64,000 bases of DNA from Streptomyces sp. NBC_00704 (GTDB taxonomy: Bacteria > Actinomycetota > Actinomycetes > Streptomycetales > Streptomycetaceae). The stretch is from contig NZ_CP109000.1 in assembly GCF_036226605.1 (NCBI RefSeq), positions 4,460,501 through 4,524,500 of the forward strand. Reading direction: 5' to 3'. The number at the start of each line of letters is the position of its first letter. Position 1 is the first letter of the stretch. Under the pieces are notes generated by a model. The model was not told where the DNA came from. It ran no database searches and saw only the letters and a list, made by a program, of their open reading frames with translations. A program made the translations under genes and the position numbers. Below are positions 1-64,000 of this stretch, piece after piece.

Positions 1-753
1 GTGCGCCGCGCCCGCCGCATCAACCGCGAACTCGCCGAGATCTATCCGTACGCCCACCCCGAGCTGGACTTCGAGAACCCGTTCCAGCTGGTCATCGCCA
101 CCGTGCTGTCCGCCCAGACCACCGACCTGCGGGTGAACCAGACGACCCCCGCTTTGTTCGCCGCGTACCCCACCCCCGAGGACCTGGCGGCCGCGGACCC
201 GGAGCGGGTCGAGGAGATCCTGCGCCCCACCGGGTTCTTCCGGGCCAAGACCAAGTCGGTGATAGGCCTCTCCAAGGCTCTGGTGGAGGAGTTCGGCGGC
301 GAGGTCCCCGGTCGGCTGGAAGACCTGGTGAAGCTGCCCGGCGTCGGCCGCAAGACCGCCTTCGTGGTGCTGGGCAACGCGTTCGGCCGGCCCGGGATCA
401 CCGTGGACACCCACTTCCAGCGGCTCGTGCGGCGTTGGAAGTGGACCGAGCAGAGCGAGCCCGACAAGATCGAGGCCGCCGTCGGCGCGCTGTTCCCCAA
501 GAGCGAGTGGACGATGCTCTCGCACCACGTGATCTTCCACGGCCGCCGCATCTGCCACGCCCGCAAGCCGGCCTGCGGCGCCTGCCCGATCGCCCCGCTC
601 TGCCCGGCCTACGGCGAGGGCGAGACGGACCCGGAGAAGGCGAAGAAGCTGCTGAAGTACGAGAAGGGCGGCTTCCCCGGCCAGCGTCTGAACCCGCCCC
701 GGTCCTACCTGGAAGCGGGCGGCCGCCCCGCGCCGCCGCTGGGGGCCGGATGA
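1..753 (+). CDS. nth: Endonuclease III (DNA glycosylase/AP lyase)
   Basis: Base-excision repair enzyme that removes oxidised pyrimidines and nicks the abasic site. The helix-hairpin-helix LPGVGRKTA lies near residues 112-120 with the expected catalytic Lys118, followed by the catalytic Asp136 in VDTH. The [4Fe-4S] ligands follow the family spacing C-x6-C-x2-C-x5-C (Cys185, 192, 195, 201). A tail of about 45 residues after the cluster is longer than in E. coli Nth. The GTG at base 1 is at the window edge, so the true start may lie further upstream. The gene is the first of three closely spaced + strand genes. Confidence 0.93.
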
Positions 754-847
754 CGGCAGGACGGCCGGCCGCGGGGGCGGACGCTGGGCGGCTCGCGGAA
801 CGATCTGCCGGTGTTCGGGCGTTGTATGCGGCAGAACGGGGGGTGGT

Positions 848-1549
848 GTGAGGATGACGCGCACGAGCGGTACCCAGGGCGGTCCGGTGACTCTCAGCAA
901 GGAGGGCCTGCCCGTCTGGCTGGACCCGGTGGTGCACGCGGTGGAGACGGTGCGGCCGCGTCAGCTCAGCCGTTTCCTGCCGCCGGAGAACGGCGCGGGG
1001 CGCCAGTCGGCCGTCCTGATCCTGTTCGGCGAAGGCGAGCGCGGCCCCGAGATGCTGCTCATGGAGCGGGCCACCTCCCTGCGCTCGCACGCCGGTCAGC
1101 CCTCCTTCCCGGGCGGCGCCCTGGACCCGGTCGACGGCGACCCGCACGGTGACGGGCCGCTCAGGGCGGCTCTCCGTGAGGCCGAGGAGGAGACGGGCCT
1201 CGATCCGTCCGGCGTCCAGCTCTTCGGCGTGCTGCCCAAGCTGTACATCCCGGTCAGCGGGTTCGTCGTCACGCCGGTCCTGGGCTGGTGGCGCGAGCCG
1301 AGCCCGGTCGGCGTCGTCGATCCCGGGGAGACGGCGCGGGTGTTCACGGTGCCCGTGGCGGATCTCACGAATCCGGCCAACCGGGCCACGACGGTGCATC
1401 CCAGCGGCCACCGCGGCCCGGCATTCCTGGTCGAATCCGCACTTGTGTGGGGGTTCACGGCCGGTGTCATCGACCGTCTGCTGCACTTCGCGGGCTGGGA
1501 GGTTCCCTGGGACCGGGAGAAGCAGGTCCCGCTGGACTGGCGGTCATGA
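848..1549 (+). CDS. Nudix hydrolase, CoA pyrophosphatase type
   Basis: Predicted Nudix hydrolase that cleaves a nucleoside-diphosphate-linked substrate, probably coenzyme A or an acyl-CoA. The sequence LRSHAGQPSFPGGALDP followed by LREAEEETGL matches the NuCoA signature plus the Nudix box. A spacer of several residues between the two halves (DPVDGDPHGDGPLRAA) is slightly longer than usual. GTG 848, ATG 854 and GTG 890 are all in frame. I use 848, but ATG 854 is about as likely because only a G-run precedes both. It ends 13 bases before the membrane protease gene, so the two are probably cotranscribed. Confidence 0.85.
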   Translation: MRMTRTSGTQGGPVTLSKEGLPVWLDPVVHAVETVRPRQLSRFLPPENGAGRQSAVLILFGEGERGPEMLLMERATSLRSHAGQPSFPGGALDPVDGDPHGDGPLRAALREAEEETGLDPSGVQLFGVLPKLYIPVSGFVVTPVLGWWREPSPVGVVDPGETARVFTVPVADLTNPANRATTVHPSGHRGPAFLVESALVWGFTAGVIDRLLHFAGWEVPWDREKQVPLDWRS

Positions 1550-1562
1550 CAGGGTGATCCCC

Positions 1563-2762
1563 GTGAATGTGCTGGACATCCTGTTGCTGGTCGCGGCCGT
1601 CTGGTTCGCGGTGGTGGGCTACCGCCAGGGCTTCGTCGTCGGCATCCTGTCGGTGATCGGCTTTCTGGGCGGTGGCCTCGTGGCCGTCTACCTGCTGCCC
1701 GTCGCCTGGGACGCCCTGACCGAGAACTCCGAGGTGAGCACCACGGCCGCGGTCGTCGCGGTCATCGTCGTGATCGTGTGCGCCTCGGTCGGCCAGGCCC
1801 TCACCACCCACCTCGGCAACAAGCTGCGCCGGTTCATCACCTGGTCCCCGGCCCGCGCGCTGGACGCCACGGGCGGCGCGCTCGTCAACGTGGTCGCGAT
1901 GCTGCTGGTCGCGTGGCTGATCGGGTCCGCCCTCGCCGGCACCACGCTGCCGACGCTGGGCAAGGAGGTGCGCAGCTCCAACGTGCTGCAGGGCGTGTCC
2001 CGGGCGCTGCCCGCACAGGCCGACACCTGGTTCGCCGACTTCTCCTCCGTGCTGGCGCAGAACGGCTTCCCGCAGGTGTTCAGCCCGTTCTCCAACGAGC
2101 CGATCACCGACGTCCAGCCGCCCGACCCCGCCCTGGCCAAGAGCCCGGTGGCCACACGCGCACGGCGCTCCATCGTCAAGGTCATGGGCACCGCGGAGAG
2201 CTGCGGCAAGGTCCTGGAGGGCACCGGCTTCGTGTTCGGCGAGCGGCGCGTCATGACCAACGCGCACGTCGTCGGCGGCGTCGACGAGCCGACCGTCCAG
2301 ATAGGCGGCGAGGGCCGCAAGTACGACGCGACGGTCGTCCTGTACGACTGGAAGCGGGACATCGCCGTCCTCGACGTGCCGGAACTCGACGCGCCCGTGC
2401 TGCAGTTCTCCACCGGCGACGCGGCGAGCGGTGACAGCGCGATCGTGGCCGGCTTCCCCGAGAACGGGTCGTACGACGTGCGGGCCGCGCGGGTGCGCGG
2501 TCGCATCACCGCCAACGGCCCGGACATCTACCACCGCGGCACCGTGCGCCGTGACGTGTACTCGCTGTACGCGACGGTCCGTCAGGGCAACTCCGGAGGC
2601 CCGCTGCTCACCGCCGACGGCAAGGTGTACGGCGTGGTCTTCGCGAAGTCGCTCGACGACGCCGAGACGGGCTACGCGCTGACCGCCGACGAGATCCGTC
2701 AGGACGTCACCTCCGGCCGGAGCGCGGGCCAGCAGGTGGACAGCGACAGCTGCGCCCTCTGA
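1563..2762 (+). CDS. MarP-like membrane serine protease with CvpA-type N-terminus
   Basis: Predicted membrane-anchored trypsin-fold protease acting outside the membrane. Residues 1 to about 170 carry several hydrophobic segments of the CvpA/colicin V production type, and the protease domain follows. The catalytic triad is His235 (TNAHVV), Asp266 (KRDIAVLDV) and Ser344 (GNSGGP). Cys214 (ESCGK) and Cys397 (DSCAL, next to the stop) sit where mycobacterial MarP has its redox-sensitive disulfide (Cys214-Cys395), and the triad numbering also nearly matches MarP. This supports GTG 1563 as the start, which has AGGG eight bases upstream; GTG 1554 is the alternative. MarP is needed for acid resistance in mycobacteria, but that role is only inferred here. 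Confidence 0.88.
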   Translation: MNVLDILLLVAAVWFAVVGYRQGFVVGILSVIGFLGGGLVAVYLLPVAWDALTENSEVSTTAAVVAVIVVIVCASVGQALTTHLGNKLRRFITWSPARALDATGGALVNVVAMLLVAWLIGSALAGTTLPTLGKEVRSSNVLQGVSRALPAQADTWFADFSSVLAQNGFPQVFSPFSNEPITDVQPPDPALAKSPVATRARRSIVKVMGTAESCGKVLEGTGFVFGERRVMTNAHVVGGVDEPTVQIGGEGRKYDATVVLYDWKRDIAVLDVPELDAPVLQFSTGDAASGDSAIVAGFPENGSYDVRAARVRGRITANGPDIYHRGTVRRDVYSLYATVRQGNSGGPLLTADGKVYGVVFAKSLDDAETGYALTADEIRQDVTSGRSAGQQVDSDSCAL

Positions 2763-2990
2763 GGGACAGCCGCGTCCCGCGAGGGACAGCCGGTCCTCCG
2801 AGGGGTCGACGGCCGCTGGGCCGTCGCGGTGCAGCGGCGGTCGCCGGGCCATCGTCCTGCGGACGGGCGCGGTCGCCGGGTCCTTCGGCGGATCAGCCGT
2901 GGCCGCTGGGCCGTCCGGCGGACAGCCACGGCTGTTGGGTCGTCCGGCGGATCGGGCGGGGGCTCCGGGCCGTCCGGCGGGTCAGCCGCG
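2761..2990. repeat. Degenerate tandem repeats after the protease stop
   Basis: Two 20-bp units beginning GAGGGACAGCCG (2761-2780 and 2781-2800) start inside the TGA stop of the protease gene. They grade into looser copies of GGCCGCTGGGCCGTCCGGCGG and similar units up to about 2990. No start codon with a ribosome site lies in this stretch on the + strand. Confidence 0.7.
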
Positions 2991-3167
2991 TGGGTGACGC
3001 AGGCGGACCGACACCCAGCGGGCCCGGCGACGCAGGATGCGCGGAATGCCCACGCGCAGATCGGTACCCGGCAGCTGCGGGTTCGCGGCACCTCGCTGGT
3101 GGGTGCTCAGGCCACTGGCCGAGCGGCGGGTGCGTCCTGCGTCACTGTAGTCGTGCGTCCAGCCCAT
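2982..3167 (-). CDS. Possible small basic protein, 61 residues
   Basis: A short ATG-started frame encodes an Arg-rich peptide ending RRRARWVSVRLRHPRG. It sits downstream of the hydrolase gene on the same strand. Only a G-rich stretch precedes the start, without a clear Shine-Dalgarno sequence. I do not recognise a family, and it may be noncoding. It is listed because it is the only plausible gene in the 530-base gap between the protease and the hydrolase. Confidence 0.25.
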   Translation of the reverse strand: MGWTHDYSDAGRTRRSASGLSTHQRGAANPQLPGTDLRVGIPRILRRRARWVSVRLRHPRG

Positions 3168-3294
3168 ACCCGGACGTCTGCCCCTGCCCCAAGGTCGATA
3201 ACCGCCCTCGGGACCGCCAATTGGCCTATGCGTCGGGCATTTGGCTGTTCGTCGTACAGGTGTCCTGGTCCGGATACCGGGCGCGATCGATCTG

Positions 3295-4251
3295 TCACCG
3301 ATCGGGTTCGGGATCCTTCAGCCAATTGACCAGTTCGGTGGAGAAGGCGACCGGATCCTCTTCGTGCGGGAAGTGTCCGAGACCGTCGAACAACCGCCAG
3401 CGGTACGGCGCTTCGACGTACTCGCCGGAACCGGCCGCGCTGCGGGTGCGCATCACCGGATCGAGGGAACCGTGCAGATGCAGTGTGGGCACCCGCACGG
3501 GCCGCTTCATACGCCGGTAGAACTGGACGCCGTCCGGCCGCGCCAGGGAGCGGACCAGCCAGCGGTACGGCTCCACGGCGCAGTGCGCGGTGGAGGGGAT
3601 GCACATCGCGCGCCGGTACGCCTCCACCGCCTCGTCCTCCGGCAGCGTCGGCCCCGACCAGTCGCGGATCAGCCGGCCCACCAGCTCGCCGCCGTCCGCG
3701 GTCAGCCGGCGCTCGGGGATCCACGGCCGCTGGAAGCCCCAGATGTGGGAACTCGCGGAGGTCTGCCGGACGTCGGCGAGCATCGCCGACCGCCAGCGCC
3801 GGGGATGGGGCATGGAGGCGACGGCGAGCCGGCGGACGAGCTTGGGACGCATCACGGCCGCCGTCCACGCCAGGTAGCCGCCGAGGTCGTGGCCGACCAG
3901 CGCGGCGTCCGGCTCGCCCAGGGAGCGGATCACGCCCGTGATGTCGAGCGCGAGGTTGGCCGGGTCGTACCCGCGGGGTGTGCGGTCGCTGCCGCCCACG
4001 CCCCGCAGGTCCATCGCGACGGCCCGGAAACCCGCGTCCGCCAGGGCCACCAGCTGGTGCCGCCAGGTCCACCAGAACTGCGGGAAGCCGTGGACGAGCA
4101 TGACCAGCGGCCCGTCGCCCGCCTCCGCGATGTGGAACCGCGCGCCGTTGGCGGCGACCTCGCGGTGGGTGACCGGCACGCCGAAGACGGCGTCCGGCCG
4201 TACGACCGAAGCCGGCTGGGCCGCAGGGGTGATGCCGTCGGGGTCCGTCAT
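3295..4251 (-). CDS. Alpha/beta hydrolase, epoxide hydrolase-like
   Basis: A 318-residue soluble alpha/beta hydrolase. The oxyanion-hole motif HGFPQFW is near residues 54-60. The nucleophile elbow GHDLGG has Asp122 as nucleophile instead of Ser, which is the signature of epoxide hydrolases and haloalkane dehalogenases. The charge relay is completed by Asp264 (GSLDPVM) and His293 (GLGHFPHEE). The cap region around residues 160-240 contains Tyr residues that could activate an epoxide oxygen. The substrate cannot be told. The ATG overlaps the stop of the holin-X gene as ATGA, so the two are probably translationally coupled. Confidence 0.87.
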   Translation of the reverse strand: MTDPDGITPAAQPASVVRPDAVFGVPVTHREVAANGARFHIAEAGDGPLVMLVHGFPQFWWTWRHQLVALADAGFRAVAMDLRGVGGSDRTPRGYDPANLALDITGVIRSLGEPDAALVGHDLGGYLAWTAAVMRPKLVRRLAVASMPHPRRWRSAMLADVRQTSASSHIWGFQRPWIPERRLTADGGELVGRLIRDWSGPTLPEDEAVEAYRRAMCIPSTAHCAVEPYRWLVRSLARPDGVQFYRRMKRPVRVPTLHLHGSLDPVMRTRSAAGSGEYVEAPYRWRLFDGLGHFPHEEDPVAFSTELVNWLKDPEPDR

Positions 4252-4736
4252 GACGATGAGCGTGCCACAGCCTCGATGGCCTCCGGGACCCTGTCCTGTG
4301 CCAGCTCGGGCCTCGGGTGCGGCTTGGCGTTCTGCAGGACGCCCGCCGACTCCTTCACGGACGCGGCGACCTTCTGCGGGCCCTTGCTCTTCTGCGCCTT
4401 CTTCGCGAAGACCACGCCGATCAGCACCAGGAGGAGCGCGACCAGCACGTTCGCCGCGAAGGACAGCAGGAAGCAGATCGCGAGGTTCCAGTCGCTCCAG
4501 GTCCGGATGCCGTACGCCAGGGCGAAGTTCAGCATCGGCAGCGAGAACAGCAGCACCGCGCCGGCCACCGAGAAGGCGCCGCCGCTCACCGCGCCGCGCT
4601 TGACGTCCTGCTTCAGCTGCGCCTTCGCCAGCGCGATCTCGTCGTGCACCAGCGCCGACAACTCGGTCGTCGCCGAGGCGAACAGCTGGCCGATGCTGCG
4701 TTCGGCGCCGACCGGGCTGCCGTCGGGTGCGCTCAT
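4248..4736 (-). CDS. Actinobacterial holin-X / phage holin superfamily III protein
   Basis: A 162-residue protein with an N-terminal amphipathic part (about 1-55, containing ATTELSALVHDEIALAKAQL) and two closely spaced membrane helices (about 60-85 and 90-115). A basic Lys/Pro-rich tail follows. This is the layout of the actinobacterial holin-X family, whose members are mostly chromosomal housekeeping membrane proteins of unknown role and not phage lysis genes. The start is chosen at the ATG preceded by GGAGAGGGAG, and the gene overlaps the downstream hydrolase by four bases. It lies 59 bases after nhaA on the same strand. Confidence 0.8.
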   Translation of the reverse strand: MSAPDGSPVGAERSIGQLFASATTELSALVHDEIALAKAQLKQDVKRGAVSGGAFSVAGAVLLFSLPMLNFALAYGIRTWSDWNLAICFLLSFAANVLVALLLVLIGVVFAKKAQKSKGPQKVAASVKESAGVLQNAKPHPRPELAQDRVPEAIEAVARSSS

Positions 4737-4795
4737 CGCGTTCTCCCTCTCCTGCTGCACTGTGTTTCCGACTTCTTTTGTACCGTCCCGTCAGA

Positions 4796-6256
4796 TCATG
4801 CCGGACGGTCGTCGTCCTCGCCTGCCCCGCCCGGTACTTCGGCAAGCCCGTGGCGCGCGTCCTCGTCCTCGCGGGCGAGCCGGCGGGTGATCTCCGCGGC
4901 CGTCCGGCGGTGCTCCGCCGCCTTGGCCTCGTGGATGTCCGCCATGCGCAGGTGGTACGACGGGTCGTCCTGCTCGTAGACGTCCGGGATGCCGTCGAGG
5001 TCCTCGTCGCGCTCCTCGTTCTCGCACAGCCGGCGGTACTTGGCGTTGCGCAGCTTCAGCAGGACCGTCGCCAGGCCCGCCGCGATCACCGATCCCAGCA
5101 GGACGGCGGCCTTGGCCTCGTCGGTGAGTACCGCGTCGCCCTCGAAGGCCAGTTCGCCGATCAGCAGCGAGACGGTGAATCCGATGCCGGCCAGCGACGC
5201 GACGGCGAAGACGTCGGCCCAGGCGAGGTCCTCGCTGAGCGAGGCACGGGTGAAACGCGAGGTCAGCCAGGTGCCGCCGAAGATGCCGACCGTCTTGCCG
5301 ACGACGAGACCGAGAACGACGCCCAGCGTCTCCGGTTTGCCGAAGACGTCCGCGAGGGCCGGGCCCGAGATCGTCACACCGGCGCTGAACAGGGCGAACA
5401 GCGGGACCGCGAGACCGGCGGAGAACGGTCGCACGAGATGCTCGATCCGCTCGCCGGGCGAGTGCTCCTCCCCGTCGCGGGTCGTGCAGCGCAGCATCAG
5501 GCCCATCGCGACGCCGGCGATCGTGGCGTGCACGCCGCTGTTGTACATCAGCGCCCAGATCACGAGCGCGAGCGGCAGATAGACGTACCAGCCGCGCACG
5601 TTCCGGCGCAGCAGCGCCCAGAACACGACGAGCCCGGCGACCGCTCCGGCCAGCGCCGCGAAGTCGATGCTGCTGGTGAAGAACACCGCGATGATCAGGA
5701 TGGCGAACAGGTCGTCGACGACGGCGAGGGTGAGTAGGAAGGCGCGCAGGGCGCTCGGCAGGGATGTGCCGATGACGGCGAGCACGGCCAGGGCGAACGC
5801 GATGTCGGTGGCCGTGGGCACGGCCCATCCGGCCAGGGAGCCGCCCCCGATGACGTTGGTGAACGTGTAGACCAGCGCCGGCACGGCCATGCCGCACAGC
5901 GCGGCCACCACGGGAAGCGCGGCCGCCCGCGGGTCCTTGAGGTCGCCGGCGACGAGTTCGCGCTTCAGCTCGATGCCGGCGACGAAGAAGAACACGGCGA
6001 GCAGGCCGTCGGCCGCCCAGTGGGCGATGGACAGGTGCAGCCCGATGGCCCCGGGGCCCAGGTGGAAGTCGCTGACGCTCTCGTAGCTGTCGTGCAGCGC
6101 GGGCACGTTCGCCCAGATCAGCGCCGTGACGGCGGCGAAGAGCAGCAGCACGCCGCCCACGGTCTCGGTGCGCAGCGCCTCCGCGACGAAACTCCGCTCG
6201 GGAAGAGAGAGCCGTCCGAGGGCACGACGGGGGCTTGGGGTGCGGGGCGCGGTCAC
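4796..6256 (-). CDS. nhaA: Na+/H+ antiporter NhaA
   Basis: An electrogenic sodium/proton antiporter of the inner membrane. The ion-binding core is visible as TATDIAFALAVLA (Asp151) and AVVDDLFAIL (Asp181-Asp182), with the later VGKTVGI carrying the conserved Lys of NhaA. About 400 residues form the usual twelve-helix body. The protein then continues for some 75 polar residues, which E. coli NhaA lacks. This tail contains DEDLDGIPD (Asp417, 419, 421, 425), resembling the calcium-binding D-x-D-x-D-G-x-x-D pattern. The GTG start has GGAGGT seven to eight bases upstream. Confidence 0.93.
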   Translation of the reverse strand: MTAPRTPSPRRALGRLSLPERSFVAEALRTETVGGVLLLFAAVTALIWANVPALHDSYESVSDFHLGPGAIGLHLSIAHWAADGLLAVFFFVAGIELKRELVAGDLKDPRAAALPVVAALCGMAVPALVYTFTNVIGGGSLAGWAVPTATDIAFALAVLAVIGTSLPSALRAFLLTLAVVDDLFAILIIAVFFTSSIDFAALAGAVAGLVVFWALLRRNVRGWYVYLPLALVIWALMYNSGVHATIAGVAMGLMLRCTTRDGEEHSPGERIEHLVRPFSAGLAVPLFALFSAGVTISGPALADVFGKPETLGVVLGLVVGKTVGIFGGTWLTSRFTRASLSEDLAWADVFAVASLAGIGFTVSLLIGELAFEGDAVLTDEAKAAVLLGSVIAAGLATVLLKLRNAKYRRLCENEERDEDLDGIPDVYEQDDPSYHLRMADIHEAKAAEHRRTAAEITRRLAREDEDARHGLAEVPGGAGEDDDRPA

Positions 6257-6334
6257 GGGGGCGACCTCCGGTCGGTGGGCAGGACGGAGCGACTTGCCGA
6301 CCAGACTTCCCGGCGCACCATGAGGGTCACGTTG

Positions 6335-6353
6335 TTTTGTTTACTTTACCTAA
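6335..6353. promoter_or_regulatory. Possible iron-box-like element upstream of nhaA
   Basis: This AT-rich island is unusual for the genome. Read on the + strand it ends TTTACTTTACCTAA and matches about 13 of 19 positions of the DtxR/IdeR/DmdR iron-box consensus as I remember it. It lies 79-97 bases upstream of the nhaA start, where a promoter would be. The half-site ACCTAA is good and the other half is poor, so the match may be chance. No other recognisable element is in the 155 bases around it. Confidence 0.25.
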
Positions 6354-6409
6354 AAAGCAGCCCAGGGGCATCGGGCGGCATCCGATGCCTCTCACGGGCA
6401 TCGGTGCCT

Positions 6410-6499
6410 CTCACGGTAGGCGCACGTCCCACGGCAGGCACACCTGCCACGGCAGGCGCTCGTCCCACGGCAGGCACACCTCCCACGGTAGGCACAAAG
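6410..6499. repeat. 18-bp tandem repeat, five units
   Basis: Five consecutive 18-bp units of the form CCCACGGCAGGCACACCT (6410-6427, 6428-6445, 6446-6463, 6464-6481, 6482-6499). Units two and four are identical. The array is preceded by two diverged copies of GGCATCGGTGCCTCTCAC. It lies in the 555-base gap between acs and nhaA, which holds no convincing gene. The repeat could be read as a VCLPW-type hexapeptide on the - strand, but no gene context supports translation. Confidence 0.8.
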
Positions 6500-6730
6500 A
6501 GGCCGCGGTGCCGCGTCGTGCGGGGCGCTGCTCCGCGGTGTCCTGGCCTGCGGGGCGCTGCCTTGCGCCGGTGGTGTTCCGCCGTGTCGTGGTGCCTTGC
6601 GGTGCTTGTGAGGCCCCCCTCGTGGATTCCGTCCCTTGGCTTGGGCCGCCCCCTGCCGGGTCCGGGGGGTCGGGCTGTGAAATCAAGCCCGGCCCCCCGG
6701 ACATCGCCCCGTACGGGGAGGGGCAGCCCC

Positions 6731-6819
6731 GCGGGGATCAGTCCCGCAGGGGGCAACCCCGCACCGTTCAGTTCTGCAGACGTCAGTCCGCAGACGTCAA
6801 CTCCGCAGGGGTCAGTCCT
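6731..6819. repeat. 15-bp tandem repeat overlapping the acs stop codon
   Basis: About six degenerate units of roughly 15 bp of the form GCAGACGTCAGTCC. The unit closest to the gene (GCAGGGGTCAGTCC, from 6805) contains the acs stop codon, read TCA on the + strand at 6812-6814. The array therefore seems to have grown from the end of the coding region outward. Confidence 0.7.
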
Positions 6820-8773
6820 CGCTCGGGGCCGCCGGCAGCTTCGCCTGGATGAGGTCCATGACCGTGGAGTCGGTCAAGGTTGTGACGTCGCCCAGCTGAC
6901 GGTTCTCCGCCACATCGCGCAGCAGACGCCGCATGATCTTGCCGGAGCGGGTCTTCGGCAGTTCGGCGACCGGGAGGATCCGCTGCGGTTTGGCGATCGG
7001 GCCGAGTGTGGCCCCGACATGGTTGCGCAGGTCGGCGACGAGATGTTCGTCCTCGGCGTTCGCCGTGCCGCGCAGGATGACGAAGGCGACGATGGCCTGC
7101 CCGGTCGTCTCGTCCGCCGCGCCCACGACGGCCGCCTCGGCGACGGACGGGTGGGACACGAGCGCCGACTCGACCTCCGTGGTGGAGATGTTGTGGCCGG
7201 ACACGAGCATGACGTCGTCGACCCGCCCGAGGAGCCAGATGTCCCCGTCGTCGTCCTTCTTCGCGCCGTCGCCGGCGAAGTACTTGCCCTCGAAGCGCGC
7301 CCAGTACGTGTCGAGGAACCTCTGGTCGTCGCCCCAGATGGTGCGCAGCATCGACGGCCACGGCTCGGTGAGGACCAGGTAGCCACCGCCGCCGTCGGGC
7401 ACCTCGTTGGCCTCGTCGTCCACGACGGTCGCGGAGATGCCGGGCAGCGGGGTCTGCGCGGATCCCGGCTTCGTCGCCGTCACGCCTGGCAGCGGCGAGA
7501 TCATCATCGCGCCGGTCTCGGTCTGCCACCAGGTGTCCACGACGGGCGTCCGGTCGGCGCCGATGTGCTTGCGGTACCAGATCCAGGCCTCGGGGTTGAT
7601 CGGCTCGCCGACCGAGCCCAGCACGCGCAGACTGCCGAGGTCGAACTTCGCGGGGATGTCGTCGCCCCACTTCATGAACGTGCGGATGGCGGTCGGCGCC
7701 GTGTACAGGATCGTCACCCCGTACTTCTGCACGATCTCCCAGAAGCGGCCCTGGTGCGGGGTGTCCGGAGTGCCCTCGTACATGACCTGCGTCGCGCCGT
7801 TGGCCAGCGGCCCGTAGACGATGTACGAGTGCCCGGTGACCCAGCCGACGTCGGCCGTGCACCAGTACACGTCGGTCTCCGGCTTGAGGTCGAAGACCGC
7901 GTGATGCGTGTAGGCGGTCTGCGTCAGATAGCCGCCGGAGGTGTGCAGGATGCCCTTCGGCTTTCCCGTGGTGCCCGAGGTGTACAGGATGAAGAGCGGG
8001 TGCTCGGCGTCGAACGCCTCGGGGGTGTGCTCGGTCGGCTGACGGTCCACCGCCTCGTGCCACCACACGTCGCGGCCCTCGGTCCAGGCGACGTCCTGGC
8101 CGGTGCGCCGCACGACCAGCACATGCCGGACGTTGTCCGCGCGCCTGAGCGCGTCGTCGACGGCCGGCTTGAGCGCGGACGGCTTGCCGCGCCGGTATCC
8201 GCCGTCGGACGTGATGACGACCTTGGCGTCCGCATCCTGGATGCGGGTGGCCAGCGCGTCCGCCGAGAAGCCGCCGAAGACGACGGAGTGCGCGGCGCCG
8301 ATGCGCGCGCAGGCCAGCATCGCGATCGCCGTCTCCGGGATCATCGGCATGTAGACCGCGACCCGGTCGCCCTTCTGGACGCCCAGCTCCAGCAGCGCGT
8401 TGGCCGCCTTCGACACCTCGTCCTTGAGCTCGGCGTAGGTGATGGCGCGGCTGTCGCCCGGCTCGCCCTCGAAGTGGATGGCGACGCGCTCGCCGTGCCC
8501 GGCCTCCACATGGCGGTCGACGCAGTTGTAGGCGACGTTGAGCTCGCCGTCCTTGAACCACTTCGCGAACGGCGGGTTCGACCAGTCCAGCGTCTCCGTC
8601 GGCTCCTTGGCCCAGCTCAGCCGGCGGGCCTGCTCGGCCCAGAAGCCGAGCCTGTCAGCCTTGGCCTGCTCGTACGCCTCCGCCGTGACGTTGGCGTCGG
8701 CCGCCAGGTCGGCGGGCGGCGCGAACCTGCGCTCTTCCTTGAGCAGGTTGGAAAGTGAAGGAGACTCGCTCAT
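6812..8773 (-). CDS. acs: Acetyl-CoA synthetase (AMP-forming)
   Basis: Activates acetate to acetyl-CoA via acetyl-AMP in the cytoplasm. The 653-residue length is typical. The adenylation motifs are [19 protein letters not shown] and [16 protein letters not shown]. The C-terminal [11 protein letters not shown] carries Lys612, the residue whose acetylation switches this enzyme off in other bacteria. The chosen ATG has GGGAGGGGAG upstream, and it overlaps the stop of a 16-codon leader ORF as ATGA. The codons for residues 4-8 (TCT CCT TCA CTT TCC) are unusually AT-rich for this genome. Gene-end repeats lie just downstream. Confidence 0.95.
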
Positions 8774-8820
8774 ACGCCACTCCCCTCCCTCAGCAGGTTG
8801 GCCAGGCTCTCGTTGCTCAC
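8770..8820 (-). CDS. Leader ORF coupled to acs, resembling the Acs N-terminus
   Basis: A 16-codon GTG-started ORF encodes [16 protein letters not shown]. Its start has AAAGGGAGA upstream, and its TGA overlaps the acs ATG as ATGA. The peptide matches the beginning of Acs itself ([16 protein letters not shown]). The two starts are 47 bases apart, which is not a multiple of three, so the two copies are in different frames. It may be a remnant of a duplicated or relocated start, or a working upstream ORF that couples acs translation. From memory, Streptomyces Acs proteins usually begin with a sequence like the leader. Confidence 0.6.
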
Positions 8821-8911
8821 GACATCTCCCTTTCGAAGGGTGTCCGTGTCCGTTGTGTCCCAGGCCACAGCTCATCAGACCCAGGGGCCCGGTGACAAGG
8901 GTCATCGACCG

Positions 8912-8927
8912 ATTGGTTTAGACCTCT
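8912..8927. promoter_or_regulatory. dre-like operator (DasR/GntR type) upstream of acs
   Basis: ATTGGTTTAGACCTCT matches 13 of 16 positions of the DasR-responsive element consensus ACTGGTCTAGACCACT as I recall it, including most of the palindromic core. It lies about 92-107 bases upstream of the leader ORF start, a sensible place for an operator. DasR senses aminosugar phosphates and controls N-acetylglucosamine use, which releases acetate. That gives a reason for acs control, but it is inference. Confidence 0.4.
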
Positions 8928-9020
8928 GAGGGTCACAGCGCTCATCCGTACCCACGGACGCCGGGTGAGCCGAGTTCAGCCGGTGTGACGCCTCTCACCT
9001 CCCATGACGAAGCCAACCCC

Positions 9021-9175
9021 GCTGCCTTCGCCATGTCTTCGTTCCGCCTTCGCCCCGCCATCGCCTTGCTACCGCCCGCCCTCGCACCGCCTTCGTCCCG
9101 TCCTCGCCCTGCTCCCGCCCGTCCTCGCCCCGCCTTCGCCCTGCTCCCGCTCGCCCTCGCCCCGTCACCGACGGC
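9021..9175. repeat. Low-complexity C-rich repeats between acs and the SulP gene
   Basis: Degenerate, closely spaced copies of CGCCTTCGCC and CGCCCTCGCC run through this stretch. The following 9190-9330 contains repeated GGACATGT and two copies of GACACGTCCACCG (9230-9242 and 9331-9343). The second copy lies in the last codons of the SulP-carbonic anhydrase gene. GGCGGACATGTTCCC at 9196-9210 recurs over that gene's start (12420-12434). No gene is visible between 8941 and 9323. Confidence 0.55.
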
Positions 9176-9323
9176 ATACCGTGGTGCCCGGGCCCGGCGG
9201 ACATGTTCCCCTGCGCGCAGGGTCGGGGCGACACGTCCACCGGCTCGGAGCGCGGGTACCGACGGACATGTGCCTGCGAGTCCCCGCGCTCCTCCGTGGT
9301 GGACGTGCCCCCAACATCGGGGC

Positions 9324-12300
9324 TCAGGCAGACACGTCCACCGTTCCCACGTGGTCGAACACCCCGCCGTCTTCGTCCTCCCCGCCGCTCCCACCGCTCC
9401 CGCCGTTCCACGAGGGCTCGGTGAGCAGGTACGTCTGCGCCTCGGCCACGTGGAAGTACAGGCCGTGCAGCTCCAGCGCGCCGCTGCGCAGCGCCCGGGC
9501 CACCGATTCGTGGGCCCGCAGATGCTCCAACTGCTGGACCACGTTGGTGAGACAGAGTTGCTCGACCGCGTCCGCGGGGGCGCGTCCGGCCAGCCGGGCC
9601 GGTGGGCGGTCACTGTCGGTCGACCGCTCCAGGCTCGGCAGCCCGTGCCGCAGCCACCGTCTCAGCGGGGTTCCCGCCTCGCCGGGCTCGGCGTTGAGCA
9701 GCGCCTGCATGGCCCCGCACCCTGAGTGTCCGCAGACCGTGATGGACCGCACCTCCAGGATCTCCACGGCGTACTCGATCGCGGCCGCCACCGAGTCGTC
9801 CCCGCTCTCCTCGCCGGGCAACGGCACCAGGTTGCCCACATTGCGCACCACGAACAGGTCGCCGGGACCACTGGAGGTGATCATCGAGGTGACCAGTCGC
9901 GAGTCGGCGCAGGTGAGGAAGAGCTGAGTGGGCCGTTGCCCCTCCCGCGCCAGCCGGGCCAGCTCGCCCCGTACCAGTGGGGCCGTGTTCCGCTGGAACG
10001 TGCTGATGCCGCGCACCAGTTGCTGCCCGCTCGGTTCGAGCACCCGTGCCGTCCGTGTCGTGCGTGAAGCGTGTGGCGCGGGTGCCGGTGCCGTCTGAGC
10101 CATCGGAGCCGGCTGTGTCGCCCGTGCAGCCTCCATGGCCGGGTGAGACGCGGCCGCCGATTCGGCGCGCTCGTTCGGCTCGGCCGACCACATGGGCGGT
10201 GTGGTCCGGGCGGCCTGCGAGGCCGCTGTCGCCTGCGAGAACTCTGCCGCATGCGTGGCGGCTTGCATGGCCTGCGTGGCGCCTGTGGGCTTGGCGGTCT
10301 GTGCGATCTGGGCGGGCGGTGTGGCCGCTGCCGTCGCCCTGTTCTCCTTCCTCCGTGCGGGTTCCGTCGCTGCGGCACCGGGTGGCGCCGCAGCCCGAAC
10401 GTCCGTCGTGCGTGCGACAACCGGACCTGTGGGGTTCGCCGGTTCCGCCGGGTTCACCGGGTCCGCCGCGTGTGCCGAGGCTGCCGTTCTTGCTGTCGGC
10501 GCCGGCCGCGTCGAGGGCGATCCACCGGATGTGCGTGACGTACCTGACCTGGGTGACGCATCCGTCGCGCCTGTCGTGCTTGCCATGCCGATCGCGCCGG
10601 TCGGGTTCACTCCGTTCGCAGGGTTGCCGTCCCTCAGTGTTCGGGTGGTCGTGGTCGTTGTTGTGGTTGTCGTGGTCGTTGTCGGGGGCACCTCGCACTG
10701 GTGGTTGCGCCACGGCGTCCAGGGACGGCAGCGGCAGTCGGCGATCGGGACGTCTCCGGCTCGGGCCGGCTCGGAGCCCGCGGGAGCGGGGCCGAAGGCG
10801 CCGGGCCGGGCGTGCCCTTCGGTCTCCGCGCCGTCGTCCGCTCCAGGGTCCGTGTCGGTTGTCGGGTCGAGTCCTGTGCGGGGGCGGCGGCCGGTCAGCT
10901 CGGCCGTGCCGCCCTGCGCGGTGTGGGCCTTCTGCCAGTCCTGCAGGGCCTCGTAGGCGGCGTGATCCATGAAGGAGCCGTCCAACTCGACCACGGCGTG
11001 CGTGTGGTGAGGCACGAGGTGCAGGGTGCGGCTGAGCCGTGGCACGGCGAGGAACGTCAGCTGACCTCTCACGTGTACGTGATGGACTCCTTCCTTCTCG
11101 TGGTGGGTGATGCGCGTGCGGGTGAGGCGGTGGAGGGCGACGGCCACGGCGACGGCGACGCCGATCAGCACGCCTTCCAGGACGCCGAGGCACACCACGC
11201 CGAGGGTGGTGACGGCGTACACCAGCACCTCTCGGTGGCGCGTCACCGTGCGAATGTGGTGCAGGGACACCATCTGGATGCCGACGGCCATCACCAGGGC
11301 GGCGAGTGAGGCGAGCGGGATGAGATCCAGGATCGGGACCATCAGCAGCGCGGCGACTACTACGAGAACGCCGTGCAGCATCGTGGAGTTCCGGCTCACG
11401 GCGCCGGCTCGGACATTCGCTGAACTGCGCACGGCCACGCCCGCCACGGGCAGCCCGCCGAGCGCGCCGGAGACGATGTTGGCCGCGCCCTGCCCGAGCA
11501 GCTCGCGGTCCAGGTCGGAGCGGCCGACCCGGGGGGAACGGGAGCCCGGCGGGACGGGGCGGCCGGCGATCAGTTTGTCCACGGCCACCGCGCCGAGCAG
11601 TGACTGCACGCTGCACACCAGCGTCGTGGTGAGGACGGCCGCGGCGAGCCCGAGCGCCGGTCCGTCGGGCAGCCCGGCCAGGGCGTGACTGCTCCAGGAC
11701 GGCAGGTCGACCCGGGGCAGGGTGAGGCCGGTGAGGGTGGCGATCGCGGTGGCGCCGGTGACGGCCACGAGTGCGGCGGGCACCTTCCGCAGCAGGCGGC
11801 CGACCCGGCCGGGGATGCGCGGCCAGAACAGCAGCAGGGCCAGGGTCAGCATGCTCACGGCGAGGGCCGCAGGCTGCAGACCGGCCAACTGGGCGGGCAG
11901 GGCCCGGAGGTTGTCGAGGACCGAGCTCTGGGGTGTGCCGCCGAGGACGATGTGCAGTTGGGCCACGGCGATGGTGATGCCGATGCCGGCGAGCATGCCG
12001 TGCACGACGGCGGGGCTGACGGCGAGCGCGGTGCGTGCCACACGCAGACAGCCGAGACCCAGTTGCGTCAGTCCGGCGAGGACGGTGATGGCGCACGTCG
12101 TCCGCCAGCCGTAGCGGTGGATGAGGTCGGCCGTGACGACGGTCAGACCCGCCGCGGGGCCGCTGACCTGGAGGGGCGAGCCGCCGACCCGGCCGGCGAT
12201 GATCCCGCCCACGGCCGCAGCGACGAGGCCGGCCTGGAGGGGGGCGCCGGTGGCGAGGGCGATGCCGAGGGACAGGGGCAGCGCGATCAGGAAGACGGCG

Positions 12301-12428
12301 ATGGAGGCGGATACGTCGGCGCTCTCGACGCGGAAGCGGCGGCGCGGGGGCGGTGGGGGACTGTGGGACTGGTGGACGCTCTCGGTGGGCGTCGGGCGGA
12401 CGGTGCGGGTGGGGACGCAGGCGGACAT
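9324..12428 (-). CDS. SulP-family transporter fused to beta-carbonic anhydrase
   Basis: A 1034-residue fusion, probably a bicarbonate (or sulfate) transporter that hands substrate to its own carbonic anhydrase. Residues about 35-435 are the SulP membrane domain, and about 450-512 a STAS-like domain. Residues 840-1005 are a beta-carbonic anhydrase with zinc ligands Cys840, Asp842, His901 and Cys904 (CADSR and GHSGCG). Between them lies a linker of some 280 residues with a conserved-looking CRCRPWTPWRNHQC patch, a run of 13 Thr (583-595) and Ala/Thr/Pro-rich sequence. The Thr run uses ACA codons, rare in this genome, so it looks like a trinucleotide expansion. The ATG has GGAGGAG upstream. Confidence 0.88.
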   Translation of the reverse strand: MSACVPTRTVRPTPTESVHQSHSPPPPPRRRFRVESADVSASIAVFLIALPLSLGIALATGAPLQAGLVAAAVGGIIAGRVGGSPLQVSGPAAGLTVVTADLIHRYGWRTTCAITVLAGLTQLGLGCLRVARTALAVSPAVVHGMLAGIGITIAVAQLHIVLGGTPQSSVLDNLRALPAQLAGLQPAALAVSMLTLALLLFWPRIPGRVGRLLRKVPAALVAVTGATAIATLTGLTLPRVDLPSWSSHALAGLPDGPALGLAAAVLTTTLVCSVQSLLGAVAVDKLIAGRPVPPGSRSPRVGRSDLDRELLGQGAANIVSGALGGLPVAGVAVRSSANVRAGAVSRNSTMLHGVLVVVAALLMVPILDLIPLASLAALVMAVGIQMVSLHHIRTVTRHREVLVYAVTTLGVVCLGVLEGVLIGVAVAVAVALHRLTRTRITHHEKEGVHHVHVRGQLTFLAVPRLSRTLHLVPHHTHAVVELDGSFMDHAAYEALQDWQKAHTAQGGTAELTGRRPRTGLDPTTDTDPGADDGAETEGHARPGAFGPAPAGSEPARAGDVPIADCRCRPWTPWRNHQCEVPPTTTTTTTTTTTTTRTLRDGNPANGVNPTGAIGMASTTGATDASPRSGTSRTSGGSPSTRPAPTARTAASAHAADPVNPAEPANPTGPVVARTTDVRAAAPPGAAATEPARRKENRATAAATPPAQIAQTAKPTGATQAMQAATHAAEFSQATAASQAARTTPPMWSAEPNERAESAAASHPAMEAARATQPAPMAQTAPAPAPHASRTTRTARVLEPSGQQLVRGISTFQRNTAPLVRGELARLAREGQRPTQLFLTCADSRLVTSMITSSGPGDLFVVRNVGNLVPLPGEESGDDSVAAAIEYAVEILEVRSITVCGHSGCGAMQALLNAEPGEAGTPLRRWLRHGLPSLERSTDSDRPPARLAGRAPADAVEQLCLTNVVQQLEHLRAHESVARALRSGALELHGLYFHVAEAQTYLLTEPSWNGGSGGSGGEDEDGGVFDHVGTVDVSA

Positions 12429-12763
12429 GTTCCCGTCTCCTCCGGGGCGGCGCGGTCGCGGAACAGGTGGCCCCCGGGTGTGGTGGGGGTGGTCGCGGCC
12501 GTGGGTCACGGCGTGCAGCGGCGGGATGAAAATCAACGCTCGGTAAACGAATCGTAATGCAGAGTAAAGGTCAAGTCTGCATTTTCCCGGCAAATGGGGC
12601 AATGGATCATCCAAAAGAGCGAAGTGGCCGTTTTGTCGGCTTGTCGTATTAATTCCTTTTCGGCCTTCGTGCGACCTTGACCGCGCCGTCGGCTCGTGCC
12701 GACGCGTCACCCGAGAACGCCCTCGTCGGCGTTGGTCGAGAGAAGGAAGAAGGTGGGCGGAAG
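12429..12763. other. Divergent intergenic region, AT-rich centre
   Basis: This 335-base region separates the SulP-carbonic anhydrase gene (-) from the lipoprotein gene (+). The part from 12535 to 12665 is much richer in A and T than its surroundings and should hold both promoters. On the - strand a TTGACC hexamer (complement of 12567-12572) is a possible -35 box, but I see no convincing -10 at the usual distance. No gene is visible here. Confidence 0.4.
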
Positions 12764-14041
12764 ATGGCCGCCACCCAGAGGATCGCCGTCGGCACCGCGG
12801 TCGCCGCGGCTGTCGCCGTGTCACTCGCCGGTTGTGGGACGGGAGCCCACGACTCCAACAGCTCCGCGGAAGGCGCGTCGGGCGCGCACAAGGCGAAGCC
12901 GGCCCCGGCGCCGAAGAGCGTCGTCCGACTGATCGGCGACGGCTCAACCGCGTACACCGGAACGCAACCCCACCTGCCGCAGCCCGAGCGGCTCAAGCCG
13001 GGCCAGAAGCCGCCGCAGTTCGTGGTCTTCTCGTGGGACGGCGCAGGCGAGGACAGCCAGAAGCTGTTCTCGCACTTCCGCAAGGTGGCCAAGGCCAACA
13101 ACGCGACGATGACGTACTTCCTCAGCGGCGTGTACATGCTGCCGCGGGAGAAGGCGGAGCTCTACAGACCGCCGCAGCATTCCCGCGGCAGCTCCGACAT
13201 CGGCTTCAACGACGAGCAGGGCATCGCCGACACCGTGAAGCAGCTGCGCCTGGCGTGGCTGGAGGGCAACGAGATCGGGACCCACTTCAACGGCCACTTC
13301 TGCGGGAAGACCGGGGTGGGCGCGTGGTCGGTCGACGAGTGGAAGGACGAGATCGCCCAGGCCAAGCAGTTCGTGAAGACATGGAAGACGAACACGGGCC
13401 TCGACAAGGCGGCTCCGCTGCCCTTCGACTACGACAAGGAGCTCGTCGGCGCCCGCACGCCCTGCCTGGAGGGGCAGAAGAACTTCATGGAGGCCGCCCG
13501 TCAACTCGGCTTCCGCTACGACACGAGCGGCGTCGACAACCAGGTCTGGCCGGCCAGGAAGTCGGGCCTGTGGGACCTGTCCATGCAGCTCGTGCCGTTC
13601 CCCGGGCACAAGTACGAACAGCTCACCATGGACTACAACTTCATGGTCAACCAGTCCGGGACCGCCACTCAGGGTGACCCGGACAAGTTCGCGTTCTGGG
13701 GGGACCAGATGCGCGACGGCCTGCTCAAGGGCTTCCACCGGGCCTATGACGGCAACCGAGCGCCGCTGATCATCGGCAACCACTTCGAGTCCTGGAACGG
13801 CGGCACCTACATGCGTGCCGTCGAGGAGGTCGTCGAGCACGTCTGCAACAAGCCCGACGTCCGCTGTGTGTCGTTCCGGCAGCTGTCGGACTGGCTCGAC
13901 GCCCAGGACCCGCAGACGCTGGCGAAGCTGCGCACTCTGGACGTCGGCGAAGCCCCGAAGCAGGGCTGGGCGTCCTTCCTCGCCGGCGGCCCGGCACCCG
14001 CCCCCAAGGGTGTGCCGGGAGCGCCGGCGGTCAGGCAGTGA
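12764..14041 (+). CDS. Lipoprotein with polysaccharide deacetylase-like domain
   Basis: A 425-residue exported lipoprotein. The signal sequence ends in a lipobox LAGC with Cys24. After a short linker comes a NodB/polysaccharide-deacetylase-like fold. FSWDGAGED takes the place of the usual Asp-Asp metal motif, and THFNGHF gives the H-x3-H metal pair. Family members deacetylate cell-wall or exopolysaccharide sugars, but with the first motif altered the activity here is uncertain. It is a secreted protein of the Streptomyces envelope in any case. The ATG has GGAAGAAGG and GGCGGAAG upstream. It converges on the ParA-like gene with a gap of only 33 bases. Confidence 0.78.
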   Translation: MAATQRIAVGTAVAAAVAVSLAGCGTGAHDSNSSAEGASGAHKAKPAPAPKSVVRLIGDGSTAYTGTQPHLPQPERLKPGQKPPQFVVFSWDGAGEDSQKLFSHFRKVAKANNATMTYFLSGVYMLPREKAELYRPPQHSRGSSDIGFNDEQGIADTVKQLRLAWLEGNEIGTHFNGHFCGKTGVGAWSVDEWKDEIAQAKQFVKTWKTNTGLDKAAPLPFDYDKELVGARTPCLEGQKNFMEAARQLGFRYDTSGVDNQVWPARKSGLWDLSMQLVPFPGHKYEQLTMDYNFMVNQSGTATQGDPDKFAFWGDQMRDGLLKGFHRAYDGNRAPLIIGNHFESWNGGTYMRAVEEVVEHVCNKPDVRCVSFRQLSDWLDAQDPQTLAKLRTLDVGEAPKQGWASFLAGGPAPAPKGVPGAPAVRQ

Positions 14042-14074
14042 CGGCAGACGTCCGACCCGGCCGCGGCCCGGCCG

Positions 14075-15055
14075 TCACACGGAGGCCGTGACGCCCTCCC
14101 CCAGGATGAAGCCGGGGTCGACCTGCGCCGCCAGATCGGCCCCGGTGCGTTCGTTGCCCCACGACTCGGCGTTCTTCAGGTGGAAGTGCACCATCTGCCG
14201 CGTGTACCGCTCCCAGTCGCGCCCGTCGTAGGCCGAGTCGACGGTCGTCCGCATCAGGCTCAGGGCCTCCCGGTTCGCGTTCTCCAGGAGTTCGAACCGG
14301 GGCGGCCGGCCCTTCTCCATGGCGCGCACCCAGTCCGAGTGCCCGACGGTCACGAGCAGGTCGTCGCCGACCTCGGACCGCAGGAAGTCCAGGTCGTCCG
14401 GACCCTGCACCTTGTTGCCGACGACCTTCAGCTCGACGCCGAAGTCACGGGCGTACTCCTTGTACTGGCGATAGACGGAGACCCCCTTCCGGGTCGGCTC
14501 GGCGACGAGGAACGTCACGTCGAAGCGGGTGAACATGCCGGAGGCGAAGGAGTCCGAGCCGGCGGTCATGTCGACCACGACGTACTCGTCGCGCCCGTCC
14601 ACCAGGTGGTTCAGGCACAGCTCCACCGCTCCCGTCTTGGAGTGGTAGCAGGAGACCCCCAGGTCGGCGTCCGTGAAGGGGCCCGTGACCATCAAACGGA
14701 CGGCGTTCCCGTCGAGTTCCACCGGCCGGGCGCACGCGTCGTACACCGGGTTGTCCTCGCACACCCGCAGCAGCCGGGAGCCCTCCCCGGGCGGGGTGGT
14801 CTTGATCATCGTCTCGGCGGACGTGACACGCGGGTTCGAGCCGCGCAGATAGTCCTTGATCAGCGGCAGCCGGTCGCCCATCGCGGGCAGTCCTGCGGCC
14901 TGCGCCTCGTCGAGGCCGAGCGCGGGGCCCAGGTGCTGGTTGATGTCCGCGTCGACAGCGATCACGGGCGCGCCGCAGGCCGCGAGGTGGCGGATGAACA
15001 GGGAGGACAGGGTGGTCTTGCCACTGCCGCCCTTCCCGACGAAAGCAGTTTTCAT
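14075..15055 (-). CDS. ParA/CooC-type P-loop ATPase
   Basis: A 326-residue cytoplasmic ATPase of the SIMIBI class. The deviant Walker A motif GKGGSGKTT (residues 7-15) has the signature Lys8, followed by IAVDADINQHLG. VVVDMTAGSDSFASG is a Walker B/switch-like strand, and VGNKV later fits a base-recognition strand. CooC, NifH-like and ArsA-like maturation ATPases share this pattern. There is no partner gene next to it that would identify a metal centre or cargo. The start MKTAFVGKGG follows GGTGA, and a GTG three codons upstream is also possible. Confidence 0.72.
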   Translation of the reverse strand: MKTAFVGKGGSGKTTLSSLFIRHLAACGAPVIAVDADINQHLGPALGLDEAQAAGLPAMGDRLPLIKDYLRGSNPRVTSAETMIKTTPPGEGSRLLRVCEDNPVYDACARPVELDGNAVRLMVTGPFTDADLGVSCYHSKTGAVELCLNHLVDGRDEYVVVDMTAGSDSFASGMFTRFDVTFLVAEPTRKGVSVYRQYKEYARDFGVELKVVGNKVQGPDDLDFLRSEVGDDLLVTVGHSDWVRAMEKGRPPRFELLENANREALSLMRTTVDSAYDGRDWERYTRQMVHFHLKNAESWGNERTGADLAAQVDPGFILGEGVTASV

Positions 15056-15147
15056 GTTCACCAAGCGTAGTGTTCACCTAGCTGTATGTGACGGGAGGGC
15101 GTGAAGAAGACCACTCCTTCGTGGGGTGCGGGCGTGGGTTGCGTAAT

Positions 15148-15167
15148 GTCGTACTCATGAGTACGAC
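15148..15167. promoter_or_regulatory. Perfect palindrome over the Fic-like start codon
   Basis: The arms GTCGTACTCA and TGAGTACGAC meet with no spacer, and the ATG start (15157) lies at the centre. A -10-like TAATGT at 15144-15149 ends seven bases before the ATG, and no Shine-Dalgarno sequence is visible. Together this suggests a leaderless transcript whose start point is covered by an operator. Confidence 0.5.
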
Positions 15168-15981
15168 AGGCGCGTCCGCCGATCCGCTCGCGGCCCTGGG
15201 CTCGTTGCCCGGTGTGCCGGAGTCCGTGGAGTCCGTGCGCAAGGCCGTGGACCGGGTCTACGGGCACCGGGTCATGCGTCGCCGCAGCACCGCGGTCACC
15301 TCCGAGGCGGCCCTGCGCGGTGCGCGCGGCTCGGCCGCGCTGTCCGGGGCCGACTGGGCGCTGGAGGAGGTGCGTCGGCGCAGCGATTTCGGCGTCGACG
15401 GTGAGGCGCGGGTCATGGGGGCCGCCCTGCGGCTGACGGCCGAGGCGGGCCAGTTGCTGTCCATCTGGCGGCAGTCGCCGCTGCGGGTGCTGGCGCGGCT
15501 GCACCTGATCGCCGCGGCGAGCGACGCGGACGACGTCGGACGTCCGCGGCAGGCCGGTGAGGCCGTCGACGAGCCCATGGTCGAGTTGCCCTTGCCCACC
15601 GCCGACGAGGTCGCCGGCCGGCTGGAGGGGCTGTCCGAGCTGATCATCGCGGGCGGATCCGCGCCCGCCCTGGTGACGGCCGCCGTCGTCCACGGAGAGC
15701 TCCTGGCACTACGGCCCTTCACCTCGTACAACGGCCTGGTCGCGAGGGCCGCCGAACGCATCGTCCTGATCGGCAGCGGCCTCGATCCCAAGTCGGTGTG
15801 CCCGGCGGAGGTGGGTCACGCCGAGCTGGGGCGGGCCGCCTATCGTGCGGCTCTCGACGGCTATGCGTCGGGTACCCCCGACGGGATGGCGGCGTGGATC
15901 GCCCACTGTGGCAGAGCTGTCGAACTGGGCGCCCGGGAGTCGACGGCGGTGTGCGAGGCGCTGCAGCGCGGCGCGGCGTAG
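15157..15981 (+). CDS. Fic-like fold protein with degenerate active site
   Basis: A 274-residue protein of mostly helical composition. Near residues 185-210 it contains LALRPFTSYNGLVARAAERI. This resembles the Fic core H-P-F-x-[DE]-G-N-G-R, but Arg replaces the catalytic His and the Gly-Asn-Gly-Arg anion-hole loop is altered. If the relationship is real, AMP transfer by the usual mechanism is unlikely. Similar Streptomyces proteins have been labelled oxidoreductases, for which I see no cofactor motif. Transcription is probably leaderless, and a 30-bp tandem repeat overlaps the stop codon. Confidence 0.65.
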   Translation: MSTTGASADPLAALGSLPGVPESVESVRKAVDRVYGHRVMRRRSTAVTSEAALRGARGSAALSGADWALEEVRRRSDFGVDGEARVMGAALRLTAEAGQLLSIWRQSPLRVLARLHLIAAASDADDVGRPRQAGEAVDEPMVELPLPTADEVAGRLEGLSELIIAGGSAPALVTAAVVHGELLALRPFTSYNGLVARAAERIVLIGSGLDPKSVCPAEVGHAELGRAAYRAALDGYASGTPDGMAAWIAHCGRAVELGARESTAVCEALQRGAA

Positions 15982-16053
15982 CCATCCCACACGCGCGGGG
16001 CTCCGGCGTAGCCGTCCCACGTGCGGGGCGCGCGGGACCCACCCACACGCGCG
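15975..16053. repeat. 30-bp tandem repeat overlapping the Fic-like stop codon
   Basis: Two 30-bp units starting GGCGTAGCC (15975-16004 and 16005-16034) and a partial third. The TAG within the first unit is the stop codon of the Fic-like gene. The sequence from here to 16159 holds no other feature I can support. Confidence 0.75.
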
Positions 16054-16159
16054 AGGTGCGCCGTCGTTCACGGCCATTCGGGTGCTCGGGTGCTCCGCGC
16101 TCGAGGGCGTCGGCTCCAGCGGGGTGGCGTTCAGGCGGAACGCGGGAGCGCGTGGCACG

Positions 16160-16182
16160 AAAAAAGGCCCCGTGCGGGGGCC
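16160..16182 (-). terminator. Intrinsic terminator of the small RNA
   Basis: Read on the - strand the sequence is a GGCCCC/GGGGCC stem with a five-base loop followed directly by six T residues. It is one of the few classical U-tract terminators in the window. No protein gene immediately upstream on that strand needs it. Confidence 0.85.
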
Positions 16183-16350
16183 GGTGTATTGGCAGTTGAA
16201 AAGGGTTGCGGCGGTACGAGTTCTCGTACCGCCGCTGGCATGCCCACCCGGTTACCAAGCGTCCTCGATGTATTGCCCATCAGGTCGGGGACTTTGCCCG
16301 TCACCTGGTGCGGCTGGCCCGTAATCGACGGGTCGACGTCGCGTGGGTGC
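16160..16350 (-). ncRNA. ssrS: Probable 6S-type small RNA
   Basis: A - strand transcript is implied by a strong intrinsic terminator at 16160-16182. Upstream of it is a long hairpin with 13-bp arms (16208-16220 and 16223-16235, stem GCGGCGGTACGAG). Further pairings are possible: CAGGT/ACCTG, TTGG/CCAA and 5' GGGCC with 3' GGCCC. These would make a long rod. From memory, the Streptomyces coelicolor 6S-like RNA (scr3559, about 190 nt) lies exactly between the orthologues of the two flanking genes. 6S RNA binds the housekeeping RNA polymerase. The 5' end is approximate, as I found no clear promoter. Confidence 0.58.
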
Positions 16351-16637
16351 CCGGTGGTCATGCGCGGTCCGTGGGGCCAAATGCGTTGTTAAGGTGATCC
16401 TCGCGGATGTCCTTGGTCTCGCGGGCCGTTAAGTCCTTTGTACTCCAGGTCCCGGACAAGCGGAAGTGCTGGCACCAGTTCTTTGCTTTTGCGTCCGAAT
16501 GGGAGCTAACGGTGCGCGGCGCGCGGACGGTGCCGGACGACGGTCGGCGAGCGCGTACGCGGCAACGTCGGAGGGGCGTACGCGGCCTCGGCGCACGCGC
16601 GTACGCGGCGCCGTCGGACAGTCGTGTGCGACCTGGA

Positions 16638-17471
16638 TCAGACGGTCGCCGCCCGCCGCCGGTTCGCGTACCAGACGAGGCCCGCCGTCGCGGCCGCCGC
16701 CCCTATCGCCGCCGCCGCGACGAGCGCCGGGCGGGGCGGCACGGAGAACGAGGGAATCCGCTGCTTGAGGCGCACCGGCCGATGGAAGTCCAGGATCGGC
16801 CAGCCGCGCGCCACGGCCTCGCGGCGCAGGGCCCTGTCGGGATTCACGGCGTGCGGATGCCCCACCTCTTCCAGCATCGGCAGGTCGGTCGCCGAGTCGC
16901 TGTAGGCGTAACAACGCGAGAGGTCGTAACCCTCGGACTCGGCCAGTTCCCTCACGGCCTCCGCCTTCGTCGGGCCGTACGCGTAATAGCCCACCTCGCC
17001 GGTGAAGCAGCCGTCCTCGCCGACGACCATGCGGGTCGCGACCACGCGGTCCGCGCCGAGCAGTTCGCCGATCGGCTCGACCACCTCGGCGCCCGACGTC
17101 GACACGATGACGACGTCGCGCCCGGCCGTGTGGTGCTCCTCGATCAGGGAGGCCGCCTCGTCGTAGATCAGCGGGTCGATCAGGTCGTGGAGCGTCTCCG
17201 CGACGATCTCCTTCACCTGCTGCACGTTCCAGCCGCGGACGAGAGCGGACAGGTACTCGCGAGTCCGCTCCATCTGGTCGTGGTCCATACCGCCCACGAG
17301 GAACACGAACTGGGCGTATGCGGTCCGCAAGGCAGCCCGACGGTTGATCAGGCCGCCTTGGTAGAAGGACTTGCCGAAGGTGAGCGTGCTCGACTTCGCA
17401 ATGACCGTCTTGTCCAGGTCAAAGAAGGCCGCTGTGCGGGGCAGGGAGTGGTTTTCCACAACCAAGAGCAT
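16638..17471 (-). CDS. HAD-family hydrolase with C-terminal membrane anchor
   Basis: A 277-residue HAD phosphatase of the SerB/inhibitor-like branch (IB subclass). The nucleophile motif is DLDKT (Asp18, Asp20). Motif II is VIVSTSG, and motif IV is YSDSATDLPML. A hydrophobic helix near residues 250-270 (ALVAAAAIGAAAATAGLVW) and a basic end anchor it in the membrane. The S. coelicolor counterpart carries the name morphological differentiation-associated protein as I recall, but its substrate is unknown to me. The start MLLVVENHSLP lacks a clear ribosome site. The 290 bases between this gene and the small RNA show nothing I can name. Confidence 0.82.
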   Translation of the reverse strand: MLLVVENHSLPRTAAFFDLDKTVIAKSSTLTFGKSFYQGGLINRRAALRTAYAQFVFLVGGMDHDQMERTREYLSALVRGWNVQQVKEIVAETLHDLIDPLIYDEAASLIEEHHTAGRDVVIVSTSGAEVVEPIGELLGADRVVATRMVVGEDGCFTGEVGYYAYGPTKAEAVRELAESEGYDLSRCYAYSDSATDLPMLEEVGHPHAVNPDRALRREAVARGWPILDFHRPVRLKQRIPSFSVPPRPALVAAAAIGAAAATAGLVWYANRRRAATV

Positions 17472-17605
17472 AGGGGCAGCCCATTCGGCGTAAGGTGGGC
17501 GCGTGGGTTTGCCTGAGAGGCCTCTCGGGTACACCATGGAAGTCACGGATCGTTCGCGACCGTGCTAACCCGGTCCGGCTCCTCCCCCCCCGAGTCGGCC
17601 GTGGA

Positions 17606-17640
17606 GACGACCCCCGCTCTCCCCCCCGGCGGGGGTCGTC
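17606..17640. terminator. Strong 12-bp hairpin upstream of ssd
   Basis: GACGACCCCCGC (17606-17617) pairs perfectly with GCGGGGGTCGTC (17629-17640). There is no U tract. It lies in the 579-base gap between the HAD gene and ssd and could terminate on either strand or act in a leader. An imperfect palindrome centred on GAGAGGCCTCTC is at 17512-17529. Confidence 0.45.
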
Positions 17641-17689
17641 GCATGTCCTGGTGGGTTTTCCCTCCTGTCCGCGAACGATGCGTTGCGTA

Positions 17690-17714
17690 GAGGCGGCCCT
17701 GTGGCCGCCTCTTT
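17690..17714 (+). terminator. Hairpin with short T tract
   Basis: GAGGCGGCC (17690-17698) and GGCCGCCTC (17703-17711) form a 9-bp stem followed by TTT. No coding gene ends just upstream on the + strand, so it may end an unannotated short transcript or insulate ssd. Confidence 0.55.
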
Positions 17715-17828
17715 CGCATGCCTGCCCGTTGTGACTGTGAGTAGTCATCAGACTGCTCTGCGGAAGTCGCACACGAGATGGCGCAGGTCTCACCGGTTCG
17801 GGTGACGGCGATATTCACAACTGCCTAC

Positions 17829-17857
17829 TCGTCCACAGTTATCCACCAAGATCCACA
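17829..17857. promoter_or_regulatory. Three DnaA-box-like motifs at 10-bp spacing
   Basis: TCGTCCACA, TTATCCACC and AGATCCACA follow one another with their TCCAC cores exactly 10 bases apart. The first two match the DnaA box TTGTCCACA at 8/9 and 7/9 positions (TTATCCACC is 8/9 to the E. coli form TTATCCACA). The third is weak. They lie about 200 bases upstream of ssd. Whether DnaA binds is unknown. Confidence 0.3.
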
Positions 17858-17913
17858 CGATTTCCGGGTTCGCTGCACCGTGATTCCCGGACGTCCGCAC
17901 GAGCCGACTTCAC

Positions 17914-18018
17914 ATGAACGGTTCCGTTTGGCGGCGTCCGCGGTCGGTTTCCGCCGGCCGCTCATATGGAGGCCGCGTGCCGGTTCTCCTCTCGTTCGGA
18001 ATCGCGGGGCCGCAGTGA
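17914..18018 (+). CDS. Possible leader ORF before ssd
   Basis: A 34-codon frame starting at ATG 17914 contains an internal GTG at 17977 preceded by a strong GGAGG. From that GTG it would encode the 13-residue MPVLLSFGIAGPQ, ending 32 bases before the ssd start. The ribosome site is the only real evidence, and no relative is known to me. Confidence 0.2.
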   Translation: MNGSVWRRPRSVSAGRSYGGRVPVLLSFGIAGPQ

Positions 18019-18050
18019 CTGGGCGACCCGCAGTGAAGGGGGTCGAAATC

Positions 18051-19151
18051 GTGACCGGAGCCGTCACACAAGATCTGCCGCCCACCGCCGGAGGGCGGCC
18101 CGGCAGGCCACTGATCGTCACGGAGGACGTGGACCTCCTCGACGACCTGCTGCGCCTGTGCGCCGCGGCCGGCGCCACACCGGAAGTGCACCACTCGGTG
18201 CCGGAACAGCGAGGCAGCTGGGAGAGCGCACCCCTCGTCCTGGTCGGTGACGACGTGGCTCGCCGCGTCCGAGGAGCCGCCCGCCGTCGCGGAGTGGTCC
18301 TCGGACGCGACCAGGACGACTCGGGGGTGTGGCAACGGGCCGTCGAGATCGGTGCCGACCACGTCCTGATGCTGCCCGACGGCGAGCAGTGGCTCGTCGA
18401 CCGCATCGCCGACGTGGCCGAGGGGGTCGGACGGCCCGCGCTCACCGTCGGCGTGATCGGCGGCCGGGGCGGCGCCGGAGCGTCCACGCTCGCGTGCGCC
18501 CTCGCCGTCACCTCCGTACGAGAGGGACTGCGCACCCTCCTGGTGGACGGCGACCCGCTCGGCGGCGGACTCGACGTACTCCTCGGCGGCGAAAGCGCCG
18601 AGGGCCTGCGCTGGCCCGCGTTCGCCGCCTCGCGCGGCCGGGTCGGCGGTGGCGCGCTGGAGGAGTCGCTGCCCAGGCTGCACTCGCTGCGGGTGCTCAG
18701 CTGGGACCGGGGCGACTGCGTCGCCGTCGCACCCCAGGCCGTACGCGCGGTACTCGCGGCGGCCCGGCGCCGGGGCGGCACCGTCGTCGTCGACCTGCCC
18801 CGCCGCATCGACGACGGCGTCGCCGAAGTGCTGGCCCAGCTCGACCTGGCGCTCCTCGTCGTCCCGGCCGAACTGCGGGCCATCGCCGCGGGCAGCCGCG
18901 TGGCCTCCGCCGTCGGCATGGTCGTGCGCGACCTGCGGGTCGCCGTCCGCGGCCCCTACGCGCCCGGCCTCGACGACAACGAGGTGGCCGCACTGCTCGG
19001 GCTGCCCCTCGCCGGCGAGGTGCCCGTCGAATCGGGGCTGCTGCGCCCGGACGGCGGCAAGGCGCCGCCGGGCGCGACCGCGCGCGGGCCTCTCGCCCGC
19101 TTCTGCAAGGAGTTCTGGGAGAAGGCGCTGACCGAGGCGGGCACGACATGA
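18051..19151 (+). CDS. ssd: Septum-site-determining/CpaE-like protein Ssd
   Basis: A 366-residue MinD/ParA-related protein of the actinobacterial Ssd group, first gene of a Tad-like operon. A receiver-like N-terminal domain (about 1-120) is followed by the ATPase-like fold. The P-loop is GGRGGAGASTLA, with Arg for the signature Lys and Ala for the main P-loop Lys. It probably cannot hydrolyse ATP normally, as in mycobacterial Ssd. LLVDGDPLGGGLD and VVVDLPRR are the remaining switch strands. CpaE-type proteins localise pilus machines, and Ssd affects septum placement. The GTG 18051 has AAGGGGG nine bases upstream; GTG 18033 is an alternative. Confidence 0.85.
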   Translation: MTGAVTQDLPPTAGGRPGRPLIVTEDVDLLDDLLRLCAAAGATPEVHHSVPEQRGSWESAPLVLVGDDVARRVRGAARRRGVVLGRDQDDSGVWQRAVEIGADHVLMLPDGEQWLVDRIADVAEGVGRPALTVGVIGGRGGAGASTLACALAVTSVREGLRTLLVDGDPLGGGLDVLLGGESAEGLRWPAFAASRGRVGGGALEESLPRLHSLRVLSWDRGDCVAVAPQAVRAVLAAARRRGGTVVVDLPRRIDDGVAEVLAQLDLALLVVPAELRAIAAGSRVASAVGMVVRDLRVAVRGPYAPGLDDNEVAALLGLPLAGEVPVESGLLRPDGGKAPPGATARGPLARFCKEFWEKALTEAGTT

Positions 19152-20545
19152 GCACGCCCACCGGCCTGCGGCGCACGCGGGGCGGCACCGGGAGCCTGCT
19201 CGACGGCGTACGGCAGTGGCTCGCCGAGAGCGGGGCCGAACCTACACCCGCGCGCGTGGCGCAGGCACTGCGGGAACAGGGGCGGGTCCTCGGGGACGCG
19301 GAAGTCCTCGGCGCGGCCGCGCAACTGCGATCCGAACTGATCGGCAGCGGCCCGCTGGAACCACTGCTGGCAGACCCGTGGGTCACCGACGTGCTGGTCT
19401 CGGGCCCGGACCGGGTCTGGGTCGACCGGGGCGGGGGCCTCGAGCTGACCGGCGTCTCCTTCCCGGACGCGGCCGCCGTTCGCCGCCTCGCACAGCGCCT
19501 GGCGGCCGTGGCCGGGCGGCGCCTGGACGACGCCCGGCCCTGGGTCGACGCCCGGCTGCCGGACGGGACACGTCTGCACGCGGTACTCCCCCCGGTCGCC
19601 GTCGGCTGCACCTGTCTGTCGCTGCGGGTCGTACGGCCCCGCGCCTTCACGCTCGACGAACTGGTGGCCGCCGGCACGGTGCCGCCCGGCGGGGACCGCG
19701 TGCTGCGGGCCCTGGTGCGGGCGCGGCTGTCCTTCCTGATCAGCGGCGGCACCGGCAGCGGCAAGACGACCTTGCTGAGCGCCCTTCTCGGCATGGTCGG
19801 GCCGGGGGAGCGCATCGTGCTCGCGGAGGACTCGGCGGAGCTGCGCCCCGACCACCCGCACGTGGTGCGCCTGGAGACCAGACCCGCCAACCAGGAGGGA
19901 GCCGGACTCGTCACCCTGGAGGACCTGGTTCGCCAGGCCCTGCGGATGCGGCCGGACCGGCTCGCCGTGGGCGAGGTCCGCGGCCCCGAGGTCGTCCATC
20001 TGCTCGCCGCCTTGAACACCGGCCACGAAGGCGGCTGCGGCACGGTCCACGCCAACGCCGCCGCGGACGTACCCGCCCGTCTGGAGGCGCTCGGGACCGC
20101 CGCCGGGCTGGACCGGGCGGCGCTGCACAGCCAGTTGGCGGCGGCACTCTCGGTGGTCCTGCACCTCGTGCGCGACCCGGCCGGGCGGCGGCGGATCGAC
20201 GAGGTGCACGTGCTGGAACGGGATCCGTCCGGCCTGGTGCGCACCGTCCCGGCGCTGCGGTGGCGAGCGGACGCCTTCGTCCACGAGCGGGGATGGGAGC
20301 GCCTCGACGAGCTGCTGCGAAGCCACGAGAACGAAGGGGACCGAGAGGCCGAGGAGAAGCACGAAACCGACGGCAGTCGAGAGGTGCGGGGGGAGCAGGA
20401 ATTCGCAGGAAGTCGAGAGGACGGAGGGATCAAGCACATGGCAGAGGGCGCAGCGGCAGAGGTCGCAGAGATCGAAGAGGGCGCGGTGGTCCCGGAGATC
20501 GGGGAGATCGGGGAGATCGGTGGGAGGGGAGGTCGGGATGGGTGA
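19148..20545 (+). CDS. tadA: TadA/CpaF-type secretion ATPase
   Basis: The motor ATPase of a Tad/type II-like pilus system, cytoplasmic at the inner membrane. The Walker A motif is GGTGSGKTT (Lys206), the Asp box EDSAEL, Walker B LAVGEVRG and the His box GCGTVHANA. The catalytic part ends near residue 390. About 75 residues follow that are rich in Glu, Arg and Gly and end in GEIGEIGGRGG, encoded by a GAGATCGGG tandem repeat. This tail is unusual for the family. The start overlaps the ssd stop as ATGA, implying coupling. Confidence 0.9.
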   Translation: MSTPTGLRRTRGGTGSLLDGVRQWLAESGAEPTPARVAQALREQGRVLGDAEVLGAAAQLRSELIGSGPLEPLLADPWVTDVLVSGPDRVWVDRGGGLELTGVSFPDAAAVRRLAQRLAAVAGRRLDDARPWVDARLPDGTRLHAVLPPVAVGCTCLSLRVVRPRAFTLDELVAAGTVPPGGDRVLRALVRARLSFLISGGTGSGKTTLLSALLGMVGPGERIVLAEDSAELRPDHPHVVRLETRPANQEGAGLVTLEDLVRQALRMRPDRLAVGEVRGPEVVHLLAALNTGHEGGCGTVHANAAADVPARLEALGTAAGLDRAALHSQLAAALSVVLHLVRDPAGRRRIDEVHVLERDPSGLVRTVPALRWRADAFVHERGWERLDELLRSHENEGDREAEEKHETDGSREVRGEQEFAGSREDGGIKHMAEGAAAEVAEIEEGAVVPEIGEIGEIGGRGGRDG

Positions 20546-21398
20546 GATGCCGATGGCGGCGGCCGTGGCGTGCGCAGGGGCGGCGGCCTGGGTGCTGGGC
20601 GGATCGCACTCAGGAGCCAGGCGCGCGCGGTTGATGTTCGCCGGCGACGCGTCGGTCGACAGCAGGCCCCCGTCGTGGGAGCAGCTGAACCATGAACTGC
20701 GACGACTGCGAGCGCGATGGCGTCCCGAGTGGTGGGCGCCGGTCGCCGGAGTGGTCCTGGCCGTGCTGGGCGGCTCCGTGCTGCCGGTCGTCGCGGGGGC
20801 GGCCGGGGTGCCGCTGCTGCGCAGGGCGCGACGTGCGGCGGAGGAACGGCGGACACGGGAACGCCGGGGGGACGCGGTCATCACGCTGTGCGCGGCACTC
20901 GCCGGGGAGGTCCTGGCCGGACGGCAGCCCGGAGAGGCGTTGCAGCGGGCCGCGCGCGAATCGTCGGGGCTCGGCGCGGCGCAACCGTCGGTGCTGGCGG
21001 CCGCCCGGTTCGGCGGAGACGTGCCCGACGCTCTCACCGCCGCCGCACGACAGCCCGGGGCGGAAGGGCTTTTGGGACTCGCGGCGTGCTGGCGGGTGGC
21101 CGTGGACCGCGGTGCCGGCCTCGCGGCAGGACTCGACCGCCTTGAGGAGGCGTTGCGTGCGGAACGGGATCAACGAGCCGATCTGCGGGCCCAGTTGTCG
21201 GGCCCCCGGGCCACGGTCGTGATGCTCGCCGGTCTGCCCGCCCTCGGCCTCATGCTGGGCGCCACGCTCGGCGCGGACCCCCTGCATGTCCTGCTGCACA
21301 GCGGAGCGGGGCTGGGCTGTCTGCTCGTCGGCGGCGCGCTGGAGGCGGCGGGCGCTTGGTGGGCCCTGCGCATCGTGCGCACCGCGGAGTCGACGTGA
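20538..21398 (+). CDS. tadB: TadB-like membrane platform protein
   Basis: A type II secretion F-domain membrane protein of 286 residues that would form the inner-membrane platform with TadC. Hydrophobic segments lie near residues 5-25, 70-95, 220-245 and 255-280. A central helical domain contains GDAVITLCAALAGEVLAGRQPGEAL, which resembles the F-domain pattern. It overlaps the tadA end by eight bases. The start ATG is preceded by GGGGAGG within tadA. Confidence 0.82.
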   Translation: MGEMPMAAAVACAGAAAWVLGGSHSGARRARLMFAGDASVDSRPPSWEQLNHELRRLRARWRPEWWAPVAGVVLAVLGGSVLPVVAGAAGVPLLRRARRAAEERRTRERRGDAVITLCAALAGEVLAGRQPGEALQRAARESSGLGAAQPSVLAAARFGGDVPDALTAAARQPGAEGLLGLAACWRVAVDRGAGLAAGLDRLEEALRAERDQRADLRAQLSGPRATVVMLAGLPALGLMLGATLGADPLHVLLHSGAGLGCLLVGGALEAAGAWWALRIVRTAEST

Positions 21399-21468
21399 CG
21401 GGCGGAGTGGGCGCAACGGCGAGAGGGACGCGATGTGGGATCGACGGTGCGGAAGGAGGTGGCGCGGG

Positions 21469-22254
21469 ATGAGCGGAGAAGTTGTCCACAGGCTGGGGGT
21501 GACGGTGGTGATCGTGATGGCGCTCTGGTGGCTGGGACGTCGGTTGAAGAGCGGAAGAGACAGGCGCAGTGCGCGGCGGCGCGTGGCTGAGGTGCTGGGA
21601 CGGGAACGCCGGTCGGCAGGCCGGTCGTTCACCGGGCGGGAGGCCGCGCTGCGGTGGCTTCCCGAGGTCTCGGTGGCGGGCGCCGGATGGCTCCTGGCCG
21701 GCGGCGTGAGCGGTCTTGTCCTGGGACTGGCGGCCGCGGTGGTGCTGGGGCGATGGCGTCGTCGGCAGTTGGCGTCGGCAGCGGTGAGCGATGCGGACGT
21801 CCGGCTCGCCACCCGCCAACTCCCTCTCGCCGCCGACCTGCTGGCGGCGTGCATCGCCGCGGGCGCGGGGCCGGTGGTGGCGGCACAGGCGGTGGGGGAG
21901 GCGCTCGGCGGCCCCGTCGGGGAAGGGCTCGCGCGCGGCGCCGCCGAGGTCCGCCTGGGCGGTGAACCGGCGATCGCCTGGCGGAAGCTGTCCTCGATGC
22001 CGGGAGCCGCTCCGTTGGCGGCCCTGCTGGAGAGGGCCGATGTCTCCGGTCTTCCGGCGGCCGGGCCGGTGGCCCGCCTCGCCGCCGACACCCGTGCCGA
22101 GTGGGCGCGTGCCGCGACGGCGAGAGCGCGGCGGGCGGCGGTCATGGTCACCGCGCCCGTGGGGCTGTGTTTCCTGCCCGCCTTCATCGCGGTCGGCGTG
22201 CTCCCCATCGTGATCGGGCTCGCGGGCGGCGCGATGGGAGGGGGTGAGCCGTGA
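21469..22254 (+). CDS. tadC: TadC-like membrane platform protein
   Basis: The second F-domain membrane protein of the Tad-like operon, 261 residues. The central segment ATRQLPLAADLLAACIAAGA matches the family pattern, with membrane helices near 10-27, 60-90 and 225-250. The ATG has GGAAGGAGG upstream with nine bases spacing. A perfect DnaA box TTGTCCACA lies in its first codons (21482-21490), probably by chance since it encodes VVHR. Confidence 0.8.
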   Translation: MSGEVVHRLGVTVVIVMALWWLGRRLKSGRDRRSARRRVAEVLGRERRSAGRSFTGREAALRWLPEVSVAGAGWLLAGGVSGLVLGLAAAVVLGRWRRRQLASAAVSDADVRLATRQLPLAADLLAACIAAGAGPVVAAQAVGEALGGPVGEGLARGAAEVRLGGEPAIAWRKLSSMPGAAPLAALLERADVSGLPAAGPVARLAADTRAEWARAATARARRAAVMVTAPVGLCFLPAFIAVGVLPIVIGLAGGAMGGGEP

Positions 22255-22372
22255 CAGCCGGGTGAGCGACGCGACAGGAAAGAGCGAGAAACGCGCCTGG
22301 GGCGCGATGACGAGTGAACGACCTGACGACCAGAGATCTGCTGGAGCTGGACCGAACCTCACGGGAGTTGAG

Positions 22373-22582
22373 ATGTACAAGGCGGTACGGGCGCGGCTGT
22401 GCGCCCTGAAGTGCAGGGCGCGAGCGGCGCGCAAGGACGCGGGGATGGTGACGTCCGAGTACGCGATGGGGATCGTGGCGGCCGTCGGTTTCGCGGTGCT
22501 TCTCCATCAGGTGGTGACGAGCGAGGGCGTGTCCGCGCAACTGACGGCCCTGGTACGGCAGGCGCTCAGTGCGGGCGCGTGA
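22373..22582 (+). CDS. Flp-type prepilin, DUF4244 family
   Basis: A 69-residue protein with a basic leader ending RKDAG followed by MVTSEYAMGIVAAVGFAVLL. A Gly at the cleavage site, Glu at +5 and Tyr at +6 ahead of a hydrophobic helix is the Flp prepilin signature. It should be the major fibre or pseudopilin subunit handled by TadA-C. The ATG follows GGGAGTTGAG. The next 187 bases, up to TadE, are GGTGCC-rich low-complexity sequence without a convincing gene. Confidence 0.82.
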   Translation: MYKAVRARLCALKCRARAARKDAGMVTSEYAMGIVAAVGFAVLLHQVVTSEGVSAQLTALVRQALSAGA

Positions 22583-22769
22583 GTGCGCGTCGGCGCCGGT
22601 GCGCGTGAACGGTCCGGCCCCGGTGCCGGTGCCGGGATCACCGACAGCGGGGCCGGCGCTGGTGCCGGTGCCTGTGCTGGTGGGAAGGGGGCTGCGGCTG
22701 CGGCTTCGAAGGCGGCTTCGGCTTCGGAGGCGGACGCGAGGAGGGGGGCCCGGCATCGGAGGCCGCCGG

Positions 22770-23414
22770 GTGCCCGCCGGGGACGGGGGGTTCGTGACGG
22801 CGGAGGCCGCGGTCGTGTTGCCGGTCCTGGTGATGTTCGCGATGGCGCTGGTCTGGGGCTTGCTCGTGATGTCCGCCCAGATCAGGTGCGTGGACGCGGC
22901 CCGGGCGGGCGCCCGGGCCGCCGCCCGGCAGGATCCGGTCGACGCGGTTCTCGCGGTGGCACGGGCGACGGCGCCGCGCGGGGCGGATGTGACGGTCGGA
23001 AGGGAAGGAGACCAGGTCCGCGTGGTGGTGGTGGCGAAGCCGCCCGTGCTGCGAGGGCTGCCTTTCGAGGTACGCGAGGAGGCCGTGGCGGCGGCAGAGG
23101 AGGTCCCGGCGGCGGCGAGCGATGACCTCGGGCAGACCCGAGCACCGTCCCCGGCGGCCTTGGCCGGGAGTTCCGTCGAGGGCCCAGCGAAGGCGCGCGG
23201 GGGCTCGCGCGCAGGCGTAGAGGAGGCGGGCGCGGGCTCCGGGGCGGCGGGCGCAGCGGAGGCGGGCGCCGGCTCCGGCGCGGGCGCAACCGGTCCGGGT
23301 GCCGGCTCCGGGGCGGATCCGGGCGAGGCCCCAGGCGCGGCTGCGGCTGCGGTTGTGGCTGGGGCCGCGGTTGTGGCTGGGGCTGGGGGTTCGGGCGCGG
23401 GGGCGGGGCCGTGA
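22770..23414 (+). CDS. tadE: TadE-like pseudopilin with long Ala/Gly tail
   Basis: A 214-residue TadE-family minor pilin. The start MPAGDGGFVTAEAAVVLPVLVM has the TadE-type prepilin site just before the hydrophobic helix. GTG 22770 is favoured by a perfect GGAGG seven bases upstream, although the frame is open from 22569. The core ends near residue 115. The remaining roughly 100 residues are Ala/Gly/Ser repeats (AGAGSGA units), far longer than the usual family length. The end overlaps the next gene as GTGA. Confidence 0.78.
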   Translation: MPAGDGGFVTAEAAVVLPVLVMFAMALVWGLLVMSAQIRCVDAARAGARAAARQDPVDAVLAVARATAPRGADVTVGREGDQVRVVVVAKPPVLRGLPFEVREEAVAAAEEVPAAASDDLGQTRAPSPAALAGSSVEGPAKARGGSRAGVEEAGAGSGAAGAAEAGAGSGAGATGPGAGSGADPGEAPGAAAAAVVAGAAVVAGAGGSGAGAGP

Positions 23415-24034
23415 GCGCGCGGCGCTTCGGCAAGGATCGGGGGGACGCGGATCGTGGCTCCGCGACCGTCTGGAGCATCGGGGCGATGGCGGTGCTGTGT
23501 GTGGTGTTCGGGGCCGTGCTCGCGCTCGGGCAGGCCGTAGCGGTCCGTCATCGTGCCGCGGGCGGCGCCGATCTCGCCGCGCTCGCCGCAGCCGAACACT
23601 GGTCGGACGGTGTCGCGCAGGCCTGTGCCCGGGCCGAGCGGGTGGCACGGGCGCAGGGTGCGCGAGTGGTGCGCTGCGCGCTCGTCGGTGACGTCTCCGA
23701 TGTGACCGTGGCGTCCGGGCGGGGGTTGTTCGCAGCCGAGATGAGGGCGCGAGCGGGCCCGCCGGACCCGGCGCTCCCCCCGGCCGCGTCCGCGCAGCTC
23801 TCTCCCGCCTCTCCTACGCGTCCGGCCCCGGCGCCGTCGTCGCCGTCGCTTCCGACGTCCCGGACGCTTCCGACGTCCCGGACGCTCCCGGGGTCCTGGA
23901 CGCACCCGAGGCCGTCGGAGTCGTCGGCGACTGCGAAGCCCGCTCCACCGCCCGCTCCACGGTCCCCGGCGCTTCCCCCGCCGCCTTCGCCTCCTCCGTC
24001 TTCTCCTCGGGAGCCTCCCGCAGGAGTTCGGTGA
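23411..24034 (+). CDS. TadG/Rv3654c-like secreted helix protein
   Basis: A small membrane protein with the motif DRGSATVWSIGAMAVLCVVFGAVLALGQAVAVRHRAAGGADLAALAA, here named only by its parts GSATVW and AAGGADLAALAA. This is the helicase-secretion-neighbourhood TadE-like family (DUF4190/Flp helper type). The conserved part stops near residue 125. The rest, to residue 207, is a Pro/Ser/Thr-rich frame that overlaps the helicase gene end by 221 bases on the opposite strand. The true protein may be just this long or may derive from a lost stop codon. Confidence 0.65.
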   Translation: MSARRFGKDRGDADRGSATVWSIGAMAVLCVVFGAVLALGQAVAVRHRAAGGADLAALAAAEHWSDGVAQACARAERVARAQGARVVRCALVGDVSDVTVASGRGLFAAEMRARAGPPDPALPPAASAQLSPASPTRPAPAPSSPSLPTSRTLPTSRTLPGSWTHPRPSESSATAKPAPPPAPRSPALPPPPSPPPSSPREPPAGVR

Positions 24035-26453
24035 GGAGTCGTACCGCACCCCTCTTGTGCAGCGGGTCGTTGCCGTTGCCGCACTTGGGGGACTGGATGC
24101 AGGACGGGCAGCCGGCGTCGCACTCGCAGGAGGCGATGGCTTGGCGGGTGGCGGTCAGCCACGCGCGGGCCGTGTGGAAGGCGCGCTCGGAGAAGCCCGC
24201 GCCGCCGGGATGGCCGTCGTAGACGAAGACGGTCGGCAGCAGGGTGTCGGGGTGGAGGGGCACCGAGACCCCGCCGATGTCCCAGCGGTCGCAGGTCGCG
24301 AAGAGGGGCAGCATGCCGATCGAGGCGTGCTCGGCGGCGTGCAGGGCGCCGCCGAGGATCTCGGGGTTGATCCGGGCGGCGTCGAGCTGGTCCTCGGTGA
24401 CCGTCCACCACACGGCGCGGGTGCGCAGCGTACGAGGAGGGAGGTCGAGCTTCGACTCGCCCAGGACTTCACCGGTGATGACCCGTCGGCGCAGGAAGGA
24501 GACGACCTGGTTGGTGACTTCGACGGAGCCGTAGCACAACCGGCCCTGTCCCCAGGGGACTTCGACGTCGGTCTCCAGGACCGAGATCGAGGTCGTGTCG
24601 CGGGCGACCGTCGAGTAGGGCGGGTCGGCCTGCTCGACCAGGGCGACGGAGTCCTCCAGGTCCAGGGACCGCACGAGGTAGGTGCGGCCCTGGTGGAGGT
24701 GGACCGCGCCCTCGTGGACGGTGGTGTGGGAAGAGCCCGCGTCGACCGTGCCGAGGAGCCGGCCGGTGCCGGACTCGACGACCTGGACGGGCCGGCCGCC
24801 CCCGCCGCGGATGTCCGCGAGGTCGGCGGCCCGCTCCCGGCGGGTCCAGTGCCAGGCCCTGGTCCGGCGGCGCAGCAGCTTCGCGGCCTCCAGTTGCGGC
24901 AGCAGGGGCTCGGCCTCAGGGCCGAACAGGGCCAGGTCGTCCTCGGTCAGCGGGAGCTCCGCCGCCGCCGCGCACAGGTGCGGGGCGAGTACGTAGGGGT
25001 TGTCGGGGTCGAGGACCGTGGACTCCACCGGGCGGTCGAACAGGGCTTCCGGGTGGTGGACGAGGAAGGTGTCCAGGGGGTCGTCGCGGGCGATGAGGAC
25101 GGCGAGTGCGCCCTGGCCGGCGCGGCCCGCCCGGCCGGCCTGCTGCCACAGGGAGGCGCGGGTGCCGGGGTAGCCGGCGATGAGGACGGCGTCGAGCCCG
25201 GAGACGTCGATGCCGAGTTCCAGGGCGGTGGTCGCGGCCAGGCCGAGGAGCTCGCCCGAGTGCAGGGCCTGCTCCAGGGCGCGCCGTTCCTCGGGCAGGT
25301 AGCCGCCGCGGTAGGCCGCGACACGCCGGGCCAGCGAACGGTCGACCTCGGCGAGTCGTTCCTGCGCGATCACCGAGATCAGTTCGGCCCCGCGCCGGGA
25401 GCGGACGAAGGCGACGGTGCGCACGCCCTGGACGGCGAGGTCGGTCAGCAGATCGGCGGTCTCCGCGGTGGAGGTACGCCGGACGGGTGCACCTTTCTCG
25501 CCGATCATGTCGGTGAGCGGCGGCTCCCACAGGGCGAACACCAGTTCACCGCGCGGTGAGGCGTCGTCGGCGACCTCGACCACCGGCAGGCCGGTCAGGC
25601 GGCCCGCGGCGACGGCGGGGTCGGCGGCCGTCGCGGAGGCCAGCAGGAAGACGGGGGAGGCGCCGTAGCGGGCGCACAGGCGGCGCAGACGGCGCAGCAC
25701 CTGGGCGACGTGGGAGCCGAACACGCCGCGGTAGGTGTGGCACTCGTCGATCACGACGTACTTCAACGACTTCAGGAAGGAGGCCCAGCGGGGGTGGGAC
25801 GGGAGTATGCCCCGGTGCAGCATGTCGGGGTTGGTGAGGACGTAATTGGCGTACTGGCGGATCCACTCCCGTTCCTCGAAGGGGGTGTCGCCGTCGTACA
25901 CGGCCGGCCGAACGGCGTTGCCGAGAGGGTGTGAAAGTTCCTTCACCGAACGGCACTGGTCCGCTGCCAGGGCTTTCGTGGGGGCCAGGTACAGGGTGGT
26001 GGCCCCGCGGCCGTTGGGGGCCTCGGAGCCGTCCAGGAGGGCGGAGAGGACCGGCACGAGGTACGCGAGGGACTTGCCGGAGGCGGTGCCGGTGGCGACG
26101 ACCACGTTGTCGCCGTCCAGGGCGTGCTCGGCGACCCGGGCCTGGTGTGCCCAGGGGTGCTCGATGCCGCAGGCCTGCACGGCCGCGATCACCTCGGGGC
26201 GAATCCGGTCGGGCCAGACTGCATGGCGGCCCGCGCGCGGGGGCAAGTGCTCCGTATGAGTGATGCGCGACGCCCGGTTCGGTCCCGGGGCGAGCCGGTC
26301 CAGGACCTCGCCCGGAGACAGGCGGGGCGCGGCCTCGGACGAGGGTCGATCGGATCGGTGATTCTTGGCCATCGGCACCGAGTGTGTCACTGGCGTGACG
26401 GACAATGGAGCCAAGGCGTCGTGCACGCCTGCCGGTAAGTGATTGAATGCCAT
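23814..26453 (-). CDS. DExH-box helicase, MrfA/YprA-like with DUF1998
   Basis: An 879-residue superfamily 2 helicase. Walker A is ATGTASGKS, the DExH motif is IDECHTY, and the C-terminal RecA domain has QQAGRAGRAGQG. The end carries a four-Cys cluster CECDAGCPSCIQSPKC typical of the DUF1998/MZB domain. In Bacillus, MrfA uses this architecture to unwind DNA in mitomycin repair. The last 55 residues are a Ser/Thr/Ala repeat tail. The start at 26453 lacks a clear ribosome site, and ATG at 26372 (MAKNHRSDR) is a good alternative. It diverges from bldG with 81 bases between the starts. Confidence 0.87.
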   Translation of the reverse strand: MAFNHLPAGVHDALAPLSVTPVTHSVPMAKNHRSDRPSSEAAPRLSPGEVLDRLAPGPNRASRITHTEHLPPRAGRHAVWPDRIRPEVIAAVQACGIEHPWAHQARVAEHALDGDNVVVATGTASGKSLAYLVPVLSALLDGSEAPNGRGATTLYLAPTKALAADQCRSVKELSHPLGNAVRPAVYDGDTPFEEREWIRQYANYVLTNPDMLHRGILPSHPRWASFLKSLKYVVIDECHTYRGVFGSHVAQVLRRLRRLCARYGASPVFLLASATAADPAVAAGRLTGLPVVEVADDASPRGELVFALWEPPLTDMIGEKGAPVRRTSTAETADLLTDLAVQGVRTVAFVRSRRGAELISVIAQERLAEVDRSLARRVAAYRGGYLPEERRALEQALHSGELLGLAATTALELGIDVSGLDAVLIAGYPGTRASLWQQAGRAGRAGQGALAVLIARDDPLDTFLVHHPEALFDRPVESTVLDPDNPYVLAPHLCAAAAELPLTEDDLALFGPEAEPLLPQLEAAKLLRRRTRAWHWTRRERAADLADIRGGGGRPVQVVESGTGRLLGTVDAGSSHTTVHEGAVHLHQGRTYLVRSLDLEDSVALVEQADPPYSTVARDTTSISVLETDVEVPWGQGRLCYGSVEVTNQVVSFLRRRVITGEVLGESKLDLPPRTLRTRAVWWTVTEDQLDAARINPEILGGALHAAEHASIGMLPLFATCDRWDIGGVSVPLHPDTLLPTVFVYDGHPGGAGFSERAFHTARAWLTATRQAIASCECDAGCPSCIQSPKCGNGNDPLHKRGAVRLLTELLREAPEEKTEEAKAAGEAPGTVERAVERASQSPTTPTASGASRTPGASGTSEASGTSEATATTAPGPDA
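23847..23900. repeat. 18-bp tandem repeat in the helicase tail
   Basis: CGCTTCCGACGTCCCGGA at 23847-23864 is repeated exactly at 23865-23882, with a diverged third copy at 23883-23900. It encodes SGTSEA units in the helicase and TSRTLP units in the TadG-like frame. Confidence 0.85.
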
Positions 26454-26534
26454 CGCGGCTGGCGTACCGTCCCGGGGGCTCCTGCCCAGGTGTTCCGAGG
26501 GACGACCGCTCGATAGCAAGGTGCTGGAGGATCC

Positions 26535-26876
26535 GTGGACCTGTCCCTGTCGACCCGTACCGTCGGCGATCGTACGGTCGTCGAGGTCGGTGGCGAAATC
26601 GACGTATATACCGCGCCCAAGTTGCGCGAGCAGCTGGTCGAGCTGGTGAACGACGGGAATTTCCACCTCGTCGTCGACATGGAGGGCGTGGACTTCCTCG
26701 ACTCCACCGGGCTCGGCGTGCTGGTCGGCGGACTGAAGCGGGTGCGTGCCCATGAGGGCTCGCTCCGGCTGGTCTGCAACCAGGAGCGTATTTTGAAGAT
26801 CTTCCGCATCACTGGTCTGACCAAGGTGTTCCCGATTCACACCTCGGTCGACGAAGCGGTCGCTGCCACCGACTGA
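26535..26876 (+). CDS. bldG: Anti-sigma factor antagonist BldG
   Basis: A 113-residue STAS-domain anti-anti-sigma factor that controls aerial mycelium and antibiotic production in Streptomyces. The phosphorylation site is in [14 protein letters not shown], with Ser57 exactly as known for BldG. Dephosphorylated BldG binds and neutralises anti-sigma factors of the RsbW type. The GTG start has GGAGG four bases upstream. The anti-sigma gene follows 116 bases later, and in S. coelicolor the pair is transcribed as a polycistronic and a monocistronic message. Confidence 0.95.
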
Positions 26877-26992
26877 CCACCTCGTCCCGGGTCGCCGCGC
26901 GCGGCCCGGGCGCGGTCGGTCGACCAAAGAAGGGGTCCGGGCCCAGGCGGCCCGGCCCCCTGACAGCACGCCCGTAGTTCCGAGGGGGACGT

Positions 26993-27421
26993 ATGGCCAC
27001 CGTTGAACTCCGCTTCAGCGCGCTGCCCGAGCACGTCAGGACCGCCCGACTGGTGGCGGCGGCGGTGGCGCGCAGGGCCGGAGTGGACGAGGCCGTGCTG
27101 GACGAGGTCAGACTCGCCGTCGGCGAGGCCTGTTCCCGCGCCGTCGGACTGCACCAGAGCGTCGGCATCACCGCCCCGGTGAAGGTCCAGCTGATCGAAG
27201 AGGAGAAGCAGTTCTCCATCGAGGTCGGCGACGAGGCGCCCCGTTCGGCGCCCGGCGACCGCGCGCCCGGTTCCGGCGGGGACGTGGAGGCCGAGGAGGA
27301 CGAGATGGGCCTCGCGGTCATCAGCGGCCTGGTCGACGATGTGGAGGTCACCGCCGGAGAGCACGGCGGCTGGATCCGCATGACCTGGCCGAGGGCCTCG
27401 GCGGCGGCCACACCCGTCTGA
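26993..27421 (+). CDS. RsbW-like anti-sigma factor / histidine kinase-like ATPase
   Basis: A 142-residue GHKL-fold protein. The N box is LAVGEACSRAVG, and the G1-like segment is DEMGLAVISGLVDDV near residues 103-117. An acidic loop (APGDRAPGSGGDVEAEEDE) separates them. It is the expected partner of BldG, which it would phosphorylate on Ser57 and be sequestered by. Which sigma factor it inhibits is not visible here. The ATG follows GAGGGGGAC. A large hairpin array downstream should end the transcript. Confidence 0.88.
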   Translation: MATVELRFSALPEHVRTARLVAAAVARRAGVDEAVLDEVRLAVGEACSRAVGLHQSVGITAPVKVQLIEEEKQFSIEVGDEAPRSAPGDRAPGSGGDVEAEEDEMGLAVISGLVDDVEVTAGEHGGWIRMTWPRASAAATPV

Positions 27422-27461
27422 GCCGTCCACGCGGAGCACGCCGACCAAACAGTCTTCTCAC

Positions 27462-27622
27462 CCGAAGGGCCCCACTCCGGTGGGGCCCTTCGGCATGCAG
27501 GCCTACCCGGACGAGGTCTTTTCTGCACGCGGCCCCACCCTGGCGGGCCTTCGGCATGCGGGCCCCACTCGGTTGGGGTCTTCGGTAGCTCCGCCCACTC
27601 CGGTGGGGCCCCTCGGCATGCG
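27462..27622 (+). terminator. Terminator hairpin with three degenerate tandem copies
   Basis: CCGAAGGGCCCCAC (27462-27475) and GTGGGGCCCTTCGG (27480-27493) form a perfect 14-bp stem with a TCCG loop. Three weaker copies follow at 27531-27560, 27561-27590 and 27592-27622. Each has the form GGCCCCACTC..TGGGG..TTCGGCATGC. The array lies between the bldG operon and hppA. Confidence 0.8.
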
Positions 27623-27711
27623 CGCACCAGGGGTCTCGGGCATGCTGACACTGGTCTCAAGAAGTGAATCATGGGACGCCGGGTCATGAGGTGGCGAAAA
27701 TCGACTGCAAT

Positions 27712-27812
27712 TCGTGAAGCAATTCACGATCAATGCCCTGAAGGCATTACTTGACGAAAAGGCGAATTTCGTTTCCCACGCTCTGTTTTGATCAGGTTCC
27801 GGTACCTACAAT
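27712..27812 (+). promoter_or_regulatory. hppA leader: two inverted repeats and a -10 box
   Basis: TCGTGAA/TTCACGA (27712-27729) and AATGCC/GGCATT (27732-27748) are adjacent short inverted repeats. TACAAT at 27807-27812 is a good -10 hexamer, with only TGTTTT at the -35 position (17-base spacer). The segment 27630-27854 is AT-rich for this genome and contains no gene. The inverted repeats would sit upstream of the promoter as regulator sites. Confidence 0.4.
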
Positions 27813-27854
27813 CCGTCCACATCTTGAGCTCAGCCCAAGCGTCAAGGAGGACGA

Positions 27855-30260
27855 ATGGCGGGGCTTCACACCTCTCATCCGTTGGACCACCCCACAACTC
27901 TCGCAGCGGCAGAACTGACCGACGGCAACCGCCTGCTCGTGGTGGTCATCGCGGTCGTGGCACTGGCCGCGCTCGTGGTCGCGGGCGTACTGCTGCGCCA
28001 GGTGCTCGCGGCCGGCGACGGCACCGACAGCATGAAGAAGATCGCGGCGGCGGTCCAGGAAGGCGCCAACGCCTATCTGGCGCGCCAACTGCGCACGCTC
28101 GGCGTATTCGCCGTCGTCGTGTTCTTCCTGCTCATGCTGCTTCCCGCGGACGACTGGAATCAGCGGGCCGGCCGGTCGATCTTCTTCCTGATCGGCGCCG
28201 CGTTCTCGGCCGCCACCGGCTATATCGGCATGTGGCTCGCCGTCCGCAGTAATGTGCGCGTCGCCGCGGCGGCCCGGGAAGCGACTCCGGGAAAAGGAGA
28301 ACCCGAAAAGGATCTCACCGCCGTCTCGCACAAGGCGATGAAGATCGCCTTCCGCACGGGCGGCGTCGTCGGCATGTTCACGGTGGGGCTCGGCCTGCTC
28401 GGGGCCGCCTGCGTGGTGCTGGTGTACGCGGCCGACGCGCCGAAGGTGCTGGAGGGATTCGGTCTCGGCGCCGCCCTCATCGCCATGTTCATGAGGGTCG
28501 GCGGCGGGATCTTCACCAAGGCAGCCGACGTCGGCGCCGACCTGGTCGGCAAGGTGGAGCAGGGCATTCCGGAGGACGACCCGCGCAATGCCGCGACCAT
28601 CGCCGACAACGTGGGCGACAACGTCGGCGACTGCGCGGGCATGGCGGCGGACCTCTTCGAGTCGTACGCCGTCACCCTCGTGGCCGCCCTGATCCTCGGC
28701 AAAGCGGCCTTCGGCGACGCCGGACTCGCCTTCCCGCTGCTCGTCCCCGCGATCGGCGTGCTCACGGCCATGGTCGGGATCTTCGCGGTCGCCCCACGCC
28801 GCGCCGACCGCAGCGGCATGTCCGCGATCAACCGGGGCTTCTTCATCTCCGCGGTGATCTCGCTCGTGCTGGTCGCCGTGGCCGTCTTCGTCTACCTCCC
28901 CGGCAAGTACGCGGACCTGGACGGCGTCACCGACGCCGCCGTCCAGGGCAAGGACGGCGATCCCCGTGTCCTCGCCCTGGTGGCCGTGGCGATCGGCATC
29001 GTCCTGGCCGCGGTCATCCAGCAGCTGACGGGCTACTTCACCGAGACCTCCCGCCGCCCTGTGCGCGACATCGGCAAGTCGTCGCTGACCGGCCCCGCGA
29101 CGGTCGTCCTGGCCGGCATCTCGGTCGGACTCGAGTCGGCCGTCTACACCGCGTTGCTGATCGGCCTGAGCGTCTACGGGGCCTTCCTGCTCGGTGGCAC
29201 GTCGATCATGCTGGCGCTGTTCGCGGTGGCGCTGGCCGGCACCGGGCTGCTCACCACGGTCGGCGTGATCGTGGCGATGGACACCTTCGGGCCGGTCTCC
29301 GACAACGCGCAGGGCATCGCTGAGATGTCCGGCGACGTCGAGGGCGCGGGCGCGCAGGTGCTCACCAACCTCGACGCCGTCGGCAACACGACCAAGGCCA
29401 TCACCAAGGGCATCGCCATCGCCACCGCGGTCCTGGCCGCGTCGGCGCTCTTCGGGTCCTACCGGGACGCGATCACGACCGGCGCGCAGGACGTCGGCGA
29501 GGAGCTGTCCGGAGCGGGCGCGCCGCTGACCCTGATGATGGACATCTCGCAGCCCAACAACCTCGTCGGCCTCATCGCGGGCGCCGCGGTCGTCTTCCTC
29601 TTCTCCGGGCTGGCGATCAACGCGGTCTCCCGGTCGGCCGGTTCCGTGGTGTTCGAGGTGCGGCGGCAGTTCCGCGAGCACCCCGGGATCATGGACTACA
29701 GCGAGGAACCGGAGTACGGCAAGGTCGTCGACATCTGCACCCGCGACGCCCTGCGCGAGCTGGCCACACCGGGACTGCTCGCCGTGCTGGCGCCCGTCTT
29801 CATCGGGTTCACCCTCGGCGTCGGGGCGCTGGGCGCGTTCCTGGCGGGCGCGATCGGCACCGGCACGCTGATGGCCGTCTTCCTGGCCAACTCCGGCGGC
29901 GCGTGGGACAACGCGAAGAAACTCGTCGAGGACGGCCACCACGGCGGCAAGGGCAGCGAGGCGCACGCCGCGACGGTGATCGGCGACACGGTCGGCGACC
30001 CGTTCAAGGACACCGCCGGTCCCGCGATCAACCCGCTGCTGAAGGTGATGAACCTGGTGGCGCTGCTCATCGCGCCCGCCGTGATCAAGTTCAGTTACGG
30101 CGACGACAAGAGCATCGGCGTGCGGATCATGATCGCGCTCGTCGCGCTGGCCGTCATCGTGGTCGCGGTCTACGTCTCCAAGCGGCGCGGCATCGCCGTG
30201 GGGGACGAGGACAACGCGGGGACGGCGGCCAAGTCGGCCGATCCCGCGGTGGTTTCGTAG
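27855..30260 (+). CDS. hppA: Membrane-bound proton-translocating pyrophosphatase
   Basis: An 801-residue integral membrane pyrophosphatase that pumps protons at the expense of PPi. The substrate loop DVGADLVGKVEQGIPEDDP and the following NVGDNVGDCAGMAADLFE are intact. The sequence GNTTKAITKG has Lys514 where potassium-dependent enzymes have Ala, so this is the K+-independent type. About sixteen membrane helices are expected. The ATG has AAGGAGG upstream. A strong terminator follows the gene, so it is probably monocistronic. Confidence 0.96.
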   Translation: MAGLHTSHPLDHPTTLAAAELTDGNRLLVVVIAVVALAALVVAGVLLRQVLAAGDGTDSMKKIAAAVQEGANAYLARQLRTLGVFAVVVFFLLMLLPADDWNQRAGRSIFFLIGAAFSAATGYIGMWLAVRSNVRVAAAAREATPGKGEPEKDLTAVSHKAMKIAFRTGGVVGMFTVGLGLLGAACVVLVYAADAPKVLEGFGLGAALIAMFMRVGGGIFTKAADVGADLVGKVEQGIPEDDPRNAATIADNVGDNVGDCAGMAADLFESYAVTLVAALILGKAAFGDAGLAFPLLVPAIGVLTAMVGIFAVAPRRADRSGMSAINRGFFISAVISLVLVAVAVFVYLPGKYADLDGVTDAAVQGKDGDPRVLALVAVAIGIVLAAVIQQLTGYFTETSRRPVRDIGKSSLTGPATVVLAGISVGLESAVYTALLIGLSVYGAFLLGGTSIMLALFAVALAGTGLLTTVGVIVAMDTFGPVSDNAQGIAEMSGDVEGAGAQVLTNLDAVGNTTKAITKGIAIATAVLAASALFGSYRDAITTGAQDVGEELSGAGAPLTLMMDISQPNNLVGLIAGAAVVFLFSGLAINAVSRSAGSVVFEVRRQFREHPGIMDYSEEPEYGKVVDICTRDALRELATPGLLAVLAPVFIGFTLGVGALGAFLAGAIGTGTLMAVFLANSGGAWDNAKKLVEDGHHGGKGSEAHAATVIGDTVGDPFKDTAGPAINPLLKVMNLVALLIAPAVIKFSYGDDKSIGVRIMIALVALAVIVVAVYVSKRRGIAVGDEDNAGTAAKSADPAVVS

Positions 30261-30282
30261 ACCTGCTCACCGGTGCTCGGCT

Positions 30283-30328
30283 CAACGGGCGGGCGGACGG
30301 CACGGGTTGCCGCTCCGCCCGCCCGTTG
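30283..30328 (+). terminator. Terminator after hppA
   Basis: CAACGGGCGGGCGGA (30283-30297) pairs perfectly over 15 bp with TCCGCCCGCCCGTTG (30314-30328). No U tract follows, as is common in Streptomyces. Confidence 0.8.
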
Positions 30329-30472
30329 TGCGGGGTGTGTGACCATGCCGTGACCCTTCTCTCTCTTGGTGCAAATGGCTTTATTCCTCCGCATAGCAGA
30401 CATTCGTACTGGGGTTGTCGCCGGGTTGCCGTGTATGTTCCGGGGCCGAGAGCCATGGAAGGGACCAATCCG

Positions 30473-31057
30473 GTGAACAAGAAGCTCGCGGCCGCACTGT
30501 CCGGCGGTGCGGTACTGGTACTGGCGCTGTCCGGGTGCAGCAGCGACGACGGCGGCAACAAGGAACTCGACGCCTGGGCCAAGCAGGTCTGCGACGCCCT
30601 GCCCGCCCAGGACGCGAAGGTCGACGCGGCGAACGCCGCGATCAAGCAGGCCGCCACCGACAACAACGCGCCGGCGAACGTCCAGAAGACCGACTCGCAG
30701 GCCTTCCAGGACATGTCCGACGCCTACAACGCGCTCGCCCAGGCCGTGCAGAAGGCGGGAACGCCGCCCGGAGTCGAGGGCGGCGAGAAGAAGCAGAAGG
30801 ACGCCGTCTCCGCGCTCACCGCCCTCTCGACCTCCTACGCCGGCCTGAAGAAGCAGGTCGACGCGCTGGACACGAAGGACCAGGCGAAGTTCGCCGACGG
30901 TTTGCAGAACATCGCCACCGACCTCGGCAAGCTCAGCAAGAGCGGCAACACCGCGCTGAAGAACCTCGAAGAGGGCGACGTCAAGAACGCCATGGCCCAG
31001 CAGGAGAGCTGCAAGAAGGTCGCCGCGTCCGCCAAGGCGGGCGCCACGTCGAGCTGA
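30473..31057 (+). CDS. Small secreted lipoprotein
   Basis: A 194-residue predicted lipoprotein. The signal MNKKLAAALSGGAVLVLAL leads to the lipobox LSGC with Cys22. The mature part is predicted mostly helical, rich in Ala, Lys and Gln. Two further Cys residues (QVCDALP and QESCKKV) could form a disulfide joining its ends. No catalytic motif is visible and I do not recognise a function. GTG 30473 has AAGGGA about nine bases upstream, and ATG 30455 is an alternative. Confidence 0.75.
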   Translation: MNKKLAAALSGGAVLVLALSGCSSDDGGNKELDAWAKQVCDALPAQDAKVDAANAAIKQAATDNNAPANVQKTDSQAFQDMSDAYNALAQAVQKAGTPPGVEGGEKKQKDAVSALTALSTSYAGLKKQVDALDTKDQAKFADGLQNIATDLGKLSKSGNTALKNLEEGDVKNAMAQQESCKKVAASAKAGATSS

Positions 31058-31117
31058 CAACCGCACGGCCTGAAGGGCCTGAACGGCCTGAACGGTCCGG
31101 ACGGCCCGCAGGGCATC

Positions 31118-31151
31118 CGGCGGCTTCCCGCGCCTCGGGGGGAAGCCGCCG
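31118..31151 (+). terminator. Terminator after the lipoprotein gene
   Basis: CGGCGGCTTCCC (31118-31129) pairs with GGGAAGCCGCCG (31140-31151). It is preceded by short GGCCTGAACGG repeats at 31067-31095. It ends 18 bases before the methyltransferase start. Confidence 0.72.
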
Positions 31152-31169
31152 CGGTGGTGACGGGAGACA

Positions 31170-32711
31170 ATGGGACGCGTGAGCAACGCCACCCCGTCCC
31201 CCCTGCCCTCGGCCGACCGTCCCGAGGTCGCCGCCCTGCTGCGCGAGGCCCTCCTCGAGGCCTCCTTCACCGCGGACGGCCTCCTCGACCTGCTCGGCGC
31301 CCCCGCCTACGCGGCCCTCGCCCGCAGCGAGACCGTGCCCGCGCTGCGCGCGACCCGCGGGGACACGCCGCTGGAGACGCTCGTCCGCCTGTTCCTGCTG
31401 CAACAGCCGGTGCCGCACACGCGCGTGGCGGAGTTCCTGCCGGTACACGCGTGCGTGGAGAGCGGCTGGCTGGCCCCCGCGGGCCCGGACGAGGTGGCCG
31501 CGACCGTCGACGTACGCCCCTACGGCGGCCCGGACGGCGAGGACTGGTTCATCGTGTCCGACCTGGGCTGCGCGGTGGGCGGCGCCGGCGGCAGCGCGAG
31601 CGAGGGCCGGCAGGCGGACGCGGCGGTCGTCCTGGGCGTGGGAGGCGCGTCGACGACCCTCGCCGGCATCACCGTGCGCAAGCCCGTCGCCGCCGCCCTC
31701 GACCTCGGGACCGGGTCAGGCATCCAGGCGCTGCACGCCGCCCAGCACGCCACGCGCGTGACGGCGACCGACCTCAACCCGCGTGCCCTGCACATCACCG
31801 CGCTCACCCTCGCCCTGTCCGCGGCCCCGGCCGCCGACCTGCGCGAGGGCTCCCTGTTCGAGCCGCTCCACGACGACGAGACGTACGACCTGATCGTCTC
31901 GAACCCGCCGTTCGTGATCTCTCCGGGCGCCCGTCTGACCTACCGGGACGGCGGGATGGGCGGGGACGATCTGTGCCGCTCGGTCGTTCAGGGAGCGGGG
32001 CAACGACTGAACGACGGCGGATTCGCCCAGTTCCTCGCGAACTGGCAGCACGTGGAGGGGGAGGACTGGCAGGACAGGGTCAGGTCATGGGTGCCACGCG
32101 GCTGCGACGCGTGGATCGTGCAGCGTGAGGTGCAGGACGTCACCCAGTACGCGGAACTGTGGCTGCGCGACGCCGGCGACCACCGGGGCGACCAGGCCGC
32201 GTACCAGGCACGTTACGACGCCTGGCTGGACGAGTTCGAGGCGCGCAAGGTGAAGGCCGTCGGATTCGGCTGGATCACGCTGCGCAGGACGACGGCCGCG
32301 GAGCCCGTGATCACGGTGGAGGAGTGGCCGCACCCGGTCGAACAGCCGCTCGGCGACACGGTCCTGGCGCACTTCGACCGGCTCGACCACCTGCGCACGC
32401 ACGACGACGCGGCGCTCCTCGCCGGACACTTCCGTCTGGCCGCTGAGGTCGTCCAGGAGCAGGTCGGACTGCCGGGCGCCGAGGACCCGGAGCACGTCGT
32501 GCTGCGGCAGAACCGCGGCATGCGCCGGGCCACCAAGGTGGACACGGTCGGCGCCGGCTTCGCGGGCGTGTGCGACGGCACGCTCAGCGCCGGCCGGATC
32601 CTCGACGCCATCGCGCAACTGGTCGGCGAGGACCCGGTGCTGCTGCGGGACCGCACTCCGGCCCAGATCCGCCTGCTGGTGGAACAGGGCTTCCTCGAAC
32701 CCGCCCAGTGA
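31170..32711 (+). CDS. Class I methyltransferase, HemK/RsmC-like
   Basis: A 513-residue S-adenosylmethionine-dependent methyltransferase. An N-terminal domain of about 150 residues precedes the SAM-binding strand ALDLGTGSGIQAL. The motif NPPF (Asn245) is the signature of enzymes that methylate amide or exocyclic amino nitrogens, such as PrmC/HemK or rRNA guanine methyltransferases. The C-terminal 200 residues have no motif known to me. The substrate is uncertain. ATG 31170 has GGGAGA close upstream; GTG 31179 is an alternative. Confidence 0.82.
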   Translation: MGRVSNATPSPLPSADRPEVAALLREALLEASFTADGLLDLLGAPAYAALARSETVPALRATRGDTPLETLVRLFLLQQPVPHTRVAEFLPVHACVESGWLAPAGPDEVAATVDVRPYGGPDGEDWFIVSDLGCAVGGAGGSASEGRQADAAVVLGVGGASTTLAGITVRKPVAAALDLGTGSGIQALHAAQHATRVTATDLNPRALHITALTLALSAAPAADLREGSLFEPLHDDETYDLIVSNPPFVISPGARLTYRDGGMGGDDLCRSVVQGAGQRLNDGGFAQFLANWQHVEGEDWQDRVRSWVPRGCDAWIVQREVQDVTQYAELWLRDAGDHRGDQAAYQARYDAWLDEFEARKVKAVGFGWITLRRTTAAEPVITVEEWPHPVEQPLGDTVLAHFDRLDHLRTHDDAALLAGHFRLAAEVVQEQVGLPGAEDPEHVVLRQNRGMRRATKVDTVGAGFAGVCDGTLSAGRILDAIAQLVGEDPVLLRDRTPAQIRLLVEQGFLEPAQ

Positions 32712-32817
32712 CCGCGGAGCCCGCCGGCGCCGGATCCTCCCGGCATCCGGCGTCGCCCGTGTCCCGGCGTTCACCTCGGGTTCGCCGGGGCGTCGTCCGC
32801 GCGTGCCAGGCTCCCCT

Positions 32818-32918
32818 GTCCGAGGCGGGACCGAAGCCCGTCCGAGGCGGATACGAGATCGGTCCCCGCGGGTCCGAGGCGGGTCCGGCCGGATCCGGGG
32901 CGGGTCCGGAGCGGGCGT
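32818..32918. repeat. GTCCGAGGCGGG tandem-type repeats
   Basis: GTCCGAGGCGGGACCG, CGTCCGAGGCGGATACG, GTCCGAGGCGGGTCCG and a GATCCGGGGCGGGTCCG variant occur in succession. They lie between the methyltransferase and the small membrane protein. Confidence 0.6.
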
Positions 32919-32945
32919 GAGCGGGAGAACAGGAGCGGGGCCGGC

Positions 32946-33143
32946 ATGGACAGTGCGCCGACGATCTTCGCGGGGATGGCGTTCGTCCTGTTCGCGGGCG
33001 CGCTCCTGGTGTGGACCGCCGTCCGGGTCCGGCACCGTGAACCCGTGGCCCAGGATGTGAGCCCCGTCGCATCGGCGACCCTGGCCGGTCTCGCCGCGGT
33101 CGCCGCGCTGGTCCTCGGCGTGTGGTGCCTCGCACGCCCCTGA
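32946..33143 (+). CDS. Small two-helix membrane protein
   Basis: A 65-residue protein with two hydrophobic helices (about residues 6-24 and 42-62) separated by a short charged loop RVRHREPVAQD. AGGAG lies ten bases before the ATG. No family is recognised. It could be a genuine short membrane protein of the topA neighbourhood, but length and composition leave room for doubt. Confidence 0.5.
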   Translation: MDSAPTIFAGMAFVLFAGALLVWTAVRVRHREPVAQDVSPVASATLAGLAAVAALVLGVWCLARP

Positions 33144-33394
33144 CGCCGCCGGGGGATCATGCCCGGCCACGCCGGGATCACCGCGCGGACCACCGGCGGG
33201 GCCGGATCGCGGCACGTCCGCGAGGACGGCGCCGGATCTTCCTCCGGGCGGCGCGAGCGCGGTCCCGCCGATCTCCCGCCGACAAAGGGGACGACGTGTT
33301 CCGGCCGAACGGAAAAGGGCCGGTCGGTACTCCGGGCGGCAGGAATGGCGGTAGTCGGGTTACCGTTCGAGTGGCCGTTGCGGGCTTTTCCCGT

Positions 33395-33419
33395 TTGACA
33401 CGGGGGCGGGATGTACCGT
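33395..33419 (+). promoter_or_regulatory. Candidate topA promoter element
   Basis: A perfect TTGACA (33395-33400) lies about 100 bases before topA. TACCGT at 33414-33419 is the nearest -10-like hexamer, but the spacer is only 13 bases, so the pairing is doubtful. The rest of the 359-base gap before topA shows no gene. Streptomyces topA is known to respond to supercoiling, and a nonstandard spacer would not be surprising. Confidence 0.3.
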
Positions 33420-33502
33420 CACACTCCGCAGCGTCCCCATGACCCGACCCCGGGAGCAAGGCCTGGGGAGGCCCCAGCGTCGATCCGGAGAGAAGAGCGA
33501 AG

Positions 33503-36349
33503 TTGTCCCCGACCAGCGAGACCGCACACGGCGGCCGCCGACTCGTGATCGTCGAGTCGCCTGCCAAGGCGAAGACGATCAAGGGTTATCTCGGCCCCGG
33601 CTACATCGTCGAGGCCAGCGTCGGGCACATCCGCGACCTTCCCAACGGCGCCGCGGAGGTGCCGGACCAGTACACGGGCGAGGTGCGCCGCCTCGGTGTG
33701 GACGTCGAACACGACTTCCAGCCGATCTATGTCGTCAACGCCGACAAGAGGGCGCAGGTCAAGAAGCTCAAGGACCTCCTCAAGGAGTCCGACGAACTCT
33801 TCCTCGCCACCGATGAGGACCGGGAGGGCGAGGCGATCGCCTGGCACCTCCAGGAAGTCCTCAAGCCGAAGATCCCCGTCAAGCGGATGGTCTTCCACGA
33901 GATCACCAAGGACGCGATCCGGGCCGCCGTCGCCAATCCGCGCCAGCTCAACCAGAAGCTCGTCGACGCCCAGGAGACCCGCCGCATCCTCGACCGCCTC
34001 TACGGCTACGAGGTCTCGCCGGTCCTGTGGAAGAAGGTCATGCCGCGTCTGTCGGCCGGCCGTGTCCAGTCCGTCGCCACCCGTCTCGTCGTCGAGCGGG
34101 AACGCGAGCGCATCGCGTTTCGTTCTGCTGAGTACTGGGACCTGACGGGCACCTTCGCGACCGGCCGCGCGGGAGACTCGTCGGACCCGTCGTCGCTGGT
34201 CGCCCGCCTGCACGCCGTCGACGGCAGGCGGGTCGCGCAGGGCCGCGACTTCGACTCCCTGGGACAACTCAAGAGCGCGAACACCCTCCACCTCGACGAG
34301 GCGAACGCCCGCGCCCTGGCCGCCGCCCTGGAGAACACGCGGTTCGCCGTACGGTCCGTCGAGTCCAAGCCGTATCGGCGCTCGCCGTACGCCCCGTTCC
34401 GTACGACGACGCTGCAACAGGAGGCCAGCCGCAAGCTCGGCTTCGGTGCCAAGGCCACCATGCAGGTCGCGCAGAAGCTGTACGAGAACGGCTTCATCAC
34501 GTACATGCGAACCGACTCCACGACGCTGAGCGACACCGCCGTGTCCGCGGCTCGTGCCCAGGTCACGCAGCTGTACGGGGCCGACTACCTGCCGGTGCAG
34601 CCGCGCACGTACGCCGGGAAGGTCAAGAACGCGCAGGAGGCGCACGAGGCGATCCGCCCCTCCGGCGACCGTTTCCGCACGCCTGCCGAGACGGGCCTCA
34701 GCGGCGACCAGTTCAGGCTCTACGAGCTGATCTGGAAGCGCACGGTCGCCTCCCAGATGAAGGACGCCATCGGCAACAGCGTTACGGTGAAGATCGCCGG
34801 CACGGCGGCCGACGGCCGGGACGCCGAATTCAGCGCCTCCGGCAAGACCATCACCTTCCACGGCTTCCTGAAGGCGTACGTCGAGGGCGCCGACGACCCG
34901 AACGCCGAGCTGGACGACCGCGAGCGCCGCCTGCCCCAGGTGAGCGAGGGCGACGCCCTGTCCGCCGAGGAGATCACGGTCGACGGGCACGCCACGAAGC
35001 CCCCGGCCCGCTACACCGAGGCCAGCCTCGTCAAGGAGCTCGAAGAGCGCGAGATCGGCCGCCCGTCGACATACGCGTCGATCATCGGCACGATCCTCGA
35101 CCGCGGCTACGTCTTCAAGAAGGGCACGGCACTCGTCCCGTCCTTCCTGTCGTTCGCCGTGGTCAACCTGCTGGAGAAGCACTTCGGCCGGCTCGTCGAC
35201 TACGACTTCACCGCCAGGATGGAGGACGACCTCGACCGCATCGCCCGCGGTGAGGCGCGTGCCGTCCCGTGGCTGAAGCGGTTCTACTTCGGCGAGGGCA
35301 GCGGCACGGGCGAGGGCGGCGCCGCCGACGCCGGCAACGGCGACGGCGACCACCTCGGCGGCCTCAAGGAGCTGGTGACCGACCTCGGCGCGATCGACGC
35401 GCGCGAAGTGTCCTCGTTCCCCGTGGGCGACGGCATCGTGCTGCGCGTGGGCCGCTACGGCCCCTACATCGAGCGCGGCGAGAAGGACTCCGAGGGCCAC
35501 CAGCGCGCGGACATCCCCGAGGACCTCGCACCCGACGAGCTGACCGTCGAGCTCGCCGAGGAACTGCTCGCCAAGCCGAGCGGCGACTTCGAGCTGGGCG
35601 CCGACCCGGAGTCCGGCCACCAGATCATCGCCAGGGACGGCCGCTACGGCCCGTACGTCACCGAGGTGCTCCCCGAAGGCACGCCGAAGACCGGCAAGAA
35701 CGCCGTGAAGCCGCGCACGGCCTCGCTGTTCAAGTCGATGTCCCTGGACACGGTGACGCTGGCGGACGCCCTCAAGCTGATGTCCCTGCCGCGTGTCGTC
35801 GGCACGGACGCCGAGGGCGTGGAGATCACCGCGCAGAACGGCCGCTACGGCCCGTACCTGAAGAAGGGCACGGACTCGCGCTCGCTCCAGACCGAGGACC
35901 AGCTCTTCACGATCACGCTCGAAGAGGCGCTGGAGATCTACGCCCAGCCCAAGCAGCGCGGCCGGGCCGCCGCCAAGCCGCCGCTGAAGGAGCTGGGCAC
36001 CGACCCGGTCAGCGAGAAGCCGGTCGTGGTCAAGGACGGCCGCTTCGGGCCGTACGTGACCGACGGCGAGACCAACGCGACCCTGCGCTCCGGCGACAGC
36101 GTCGAGGAGATCACCCCGGAGCGCGGCTACGAGCTGCTCGCCGAGAAGCGCGCCAAGGCGCCCGCCAAGAAGACGGCGAAGAAGGCGACCGCGAAGAAGG
36201 CGACGGCCAAGAAGGCGGCCCCGGCGAAGAAGACGGCCGCCAAGAAGACCACCGCAAAGACGACGACGGCCGCCAAGAAGACGACCACCGCCAAGAAGAC
36301 GACCGCGAAGAAGGCGACGGCCTCCCCGTCGGCCTCCTCGGAGGACTGA
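33503..36349 (+). CDS. topA: DNA topoisomerase I
   Basis: A 948-residue type IA topoisomerase that relaxes negative supercoils. The Toprim motif includes VIVESPAKAKTI and DEDREGEAIAW. The active-site tyrosine is Tyr334 in FITYMRTDS. Instead of zinc fingers, the C-terminal half has four GRYGPY-type modules (GRYGPYIE, GRYGPYVTE, GRYGPYLKK, GRFGPYVTD). It ends in a Lys/Ala/Thr-rich tail of about 70 residues made of AKKTA repeats, which in Streptomyces TopA aids DNA clamping. The start is TTG, with GGAGAG about ten bases upstream and a conserved MSPTSETAHGG beginning. Confidence 0.96.
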   Translation: MSPTSETAHGGRRLVIVESPAKAKTIKGYLGPGYIVEASVGHIRDLPNGAAEVPDQYTGEVRRLGVDVEHDFQPIYVVNADKRAQVKKLKDLLKESDELFLATDEDREGEAIAWHLQEVLKPKIPVKRMVFHEITKDAIRAAVANPRQLNQKLVDAQETRRILDRLYGYEVSPVLWKKVMPRLSAGRVQSVATRLVVERERERIAFRSAEYWDLTGTFATGRAGDSSDPSSLVARLHAVDGRRVAQGRDFDSLGQLKSANTLHLDEANARALAAALENTRFAVRSVESKPYRRSPYAPFRTTTLQQEASRKLGFGAKATMQVAQKLYENGFITYMRTDSTTLSDTAVSAARAQVTQLYGADYLPVQPRTYAGKVKNAQEAHEAIRPSGDRFRTPAETGLSGDQFRLYELIWKRTVASQMKDAIGNSVTVKIAGTAADGRDAEFSASGKTITFHGFLKAYVEGADDPNAELDDRERRLPQVSEGDALSAEEITVDGHATKPPARYTEASLVKELEEREIGRPSTYASIIGTILDRGYVFKKGTALVPSFLSFAVVNLLEKHFGRLVDYDFTARMEDDLDRIARGEARAVPWLKRFYFGEGSGTGEGGAADAGNGDGDHLGGLKELVTDLGAIDAREVSSFPVGDGIVLRVGRYGPYIERGEKDSEGHQRADIPEDLAPDELTVELAEELLAKPSGDFELGADPESGHQIIARDGRYGPYVTEVLPEGTPKTGKNAVKPRTASLFKSMSLDTVTLADALKLMSLPRVVGTDAEGVEITAQNGRYGPYLKKGTDSRSLQTEDQLFTITLEEALEIYAQPKQRGRAAAKPPLKELGTDPVSEKPVVVKDGRFGPYVTDGETNATLRSGDSVEEITPERGYELLAEKRAKAPAKKTAKKATAKKATAKKAAPAKKTAAKKTTAKTTTAAKKTTTAKKTTAKKATASPSASSED

Positions 36350-36492
36350 CGGCCCGACGGGTCCCAGGACCGGTCACCGTTTCTCCACGGCACGTTCGCG
36401 AAACGAACGCCCCGGCATCACTTTGGTGTCGGGGCGGTCGTACGTGCGGACGCGGGCCCCGGGGTGTCAGCCGCGGCCGATAGGCTGAAAGC

Positions 36493-39400
36493 ATGACGCG
36501 AGCCGAGCAGCCAACGGCCCACCACCCGGCCCCGGACGACGCCCTGGTGGCCGACTCCCGCGAGCGCGCAGTGCGCGCCCTGCTGCGCGAACCGCAGCTC
36601 AAGCGCCTCTGGAGCGCGCAGTTGGTGGGCGGAGTCGCAGACGCCCTCGCCCTCCTGGTCTTCGTCCTCCTCGTCCTCCAGGCGGCCATCGCCGAAGGCT
36701 CCTTCGGCGGCGGCTACCGAGGCGTGGCGTTCGCAGTGGCGATCGTCTTCGGGGTACGGATCCTGGCCACCCTCCTCTTCGGCGCCGTCCTGCTGGGCCC
36801 GCTGACGGCACTGACGTCCCCCGAAGGCCCACTCGACCGCCGGTGGACCATGGTCGGCGCGGACGGGCTGCGCGCCGTGCTGCTGATCGTCGCCCCCCTG
36901 TGGATCGACTGGACGCCCGACGACGCACTCGCCCTGCTGCTCGTCACGGTGTTCGTGACGGGCGTCGCCGAACGGTTCTGGACGGTCGCCCGCGAGAGCG
37001 CGGCGCCCGCCCTGCTGCCCGCCCCGCCCCCGGAGGGCGCGACCGTACGACCGCTGCCCGACCACATGGACGCCCTGCGCCGCCTCTCGCTGCGCACCGG
37101 CTTCCTGACCATCCCGCTCGGCGCGGCCACCCTGGTGGTCGCCGCCCTGTTCAACAACCTTCTGGGCACCGGGATCGCCTGGTTCGACCAGCACCAGGCG
37201 GCCCTCGCCTCGTACGTCGCCGGCGGGCTCTTCGCCGGATGCCTGTCGATCGTGACCTTCCTGGAGCTGCCGGCCGTACGCACCCCGCGCCCGCGGTCGC
37301 CCCTCGAAGGCCTGCGCCGCCCCCGGACCGCCACCGGCGTCGACTCGGGCCGCACGGGCGTGATCCCGCTGCTGGTGCTCGCCTGCGCCGCCGTCGCGGG
37401 CGCGATCTCCGCGTCCGTCGCCGTGGCCGTCCTGCACGCCAAGGACCTGGGCGGCGGCCCGGTGCTCTACGGACTCCTCGTGCTCGGGCTGACCGGCGGA
37501 GTCGTCGTCGGCGTCCGCACGGCGCCCAAGGTGCTGGTGTCGCTGTCGCGGCGCCGCCTGCTCGCCCTCGCCATCGCCTTCACGGGCGTGGCGCTCCTCG
37601 CCGCCGGACTGGTCCCGGACGTCACCAGCGTGCTGCTGGTCATGGTCCTCGCGGGCGTCGGCGCGGGCGTCGCCGCCAACACCGGGCACTCCCTGCTCGA
37701 CCAGGAGACCGAGGACCACCGCCGCACGCGCACGACCGAGCACCTGCACGCCGTCGTACGGGTCCTCGTGGCACTGGGCGCGGTGCTCGCCCCGCTGGTC
37801 GCGGCGCTCATCGGGCCGCACCGGCTGGAAAACGGCAAGTTCGTCTTCGCGCACGGCGGGGCCGCCTTCACGCTGATGCTGGTCGGCGCCCTACTGCTCC
37901 CGGTGGCCGCCCTGGTCCTCGCCAAGGTCGACGACCGCTCCGGCGTCCCCCTCAGGAAGGACCTGCGGGACGCACTGATGGGCGGCGACGACCCGGTGAC
38001 GGCGCCCGCCGCGAACGGCTTCTTCATCGCCCTGGAGGGGGGCGACGGCGCCGGCAAGTCCACCCAGGCCGAGGCCCTCGCCGAGTGGATCAGGGCCAAG
38101 GGCCACGAGGTCGTCCTCACGCGTGAGCCGGGGGCCACGCCCGTCGGCAAGCGGCTGCGCTCGATCCTGCTGGACGTCTCCAGCGCCGGCCTCTCGCACC
38201 GCGCGGAAGCCCTGCTGTACGCGGCGGACCGCGCGGAGCACGTCGACACGGTCGTGCGGCCCGCCCTGGAGCGCGGCGCCGTGGTGATCACCGACCGGTA
38301 CGTCGACTCGTCCGTGGCCTACCAGGGCGCGGGCCGCGATCTGTCCCCGACCGAGATCGCACGGATCTCGCGCTGGGCGACGGACGGCCTGGTGCCCCAC
38401 CTGACGGTCCTGCTGGACGTCTCCCCGGAGGCCGCCCGCGAGCGGTTCACGGAGGCCCCCGACCGTCTGGAGTCGGAGCCCGCGGAGTTCCACGCGCGCG
38501 TGCGCGCCGGTTTCCTCACGCTCGCCGCCGCAGACCCCGGCCGCTACCTCGTCGTCGACGCGGCGCAGGAGCCCGAGGCCGTCACCACCGCCGTCCGGCA
38601 CCGGCTCGACCAGCTGCTGCCCCTGTCCGAGGCCGAGATCAAGGCCCAGGAGGAGGCGCGCAGGAAGGCCGAGGAGGAGGCCCGCCGCAAGGCCGAGGAA
38701 GAAGCGGCCCGCAAGGCCGAGGAGGAGCGCCTGGAGCGTGAGCGCCAGGAGCAGCTCGCCAAGCTGCGCGCCGAGGAGGAGGAGCGCAAGCGGCGCGAGC
38801 TGGAGGAGGCGCAGCGGCGCGAGGCCGAACGGCAGGCCGAAGAGGCGCGGCTGCGGGCCGAGGAGGCACGCAAGCGCGCCGAGGAGGAGCGGGCCCGCCT
38901 CATCGCGGAGGAGAAGGCCCGCGCCGAGGAGGAGGCCCGCCGCAAGGCGGAAGAGGAGCGCCGGCGCAAGCAGGCCGAGGAGGAGGCCCGGCTGCGCGCC
39001 GAGGCCGAGAGCCGTCGGCTGGAGAAGCAGCGCAAGGCCGAGGAGGCGCTGCTGCGGGCCGAGGAGGCACGGCGAGCGGCGGAGCAGGCGGCCGCCGCCG
39101 CGCAGCTCGGCCCGAAGCCGGCCCGCTCCGGTCCCCCCGCGGGACCGGCGGTCCCGCCGGAGGCGGTGACCGTGCCCACGCCGGTGGTCACGCCGACGAA
39201 CGCGTCGGGCGGCCCGGTGGACGAGACGGCGGTGCTGCCGCCGGTCCGGACGGACCGGACGGACCGGACGGACCGAACGGACAAGGAGCCCGAGCGGCCC
39301 TCCCGCCCGTCCGCAGGGACCTCCGCGAAGCGGTCTCCCGCCGGGGGAAGGGACGCCGGAGTCACGGACGCCGGGGGGACGGACGCGGAGGTCACGGCCG

Positions 39401-39834
39401 AGCTGCCGCAGCCGCCGCGGCCCGCGTCGGCCGTTCCCGCGGACGACGAGACGGCGGTCCTGCCTCCGGTGCGCGGCGGGCGGGGCCGGAGCGGCCCGAC
39501 CGACCGGCGACTGCCCGGTCCCGAGGAGGAGACGGCCGTACTTCCTCCCGTGCGGGACGACAGCCCGTCGGACCGGGTCCCGCCGGGCTACTTCCGCGAC
39601 GAGCGTGACGACCGCGACGCACGCGGCGGAGCCGGGCCGGACGGCACCGACGACCGCACCCGTGAGCTGCCGCAGCTCGACGAGGAGGGCGAGCCCCGGC
39701 ACCGGCCGCGTCCGGACTGGGCCGAGGAGACCCCCCTCGACGATCTGCCGACCCTCGCGGACGAACTCCTGGGACCGCACCGGGACGACGACGGCCCCTC
39801 CGAGGGCCGGGGCGGCCGGGGCAGGCGCCGCTGA
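36493..39834 (+). CDS. tmk: MFS-like membrane domain fused to thymidylate kinase
   Basis: A 1113-residue fusion. Residues 1 to about 505 form an MFS-type multi-helix membrane domain. Residues about 512-715 are thymidylate kinase (dTMP to dTDP), with P-loop EGGDGAGKSTQ (Lys522), DRYVDSSVAYQG and the LID region. Next, about 716-865 is an extended Glu/Arg/Ala coiled coil. The acidic disordered end contains ETAVLPPVR three times and an RTD repeat from a 9-bp tandem array (39242-39284). The membrane part tethers the essential kinase, and its cargo is unknown. The start may be leaderless: TAGGCT lies six bases before ATG 36493. It precedes holB. Confidence 0.9.
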   Translation: MTRAEQPTAHHPAPDDALVADSRERAVRALLREPQLKRLWSAQLVGGVADALALLVFVLLVLQAAIAEGSFGGGYRGVAFAVAIVFGVRILATLLFGAVLLGPLTALTSPEGPLDRRWTMVGADGLRAVLLIVAPLWIDWTPDDALALLLVTVFVTGVAERFWTVARESAAPALLPAPPPEGATVRPLPDHMDALRRLSLRTGFLTIPLGAATLVVAALFNNLLGTGIAWFDQHQAALASYVAGGLFAGCLSIVTFLELPAVRTPRPRSPLEGLRRPRTATGVDSGRTGVIPLLVLACAAVAGAISASVAVAVLHAKDLGGGPVLYGLLVLGLTGGVVVGVRTAPKVLVSLSRRRLLALAIAFTGVALLAAGLVPDVTSVLLVMVLAGVGAGVAANTGHSLLDQETEDHRRTRTTEHLHAVVRVLVALGAVLAPLVAALIGPHRLENGKFVFAHGGAAFTLMLVGALLLPVAALVLAKVDDRSGVPLRKDLRDALMGGDDPVTAPAANGFFIALEGGDGAGKSTQAEALAEWIRAKGHEVVLTREPGATPVGKRLRSILLDVSSAGLSHRAEALLYAADRAEHVDTVVRPALERGAVVITDRYVDSSVAYQGAGRDLSPTEIARISRWATDGLVPHLTVLLDVSPEAARERFTEAPDRLESEPAEFHARVRAGFLTLAAADPGRYLVVDAAQEPEAVTTAVRHRLDQLLPLSEAEIKAQEEARRKAEEEARRKAEEEAARKAEEERLERERQEQLAKLRAEEEERKRRELEEAQRREAERQAEEARLRAEEARKRAEEERARLIAEEKARAEEEARRKAEEERRRKQAEEEARLRAEAESRRLEKQRKAEEALLRAEEARRAAEQAAAAAQLGPKPARSGPPAGPAVPPEAVTVPTPVVTPTNASGGPVDETAVLPPVRTDRTDRTDRTDKEPERPSRPSAGTSAKRSPAGGRDAGVTDAGGTDAEVTAELPQPPRPASAVPADDETAVLPPVRGGRGRSGPTDRRLPGPEEETAVLPPVRDDSPSDRVPPGYFRDERDDRDARGGAGPDGTDDRTRELPQLDEEGEPRHRPRPDWAEETPLDDLPTLADELLGPHRDDDGPSEGRGGRGRRR

Positions 39835-40075
39835 ACACGCGCACTCCGGTGAACGCGCCCGCCGCCGAGAAAGGGGGGAGCGGCCCGACGACCGGGCCGC
39901 TCGCGCCTGACCCCGGCGGCCCGGCGGCCCGGCATGGCCGGGACGGGCGGGATCGCCGAGGCTTATGGGGCAAACGGGACCGATGGGACTGACGGGACTG
40001 ACGGACCCGATTGTCAGTGGCTGACCGCACAATGGAAGCCACAGCGCGAATCGTGACGAAAGGGCGGGGCGACGC

Positions 40076-41281
40076 ATGACCGTGTGGGACGACCTCATCG
40101 GCCAGGAAAAGGTGAGCGAGCAGCTGACCGCCGCCGCCCGGGACGCCGACGCGTTCGTCACCGCGGCCGCCGCCCGCACCGCCCCGCCGGAGGCGTCGAG
40201 GATGACGCACGCCTGGCTGTTCACCGGCCCGCCCGGCGGCGGCCGGACCCAGGTGGCACGGGCCTTCGCGGCCGCCCTGCAGTGCGTGAGTCCCGACCGG
40301 GCGCTCGGCGGCGTTCCCGGCTGCGGGTTCTGCGACGGCTGCCATACGGCGCTCATCGGCACCCACGCCGACGTCACCACGGTCGCGGCCGTGGGCGCCC
40401 AGATCCTCGCGGACGACATGCGCGACACCGTCCGCAAGTCGTACACCTCGCCCGCCACGGGCCGCTGGCAGATCATCCTCGTCGAGGACGCCGAGCGGCT
40501 CAACGAGAAGTCCGCCAACGCCGTCCTGAAGGCGGTGGAGGAGCCGGCGCCCCGCACGGTGTGGATGCTGTGCGCGCCCTCCCTGGAGGACGTGCTGCCC
40601 ACGATCCGCTCCCGCTGCCGGCACCTGAACCTGCGCACGCCCTCGGTCGAGGCGGTCGCCGACATGCTCGTACGGCGGGAGGGCGTCGAGCCGGCCGTCG
40701 CCGCGGCCGCCGCCCGGGCCACCCAGGGCCATGTCGACCGGGCCCGGCGCCTCGCCACCGACCCCGCCGCGCGCGAGCGCCGGGCGGCCGTGCTGAAACT
40801 GCCCCTGCGCGTCGACGACGTCGGCAACTGCCTCAGAGCCGCCCAAGAGCTGGTCGACGCTGCCGCCGAGGACGCCAAACAGCTCGCGGAGGAGACGGAC
40901 GGCAAGGAGACCGAGGAGCTGAAGGCGGCGATGGGAGCGGTCCAGGGCGGCCGGATGCCGCGCGGCACCGCGGGTGTGATGAAGGACCTGGAGGACAAGC
41001 AGAAGCGCCGCAGAACGCGGACGCAGCGCGACAGCCTCGACGTCGCGCTCACCGACCTGACGGCCTTCTACCGCGACGTCCTCGCGATCCAGCTGGGCTC
41101 CCGCGTCGCGATCGCCAACGCGGACGCCGAAGAGGCGCTGCAACGGCTCGCCCGCGGCAGCAGCCCGGAGTCGACCCTGCGCCGGATCGACGCCATCGCC
41201 GCGTGCAGAGAGGCCCTGGACCGCAACGTCGCTCCGCTGCTGGCGGTCGAGGCGATGACGATGGCACTGAGAGCGGGCTGA
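40076..41281 (+). CDS. holB: DNA polymerase III delta-prime subunit
   Basis: A clamp-loader subunit of 401 residues. The AAA+ fold is clear (HAWLFTGPPGGGRTQ, then the Cys cluster CGFCDGC, then LVEDAERLNEKSANAVLKAVEEP, and the RSRC arginine-finger motif). Arg replaces the P-loop Lys, consistent with a non-hydrolysing delta-prime. The C-terminal half contains a Lys/Glu-rich helix insertion near 270-320. The ATG is preceded by GAAAGGGCGGGG. It follows the thymidylate kinase by 241 bases, a pairing common in bacteria. An 18-bp array overlaps its stop codon. Confidence 0.93.
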   Translation: MTVWDDLIGQEKVSEQLTAAARDADAFVTAAAARTAPPEASRMTHAWLFTGPPGGGRTQVARAFAAALQCVSPDRALGGVPGCGFCDGCHTALIGTHADVTTVAAVGAQILADDMRDTVRKSYTSPATGRWQIILVEDAERLNEKSANAVLKAVEEPAPRTVWMLCAPSLEDVLPTIRSRCRHLNLRTPSVEAVADMLVRREGVEPAVAAAAARATQGHVDRARRLATDPAARERRAAVLKLPLRVDDVGNCLRAAQELVDAAAEDAKQLAEETDGKETEELKAAMGAVQGGRMPRGTAGVMKDLEDKQKRRRTRTQRDSLDVALTDLTAFYRDVLAIQLGSRVAIANADAEEALQRLARGSSPESTLRRIDAIAACREALDRNVAPLLAVEAMTMALRAG

Positions 41282-41349
41282 CGCGGAACAGCCGCCTGAC
41301 GCGGAACAGCGGCCTGACGTAGGACGGCGGCCTGACGCAGAACAGCGAG
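41278..41349. repeat. 18-bp tandem repeat overlapping the holB stop codon
   Basis: Four exact-length units of the type CTGACGCGGAACAGCGGC (41278-41295, 41296-41313, 41314-41331, 41332-41349). The TGA of the first unit is the holB stop. The rest of the 396-base gap to the next gene is GC-rich without a visible gene. Confidence 0.85.
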
Positions 41350-41666
41350 CTGGGCGCATCGAGCCTGCGTGGGGTGAGCCCAGCCTGATACGGCGGGGCA
41401 GGGATGCGGCCGGTACCGGCCCGAGCAGGCGGCGGCACCGGACCGAACCGGGGTTGTCGGTCCGGGGCCGGGGCCGGGGTCGGCAGCGGCCGGTACGAGC
41501 GGACCGCGTCGGGGCGTGGGTATGCGCACGAGCCCGCACAAGAGAACCGGCAGGAGAACCGGCAAGAGAGCGGGCGCGTGCCGGGGCGAGTCGTCGACCG
41601 GGGTTGACGGGGTCCCTCGTCCGTGGCAGTTGGCGGACGCAGGGCGTTCATCCCGTCGCACAGAGT

Positions 41667-41672
41667 TACGCT
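41667..41672 (+). promoter_or_regulatory. -10 box for a leaderless transcript
   Basis: TACGCT ends six bases before ATG 41679, and no ribosome site lies between. This is the geometry of Streptomyces leaderless promoters. No matching -35 hexamer is evident. Confidence 0.45.
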
Positions 41673-41678
41673 CGCTGA

Positions 41679-43256
41679 ATGCACATCAGGCGCTCCCTCC
41701 GCAGGTCCCGTGCCGGCGTCACGCTGCTCTCCCTCGCCGCGCTGCTCCTCTCCGGCTGCTCCGCGAACGAGCCGGCCAGCTCCGCGGGCTCCGCGGCGGT
41801 TGCTGCGCTGGCCGCGCTGCCGCGGGCCACGCCGTCGGCGCTCTCCCCGTACTACGGGCAGAAACTGAGCTGGCGCGACTGCGGTGTTCCCGGCTTCCGG
41901 TGCGCCACCATGAAGGCGCCGCTCGACTACGCGAAGCCGGGCGCCGGGGACCTCCGGCTCGCCGTCGCCCGCAAGAAGGCGACGGGCCCGGGCAAGCGGC
42001 TCGGCTCGCTGCAGGTGAACCCGGGCGGTCCGGGCGGCTCGGCAGTGGGCTACCTCCAGCAGTACGCCGGCGTCGGCTACCCCGCCGAGGTCCGCGCCCG
42101 CTACGACATGGTCGCCGTCGACCCGCGGGGCGTGGCCCGCAGCGAACCCGTCGAGTGCCTGAACGGGCGGCCGATGGACGCGTACACGCAGACCGACACC
42201 ACCCCCGACGACCAGCGGGAGAAGACCCGCCTCGTCGACGCCTTCAAAAAGTTCGCGGAGGGCTGCGGAGCGCACGCGCCCAAGCTGCTGCGGCACGTCT
42301 CCACCGTGGAAGCGGCCCGGGACATGGACATCCTGCGCGCGATCCTGGGCGACCGGAGGCTGACATACGTGGGGGCGTCGTACGGCACGTTCCTCGGCGC
42401 CACGTACGCGGGCCTGTTCCCGGACCGGGTGGGCCGGCTCGTCCTGGACGGCGCGATGGACCCGTCGCTGCCCGCCCGCAGGCTGAACCTGGACCAGACG
42501 GCGGGCTTCGAGACGGCGTTCCAGTCGTTCGCGAAGGACTGCGTGCGGCAAGCCGACTGCCCGCTCGGCGGCAAGGGCGCCAAACCGGCCCAGGTCGGCG
42601 CCGACCTGAAGGAATTCTTCCGCAGGCTCGACGCGCACCCGATCCCCACCGGCGACGCGGGGGGTCGCAAGCTCGGCGAGGCCCTCGCCACCACCGGCGT
42701 GATCGCGGCGATGTACGACGAGAGCACGTGGGAGCAACTGCGCGAGGCGCTGACCTCGGCGATCAGGGAGAACGACGGCGCGGGACTGCTCGCCCTCTCC
42801 GACAGCTACTACGAGCGCGACCCGCGAGGGCGCTACGCCAACCTGATGTCCGCCAACGCGGCCGTCAACTGCCTGGACCTCCCGGCGGCGTTCGACACCC
42901 CGGAGCAGGTCGAGAAGGCACTGCCGTCCTTCGAGAAGGCGTCCCCGGTCTTCGGCGAGGGCCTCGCCTGGGCCTCCCTGAGCTGCGCGTACTGGCCGGT
43001 CGCGCCCACGGGAGCGCCGCACCGCATCCAGGCCAAGGGCGCCGCGCCCATCGTCGTCGTCGGCACCACCCGCGACCCGGCCACGCCCTACCCGTGGGCC
43101 CGCTCCCTCGCGAGCCAGCTCGCCTCCGGCCGCCTCCTCACCTACGAGGGCGACGGCCACACCGCCTACGGCCGCGGCAGCGCCTGCATCGACTCCGCGA
43201 TCAACGCCTACCTCCTCCACGGAACCCCTCCGGCGAAGGGAAAGCGCTGCTCATAG
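41679..43256 (+). CDS. Exported alpha/beta hydrolase, tripeptidyl aminopeptidase-like
   Basis: A 525-residue lipoprotein-type peptidase of the SlpD/SlpE/TAP group. The signal ends in the lipobox LLSGC. The oxyanion segment is NPGGPGGSAV. The nucleophile is Ser234 in GASYGT, the acid Asp466 in TTRDPATPY and the base His494 in GDGHTAYG. The C-terminal TAP domain carries paired Cys residues. Such enzymes remove tripeptides from secreted protein N-termini or degrade peptides outside the cell. It is the last core gene before the tRNA and the accessory region. Confidence 0.88.
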   Translation: MHIRRSLRRSRAGVTLLSLAALLLSGCSANEPASSAGSAAVAALAALPRATPSALSPYYGQKLSWRDCGVPGFRCATMKAPLDYAKPGAGDLRLAVARKKATGPGKRLGSLQVNPGGPGGSAVGYLQQYAGVGYPAEVRARYDMVAVDPRGVARSEPVECLNGRPMDAYTQTDTTPDDQREKTRLVDAFKKFAEGCGAHAPKLLRHVSTVEAARDMDILRAILGDRRLTYVGASYGTFLGATYAGLFPDRVGRLVLDGAMDPSLPARRLNLDQTAGFETAFQSFAKDCVRQADCPLGGKGAKPAQVGADLKEFFRRLDAHPIPTGDAGGRKLGEALATTGVIAAMYDESTWEQLREALTSAIRENDGAGLLALSDSYYERDPRGRYANLMSANAAVNCLDLPAAFDTPEQVEKALPSFEKASPVFGEGLAWASLSCAYWPVAPTGAPHRIQAKGAAPIVVVGTTRDPATPYPWARSLASQLASGRLLTYEGDGHTAYGRGSACIDSAINAYLLHGTPPAKGKRCS

Positions 43257-43295
43257 ACCCCCCAACCGGCCCTCCACCCCCGCACCCCGGGCGGG

Positions 43296-43325
43296 TTCGG
43301 AGCACCCCCGGAAACTGTGTAGACT
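43296..43325 (+). promoter_or_regulatory. tRNA-Thr promoter
   Basis: TTCGGA (43296-43301) and TAGACT (43320-43325) with an 18-base spacer lie 38 bases upstream of the tRNA. This is a good housekeeping-type match for Streptomyces. Confidence 0.55.
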
Positions 43326-43363
43326 TACCGACGTTGCTGATCGCACCATGGTGCGGACAGCGC

Positions 43364-43437
43364 GCCGCCTTAGCTCAGATGGCCAGAGCAACGCACTCGT
43401 AATGCGTAGGTCTCGGGTTCGAATCCCGAAGGCGGCT
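43364..43437 (+). tRNA. tRNA-Thr (anticodon CGT)
   Basis: A complete 74-nt cloverleaf: acceptor GCCGCCT/AGGCGGC, D arm GCTC/GAGC, anticodon stem ACGCA/TGCGT with loop CTCGTAA, and T arm TCGGG TTCGAAT CCCGA. The CCA end is not encoded. A remnant integrase lies 140 bases downstream, pointing at the tRNA 3' end, which makes this a likely old attachment site. Confidence 0.97.
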
Positions 43438-43444
43438 CTGCCGA

Positions 43445-43480
43445 AGCCTCAGGACTCACTCGCCGTGACCTGGGGCTTTT
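43445..43480 (+). terminator. tRNA terminator
   Basis: AGCCTCAGG (43445-43453) pairs with CCTGGGGCT (43469-43477), allowing G-T pairs. It is followed by TTT and, a few bases later, another T run. Confidence 0.75.
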
Positions 43481-43577
43481 GCTTTTTCCGGGGCGGAATC
43501 GGGCATGGGGAGCCGTACGGCGGGGGCACCGTGGAAGTGCCTGCGTGAGCGATGCGTGAGCGGAGTCGCTCGGGGAC

Positions 43578-44030
43578 CTACTTCTTGGGCTTGCGGCGTG
43601 TGACCTTCTTGGCAGGCTTGGCCTGGGCTTTCGCCTCGCTCTTCCGCTGGCCGCCCTTGCCGGCGTTCTTGGCCGCGGCCTTCCTTGCCTTCTCCTTCTT
43701 CGCGGCCTTACGCGTGGCCTTCTCGGCCTCGGCCTTGCGCTGGAGGGGACGGCCTTCGCGGTCGCCTCGGCGGCGCTCTTGCCCACGTGGGGGAGCACGC
43801 TCTGGTAGATGTCACGCGTGATCCGGGTGTCGCTGTGCTCGAGGGTGTCCGACACGATGGCGATGTCGGCGGCGAGCGTGAAGGTGGCAGCGCCGTGCCG
43901 CGCATCGTGCAGGCGGATCTGCGGGAGGCCGGAAGCGGCAACCAAGCGCTCGAAGAGGTCGGTCACCTTGCCGGGGCGGAGCCAGGAGCCATCCGTGGTC
44001 GGCCGACTCCGGGTCGGCTTCCTGCCCCCT
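43578..44030 (-). pseudogene. Truncated, frameshifted tyrosine integrase
   Basis: The C-terminal catalytic part of a phage or conjugative-element integrase remains. IRLHDARHGAATFTLA gives the H-x-x-R pair, LEHSDT the second His position, and DIYQSVLPHVG the nucleophilic Tyr. The N-terminal two thirds are missing. After ATAKAVP the frame must shift near 43745-43755 to continue into a Lys/Ala-rich tail (RKAEAEKATRKAAKKEKARK) that runs to a TAG at 43578-43580. Its orientation toward the tRNA fits an int gene next to its att site. It should be inactive. Confidence 0.75.
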
Positions 44031-44140
44031 GGCCGTGCCGTCGGGGTGGGGTGGGGGGTTCGGGTGTTGTGTCCGGGGATCGTCCCTTGGCCGGCGGATT
44101 CCCGGCCGGGAAGCGGGAGTTGGCGGCGGGGAAATGGCGA

Positions 44141-44190
44141 TTGACAGCGTGAACCAGCCAACCAGATAGTCATCTTCACATTATGAAGAT
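44141..44190 (+). promoter_or_regulatory. Promoter and inverted repeat before the LamG gene
   Basis: A perfect TTGACA (44141-44146) and GATAGT (44165-44170) are separated by 18 bases. Immediately downstream, ATCTTCA (44172-44178) and TGAAGAT (44184-44190) form an inverted repeat with a five-base spacer over the expected transcription start. This is a typical repressor arrangement. The stretch is AT-rich compared with its flanks. From 44031 to 44140 I see nothing. Confidence 0.55.
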
Positions 44191-44207
44191 TGTATGAGAG
44201 GTCTGGC

Positions 44208-47200
44208 GTGGCTGAAAGAACTCGGGGGAGAGCTGCCGTCGGCGCTGTCTCCCTACTGGTCGGGGCGTTGCTCACCGGCCAGATACCAGGGGCGTCCCTG
44301 CCCACCGCGGTCGCGCAGTCCTCGGACACGGCGGGGACGGGGTCCCGGGTCGCCGACGATCCCGCACCGGACACCCTTTCCCCCGCCGTCGACCGGGCGC
44401 GGGAGCAGGCCCGGAAGGCCGGCAAACGGGTCGAGGTCGTCTCCGAACGCGGCGCGAGCCGTGAGCTGTTCGTCAATCCCGGCGGCACCCTCACCGAGAT
44501 CACGCACCTGGAACCGGTGCGCACCCGGCGGGCGGGCCGGTGGGTCGACATCGACACCGGTCTGCGGCGGGTGGACGGCGTGGGCATCGCGCCCGTGGCC
44601 GCCGCCAACGACGTGGTGTTCTCGGCGGGTGGCAGCAAGGACCCGCTGGTCAGGATGGTCAAGGCGGGCCGCGAGCTGTCCTTGTCGTGGGCCGGGGCCC
44701 TGCCCGCGCCGGTGCTCTCCGGGTCGTCCGTGACCTATCCGGAGGTCCTGCCGGGGGTGGACCTGCGGATGACCGCGGAGCCCGACGGCTTCTCCCAGGT
44801 CGTCGTCGTCAAGAGCGCCGAGGCGGCCGCCAACCCCGCGCTCGCCGAACTGCGGCTGCCCATGACGGGCAAGGGGCTCACCGTCCGTCCCACCGCCGAC
44901 GGCGGGCTCCAGGCGGTCGACTCCCAGGCGGGCGGTGTGGCCTTCGAAGCCGCGCAGCCGGTGATGTGGGATTCCCGCGAAGCCGGAGCGAAGACGAGCA
45001 CGGGCACGGAGGCCGGGGGTACGGTCCCCTCCGCCAAGTCCGCGCCCTCCGCCAAGTCCGCACCTTCTGTCGCGCCCTCCGTCAAGTCCGCGGCCGGGAA
45101 GGCTGTTTCGGCCGCCGCTCCCGTTGCCGACGAGCTGTACGAGGGGCCCGGCGAGACCTCGGCGCGGGCCGACGTGGACGCCTCGGTGTCCGGGAACGCC
45201 CTCCTCCTCACCCCCGACCCGGAGCTGCTCTCCGGCGGGGACACGCACTACCCGGTGTTCATCGACCCGTCCTGGTCCTCGCCGCGCGCGTCCGCGTACG
45301 CGATGGTCTCCCGCGCCTACCCCGACTCGGACTTCTACAAGTTCGACGGCGCCGCCGACTCGGGCATGGGCTTCTGCCCGCCGAACTTCACCGGTCTCAA
45401 GTGCGCGCCCAACGACGCCAAGCGGCTCTTCTACAAGCTGCCCGTCACCAGTTTCGCGGGCAAGAGCATCACCAGCGCCGAGTTCGTCGTGCGGGAGACG
45501 TTCGCCTACAACTGCACCAAGCAGCCGGTGGAGTTCTGGCGCACCAAGCCGCTCACCTCGACGACGTCCTGGAACGACCAGAAGGCCTCCGGCTACTGGA
45601 TCGACCAGATGCCGACCGTGACGGCGGCCAAGGGCGCGACCGCCTCCTGCCCGGACGGCGACCTGGAGTTCAACGCCAAGGACGCGGTCGCCTGGGCCGC
45701 CGCCAACAAGCAGACGTCGCTCACCTTCGGTCTCAAGGCCCCCAACGAGAGCGCCGAGAACCAGTGGAAGCGCTTCGCGGGCAACGGCTTCCTGCGCGTC
45801 GAGTACAACAACCCGCCGAACCAGCCCAAGCAGTCCCAGCTGACCATGTCTCCCGGAGGGACCTGCACGCTGGCGCCCAAGGCCGTCAACGTCATTCCCA
45901 AGGCGACGGCCGTCCTGTCGGACCCCGACAAGGACCAGGTGTACGCCGAGTTCAAGGTCGAGTGGGACGCGGGCGACGGCTGGAAGCAGCACTGGGACTC
46001 CGGCCGTATCGGCCCCAAGGCCTCCGGGCAGGCGTACACGATCACGCTCCCGTCGACGATTCCGCAGAACACCAAGACGGCGTGGAGCGTGCGCGCCTCG
46101 GACGGCAAACTGTGGGGACCCTGGAGCTACGCGGGTGACACCCAGACCGGCTGCTACCTGACCTACGACTCCAAGCACCCGGCCGCGCCGACCGTGGCCT
46201 CCGCCCAGTACCCCGCCTCGCACACCGACGACCCGCTCGATCCCTGGCTGGACGGCGTCGGACGCTACGGCCGCTTCACCATCGACTCGACCGCGGCGGA
46301 CGTGACCAAGTACTGGTTCGGCCTGAACGCGGACCCGACCTCGGCCAACGAGCGCAAACCCGCGTCGCCCGGAGCGCCCGTCTCCATCGACGTGATGCCG
46401 ACCCGGCCGGGGCTCAACACCCTCTACGTGCAGGCCTGGGACGCCAACAACAACGACAGCACGATCGGCTCCTACCAGTTCCGGGTGGCCACCGGCCAGT
46501 CCGAACGCGCCGCCTGGACCCTCGACGCCCCGGCCGGCTCGACGCAGGACCCGGGCGACGGCGGAGACCGTCCCGCCCAGCTGGACGGAACCGCGGCTCT
46601 CGGTGAACCGGGCGTGCGCGGCACGGCCCTCGCCCTGAACGGCGACGCGGCCACGGACGGTTACGCGGCCGCCGGCCCGCATCTGCTGGAGACCGACGGC
46701 GACTACACCGTCTCCACCTGGGTGCGCCTCGACTCGGACGCCGGCACCGCCACGGCCGTCAGCGTCGACGGCACCTACCACGCGGGCCTCTACCTCGGGT
46801 ACGAGGGAGGCAGCAAGCGCTGGGCGCTGCGCGTGCCCACGAAGGACGCCGCGGGCGCCGGCTTCGCCGTCCAGCAGGTGCTGTCACCGGCCGCGCCGGA
46901 GATCGGCAAGTGGACCCACCTCGCCGCCGTGCGGGACGCGACGGCCGGGAAGTACACCCTGTACGTGGACGGCGTCGCGGCCGGCACGTCCGCCGTGTCC
47001 ACCCCCTGGCACGCCGCCGCGAACCTCCAGTTCGGCCGGGCCAAGTACAACGGGGCCTACGTGGACCCGTGGAAGGGTGCCATCGACGAGACCGCCGTCT
47101 ACGACCGTCCGCTGGCCGCGGCGGACATCGGCCGGCTGGCCCGCCAGGAGCCGGTGACCACCGGCCGTCCGGCCAAGGCGGTCTGGAGCTTCGACGACCC

Positions 47201-48560
47201 CGCCTCCTCGCGGGTCGCGCGCGGCGCGAGCCAGGTGAACCCGCTCGTCCTCAAGGGAACCGGCGCCGCGTTCGGCGTCCCGGGGAACGTGTCCGGCGCC
47301 CTGGACCTCAGCTCCGCCTCGGGCGGCTACGCGAGCACCGCCGGACCGGCGGTCAACACCCTGCGCAGCTTCTCGGTGGCCGCCTGGGCGAAGCTGCCCC
47401 GGACGGAGTCGGACACGGCGCAGATCATCGCGACCCAGGCGGGCGCCCAGCAGAGCGGCTTCGAGCTGTACTACTCGGGCTCGTACCGCCGCTGGGTCTT
47501 CAACCGGTACAACTCCGACACGGCCGGGGTCCAGCCCACCCGGGCGATGGCCAACCTCGGCAAGCCCGCCGCCGACCAGGTCTACCCCGGCGACAGCTGG
47601 CACCACCTCCTCGGCGTGTACGACTCCACGCTGAAGGAGCTGCGGCTCTTCGTGGACGGCGGCCTCGTCTCCACGGTGCCGTTCACGCCCGCTCCGTGGG
47701 ACGCCACCGGCCCGGTGCAGGTCGGCGCGGGATCGTACGGCGCACGGCCCGACTCGTTCTTCAAGGGGCAGATCGACGACGTGCGTCTGTACGACCGGGT
47801 GGTCTCCAAGGACGAGGCCGGTGACCTGTTCAAGCAGCATCCGCAGGTCAAGGGCCGCTGGAAGTTCGACGCCACGACGGCGGGCACGCCGGCCTCCAGC
47901 CCGGACGACACCGCAGGCAAGCGGTCCGCGGTCCTGGCCTCCCAGGCCGCCGTGCAGCCCGGCGCGGGATGGGTCGGCGCGGGCGGTCTCGTCCTCGACG
48001 GACTGGACGACTACGCCGCCGCCCCGACGGTCCCGGTGAACACCAAGGAGAGCTTCACGGCCACCGCCTGGGTGACCACCGCGGCGCGTCCGCAGAAGAA
48101 GGTCACCGTCCTGTCGGCGGAGGGAGCCGTCAACAGCGCCTTCACCGTGCGCTACGCGCCGGACCCCGCGGACCCGGAGAACAGCGGCGGCTACGAACTG
48201 GAGCTGCCCGGCGCGGACACGGCCGGCGCGGCCCGGCCGGTGGTACGGCACTCGGCCTTCCAGTCGGAATTCGAGTGGGACCACCTGGCCGTCGTCTACG
48301 ACGCCTTCGCCGACGAGGCGCGGCTGTACGTCAACGGTCATCTGGAGCAGGTCGAGGACGCCATGTCGTGGCGGGCCAACGTCCAGCCGTTCCAGGCGAC
48401 CAAGCAGCTGCAGTTCGGACGCAACAAGGAGAACGGGACCACCGGCGAGTACTGGCCGGGCGTGATCGACGACGTGTGGATCTTCTCCGGCGTGGCGAGC
48501 GAGGCCCAGATCGCCAAGCTCGGCAACGGGGAGTCCCTGGACACGGTCCCAGGCCCGTGA
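44208..48560 (+). CDS. Large secreted LamG-domain protein
   Basis: A 1450-residue exported protein. A signal peptide of about 35 residues has a hydrophobic core GAVSLLVGALL and a cleavage site near AVAQS. Residues about 40-330 are a conserved N-terminal domain with VDLRMTAEPDGFSQVVVVK, ending in an Ala/Ser/Lys linker. About 340-545 resembles a DNRLRE-type carbohydrate-binding fold (YPVFIDPSWSS). A fibronectin-like part follows. Three LamG/concanavalin-like domains occupy about 768-990, 990-1220 and 1220-1440. Such proteins commonly precede RHS genes in Streptomyces. GTG 44208 has GAGAGG six bases upstream; TTG 44190 is an alternative. Confidence 0.85.
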   Translation: MAERTRGRAAVGAVSLLVGALLTGQIPGASLPTAVAQSSDTAGTGSRVADDPAPDTLSPAVDRAREQARKAGKRVEVVSERGASRELFVNPGGTLTEITHLEPVRTRRAGRWVDIDTGLRRVDGVGIAPVAAANDVVFSAGGSKDPLVRMVKAGRELSLSWAGALPAPVLSGSSVTYPEVLPGVDLRMTAEPDGFSQVVVVKSAEAAANPALAELRLPMTGKGLTVRPTADGGLQAVDSQAGGVAFEAAQPVMWDSREAGAKTSTGTEAGGTVPSAKSAPSAKSAPSVAPSVKSAAGKAVSAAAPVADELYEGPGETSARADVDASVSGNALLLTPDPELLSGGDTHYPVFIDPSWSSPRASAYAMVSRAYPDSDFYKFDGAADSGMGFCPPNFTGLKCAPNDAKRLFYKLPVTSFAGKSITSAEFVVRETFAYNCTKQPVEFWRTKPLTSTTSWNDQKASGYWIDQMPTVTAAKGATASCPDGDLEFNAKDAVAWAAANKQTSLTFGLKAPNESAENQWKRFAGNGFLRVEYNNPPNQPKQSQLTMSPGGTCTLAPKAVNVIPKATAVLSDPDKDQVYAEFKVEWDAGDGWKQHWDSGRIGPKASGQAYTITLPSTIPQNTKTAWSVRASDGKLWGPWSYAGDTQTGCYLTYDSKHPAAPTVASAQYPASHTDDPLDPWLDGVGRYGRFTIDSTAADVTKYWFGLNADPTSANERKPASPGAPVSIDVMPTRPGLNTLYVQAWDANNNDSTIGSYQFRVATGQSERAAWTLDAPAGSTQDPGDGGDRPAQLDGTAALGEPGVRGTALALNGDAATDGYAAAGPHLLETDGDYTVSTWVRLDSDAGTATAVSVDGTYHAGLYLGYEGGSKRWALRVPTKDAAGAGFAVQQVLSPAAPEIGKWTHLAAVRDATAGKYTLYVDGVAAGTSAVSTPWHAAANLQFGRAKYNGAYVDPWKGAIDETAVYDRPLAAADIGRLARQEPVTTGRPAKAVWSFDDPASSRVARGASQVNPLVLKGTGAAFGVPGNVSGALDLSSASGGYASTAGPAVNTLRSFSVAAWAKLPRTESDTAQIIATQAGAQQSGFELYYSGSYRRWVFNRYNSDTAGVQPTRAMANLGKPAADQVYPGDSWHHLLGVYDSTLKELRLFVDGGLVSTVPFTPAPWDATGPVQVGAGSYGARPDSFFKGQIDDVRLYDRVVSKDEAGDLFKQHPQVKGRWKFDATTAGTPASSPDDTAGKRSAVLASQAAVQPGAGWVGAGGLVLDGLDDYAAAPTVPVNTKESFTATAWVTTAARPQKKVTVLSAEGAVNSAFTVRYAPDPADPENSGGYELELPGADTAGAARPVVRHSAFQSEFEWDHLAVVYDAFADEARLYVNGHLEQVEDAMSWRANVQPFQATKQLQFGRNKENGTTGEYWPGVIDDVWIFSGVASEAQIAKLGNGESLDTVPGP

Positions 48561-48580
48561 CCCGCAGGTAGCAGGTAGCT

Positions 48581-48634
48581 GTCCGCGATCCGCGATCCGC
48601 GATCCGCTGTCCGCAGTCCGCGATCTGCGATTCG
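48581..48634. repeat. 7-bp tandem repeats after the LamG gene
   Basis: About eight units of the type GTCCGCG/ATCCGCG follow the stop codon by twenty bases. They lie in the 214-base spacer before the RHS gene. Confidence 0.8.
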
Positions 48635-48686
48635 TGACCCGTAGCTCGCACCCTTCCGGACGGTCGCGGCGACGCGTTCCCTCCCG

Positions 48687-48719
48687 GCCCGTGGGCCCGC
48701 ATCCGGCGGGCCCACGGGC
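48687..48719 (+). terminator. Hairpin between the LamG and RHS genes
   Basis: GCCCGTGGGCCCGC (48687-48700) pairs perfectly with GCGGGCCCACGGGC (48706-48719). It could terminate the LamG transcript or partly uncouple it from the RHS gene, whose TTG start is 55 bases further on. Confidence 0.65.
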
Positions 48720-48774
48720 TCCGCACGCGACCGGACCGACCCCACCCCACCCACCAACGTAAGGACCATTCGGG

Positions 48775-51700
48775 TTGTCCAGACCCATACGGCCGCCTCG
48801 CGCGGGCCGCTTCCTCCGGTACACCACCCTGGCGGTGACCGCGCTCATGGCCGGCTCGCTGCTCCAGGCCGAGCCGGCGCTGGCCGCGCCGACGTCGGGC
48901 GGCGTCCGGCACACCTCGCCCGTCGAGGCCGACCGTCCCGTGCCCGGCAAGGCGCTCAAGACCAAGCCGCGCAAGGCGGACGGGCTGGCGCGGGGACCGC
49001 GCCGTGCGCCCCGCGCCGCCTGGCCGGCGGCCGGCTCCGCACTGGTCGAGCTGCCCACGACCACCACGACCACCGGGGCCACCACGACCACCCCGGTCGC
49101 CCCCACCAATCCGTCCGCCCCCTCCGCCTCGTCCGCCTCCTCCGCCCCGTCCGCCCGGGTCCCGTACGCGGGTCGGAAGGCGGCGGGCGCGAAGGGCGCA
49201 CGACCCGCCGTCGCACAACTGCCCGTGCCCGGCCTGCCCGTCCGGCTGTCGGCCGCCCCTGCGGCGACCGGCTCCGCCAGGGCCCAGGTGCGGCTGCTGC
49301 CCAAGGACACCGCCCGCGGCCTCGGCCTCGACGGCGTCCTGGTGTCCGTCGCCGCCGCCGGTCCCGCGAAGGCGTCCGCCGGCGCCCGCAGCGTCGGCGT
49401 CAGCATCGACTACTCCGCGTTCGGGGAGGCCTACGGCGGCGACTACGGCGCGAGGCTGCGCCTGGTCACCCTGCCCTCCTGCGCGCTGACCACGCCGAAG
49501 CTGCCCCGCTGCCGTACGACGACGCCGGTGGCCGGGCGCAACGACAGCGAGAAGCACACGGTCTCCGCGGACTCCGTCGCGCTGCGTCCCGCCGCCTCCG
49601 CCGTGCTCCTCGCGGCGGTGGCCGACCCGGACGGCGGCTCCGCGGGCGCCGGCGACTACACCGCGACCCCGCTGTCGTCGTCCGCCGCATGGCAGACCAG
49701 TCTCCAGACGGGCGACTTCTCCTGGTCCTACCCGCTGACCGCGCCGACCGTGCCCGGCGGACTGCTGCCCAAGCTGTCCGTCGGCTACTCCTCCGGCGCC
49801 GTCGACGGCCAGACCACCTCCAGCAACAACCAGTCCAGCTGGGTGGGTTCGGGCTTCGACATGAACACCGGCTTCATCGAACGGCACTACAAGCCGTGCG
49901 GCGAGGACGGCTCCTGGAGCAGGGACGACGCCCCCGGCGACCAGTGCTGGGGCTACGACAACGCCACCATCAGCTTCAACGGCCGCGCGGGTGAACTGAT
50001 CCCGGCCGGCAAGGACGTCTGGCGGATCCGCAACGACGACGGGACCCGCGTCGAGAAGCTCAGCGACGCCGCCGGGCGCGCGAACGGCGACAACGACGGC
50101 GAGTACTGGAAGGTGACGACCACCGACGGCCTCCAGTACTTCTTCGGCTACAACCGCCTCCCCGGCTGGAGCACGGGCAAGCCCGAGACGAAGTCCACCT
50201 GGACCGTGCCCGTCTTCGGCAACGACGCCGACGAGCCCTGCCACCAGGCCACCTTCGCCGCGTCCTGGTGCCGGCAGGCCTGGCGCTGGAACCTCGACTA
50301 CGTGGTCGACCTCCAGGGCAACGCCATGTCGTACTGGTACGACCCGGAGACCAACTCCTACGGCCGCAACCGCGTGGCCGCCGACGACACCTCCTACGAG
50401 CGCGGCGGCGTCATCGACCGCATCGAGTACGGCCGGCGCAGCGACACGATGTACTCCGCCAAGGCGGTCGGCAAGGTCGTCTTCACCAACACCGAGCGGT
50501 GCATCGAGGCGACGGCCGCCGCCTGCGCCGCCACGGAGATCGAGAAGAACCCCAACCGGTGGGAGGACACGCCCTACTACCTCAACTGCAAGGCGGGCAC
50601 CGACTGCGACAAGGGCCGCTTCTCGCCGTCCTTCTGGTCCCGCAAGCGGCTGACCAAGGTCACCACGCAGGTCCTTCAGCCCTCGGGCGACTACGCGGAC
50701 GCCGACGCCTGGACCTTCGCGCAGAAGTGGGGCGACGCGGACATCGACCGCTCCCTGCTCCTGGAGTCGATCCAGCACACCGGCCTGTCCGCCACCCCGT
50801 CGATCACGCTGCCCAAGGTGACCTTCGGCTACAAGCAGGGCCCCAACCGGCTCGACCGGCTCGGTGACGGCATCGCGCCCTTCATCAAGTACCGCCTCGC
50901 CAACATCTCCGACGAGTCGGGCGGCTCGATCGACGTCGCCTACTCGGAGCCCGAGTGCGACTTCGCCGCACTGCCCGCGCCCGAGACCAACACCACCCGC
51001 TGCTTCCCGCAGTACTGGCAGCCCGCCGGCGCCCCGGACCCCGTCCGGGAATGGTTCAACAAGTACGTCGTCACCCAGGTCGTCGCGACCGACCGCACCG
51101 GCGGCTCCGACGACATGGTCACCAGGTACGCCTACCTGGACGGCGCCGCCTGGCACTACGCCGACGACGACGGACTGACCAAGGAGAAGTACAAGACCTG
51201 GTCGCAGTGGAACGGCTACGGCCGCGTCCAGGTGCAGTCGGGCGGCTGGGACGGCATGCGCTCGCTGAGCGAGCACTGGTTCCTGCGGGGCATGGACGGC
51301 GACCGCAAGAACGCCGCCGGCGGCACCAAGGCGGTGACCGTCTCCGACGGCGAGGGCGGCAGCCTCACCGACCACGAGGCCTTCCAGGGCACCGAGTTCA
51401 AGACCGTCGACTACACCGGGCCGGGCGGCACGGTGGAGAGCAAGACCGTCACCACGCCCTGGCGGAAGGAGACCGCCAAGCGGGTGCGGGACTGGGGCAC
51501 GGTCACCGCGAACCTGACCGGCACGGCCGCGACCCGCACCTGGGACCGCAAGCACGACGGCGGCTGGCAGCAGACGTCCACCACGTCGAAGTACGACGAC
51601 CTGGGACGCGTCATCGAGGACAGCGACCTCGGTGAGGCCGCGTCCGGCGACGAGCAGTGCACCACCACCCAGTACGCCGACAACGCCACCACCTGGCTGC

Positions 51701-54700
51701 GGTCCCTGCCCAAGCAGGTCGAGGTCCTCGACGTGCCGTGCGGCACGGCCGTCACCTACCCCGCCCACCTGCTCTCCCGCAAGCGCAACACCTACGACTC
51801 CCTCGCCTTCGGCGCGGCGCCGACCCGCGGCCTGCTCACCAAGCAGGAGGAACTGGTCGGCTACACGGGGACCACGCCCGACTACCGCTGGAAGACCAGC
51901 GCCTACGACGGCTACGGGCGGGTCAAGTCCACCGCCGACTCCTCGGGGGCGACCAGCACGACCGTCTTCACCGCGGCGACCACCGCCAAGCCCGCCACGC
52001 TCACCGTGACCGGCACCGAACTCGTCGCGGGCACGCCGTCCAGCGCGCAGTCCGTCGTGACAGAGTTCGACGGCGTCCGTTCGCTGCCCACGGCCTCGAT
52101 CGACGCCAACGGCCGGCGCAGCGACGCCGAGTTCGACGCGCTGGGCCGGCTCACCAAGGCCTGGCTCGCCAACCGGCCCAAGGCCTCCAGCCCCACGCCG
52201 AGCCTGGAGTACGGCTACCGGATCGCGGAGGGCGACATCGCCGCGGTCGTCGCCCGGAAGCTGACGAACGACGGCGGCCAGCAGTCGTCCTACATCCTCT
52301 ACGACGGCTGGCTGCGGCCACGGCAGTCGCAGTCCGCGGGCCCCGACGGCGGCCGGCTGATCGACGACACGTTCTACGACAGCCGCGGTCTGGTGGCGCG
52401 CAAGTACGCGCCGTACTACGCGGCCAAGGCGCCGGAGCCCAAGCTCTTCGGCGTGACCGAGCAGGGCTCGGTGGACACCCAGACGGTCAGCGAGTACGAC
52501 GGCCTGGGCCGCCAGACCGTCAGCCGGACGCTGCGCGGCAACGGCGTGGGCGTGGAGCTGTCCCGCACCACGACCACCTACAGCGCCGACCTCGTCACCG
52601 TCGACCCGCCGGAGGGCTCCACGCCGACCGCGACGGTGCTCGATGCGGCGGGCCACACCACCGAGCTGCGCGAGTTCCACGGAGCCTCGCCGGCCGGCGC
52701 CTACGACAGCACCCTGTACGAGCACGACGCCGACGGGCACCTGACGAAGGTCACCGCCCCCGACAAGACGGTCCGCACCTACACCTACGACCTGCTGGGA
52801 CGTCAGCTCACCTCCACCGACCCCGACTCGGGCGCCACCAGGACGACCTACGACGACGCGGACCGGGTCACCACCGCCACCGACGTCGCCCGTCAGAAGA
52901 CGCTCGCGTTCGTCTACGACCGGCTCGGCCGGCACACCGAGACCCGTGAGAACTCCGTCACGGGCCCGCTGCTGGCCTCCTGGACCTTCGACACCGTGCG
53001 CAAGGGTTACCTGGGCAGCTCAACCCGCTACGTCGGAGGCGCGGGCGGCGCCCGGTACACGCAGACGATCAACGCCTACGACAACCTGTACCGTCCGCTG
53101 CGCACGACCGTGTCGATCCCGTCCACGGAACCCGGACTGGGCGGCTCCGCGGGCGTCAGCTACCAGACCAACACCACCTACAACCTCGACGGGACCGTCA
53201 AGTCCGCCAGCTACCCGGCGGCGGGGAACCTGCCCGCCGAGGTGGTCGCACCGACCTACGACGGCCTCCAGCGCGTGGTGAAGGCCGAGGGCCTCAGCAC
53301 ATACGTCGGCAACGCGCGTTACAGCCTCACCGGGAAGCTGGAGGAGCTGGAGCTGGGCGACGCGGGCAAGCGGGTCTGGATCAACAACACGTACGAGCCG
53401 GGCACCCAGCTGCTGTCCACCAGCCGCGCCGAGCGCGAGGGCGTGGCCGGGGTCGACCGGGCGGTCACCTACGCCTACGACGAGTCGGGCAACGTCGACT
53501 CGGTCACCGACGCCTCCCGTCAGGGCACCGACCGGCAGTGCTTCCGCTACGACTACCTCCAGCGGCTGACCGAGGCGTGGACCCCGGCCGGGGACTGCGC
53601 GTCGGCCCCCGCCGCCACCGCCCTCGGCGGACCCGCGCCCTACTGGCAGTCGTACACCTACACGGCGGCGGGCAACCGCGACACCGACACCCGGCACGAC
53701 CCCACCGGGACGACCGCGGGAGACGTCACCCGCACCTACCGCTACAACGAGAACGGCAAGGGGCAGCCGAACACCCTGACGTCGGTCTCCTCGACGGGAG
53801 CCGTCACCGGCAAGGACACGTTCACCTACGAGCCCGGCGGCGGCACGGAGTCCCGCACGCCGAGCGGCGGGGCGAAGCAGACGTTCGCGTGGGACTCCGA
53901 GGGCAACCTCGCCTCCGTCACCGAAGGCTCCGCGACCACCCAGTACCTGTACGACGCCGACGGCAAGCGGCTGATCAGCCGCGGTCCCGGCGGTGTGTCG
54001 ACGCTGTACCTGGGAGCCACGGAGATCACCTGGACGAAGGCCACCGGGAAGACGACCGCCCGGCGGTACTACGACCTCGGCGGCGCGAGCGCCGTGCGTC
54101 AGGACGACGGCAAGGTCTCCTTCGTCGTCGCCGACCCGCACGGCACCGGTGAACTCGCCGTCGACGCCGCCACCCAGGCCCTGGTGCAGCGCCGCACCAT
54201 GCCGTTCGGCGAGGTCCGCGGCACGGTGCCGCCGGCCGGAAGCTGGCCGGGCACCAAGGGCTTCGTCGGCGGCACGCAGGACGCGACCGGATTCACCCAC
54301 CTCGGGGCCCGCGAGTACGAGCCGGGGACGGGCCGCTTCCTCAGCGCCGACGCGGTGATCGACCCGACGGACCCGCAGCAGCTCAACGGCTACGCCTACG
54401 GGCACAACAACCCGCTGAAGCGCAGCGACCCGACGGGCAACTACGACCCGGACATGATGGCCTGGTGCCAGGACAACCCCGGCAAGTGCCAGGGCGGCCG
54501 GATCATCCCGAGCAAGCCCTCGAAGCCCAAGAAGAACCCCAACCCCGGGATGGGCAAGAAGCGCGCCCATATGCCGACGGTGCAGAACGAGCGCCTCGAG
54601 AAAATCATCAAGGAGCTGTACATCCGGCCGCAGGTGGCGGACAAGGATGTGGTGGGCGACGGAAAGACGGCCACGGCCCTCATCGAGGAAATGAACGAGG

Positions 54701-55284
54701 GCAAGGGCTTCGGCGGTGACGGAACGAAATGGCACATCGAGAAGACGGTCGACAAACTCGGCGGCCTTCGCGATCTGCTGGAGGACGACCGCAAGGCCAA
54801 GGAGGACACCGGAAAGGGAATCCTCTCCGACTCCGACCGCAAGGTCGCGCTCAACGAGTCGAAGGAACTCTGGACGGCCCTCAACGCGGACGACGTCGCC
54901 GGGGCGGTGACGAAGCGGGTGAAGGCGTCCGGCTACGACAAGACGGTGTCCAAGCTCGTCAAGTCCGTCCTCTCGGCGGAGTCGATGAGCGAGGTCACCG
55001 GGCAGAAGTTCGCCATTCCCGAGAACCTGCACCCGAAGGCCCCGCAGCGGGCCGTGCCCACCGGCGAGAGGGTCAAGGGCCGGGGATTCGCCAAGGCCTT
55101 CGGGGTGGTGGGCGGCGCCGCCAGCGTCGCGCAGTTCCCGGTGGACGTCTACAACTACGGCGTCGGGGAAGCGGCGAAACGGCTCAGCGAATCCCTCACG
55201 GACCCGCTGAACGTCGTGCCCGACGGTCAGGGCGCGGGATGCGTGTTCTTCAATGACTGCTATGTGGTGACGCCGATGGCGTGA
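48775..55284 (+). CDS. RHS/YD-repeat polymorphic toxin-like protein
   Basis: A 2169-residue secreted protein. The signal peptide ends near ALAAP (residue 38). A Thr/Ser/Pro linker follows, then a SpvB/TcdB-like shell and many YD repeats (YDDLGRV, YDGLGRQT, YDLLGRQLT, YDYLQRL). The RHS core closes with YEPGTGRFLSADAV and GYAYGHNNPLKRSDPTG around residue 1885, where these shells are normally cleaved. The last 284 residues are the variable part. They include GDGKTATALIEEMNEGKG and LSDSDRKVAL, reminiscent of a domain seen at other RHS ends, and a terminal hydrophobic patch with two Cys. No known toxin catalytic motif is visible. TTG start with AAGGA upstream. Confidence 0.87.
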   Translation: MSRPIRPPRAGRFLRYTTLAVTALMAGSLLQAEPALAAPTSGGVRHTSPVEADRPVPGKALKTKPRKADGLARGPRRAPRAAWPAAGSALVELPTTTTTTGATTTTPVAPTNPSAPSASSASSAPSARVPYAGRKAAGAKGARPAVAQLPVPGLPVRLSAAPAATGSARAQVRLLPKDTARGLGLDGVLVSVAAAGPAKASAGARSVGVSIDYSAFGEAYGGDYGARLRLVTLPSCALTTPKLPRCRTTTPVAGRNDSEKHTVSADSVALRPAASAVLLAAVADPDGGSAGAGDYTATPLSSSAAWQTSLQTGDFSWSYPLTAPTVPGGLLPKLSVGYSSGAVDGQTTSSNNQSSWVGSGFDMNTGFIERHYKPCGEDGSWSRDDAPGDQCWGYDNATISFNGRAGELIPAGKDVWRIRNDDGTRVEKLSDAAGRANGDNDGEYWKVTTTDGLQYFFGYNRLPGWSTGKPETKSTWTVPVFGNDADEPCHQATFAASWCRQAWRWNLDYVVDLQGNAMSYWYDPETNSYGRNRVAADDTSYERGGVIDRIEYGRRSDTMYSAKAVGKVVFTNTERCIEATAAACAATEIEKNPNRWEDTPYYLNCKAGTDCDKGRFSPSFWSRKRLTKVTTQVLQPSGDYADADAWTFAQKWGDADIDRSLLLESIQHTGLSATPSITLPKVTFGYKQGPNRLDRLGDGIAPFIKYRLANISDESGGSIDVAYSEPECDFAALPAPETNTTRCFPQYWQPAGAPDPVREWFNKYVVTQVVATDRTGGSDDMVTRYAYLDGAAWHYADDDGLTKEKYKTWSQWNGYGRVQVQSGGWDGMRSLSEHWFLRGMDGDRKNAAGGTKAVTVSDGEGGSLTDHEAFQGTEFKTVDYTGPGGTVESKTVTTPWRKETAKRVRDWGTVTANLTGTAATRTWDRKHDGGWQQTSTTSKYDDLGRVIEDSDLGEAASGDEQCTTTQYADNATTWLRSLPKQVEVLDVPCGTAVTYPAHLLSRKRNTYDSLAFGAAPTRGLLTKQEELVGYTGTTPDYRWKTSAYDGYGRVKSTADSSGATSTTVFTAATTAKPATLTVTGTELVAGTPSSAQSVVTEFDGVRSLPTASIDANGRRSDAEFDALGRLTKAWLANRPKASSPTPSLEYGYRIAEGDIAAVVARKLTNDGGQQSSYILYDGWLRPRQSQSAGPDGGRLIDDTFYDSRGLVARKYAPYYAAKAPEPKLFGVTEQGSVDTQTVSEYDGLGRQTVSRTLRGNGVGVELSRTTTTYSADLVTVDPPEGSTPTATVLDAAGHTTELREFHGASPAGAYDSTLYEHDADGHLTKVTAPDKTVRTYTYDLLGRQLTSTDPDSGATRTTYDDADRVTTATDVARQKTLAFVYDRLGRHTETRENSVTGPLLASWTFDTVRKGYLGSSTRYVGGAGGARYTQTINAYDNLYRPLRTTVSIPSTEPGLGGSAGVSYQTNTTYNLDGTVKSASYPAAGNLPAEVVAPTYDGLQRVVKAEGLSTYVGNARYSLTGKLEELELGDAGKRVWINNTYEPGTQLLSTSRAEREGVAGVDRAVTYAYDESGNVDSVTDASRQGTDRQCFRYDYLQRLTEAWTPAGDCASAPAATALGGPAPYWQSYTYTAAGNRDTDTRHDPTGTTAGDVTRTYRYNENGKGQPNTLTSVSSTGAVTGKDTFTYEPGGGTESRTPSGGAKQTFAWDSEGNLASVTEGSATTQYLYDADGKRLISRGPGGVSTLYLGATEITWTKATGKTTARRYYDLGGASAVRQDDGKVSFVVADPHGTGELAVDAATQALVQRRTMPFGEVRGTVPPAGSWPGTKGFVGGTQDATGFTHLGAREYEPGTGRFLSADAVIDPTDPQQLNGYAYGHNNPLKRSDPTGNYDPDMMAWCQDNPGKCQGGRIIPSKPSKPKKNPNPGMGKKRAHMPTVQNERLEKIIKELYIRPQVADKDVVGDGKTATALIEEMNEGKGFGGDGTKWHIEKTVDKLGGLRDLLEDDRKAKEDTGKGILSDSDRKVALNESKELWTALNADDVAGAVTKRVKASGYDKTVSKLVKSVLSAESMSEVTGQKFAIPENLHPKAPQRAVPTGERVKGRGFAKAFGVVGGAASVAQFPVDVYNYGVGEAAKRLSESLTDPLNVVPDGQGAGCVFFNDCYVVTPMA

Positions 55285-55308
55285 CCCGTCGGACACCTGT
55301 CACGGACA

Positions 55309-55341
55309 GCCACCGGCCGGGAGGACCTCCCGGCCGGTGGC
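55309..55341 (+). terminator. 16-bp perfect hairpin between RHS gene and candidate immunity gene
   Basis: GCCACCGGCCGGGAGG (55309-55324) pairs over its full length with CCTCCCGGCCGGTGGC (55326-55341) around a single A. With almost no loop it may form a slightly shorter stem. It would reduce read-through from the toxin gene into the next gene. Confidence 0.7.
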
Positions 55342-55342
55342 G

Positions 55343-55348
55343 TATCAT
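55343..55348 (+). promoter_or_regulatory. -10 box of the candidate immunity gene
   Basis: TATCAT lies 30 bases before the GTG start at 55378 and directly after the hairpin. The distance allows a short leader with its AAGGAG ribosome site. A -35 box is not evident because the hairpin occupies that place. Confidence 0.35.
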
Positions 55349-55377
55349 CGTCCAGCGCAATAAGAAGGAGTGTGGGC

Positions 55378-55845
55378 GTGCAAGGGATATCCTCCGACGA
55401 CCTGTTCCCGCAGCTTCTGCGACTGCTCCCGGAAGTGGAACCGTATGTCGAGCAGGCGGCCGCCCGTCACGATCTGAGCGTTTCCGACGTGACCCACTGG
55501 GAGCAGCTCAACACCAGTCCGGGAACGCTCCTGTCCGACGTTCTCGCTTATCCGCTGTTTCAGCCCCTGATGGAATCCCCGGAGATCGACGCGGAAGGGG
55601 AGGATTTCCTCAAGCGGTGTTTCGAATTCATCGAGGCGCTCGAGGAGGATCCCACGGGCCGGCTGACGGACACCGCTTATTTCACCTTCGTGGAGTCCTT
55701 CCTGGAGAGCAGGGAGGTGCTCGACCGCGCCTTCCGCTTCGCCTGGCCGAGGACCCGGGCGGCGGCCCTGTCCATGCTGCGCGCCTGGAACGTCCCCGTG
55801 GACCCCTCCTGGGAGCACCCGTCGGGCGAACACCCGCCGGAGTAG
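55378..55845 (+). CDS. Small acidic protein, candidate RHS immunity factor
   Basis: A 155-residue acidic, probably all-helical cytoplasmic protein without signal or membrane segment. I recognise no family with certainty. Its position directly behind the RHS gene, its own ribosome site (AAGGAG seven bases before GTG 55378), and a base composition less GC-rich than the neighbours all fit a cognate immunity protein for the RHS C-terminus. GTG 55372 is in frame but too close to the ribosome site. A hairpin directly follows its stop codon. Confidence 0.7.
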   Translation: MQGISSDDLFPQLLRLLPEVEPYVEQAAARHDLSVSDVTHWEQLNTSPGTLLSDVLAYPLFQPLMESPEIDAEGEDFLKRCFEFIEALEEDPTGRLTDTAYFTFVESFLESREVLDRAFRFAWPRTRAAALSMLRAWNVPVDPSWEHPSGEHPPE

Positions 55846-55870
55846 ATCCGCCGGGGGATCACGGCGGATC
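55845..55870 (+). terminator. Terminator at the immunity gene stop
   Basis: GATCCGCC (55845-55852, starting in the TAG stop) pairs with GGCGGATC (55863-55870). It marks the likely right end of the accessory gene group. No repeat of the tRNA 3' end was seen nearby. Confidence 0.55.
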
Positions 55871-55959
55871 ACGGGGGCTCGAGACAGGGGGTGGCCGGGG
55901 ACGTCCAGGGCGTCCGAGGCGTCAGAGCGGTGACCGGGCGTCGGAGCGGCGCCCCGGTG

Positions 55960-56919
55960 TCAGCCCAGCAGCCGTACCGGTGCTCCCGCCAGATAGGCCC
56001 TGATGTCCTCCACCGCCTGCCCGTAGTACCGCTGGTAGTTGGCACGCGAGACGTAGCCGATGTGCGGGGTGGCCAGCAGGCGGGGAGCGGTGCGCACGGG
56101 GTGGTCGGCGGGGAGGGGCTCCACGTCGAAGACGTCCACGCCGGCGCCCGCGATCCGGCCCTCCCGCAGCGCCGCCAGCAACGCGTCCTGGTCGACGATC
56201 GCCGCGCGCGAGGTGTTGACCAGGTACGCCGTCGGCTTCAGCAGGGCGAGTTCGGCCGGGCCCAGCAGGCCCCGGGTGCGGTCGCTCAGCGCCAGGTGGA
56301 CCGACACGAAGTCGCTCCCGGCGAGAAGCGCCTCCTTCGACGGGGCCCGTCGCACACCGACCTCCGCCGCCCGCTCCGGTGTCAGGTTCTGGCTCCACGC
56401 GCTCACCTCCATGCCGAAGGCGAGTCCCACCCGGGCCACCGCGCTCCCGATCTTCCCCAGGCCCAGCAGGCCGAGCCGGCTGCCGTGGAGGTCCGCGCCG
56501 ACCGTCGACTGCCAGGGCCCGCCCTCCCGCAGGGCCGCGTTCTCCCGCACCAGCCCCCGCGCGAGGCCCAGCAGCAGCGCCCACGTCAGCTCGACCGGCG
56601 GCGTCGACGAGCTCTGCGTGCCGCACACCGTCACGCCGTTGGCCTTCGCCGCCGCGTAGTCGATCACCGAGTTGCGCATGCCGGAGGCGATCAGCAGCCG
56701 CAGCCGGGGGAGCCGGTCCAGCAGCGACGCGGGGAAGGGGACCCGTTCGCGCAAGGTGACCACGCAGTCGAACCCGGCCAGCGCCGCCGCGAGTTCGTCC
56801 TCGTCGCCGACGTGCCGGGTGAAGGGGACCACTTCCAGCTCATGGCCGGGGGCCGACCAGTCGGCGAGGCCCGTGGCGACGTTCTGGAAGTCGTCGAGTA
56901 CGGCACAGCGGAAGGGCAC
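55960..56919 (-). CDS. D-2-hydroxyacid dehydrogenase family protein
   Basis: A 319-residue NAD-dependent oxidoreductase. The Rossmann motif is GLLGLGKIGSAVA. The catalytic residues lie in VNTSRAAIVD (Arg), GVDVFDVEPL (Glu) and ATPHIGYVS (His). The N-terminal part PFRCAVLDDFQNVA is typical of a subgroup distinct from PGDH and formate dehydrogenase, with unknown substrate. GTG 56919 is chosen because GGAGG lies seven bases upstream; ATG 56973 would add 18 residues. It diverges from the glycosyltransferase gene. Confidence 0.87.
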   Translation of the reverse strand: MPFRCAVLDDFQNVATGLADWSAPGHELEVVPFTRHVGDEDELAAALAGFDCVVTLRERVPFPASLLDRLPRLRLLIASGMRNSVIDYAAAKANGVTVCGTQSSSTPPVELTWALLLGLARGLVRENAALREGGPWQSTVGADLHGSRLGLLGLGKIGSAVARVGLAFGMEVSAWSQNLTPERAAEVGVRRAPSKEALLAGSDFVSVHLALSDRTRGLLGPAELALLKPTAYLVNTSRAAIVDQDALLAALREGRIAGAGVDVFDVEPLPADHPVRTAPRLLATPHIGYVSRANYQRYYGQAVEDIRAYLAGAPVRLLG

Positions 56920-57187
56920 GGCGTTTCCTCCAGGCGGTGGTCTTCGAGGCGGCTCTTGTTCCTGGGTCTTCATCGTGACTCTTCTCCCAGGTGGGAGGGG
57001 CCGTCCCCGAGATTACGGGGGGAGACGTGAGCGCCCGAGTCCCGCCCCTGCCGTCGGCCCGGTGGAAGGGGCGGAACGGGGGCTGTCGGAGCGGCGGCGG
57101 CATCTGAGGCACCATCTAGGTGCACGAGGCAGCCGCGGCGCACACGGAACGCGGCCGCCGTCGACAACCGGACGGAGTGAGAGGGAC

Positions 57188-58117
57188 ATGGTGGACGTGG
57201 GGGACGCGGTCGGCACGGGAGACGCGGCGGGGCCGAGGATCGCCGTCGCCGTGGTGACGATGGGGGACCGGCCCGCCCAGGTGGACGCCCTGCTGGAGTC
57301 GGTGGCCAAGCAGGACCTCGCCCCCGCCCGCATCGTGATCGTCGGCAACGGCTGTGTGCTCCCCGAGTTCGCCGCGCGGCTCTCCCTCCCCGGCGAGGTC
57401 ACCACGATCGACGTCGACGAGAACCTCGGCTGCCCCGGCGGCCGCAACGTCGGTCTGGCCCGGCTGCGCGAGTTCGGGGACGTCGACGTCGTCGTCGAAC
57501 TGGACGACGACGGGCTGCTCGTCGACGCCGACGTCCTGCGCCGCGTCCGCGACCTGTACGCGGCCGACCCGCGGCTGGGCATCGTCGGCTTCCGCATCGC
57601 GGACGAACACGGGGAGACCCAGCGCCGGCACGTGCCGCGCGTCGGCGCCTCCGACCCCTTGCAGGGCGGGTACGTCACCGGCTTCCTCGGCGGCGGCCAC
57701 GCCCTGAGCACGGCCATGCTCGAGGAGACGGGCGACTGGCCCGCCGAGTTCTTCTTCGCCCACGAGGAGACCGACCTGGCCTGGCGCGCCACCGACGCCG
57801 GCTGGAAGATCCTCTACGCGCCCGAGCTGCTGCTCCAGCACCCCAAGACCTCGCCCGCCCGGCACGCCATCTACCACCGTGTCACCGCCCGCAACCGGGT
57901 CTGGCTCGTCCGGCGCAATCTTCCGCTGCCGCTCGTCCCGGTCCACCTGGGGGTCTGGATCGCCGTCACGCTGCTGCGCACGCGCTCGCTCGCCGGACTG
58001 AGGGCGTGGTTCGGCGGGTTCGCGGAAGGCGTGCGGAAGCCCGCGGGCCCGCGCCGGCCCATGAAGTGGCGGACGGTGTGGCGGCTCACCCGGCTGGGCA
58101 GGCCGCCGGTCATCTGA
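57188..58117 (+). CDS. Family 2 glycosyltransferase
   Basis: A 309-residue GT-A glycosyltransferase, probably adding sugars to an envelope polysaccharide or glycolipid. The first strand is AVAVVTMGDRP. DENLGCPGGRNVGL lines the nucleotide site. VELDDDGLL supplies the metal-binding Asp cluster, and EETDLAWRATDAGW is the acceptor/catalytic base region. A hydrophobic stretch near residue 255 (VPVHLGVWIAVTLL) may associate with the membrane. The ATG has GAGAGGG close upstream. The gene ends just before a strong terminator. Confidence 0.87.
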   Translation: MVDVGDAVGTGDAAGPRIAVAVVTMGDRPAQVDALLESVAKQDLAPARIVIVGNGCVLPEFAARLSLPGEVTTIDVDENLGCPGGRNVGLARLREFGDVDVVVELDDDGLLVDADVLRRVRDLYAADPRLGIVGFRIADEHGETQRRHVPRVGASDPLQGGYVTGFLGGGHALSTAMLEETGDWPAEFFFAHEETDLAWRATDAGWKILYAPELLLQHPKTSPARHAIYHRVTARNRVWLVRRNLPLPLVPVHLGVWIAVTLLRTRSLAGLRAWFGGFAEGVRKPAGPRRPMKWRTVWRLTRLGRPPVI

Positions 58118-58144
58118 GTCCGCGGGCCGTCCGGGGCACAGGGC

Positions 58145-58179
58145 GGGCCTCGGTCGTTCACCTCCGACGACCGAGGCCC
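58145..58179 (+). terminator. Terminator after the glycosyltransferase
   Basis: GGGCCTCGGTCGT (58145-58157) pairs perfectly over 13 bp with ACGACCGAGGCCC (58167-58179). It is followed by CCCTATG without a T run. Confidence 0.82.
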
Positions 58180-58537
58180 CCTATGCCCCCGAAACCGGCC
58201 GCAGCGGCGACACTCCCCCGAGCTGCGCGTCGATACGCGCGCGCCGTCGGGCCGGATCCGAGAGTCTGATCACACCAGGCCGCGCCAACGGATCGCTAAC
58301 ATGTGGCCAATGGTTCGCCGCGTCGTCGCTGGTCATCTGGCCTGAAGTCGCTGGACGACCCGGGGCGCCGGCCGCACCGACGGCCGTCTCCGACGGGCAT
58401 CGCCCGGTGCACCGCCGGGCCCCGGGTGGCGGGAAACCGGCGGCCGGGGGCGGAATTCCGCCAGCACGGCGGGGTACCCGCCCGGAGCGCGGGCGACTCG
58501 ACAGGGCGACCCGGCGGGGGCCGGGCGCGGAAGGGCG
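58180..58537. other. Intergenic region before the regulator
   Basis: These 358 bases hold no gene I can support. TAACAT at 58297-58302 is a possible -10 box for the regulator on the + strand, but there is no matching -35 and the leader would be about 230 bases. The region 58340-58537 is very GC-rich. Confidence 0.35.
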
Positions 58538-61500
58538 ATGGGCGGCGTGATGCGGCGGTACGGGCTGCGGTTCGGGCTGCTGGGCCCCCCGGTCCTCTAC
58601 CCGGCCGGCCTCGCGGACCTCGCCGACGCCGCCGAACCGGCCGACCTGGCCGAATCGGCCGAACCGGTCGATTCGGCGGAGGCCGCCGCCGGATCCGGGA
58701 GCGTGGCCACGCCCTTCACCGGGCACGCGGCCCACCCCCACCCCCACCCCCACCCCCACCCCCACCCCCACCCCCGGCCCGAAGCCGGCGCCGCCGCCTC
58801 CGGGGACGTCCGACGCGCCCGCGCCCCCTACGAGGCCGTCCGCAGCCCCAAGGTGCGCGCGCTGCTGGCCGCCCTGCTCCTGGAAGCGGGCCGGACCGTC
58901 CCCGTCGACTCGCTGAAGGAGGCCCTGTGGGGCGGCGCTCCGCCGGCGTCCGCCCAGGCCTCGCTGCACAACCACGTGACCCGGCTGCGCCGGCTGCTCG
59001 ACGACCCGCGACGGCTGCGGGCCGTGGGGTCCGGCTATCGGCTCCGGGTGGAACAGGGCGAACTCGATGTCCATGTCTTCGACCGGCACGTCGCCGCCGC
59101 CCGTGGTGCGCACGCCGCCCGGAACTGGGAACGGGTCCTGTGCGAGTGCGCGGCGGCGCTCGCGCTGTGGCGGGGCGCCCCGCTCAGCGGGCTCCCCGCC
59201 GAACTGGGCGGATACGCCTTCGTACGACGCCTGCGGGAAGCCCGGCTGCTCCTGCTCGAATGGCGGCACGACGCCGAACTCGCCCTCGGGGACGGACGGT
59301 TCGAGCACCGGCTGCCGGAGCTGACGGCCCTGGCCGCCGAACATCCGCTGCGCGAGTCCTTCCACCGCCAGCTGATGCTCGCCCTGCACCGCACCGGCCG
59401 CCAGGCCGAGGCCCTCGCCGTCCATCGCGACCTGCGCACCCGTCTCGTCGAGGAACTCGGCGTCGAGCCCGGCCCGGCCGTCCGCGAGGCCCATGTGGAG
59501 GTCCTCGGCCCCACGGCCGACGCCCCCGCCGCCACCGGCGCGACCGCACCCGCGCTCTCCGTCGCCGGTCCCGCGGCCCGGTCTGCCGCTTCCGCCGCTG
59601 CCGCTTCCGCCGCCGCCTCTTCCGCCGTTGCCGGGCCCGAGGGCTCCGAGGATGAGTCCAAGGGCAGGTCCGAGAGCAGGTTCGAGGTCGAGGGTGAGGG
59701 CGAGCCCGCGGTCCGGCGGGTGCGGCACGCCCGCCCCGCCCAACTGCCCCCGCCCCCGGCCTGCTTCATCGGCCGCGTCGACACCCTGCGCCGGCTCCGC
59801 GGCACCCTCGCGCCGGGCGTCGGCGAGGTTCTGAGAGAAGGGCTCGACGACGGATCCGACGGCCGGCCTGGCGACGGGCCTGGCGACGGGCTGGGGGAGG
59901 GTCTCGGCGGGCGGGGTCCGGCCGTCGTGGTGCTCAGCGGCACCGCCGGCGTCGGCAAGAGCGCGCTTGCGCTGCACGCCGCGCACGCCATGCGGGAACG
60001 TTTCCCCGACGGTCAGCTCTACGTCCACCTGCACGGCGCGACTCCCGGCGTGACCCCGCTGACCGCAGGCCAGGCGCTCACCGCCCTCCTGCGCGACCTC
60101 GGAGTCGAACCCTGCCGCATCCCCGAACACCCCGACGCGGCGGCCGCGTTGCTGCGCACCGTGCTCGCCCCCACCCGCACCCTGATCGTCCTGGACGACG
60201 CGGCGACCGCCGCCCAGGTCCGCCCACTGCTGCCGGCCGGCGCCGGGTGCGCGGTGATCGTCACCAGCCGCTCGCCGCTGACCGCCCTGGACGGCGCTCA
60301 CCGCGTCCCGCTCGCTCCGCTGTCCGCCGGGGACAGCGCCGCGCTGCTGCGGGCCGCCGCCGGCCCCGGCGAGGGGCGGGCGGAGCTGGGCGCGGGCCAC
60401 CCGCTCGTCGGCCTCACCGGCCGCCTGCCGCTCGCCCTGCGCGTCGTCGCCGCCCGCCTCGCCGCGCGCAGCGCCCTCACGCCGGACATGCTGGCCCGTC
60501 AACTGGCAGAGGCGGAGAGCAGGTTGGCGCATCTGGAGTACGACGACCTCAGCGTCCGCCGGTCCCTGGCCGTGGCGCACGACGCGCTCGCCGCCTCGGA
60601 GCGCGAGGCCGACCGGGACGCGGCCCGGGTGCTGCGGCGCATCGGCGCGCTCGACCTCCCGGAGTACGGCGTCCCGCTGCTGTCCCGCCTCCTCGACGCC
60701 GACGAGTCCCGCGCCGAGGCCGCCCTGGACCGTCTCGTCGACGTGGCCCTGCTGGAGGAGCGGGCCTACGGCCGCTACACCCCCCACGACCTGGTGCGCG
60801 ACTTCGCCCGCGAACTCGCGGCGACCGGCCCCGAGACAGATCCGGCAACCGGTCCCGCAACCGGTCCCGCGACCGGGGCTGCGGCCGGGGCTGTGGCCGG
60901 ACTTGCGACCGGGCCTGTGGTCGGGGCTGCGGCCGGTCCCGCAATCGGGCCTGCGGCCGGTCCCGCGACTGGGCCCGCAACCGGGCCGGTGGCCGGGGCT
61001 GCGACCGGGCCCGCGACCGGCCGGCAGGTCCGGGCGCCCGCCGTCGCGCGGGCCCGGACGGTCGCCCTGCACTGGTACGCGGCCGTGGCCGAGCGTGCGC
61101 TGGTCGCCGTCGTCGAGGCGGGTCTCGATCTGGAGGACCGGCGCCGGCCGACCTCGGCCCAGCCCGTCGCCCATACGGCGTATCTCGCGGGGGCGCCCGC
61201 CTTCGCCGGCCCCGAGGAGGCCTTCGGGTGGGTGGAAACGGAGCTGGAGAACATCGTCGCCCTGGTGGCGGGCAGCGCGGCCGGGGCAGCCGGAGCGGCT
61301 GGGGCGGCCGGGGCAGCCGGAGCGGCCGGGGCAGCTGGGGACGTCGAGGCGGTGGGGCGGGTCGAGGCGGTGGAGGGGGCCGGGGAAGTCCGGAAAGTCC
61401 GGGAAGTTCGGGGAGTCGGGTCGTCGGCCGGTTCGGCCGCTTCCGAGCCGGGGCTCGTCTCCACGTTGCTGCGGCTTCTGCTGCCCTGCCTGCAACGGCG

Positions 61501-62332
61501 CGGACGGGTCGCCGAGATGGAGGTGCTCGGGCGGACCGCGCTGCGGGTGGCGCGGCTGCTCGGCGACGAGGCCGCCGAGGCCTACGCACTGGGCGACCTC
61601 GCGGGCCTGCACTTCCTGACCGGCCGCCAGAGCGACGCGCTCGACCTCAACGGCCGCGCCCTGGCCATCTGGCTGCGGCTGGGCCGCCTCTCCTGGATCC
61701 GGCGCTGCCTCAACAACCGGGGCCTGCTGCTGGAGGCGCTCGGGCGGTACGAGGAGTCCGGGACGGCGCTGCGCCACAGCCTCCAGCTCTCACGCCGGCT
61801 GGGCGACCCGCACGGCGAGGCCGTGGCCCACAGCCATCTCGGCAACCTGTACGAGCACACCGACCCGCGCGCCGCCATCGAGCAGCACCGGCGGTCCCTG
61901 GCCATCGGGACCGGAATCGGTGCCGTCATCGTGCAGCACTCGGCGCACTGCAACATCGGCTACGCCCACCTCGCGCTGGGGGAGCCGGCCGCCGCGCTGC
62001 CGCACTTCGAGGAGAGCCTGCGCCTTCTCGGCGCGCACGGGGACTGGCACGGCGAGTCGCAGACGCGGCTGGGCCTCGTGCGCGCCCTGCGCCCGCTGGG
62101 CCGGGCCGAGCGCGCGCTGGGGGAGTGCGCCGAGCTGCTGCGCCGGGCCGAGGCCCGCGCCGACCGCTACACGGCCGCGCTGGCCCGCCACCAGCACGGT
62201 CTGCTGCTGCGGGAGCGGGGAGAGCAGGAGCGCGCGTTCGAGGAGTGGCGGTCGGCGCTCGACGCGCTGGACGGCACGGACGAGACGGCGGTCGCCGTGG
62301 AGCTTCGCGAGCTGCTCGCCGGCCGGGGCTGA
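58538..62332 (+). CDS. AfsR/SARP-type regulator with NB-ARC and TPR domains
   Basis: A 1264-residue transcription regulator. The OmpR-type winged helix begins LRFGLLGPP and resumes at SPKVRALLAALLLEAGRTV. It is split by about 75 residues of low-complexity sequence with seven His-Pro units. A bacterial activation domain follows (about 165-325), then an STAND ATPase with P-loop SGTAGVGKSAL near residue 473. TPRs run from about 985 to 1260. Two more expansions occur, a PATGPATGP-type run near 770-830 and AGAAGAAG near 910-930. AfsR-type proteins activate antibiotic genes. ATG 58538 has GGAAGGG close upstream; ATG 58550 is an alternative. Confidence 0.85.
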   Translation: MGGVMRRYGLRFGLLGPPVLYPAGLADLADAAEPADLAESAEPVDSAEAAAGSGSVATPFTGHAAHPHPHPHPHPHPHPRPEAGAAASGDVRRARAPYEAVRSPKVRALLAALLLEAGRTVPVDSLKEALWGGAPPASAQASLHNHVTRLRRLLDDPRRLRAVGSGYRLRVEQGELDVHVFDRHVAAARGAHAARNWERVLCECAAALALWRGAPLSGLPAELGGYAFVRRLREARLLLLEWRHDAELALGDGRFEHRLPELTALAAEHPLRESFHRQLMLALHRTGRQAEALAVHRDLRTRLVEELGVEPGPAVREAHVEVLGPTADAPAATGATAPALSVAGPAARSAASAAAASAAASSAVAGPEGSEDESKGRSESRFEVEGEGEPAVRRVRHARPAQLPPPPACFIGRVDTLRRLRGTLAPGVGEVLREGLDDGSDGRPGDGPGDGLGEGLGGRGPAVVVLSGTAGVGKSALALHAAHAMRERFPDGQLYVHLHGATPGVTPLTAGQALTALLRDLGVEPCRIPEHPDAAAALLRTVLAPTRTLIVLDDAATAAQVRPLLPAGAGCAVIVTSRSPLTALDGAHRVPLAPLSAGDSAALLRAAAGPGEGRAELGAGHPLVGLTGRLPLALRVVAARLAARSALTPDMLARQLAEAESRLAHLEYDDLSVRRSLAVAHDALAASEREADRDAARVLRRIGALDLPEYGVPLLSRLLDADESRAEAALDRLVDVALLEERAYGRYTPHDLVRDFARELAATGPETDPATGPATGPATGAAAGAVAGLATGPVVGAAAGPAIGPAAGPATGPATGPVAGAATGPATGRQVRAPAVARARTVALHWYAAVAERALVAVVEAGLDLEDRRRPTSAQPVAHTAYLAGAPAFAGPEEAFGWVETELENIVALVAGSAAGAAGAAGAAGAAGAAGAAGDVEAVGRVEAVEGAGEVRKVREVRGVGSSAGSAASEPGLVSTLLRLLLPCLQRRGRVAEMEVLGRTALRVARLLGDEAAEAYALGDLAGLHFLTGRQSDALDLNGRALAIWLRLGRLSWIRRCLNNRGLLLEALGRYEESGTALRHSLQLSRRLGDPHGEAVAHSHLGNLYEHTDPRAAIEQHRRSLAIGTGIGAVIVQHSAHCNIGYAHLALGEPAAALPHFEESLRLLGAHGDWHGESQTRLGLVRALRPLGRAERALGECAELLRRAEARADRYTAALARHQHGLLLRERGEQERAFEEWRSALDALDGTDETAVAVELRELLAGRG
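58731..58775. repeat. Hexanucleotide CCCCCA repeat in the regulator gene
   Basis: About seven units of CCCCCA encode seven His-Pro dipeptides inside the DNA-binding domain. The other strand is GGGGGT repeated, able to form G-quadruplexes. Length variation by one unit keeps the frame, as each unit is six bases. Confidence 0.9.
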
Positions 62333-64000
62333 CTACTTGGCGTCGGCATAGCACTCCACCACCGCGACGGTGAACGGAAACCGCACCGGCGTCTCCCCGA
62401 AGGTGAGCCGCCCGGCCAGGTCGGAGGCCTCGCGGATCGCCGCGGCCACCTGCTCGGCCTCCTCCTCGGGACAGTGCACGATCACCTCGTCGTGCTGGAA
62501 GAAGACCAGCTCGGCGGCCATCCCGGCGCAGGCCTGGCGCAACGCGGCGAGCATCAGCAGCGCCCAGTCGGCCGCGCTGCCCTGGACGACGAAGTTGCGG
62601 GCGAAGCGCCCCCGCGCGCGGGCGTTGGTCGACGCGTATCCCGGCACCCATTCCTGTCCGTCGCCCTCCCCGCCGTCGCCGTCGCCCCGCCGCCGTCTCG
62701 CCGCGTGGCTCGCGCCGGGGCCGTCGGCGTCGTCCTCGGGGAGCGGGATGCCGGCCTCCTCCGACCCCGCGTCGCCGGTCCGGGCCGCGGGCGGGCAGGT
62801 CCGGCCCAGCCAGGTCCGCACCAGCCGGCCCTCCTCGCCGGCCTTGGCGGCCTCGTCGACGTAGGCCACCGCGCGCGGGAAACGGCGGCGCAGCGCCGCG
62901 AGGTTCTTCAGGCCGTCGCCGGAGGTCTGGCCGTAGACCGCGCCGAGGACGGCCAGCTTGGCCTGGCCGCGGTCGCCGGAGAAGGCGCGCTCGGAGACGG
63001 ACTGGTAGAGGTCGCTCTCCCGGCCCGCGACCTCCATCAGCCCGGGGTCGCGGGAGATCGCCGCCAGCACGCGGGGCTCCATCTGGTCGGCGTCGGCGAC
63101 GACGAGCCGCCAGCCCGGGTCGGCGACGACGGCTCGCCGGATGATCTTGGGGATCTGCAGCGCGCCTCCGCCGTTGGTCACCCACCGGCCGGTGACGGTG
63201 CCGTGCGCGAGGAACTCCGGGCGGAACCGCCCGTCGCGCACCCAGTCCTGGAGCCAGGACCAGCCGTGGGCCACCCAGATGCGGTACAGCTTCTTGTACT
63301 CGATCAGCGGCTTCACGGCCGGGTGGTCGAGGGACTCGATCTCCCAGCGCCGGGTCGACCGGACCCTGATCCCGGCCTGCGCGAAGGCCTTGACGACGTC
63401 GGCGGGCAGGTCGGGGCGGACCCGGCGGCCGAAGGCGGCCGAGACCTCGTCGGCCAGCTCGGCCAGCCGCCGGGGCTCGCCGCCGCCCGCGTAACGCTCG
63501 CCGAGCAGGTCGTGCAGGACCGCGCGGTGCACCGGGGCGCTCCAGGGCAGCCCGGCCCGGTTCATCTCGGCGGCCACCAGCATCCCGGCCGACTCGGCCG
63601 CCGTCAGCAGCCGCATCCGCTCCGGGTGCAGCGTCAGTTCGTGGCGCCGCTGCTGGTCGGCGTAGACGGCGAGAAGGTCGTCGAGGGGCAGCCGGGCGGC
63701 GGCCCGCGCTTCGAACAGCGATGACTGCGCGCCGGGGGCGGCCGCGCGCGAGGGCGGATCAGGCGGTACGGGACCGCCGCGCAGCCGGGCCAGTGCGGCG
63801 GCCGCCGAGCGGGGTTCGCCCGACCGGCCCTCGTGGCCCAGCAGAAGCGTCTCGGCGTCCTCCACGTCGTAGCACCGCTCCACCCGCACCCCCGCGGCGA
63901 GCAGCGACGGATAGACCTCGGCCGTGGAGCGCCAGACCCAGCGGGCGACGTCGGGCCGCTCGCGCACGGCACGGGCGAGGTCGGGCTCGCGCAGCACCGG
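62333..64000 (-). CDS. Family A DNA polymerase (PolA-like), 5' end beyond window
   Basis: The C-terminal 555 residues of a DNA polymerase I-type enzyme, with the start beyond the right edge. Motif A is VVADADQMEPRVLA in place of DYSQIELR. The template-contact TGRWVT and motif B RGQAKLAVLGAVYGQ are present, and motif C is FQHDEVIVHCP. All key Asp, Arg and Lys are kept. Between motif B and motif C is an insertion of about 50 residues rich in Arg, Gly and Asp (ARRRRGDGDGG), absent from E. coli Pol I. Actinobacteria carry a second such polymerase, annotated as a bifunctional 3'-5' exonuclease/polymerase, and this fits. It converges tail to tail with the regulator. Confidence 0.85.
   Translation of the reverse strand, partial: PVLREPDLARAVRERPDVARWVWRSTAEVYPSLLAAGVRVERCYDVEDAETLLLGHEGRSGEPRSAAAALARLRGGPVPPDPPSRAAAPGAQSSLFEARAAARLPLDDLLAVYADQQRRHELTLHPERMRLLTAAESAGMLVAAEMNRAGLPWSAPVHRAVLHDLLGERYAGGGEPRRLAELADEVSAAFGRRVRPDLPADVVKAFAQAGIRVRSTRRWEIESLDHPAVKPLIEYKKLYRIWVAHGWSWLQDWVRDGRFRPEFLAHGTVTGRWVTNGGGALQIPKIIRRAVVADPGWRLVVADADQMEPRVLAAISRDPGLMEVAGRESDLYQSVSERAFSGDRGQAKLAVLGAVYGQTSGDGLKNLAALRRRFPRAVAYVDEAAKAGEEGRLVRTWLGRTCPPAARTGDAGSEEAGIPLPEDDADGPGASHAARRRRGDGDGGEGDGQEWVPGYASTNARARGRFARNFVVQGSAADWALLMLAALRQACAGMAAELVFFQHDEVIVHCPEEEAEQVAAAIREASDLAGRLTFGETPVRFPFTVAVVECYADAK

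Follow-up and report, generated by a model that had tools for sequence, protein, structure and literature searches.

We found that the DNA-binding domain of a large SARP regulator in Streptomyces sp. NBC_00704 is interrupted by an in-frame insert, and that the loop carrying it is variable between species and group-specific. The DNA-binding core is near-constant; one hairpin tip, by contrast, accommodates up to ~80 inserted residues and is filled anew between close species. The insert is probably a low-complexity, disordered loop at the tip of the N-terminal beta hairpin, fed by slippage and tolerated by a working regulator. Variability and group specificity come directly from the comparison of homologues; slippage, disorder and passivity of the loop are what we infer from it.

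The regulator and the insert in its winged helix

The gene lies on the plus strand at 58538..62332 of the window, the whole 64,000-nucleotide stretch of DNA that was analysed, in a genome of 8.2 Mb on three contigs. The open reading frame encodes 1264 amino acids, with an equally plausible start at ATG 58550, and was identified as a large SARP regulator by its Pfam domains (Trans_reg_C, BTAD, NB-ARC, TPR); its core is under purifying selection. The OmpR-type winged helix Trans_reg_C was matched at residues 103-169 (33.7 bits, cut-off 26.2) and BTAD at residues 176-323 (59063..59506, plus strand; E 1.3e-40, 139.5 bits, cut-off 22.1). NB-ARC scored 31.2 bits (cut-off 23.5) and TPR_12 63.6 bits (cut-off 30.1). 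The protein thus has the winged helix, BTAD, NB-ARC and TPR of the large SARP regulators (SARP, NB-ARC, TPR).

Two neighbours of the gene were conserved. A convergent gene of the DNA polymerase A family (Pfam DNA_pol_A; 62333..63997, minus strand) faces the regulator in 95 of the 96 loci with enough flank, and a glycosyltransferase family 2 gene (Pfam; 57188..58117, plus strand, its start set by comparison with homologue L016) lies upstream in the same orientation in 79 of 105 loci. The role in secondary metabolism that the first-pass annotation had given to the regulator had the family name as its sole basis; these neighbours lend it no support, and neither does the score of 376.3 bits against the AfsR equivalog NF053617 (NCBIfam), whose cut-off is 1430 bits. 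An intergenic block at 58185-58320, upstream of the regulator, contained CACTCCCCCGAG and ATCGCTAACAT among strings in which each base was kept in at least 90% of 105-106 homologues. In these homologues a median of 237 bases separates its end from the end of strand 1, and it is probably a promoter or leader; none of the Rfam families scored above its cut-off there. Just behind the glycosyltransferase gene, a GC-rich hairpin at 58130-58193 is likely the terminator of that gene. It gave a match to mir-4523 (Rfam), far below cut-off, which was rejected as a chance match. Further upstream, 48775-55284 holds an ORF of 2169 amino acids that appeared RHS-like by eye, with a similar ORF in L016.

The insert splits the winged helix. 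Upstream of it sits the first beta strand (LRFGLLGPPVLY), whose codons at 58562..58600 on the plus strand (GLRFGLLGPPVLY) are conserved in homologues, and behind it follows the rest of the domain (KVRALL and onward: helix 1, HTH and wing; 58850..59044, plus strand), placed by Pfam Trans_reg_C and by alignment to AfsR (8hvr). The loop between strand 1 and helix 1 occupies 58601..58849 (plus strand) and measures 83 residues from strand 1 to the K of KVRALL. Set against the commonest homologue length of 12, the net insertion is ~71 residues; the insertion of 75 residues described at first pass is therefore present, at a slightly smaller size. Part of the loop consists of imperfect 9/18/27-base repeats rich in Ala, Glu, Pro and Asp codons (58616..58688, plus strand; TRF). 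A second part, at 58731..58775, is a perfect (CCCACC)x7.5 array (100% matches) with a G-rich minus strand that forms a potential quadruplex sequence (PQS). Positions 58733-58774 encode seven His-Pro pairs, and the whole loop has eight histidines. That hexamers could be gained or lost without frameshift, as had been proposed, holds, since units of 6 bases preserve the frame.

The array is a rare object. Four tandem hexamer units (24 bases) occurred at a single place in the whole 8.2-Mb genome, so the array is not a matter of chance. It was the longest perfect hexamer array in 364 kb of its own genome (the window and 15 further stretches, each of 20 kb), where the next had 5.2 copies, and fifth in length among perfect arrays of any unit, the four that exceeded it having longer units. 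Among 392 genomes of the same genus, taken to be Streptomyces, 54 (its own included) had the 24-base pattern somewhere, at ~64 separate places after merging; such arrays are therefore uncommon, not singular, in the genus. A control with the pattern reversed was uninformative, since reversal yields the same repeat in a shifted register. Elsewhere in the window, tandem repeats with evident codons were seen by eye at 36155-36322 (Lys/Ala/Thr-rich) and 38640-39004 (Ala/Glu-rich).

Loop length and filling among homologues

The SARP core found a match in 44 of 150 genomes (E up to 1e-58) and in 104 of 392 genomes (E up to 1e-80), the own genome being included in both counts, and two named Streptomyces relatives were added. 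We read 114 homologous stretches, the window's among them, and kept 106, leaving out L189 (a duplicate of L017, with no difference over the compared part and a contig of equal length) and the seven rows L117-L123 (core identity below 64%). L018, which matched part of NB-ARC only, was left out of the set. Each genome set contains one genome per species, and all figures of variation given here are between species. A search of a plasmid collection in 'near' mode gave no match for the gene.

Loop length ranged from 10 to 90 residues over the 106 rows. Exactly 12 residues were found in 27 loops, at least 20 in 54 and at least 30 in 39, and three loops exceeded the 83 residues of the window. The fillings differed even among close species: Gly/Pro/Ala, Gly-His-Ser, Val-Gln-Pro and Ala-Gly-Ala were among those seen elsewhere. 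Gly, Asp, Pro and Ser were abundant in loops of at least 20 residues, where Leu made up 2.1% of the residues as against 17.5% in the core. The His-Pro run is therefore not a conserved part of the loop: a run of at least two units was present in the window and in none of the other 105 loops, five of which had a single His-Pro.

This distribution bears on the idea that the loop senses metal, its alternating histidines binding Ni, Zn or Cu and making the regulator metal-responsive. Seven of the eight histidines do alternate with Pro, and metal-binding proteins have been linked with His-rich low-complexity regions in the portion of PMC6821194 that was available. The lack of a His-Pro run in every other loop, that of the 98%-identical homologue included, makes the idea highly improbable.

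That homologue, L016 from Streptomyces sp. IBSBF 2953, is the nearest to the regulator, with the same gene order and a SARP core of 98% identity. Across 223 core codons the two differed by 47 silent and 4 amino-acid changes (dN/dS 0.028, dS 0.30), a ratio that places the SARP core under strong purifying selection; in the 20 codons ending with strand 1 there were 3 silent and 0 amino-acid changes. For NB-ARC and TPR, dN/dS was 0.26 and 0.225, respectively. The loop of L016 has 69 residues, is made of Gly/Pro/Ala repeats, and hardly aligns with the 83 of the window. Turnover of the filling has therefore been nearly complete within a dS of ~0.3, during which the domain stood nearly still. Forced alignment of the two loops gave a dN/dS of 1.27, a value from which drift and positive selection are inseparable.

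The same pair and the full set bear on whether the insert is genuine. An incorrect gene model, or a gene in decay with an untranslated insert, would accord with the missed AfsR equivalog cut-off and with the frame changes in a few homologues. We regard it as extremely improbable, as strand 1, upstream of the insert, is without amino-acid change against L016, the core is constrained as described, GC by codon position within the loop (88/66/92%) is coding-like, and strand 1 and helix 1 lie in one frame in 106 of 106 rows, the window's own included. The insert is thus real, in frame and within the DNA-binding domain, and a different gene model, which the first-pass annotation had allowed for, does not remove it. 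For annotators this means that alignment gaps in such regulators are real and not wrong gene models. Gene-model artefact and metal sensing, as well as the quadruplex reading considered below, were set aside on these comparative grounds (106 rows and the L016 pair).

Loop length was then read on a quick tree of the core with 109 rows, three of L117-L123 serving as outgroups and 36 of 106 inner branches being weak. One clade of 31 rows had 26 loops of exactly 12 residues, the remaining five forming one subclade; in another, of 74 rows, loops measured 10-90 residues, 51 of them at least 20 and none exactly 12. Loops of at least 20 residues thus made up 51 of 74 in the one clade against 3 of 31 in the other. 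Over the whole tree, changes between short and long numbered at least 12 (threshold 20) to at least 18 (threshold 25), as raw counts with no shuffle control in which gain and loss are indistinguishable. We also compared 35 distinct sequences of other SARP-like proteins, obtained from 40 loci of the own genome and of relatives after leaving out one without a core match and four repeats; L023 and L039 among them are distant homologues of the same gene (<60% identity). From the LG of strand 1 to the start of the core they had 12-19 residues, against 85 in the window. The long turn is therefore a property of the group, in that sample.

Place of the turn in the fold

The closest solved relative of the regulator is AfsR of Streptomyces coelicolor (PDB 8hvr, 8jke, 8k60), which has the same domain order of SARP, NB-ARC and TPR and whose winged helix and BTAD align at E 6.3e-38. 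Its turn is short, ~11 residues against 83, and by alignment, with an inferred numbering offset of 20, corresponds to about residues 37-45 of AfsR. In the available text of the structural study, the named contacts of AfsR to DNA and RNA polymerase begin at S46, at the start of helix 1 (PMC10936776), and none of the contact residues named there falls within the turn. Loss of DNA binding is accordingly not expected by default. According to the same text, contacts to the polymerase flap are made by helix 1, by 'beta2' and by the second sheet, and the BTAD helices stand on the first sheet (PMC10936776), so that the turn does have partners close by. Read from the alignment with the same inferred offset, S46, W74, P79, R92 and R94 of AfsR are identical here. 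E76 and E77, in contact with sigma and beta-prime according to the passages available (PMC10936776), align with Gly and Ala, and Q48, R59, S80, Q81, R87 and T88 also differ. With eight contacts changed, likeness to AfsR in function is therefore partial, and the target and the polymerase contacts may differ. An AlphaFold model (three sequences) was unusable, with a mean pLDDT of 52, values below 50 for residues 1-177 and no usable winged helix. EmbR of Mycobacterium tuberculosis (PDB 2fez) also matched over winged helix and BTAD (E 5.5e-32), with the match starting at helix 1; EmbR differs by an added FHA domain, as stated in the part of PMC10936776 that was available.

Given this surrounding, the loop might itself be under selection as a flexible element whose length matters, for instance by hindering or helping SARP dimer formation, polymerase contact or BTAD packing, its sequence being free. 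In the accessible text on AfsR (PMC10936776), contacts are indeed named for the strand that follows the turn and for the first sheet, every length among the homologues keeps the frame, and the concentration of long loops in one clade, with 26 of 31 exactly 12 residues in the other, could mean selection and not tolerance. Several subclades of the long clade have loops of only 10-17 residues, however, so that no minimum length is kept, and we consider selection for loop length unlikely.

We favor a tolerated loop as the most likely reading. Slippage during replication and the duplication of GC-rich codon repeats would add and remove in-frame units, and the inserts would persist because the tip presumably sits at a distance from the residues in contact with DNA and RNA polymerase. 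On this account the regulator should keep an AfsR-like fold and DNA-binding mode, although its precise target and its contacts to polymerase may not be those of AfsR. The loop would be a largely passive appendage, with the His-Pro tract as a recent, lineage-specific example. Slippage is suggested by the purity of the array together with the turnover between species.

Repeats, linkers and comparison with known systems

The first-pass annotation had counted two more expansions downstream in the gene. Further variable segments do exist, and the count was too low: four vary in length. The linker L1 from BTAD to NB-ARC has 87 residues (59474..59734, plus strand; 25-330 in 89 readable rows), its first residues overlapping the end of the Pfam BTAD match, and a segment before the P-loop, L1b, has 54 residues (59777..59938, plus strand; 21-142 in 89 readable rows). 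The segment after NB-ARC, L2, contains 12-base repeats of the Ala-Thr-Gly-Pro type (60841..61020, plus strand; TRF), and the segment before the TPR region, L3, contains 9/27-base repeats encoding Ala-Gly-Ala (61277..61340, plus strand; TRF). Taken whole, L2 measured 73-261 residues in 37 readable rows and L3 95-156 residues in 36, lengths that take in some structured sequence. Loop length showed no correlation with the length of L1 or L1b (Spearman -0.15 and -0.11, n=89), which does not help the view that the whole gene is hypermutable.

The array had also been noted for its capacity to form a G-quadruplex on the minus strand. The sequence potential is real: the site has the strongest G4Hunter score in the window (-3.36), is the sole one with an absolute score of at least 3, and nowhere else in the window do four runs of at least 4 G follow one another with loops of 1-3 bases. 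A DNA-level element might follow from this: transcription or replication would be slowed by a quadruplex on the minus (template) strand, or by an i-motif on the plus strand, and the gene regulated in that way. A PQS was present, however, in 9 of 106 loops, five times on the minus and four times on the plus strand; quadruplex potential is therefore not conserved at the site, and we judge such an element very improbable. One homologue (L159, genome G322) carries the hexamer of the window's array in the segment ahead of its P-loop, in a frame that gives Thr-Pro; this points to a process at the level of DNA and not to selection for His-Pro. Taken together with the occurrence of a PQS on either strand, it agrees better with mutation than with selection of either His-Pro or a quadruplex. 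Beside its Thr-Pro run, linker L1 of L159 holds many tandem repeats of ~13 residues (DDxAGGAGLTTS-like).

Among the 90 rows with a TPR match, three (L178, L079 and L180) had a frame change before TPR. That of L178 (genome G218) lies around an 11-unit GACGCC array and that of L079 (genome G009) in linker L1, each at or close to linker repeats; the frame changes may be real switching or sequencing errors.

Bacterial contingency loci carry short tandem repeats in the coding region and switch within a strain. The (CCCACC)x7.5 array likewise is a short tandem repeat within a gene, with the difference that changes in hexamer number here keep the frame. The regulator might accordingly be tuned in a contingency-like manner, hexamer number changing often within a species, each length giving a different activity and the variation itself being selected. 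A perfect array of frame-keeping 6-base units, rapid turnover between species and the three frame changes, with that of L178 around its hexamer array, speak for such tuning. We nevertheless hold it to be quite unlikely, for the His-Pro run occurs in 1 of 106 loops, the turn is without a named AfsR contact residue, and the frame changes, which could be sequencing errors, sit in other linkers. A broader form, in which repeat-driven change of loop and linker length acts as an evolutionary, possibly within-population, adjuster, would have slippage at hexamer arrays grade activity by way of the loop and the linker frame changes of L178 and L079, if real, sometimes switch the downstream domains off; this we consider improbable. 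The tolerated, slippage-fed loop remains the reading that we prefer.

SARPs and repeat-derived disordered regions are each already known. A hypervariable winged-helix insert in one syntenic SARP group was not described among the matches listed for several queries, a minority of which combined SARPs with disorder or insertion; these matches comprised titles, starts of abstracts and passages and included few subscription papers. The syntenic group provides a natural set of variants with which to gauge the amount of disordered sequence that a winged helix can tolerate.

By gene number, SCO3435 of S. coelicolor is a candidate orthologue of the regulator. In the part of PMC6637917 available it is listed as a transcriptional regulator and is numbered beside SCO3434, DNA polymerase I; a regulator beside a DNA polymerase gene is thus common to both loci. 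Expression of SCO3435 was raised when topoisomerase I levels changed in either direction, according to the same portion of that study (PMC6637917).

The archaeal Borg elements offer a further comparison. Their tandem repeats, as described in the available part of PMC9879509, evolve fast, arose independently and create disordered regions in proteins. Repeat-derived disordered protein regions are common to the Borgs and to the loop described here, but the Borgs are extrachromosomal elements, and their case is not one of a SARP regulator.
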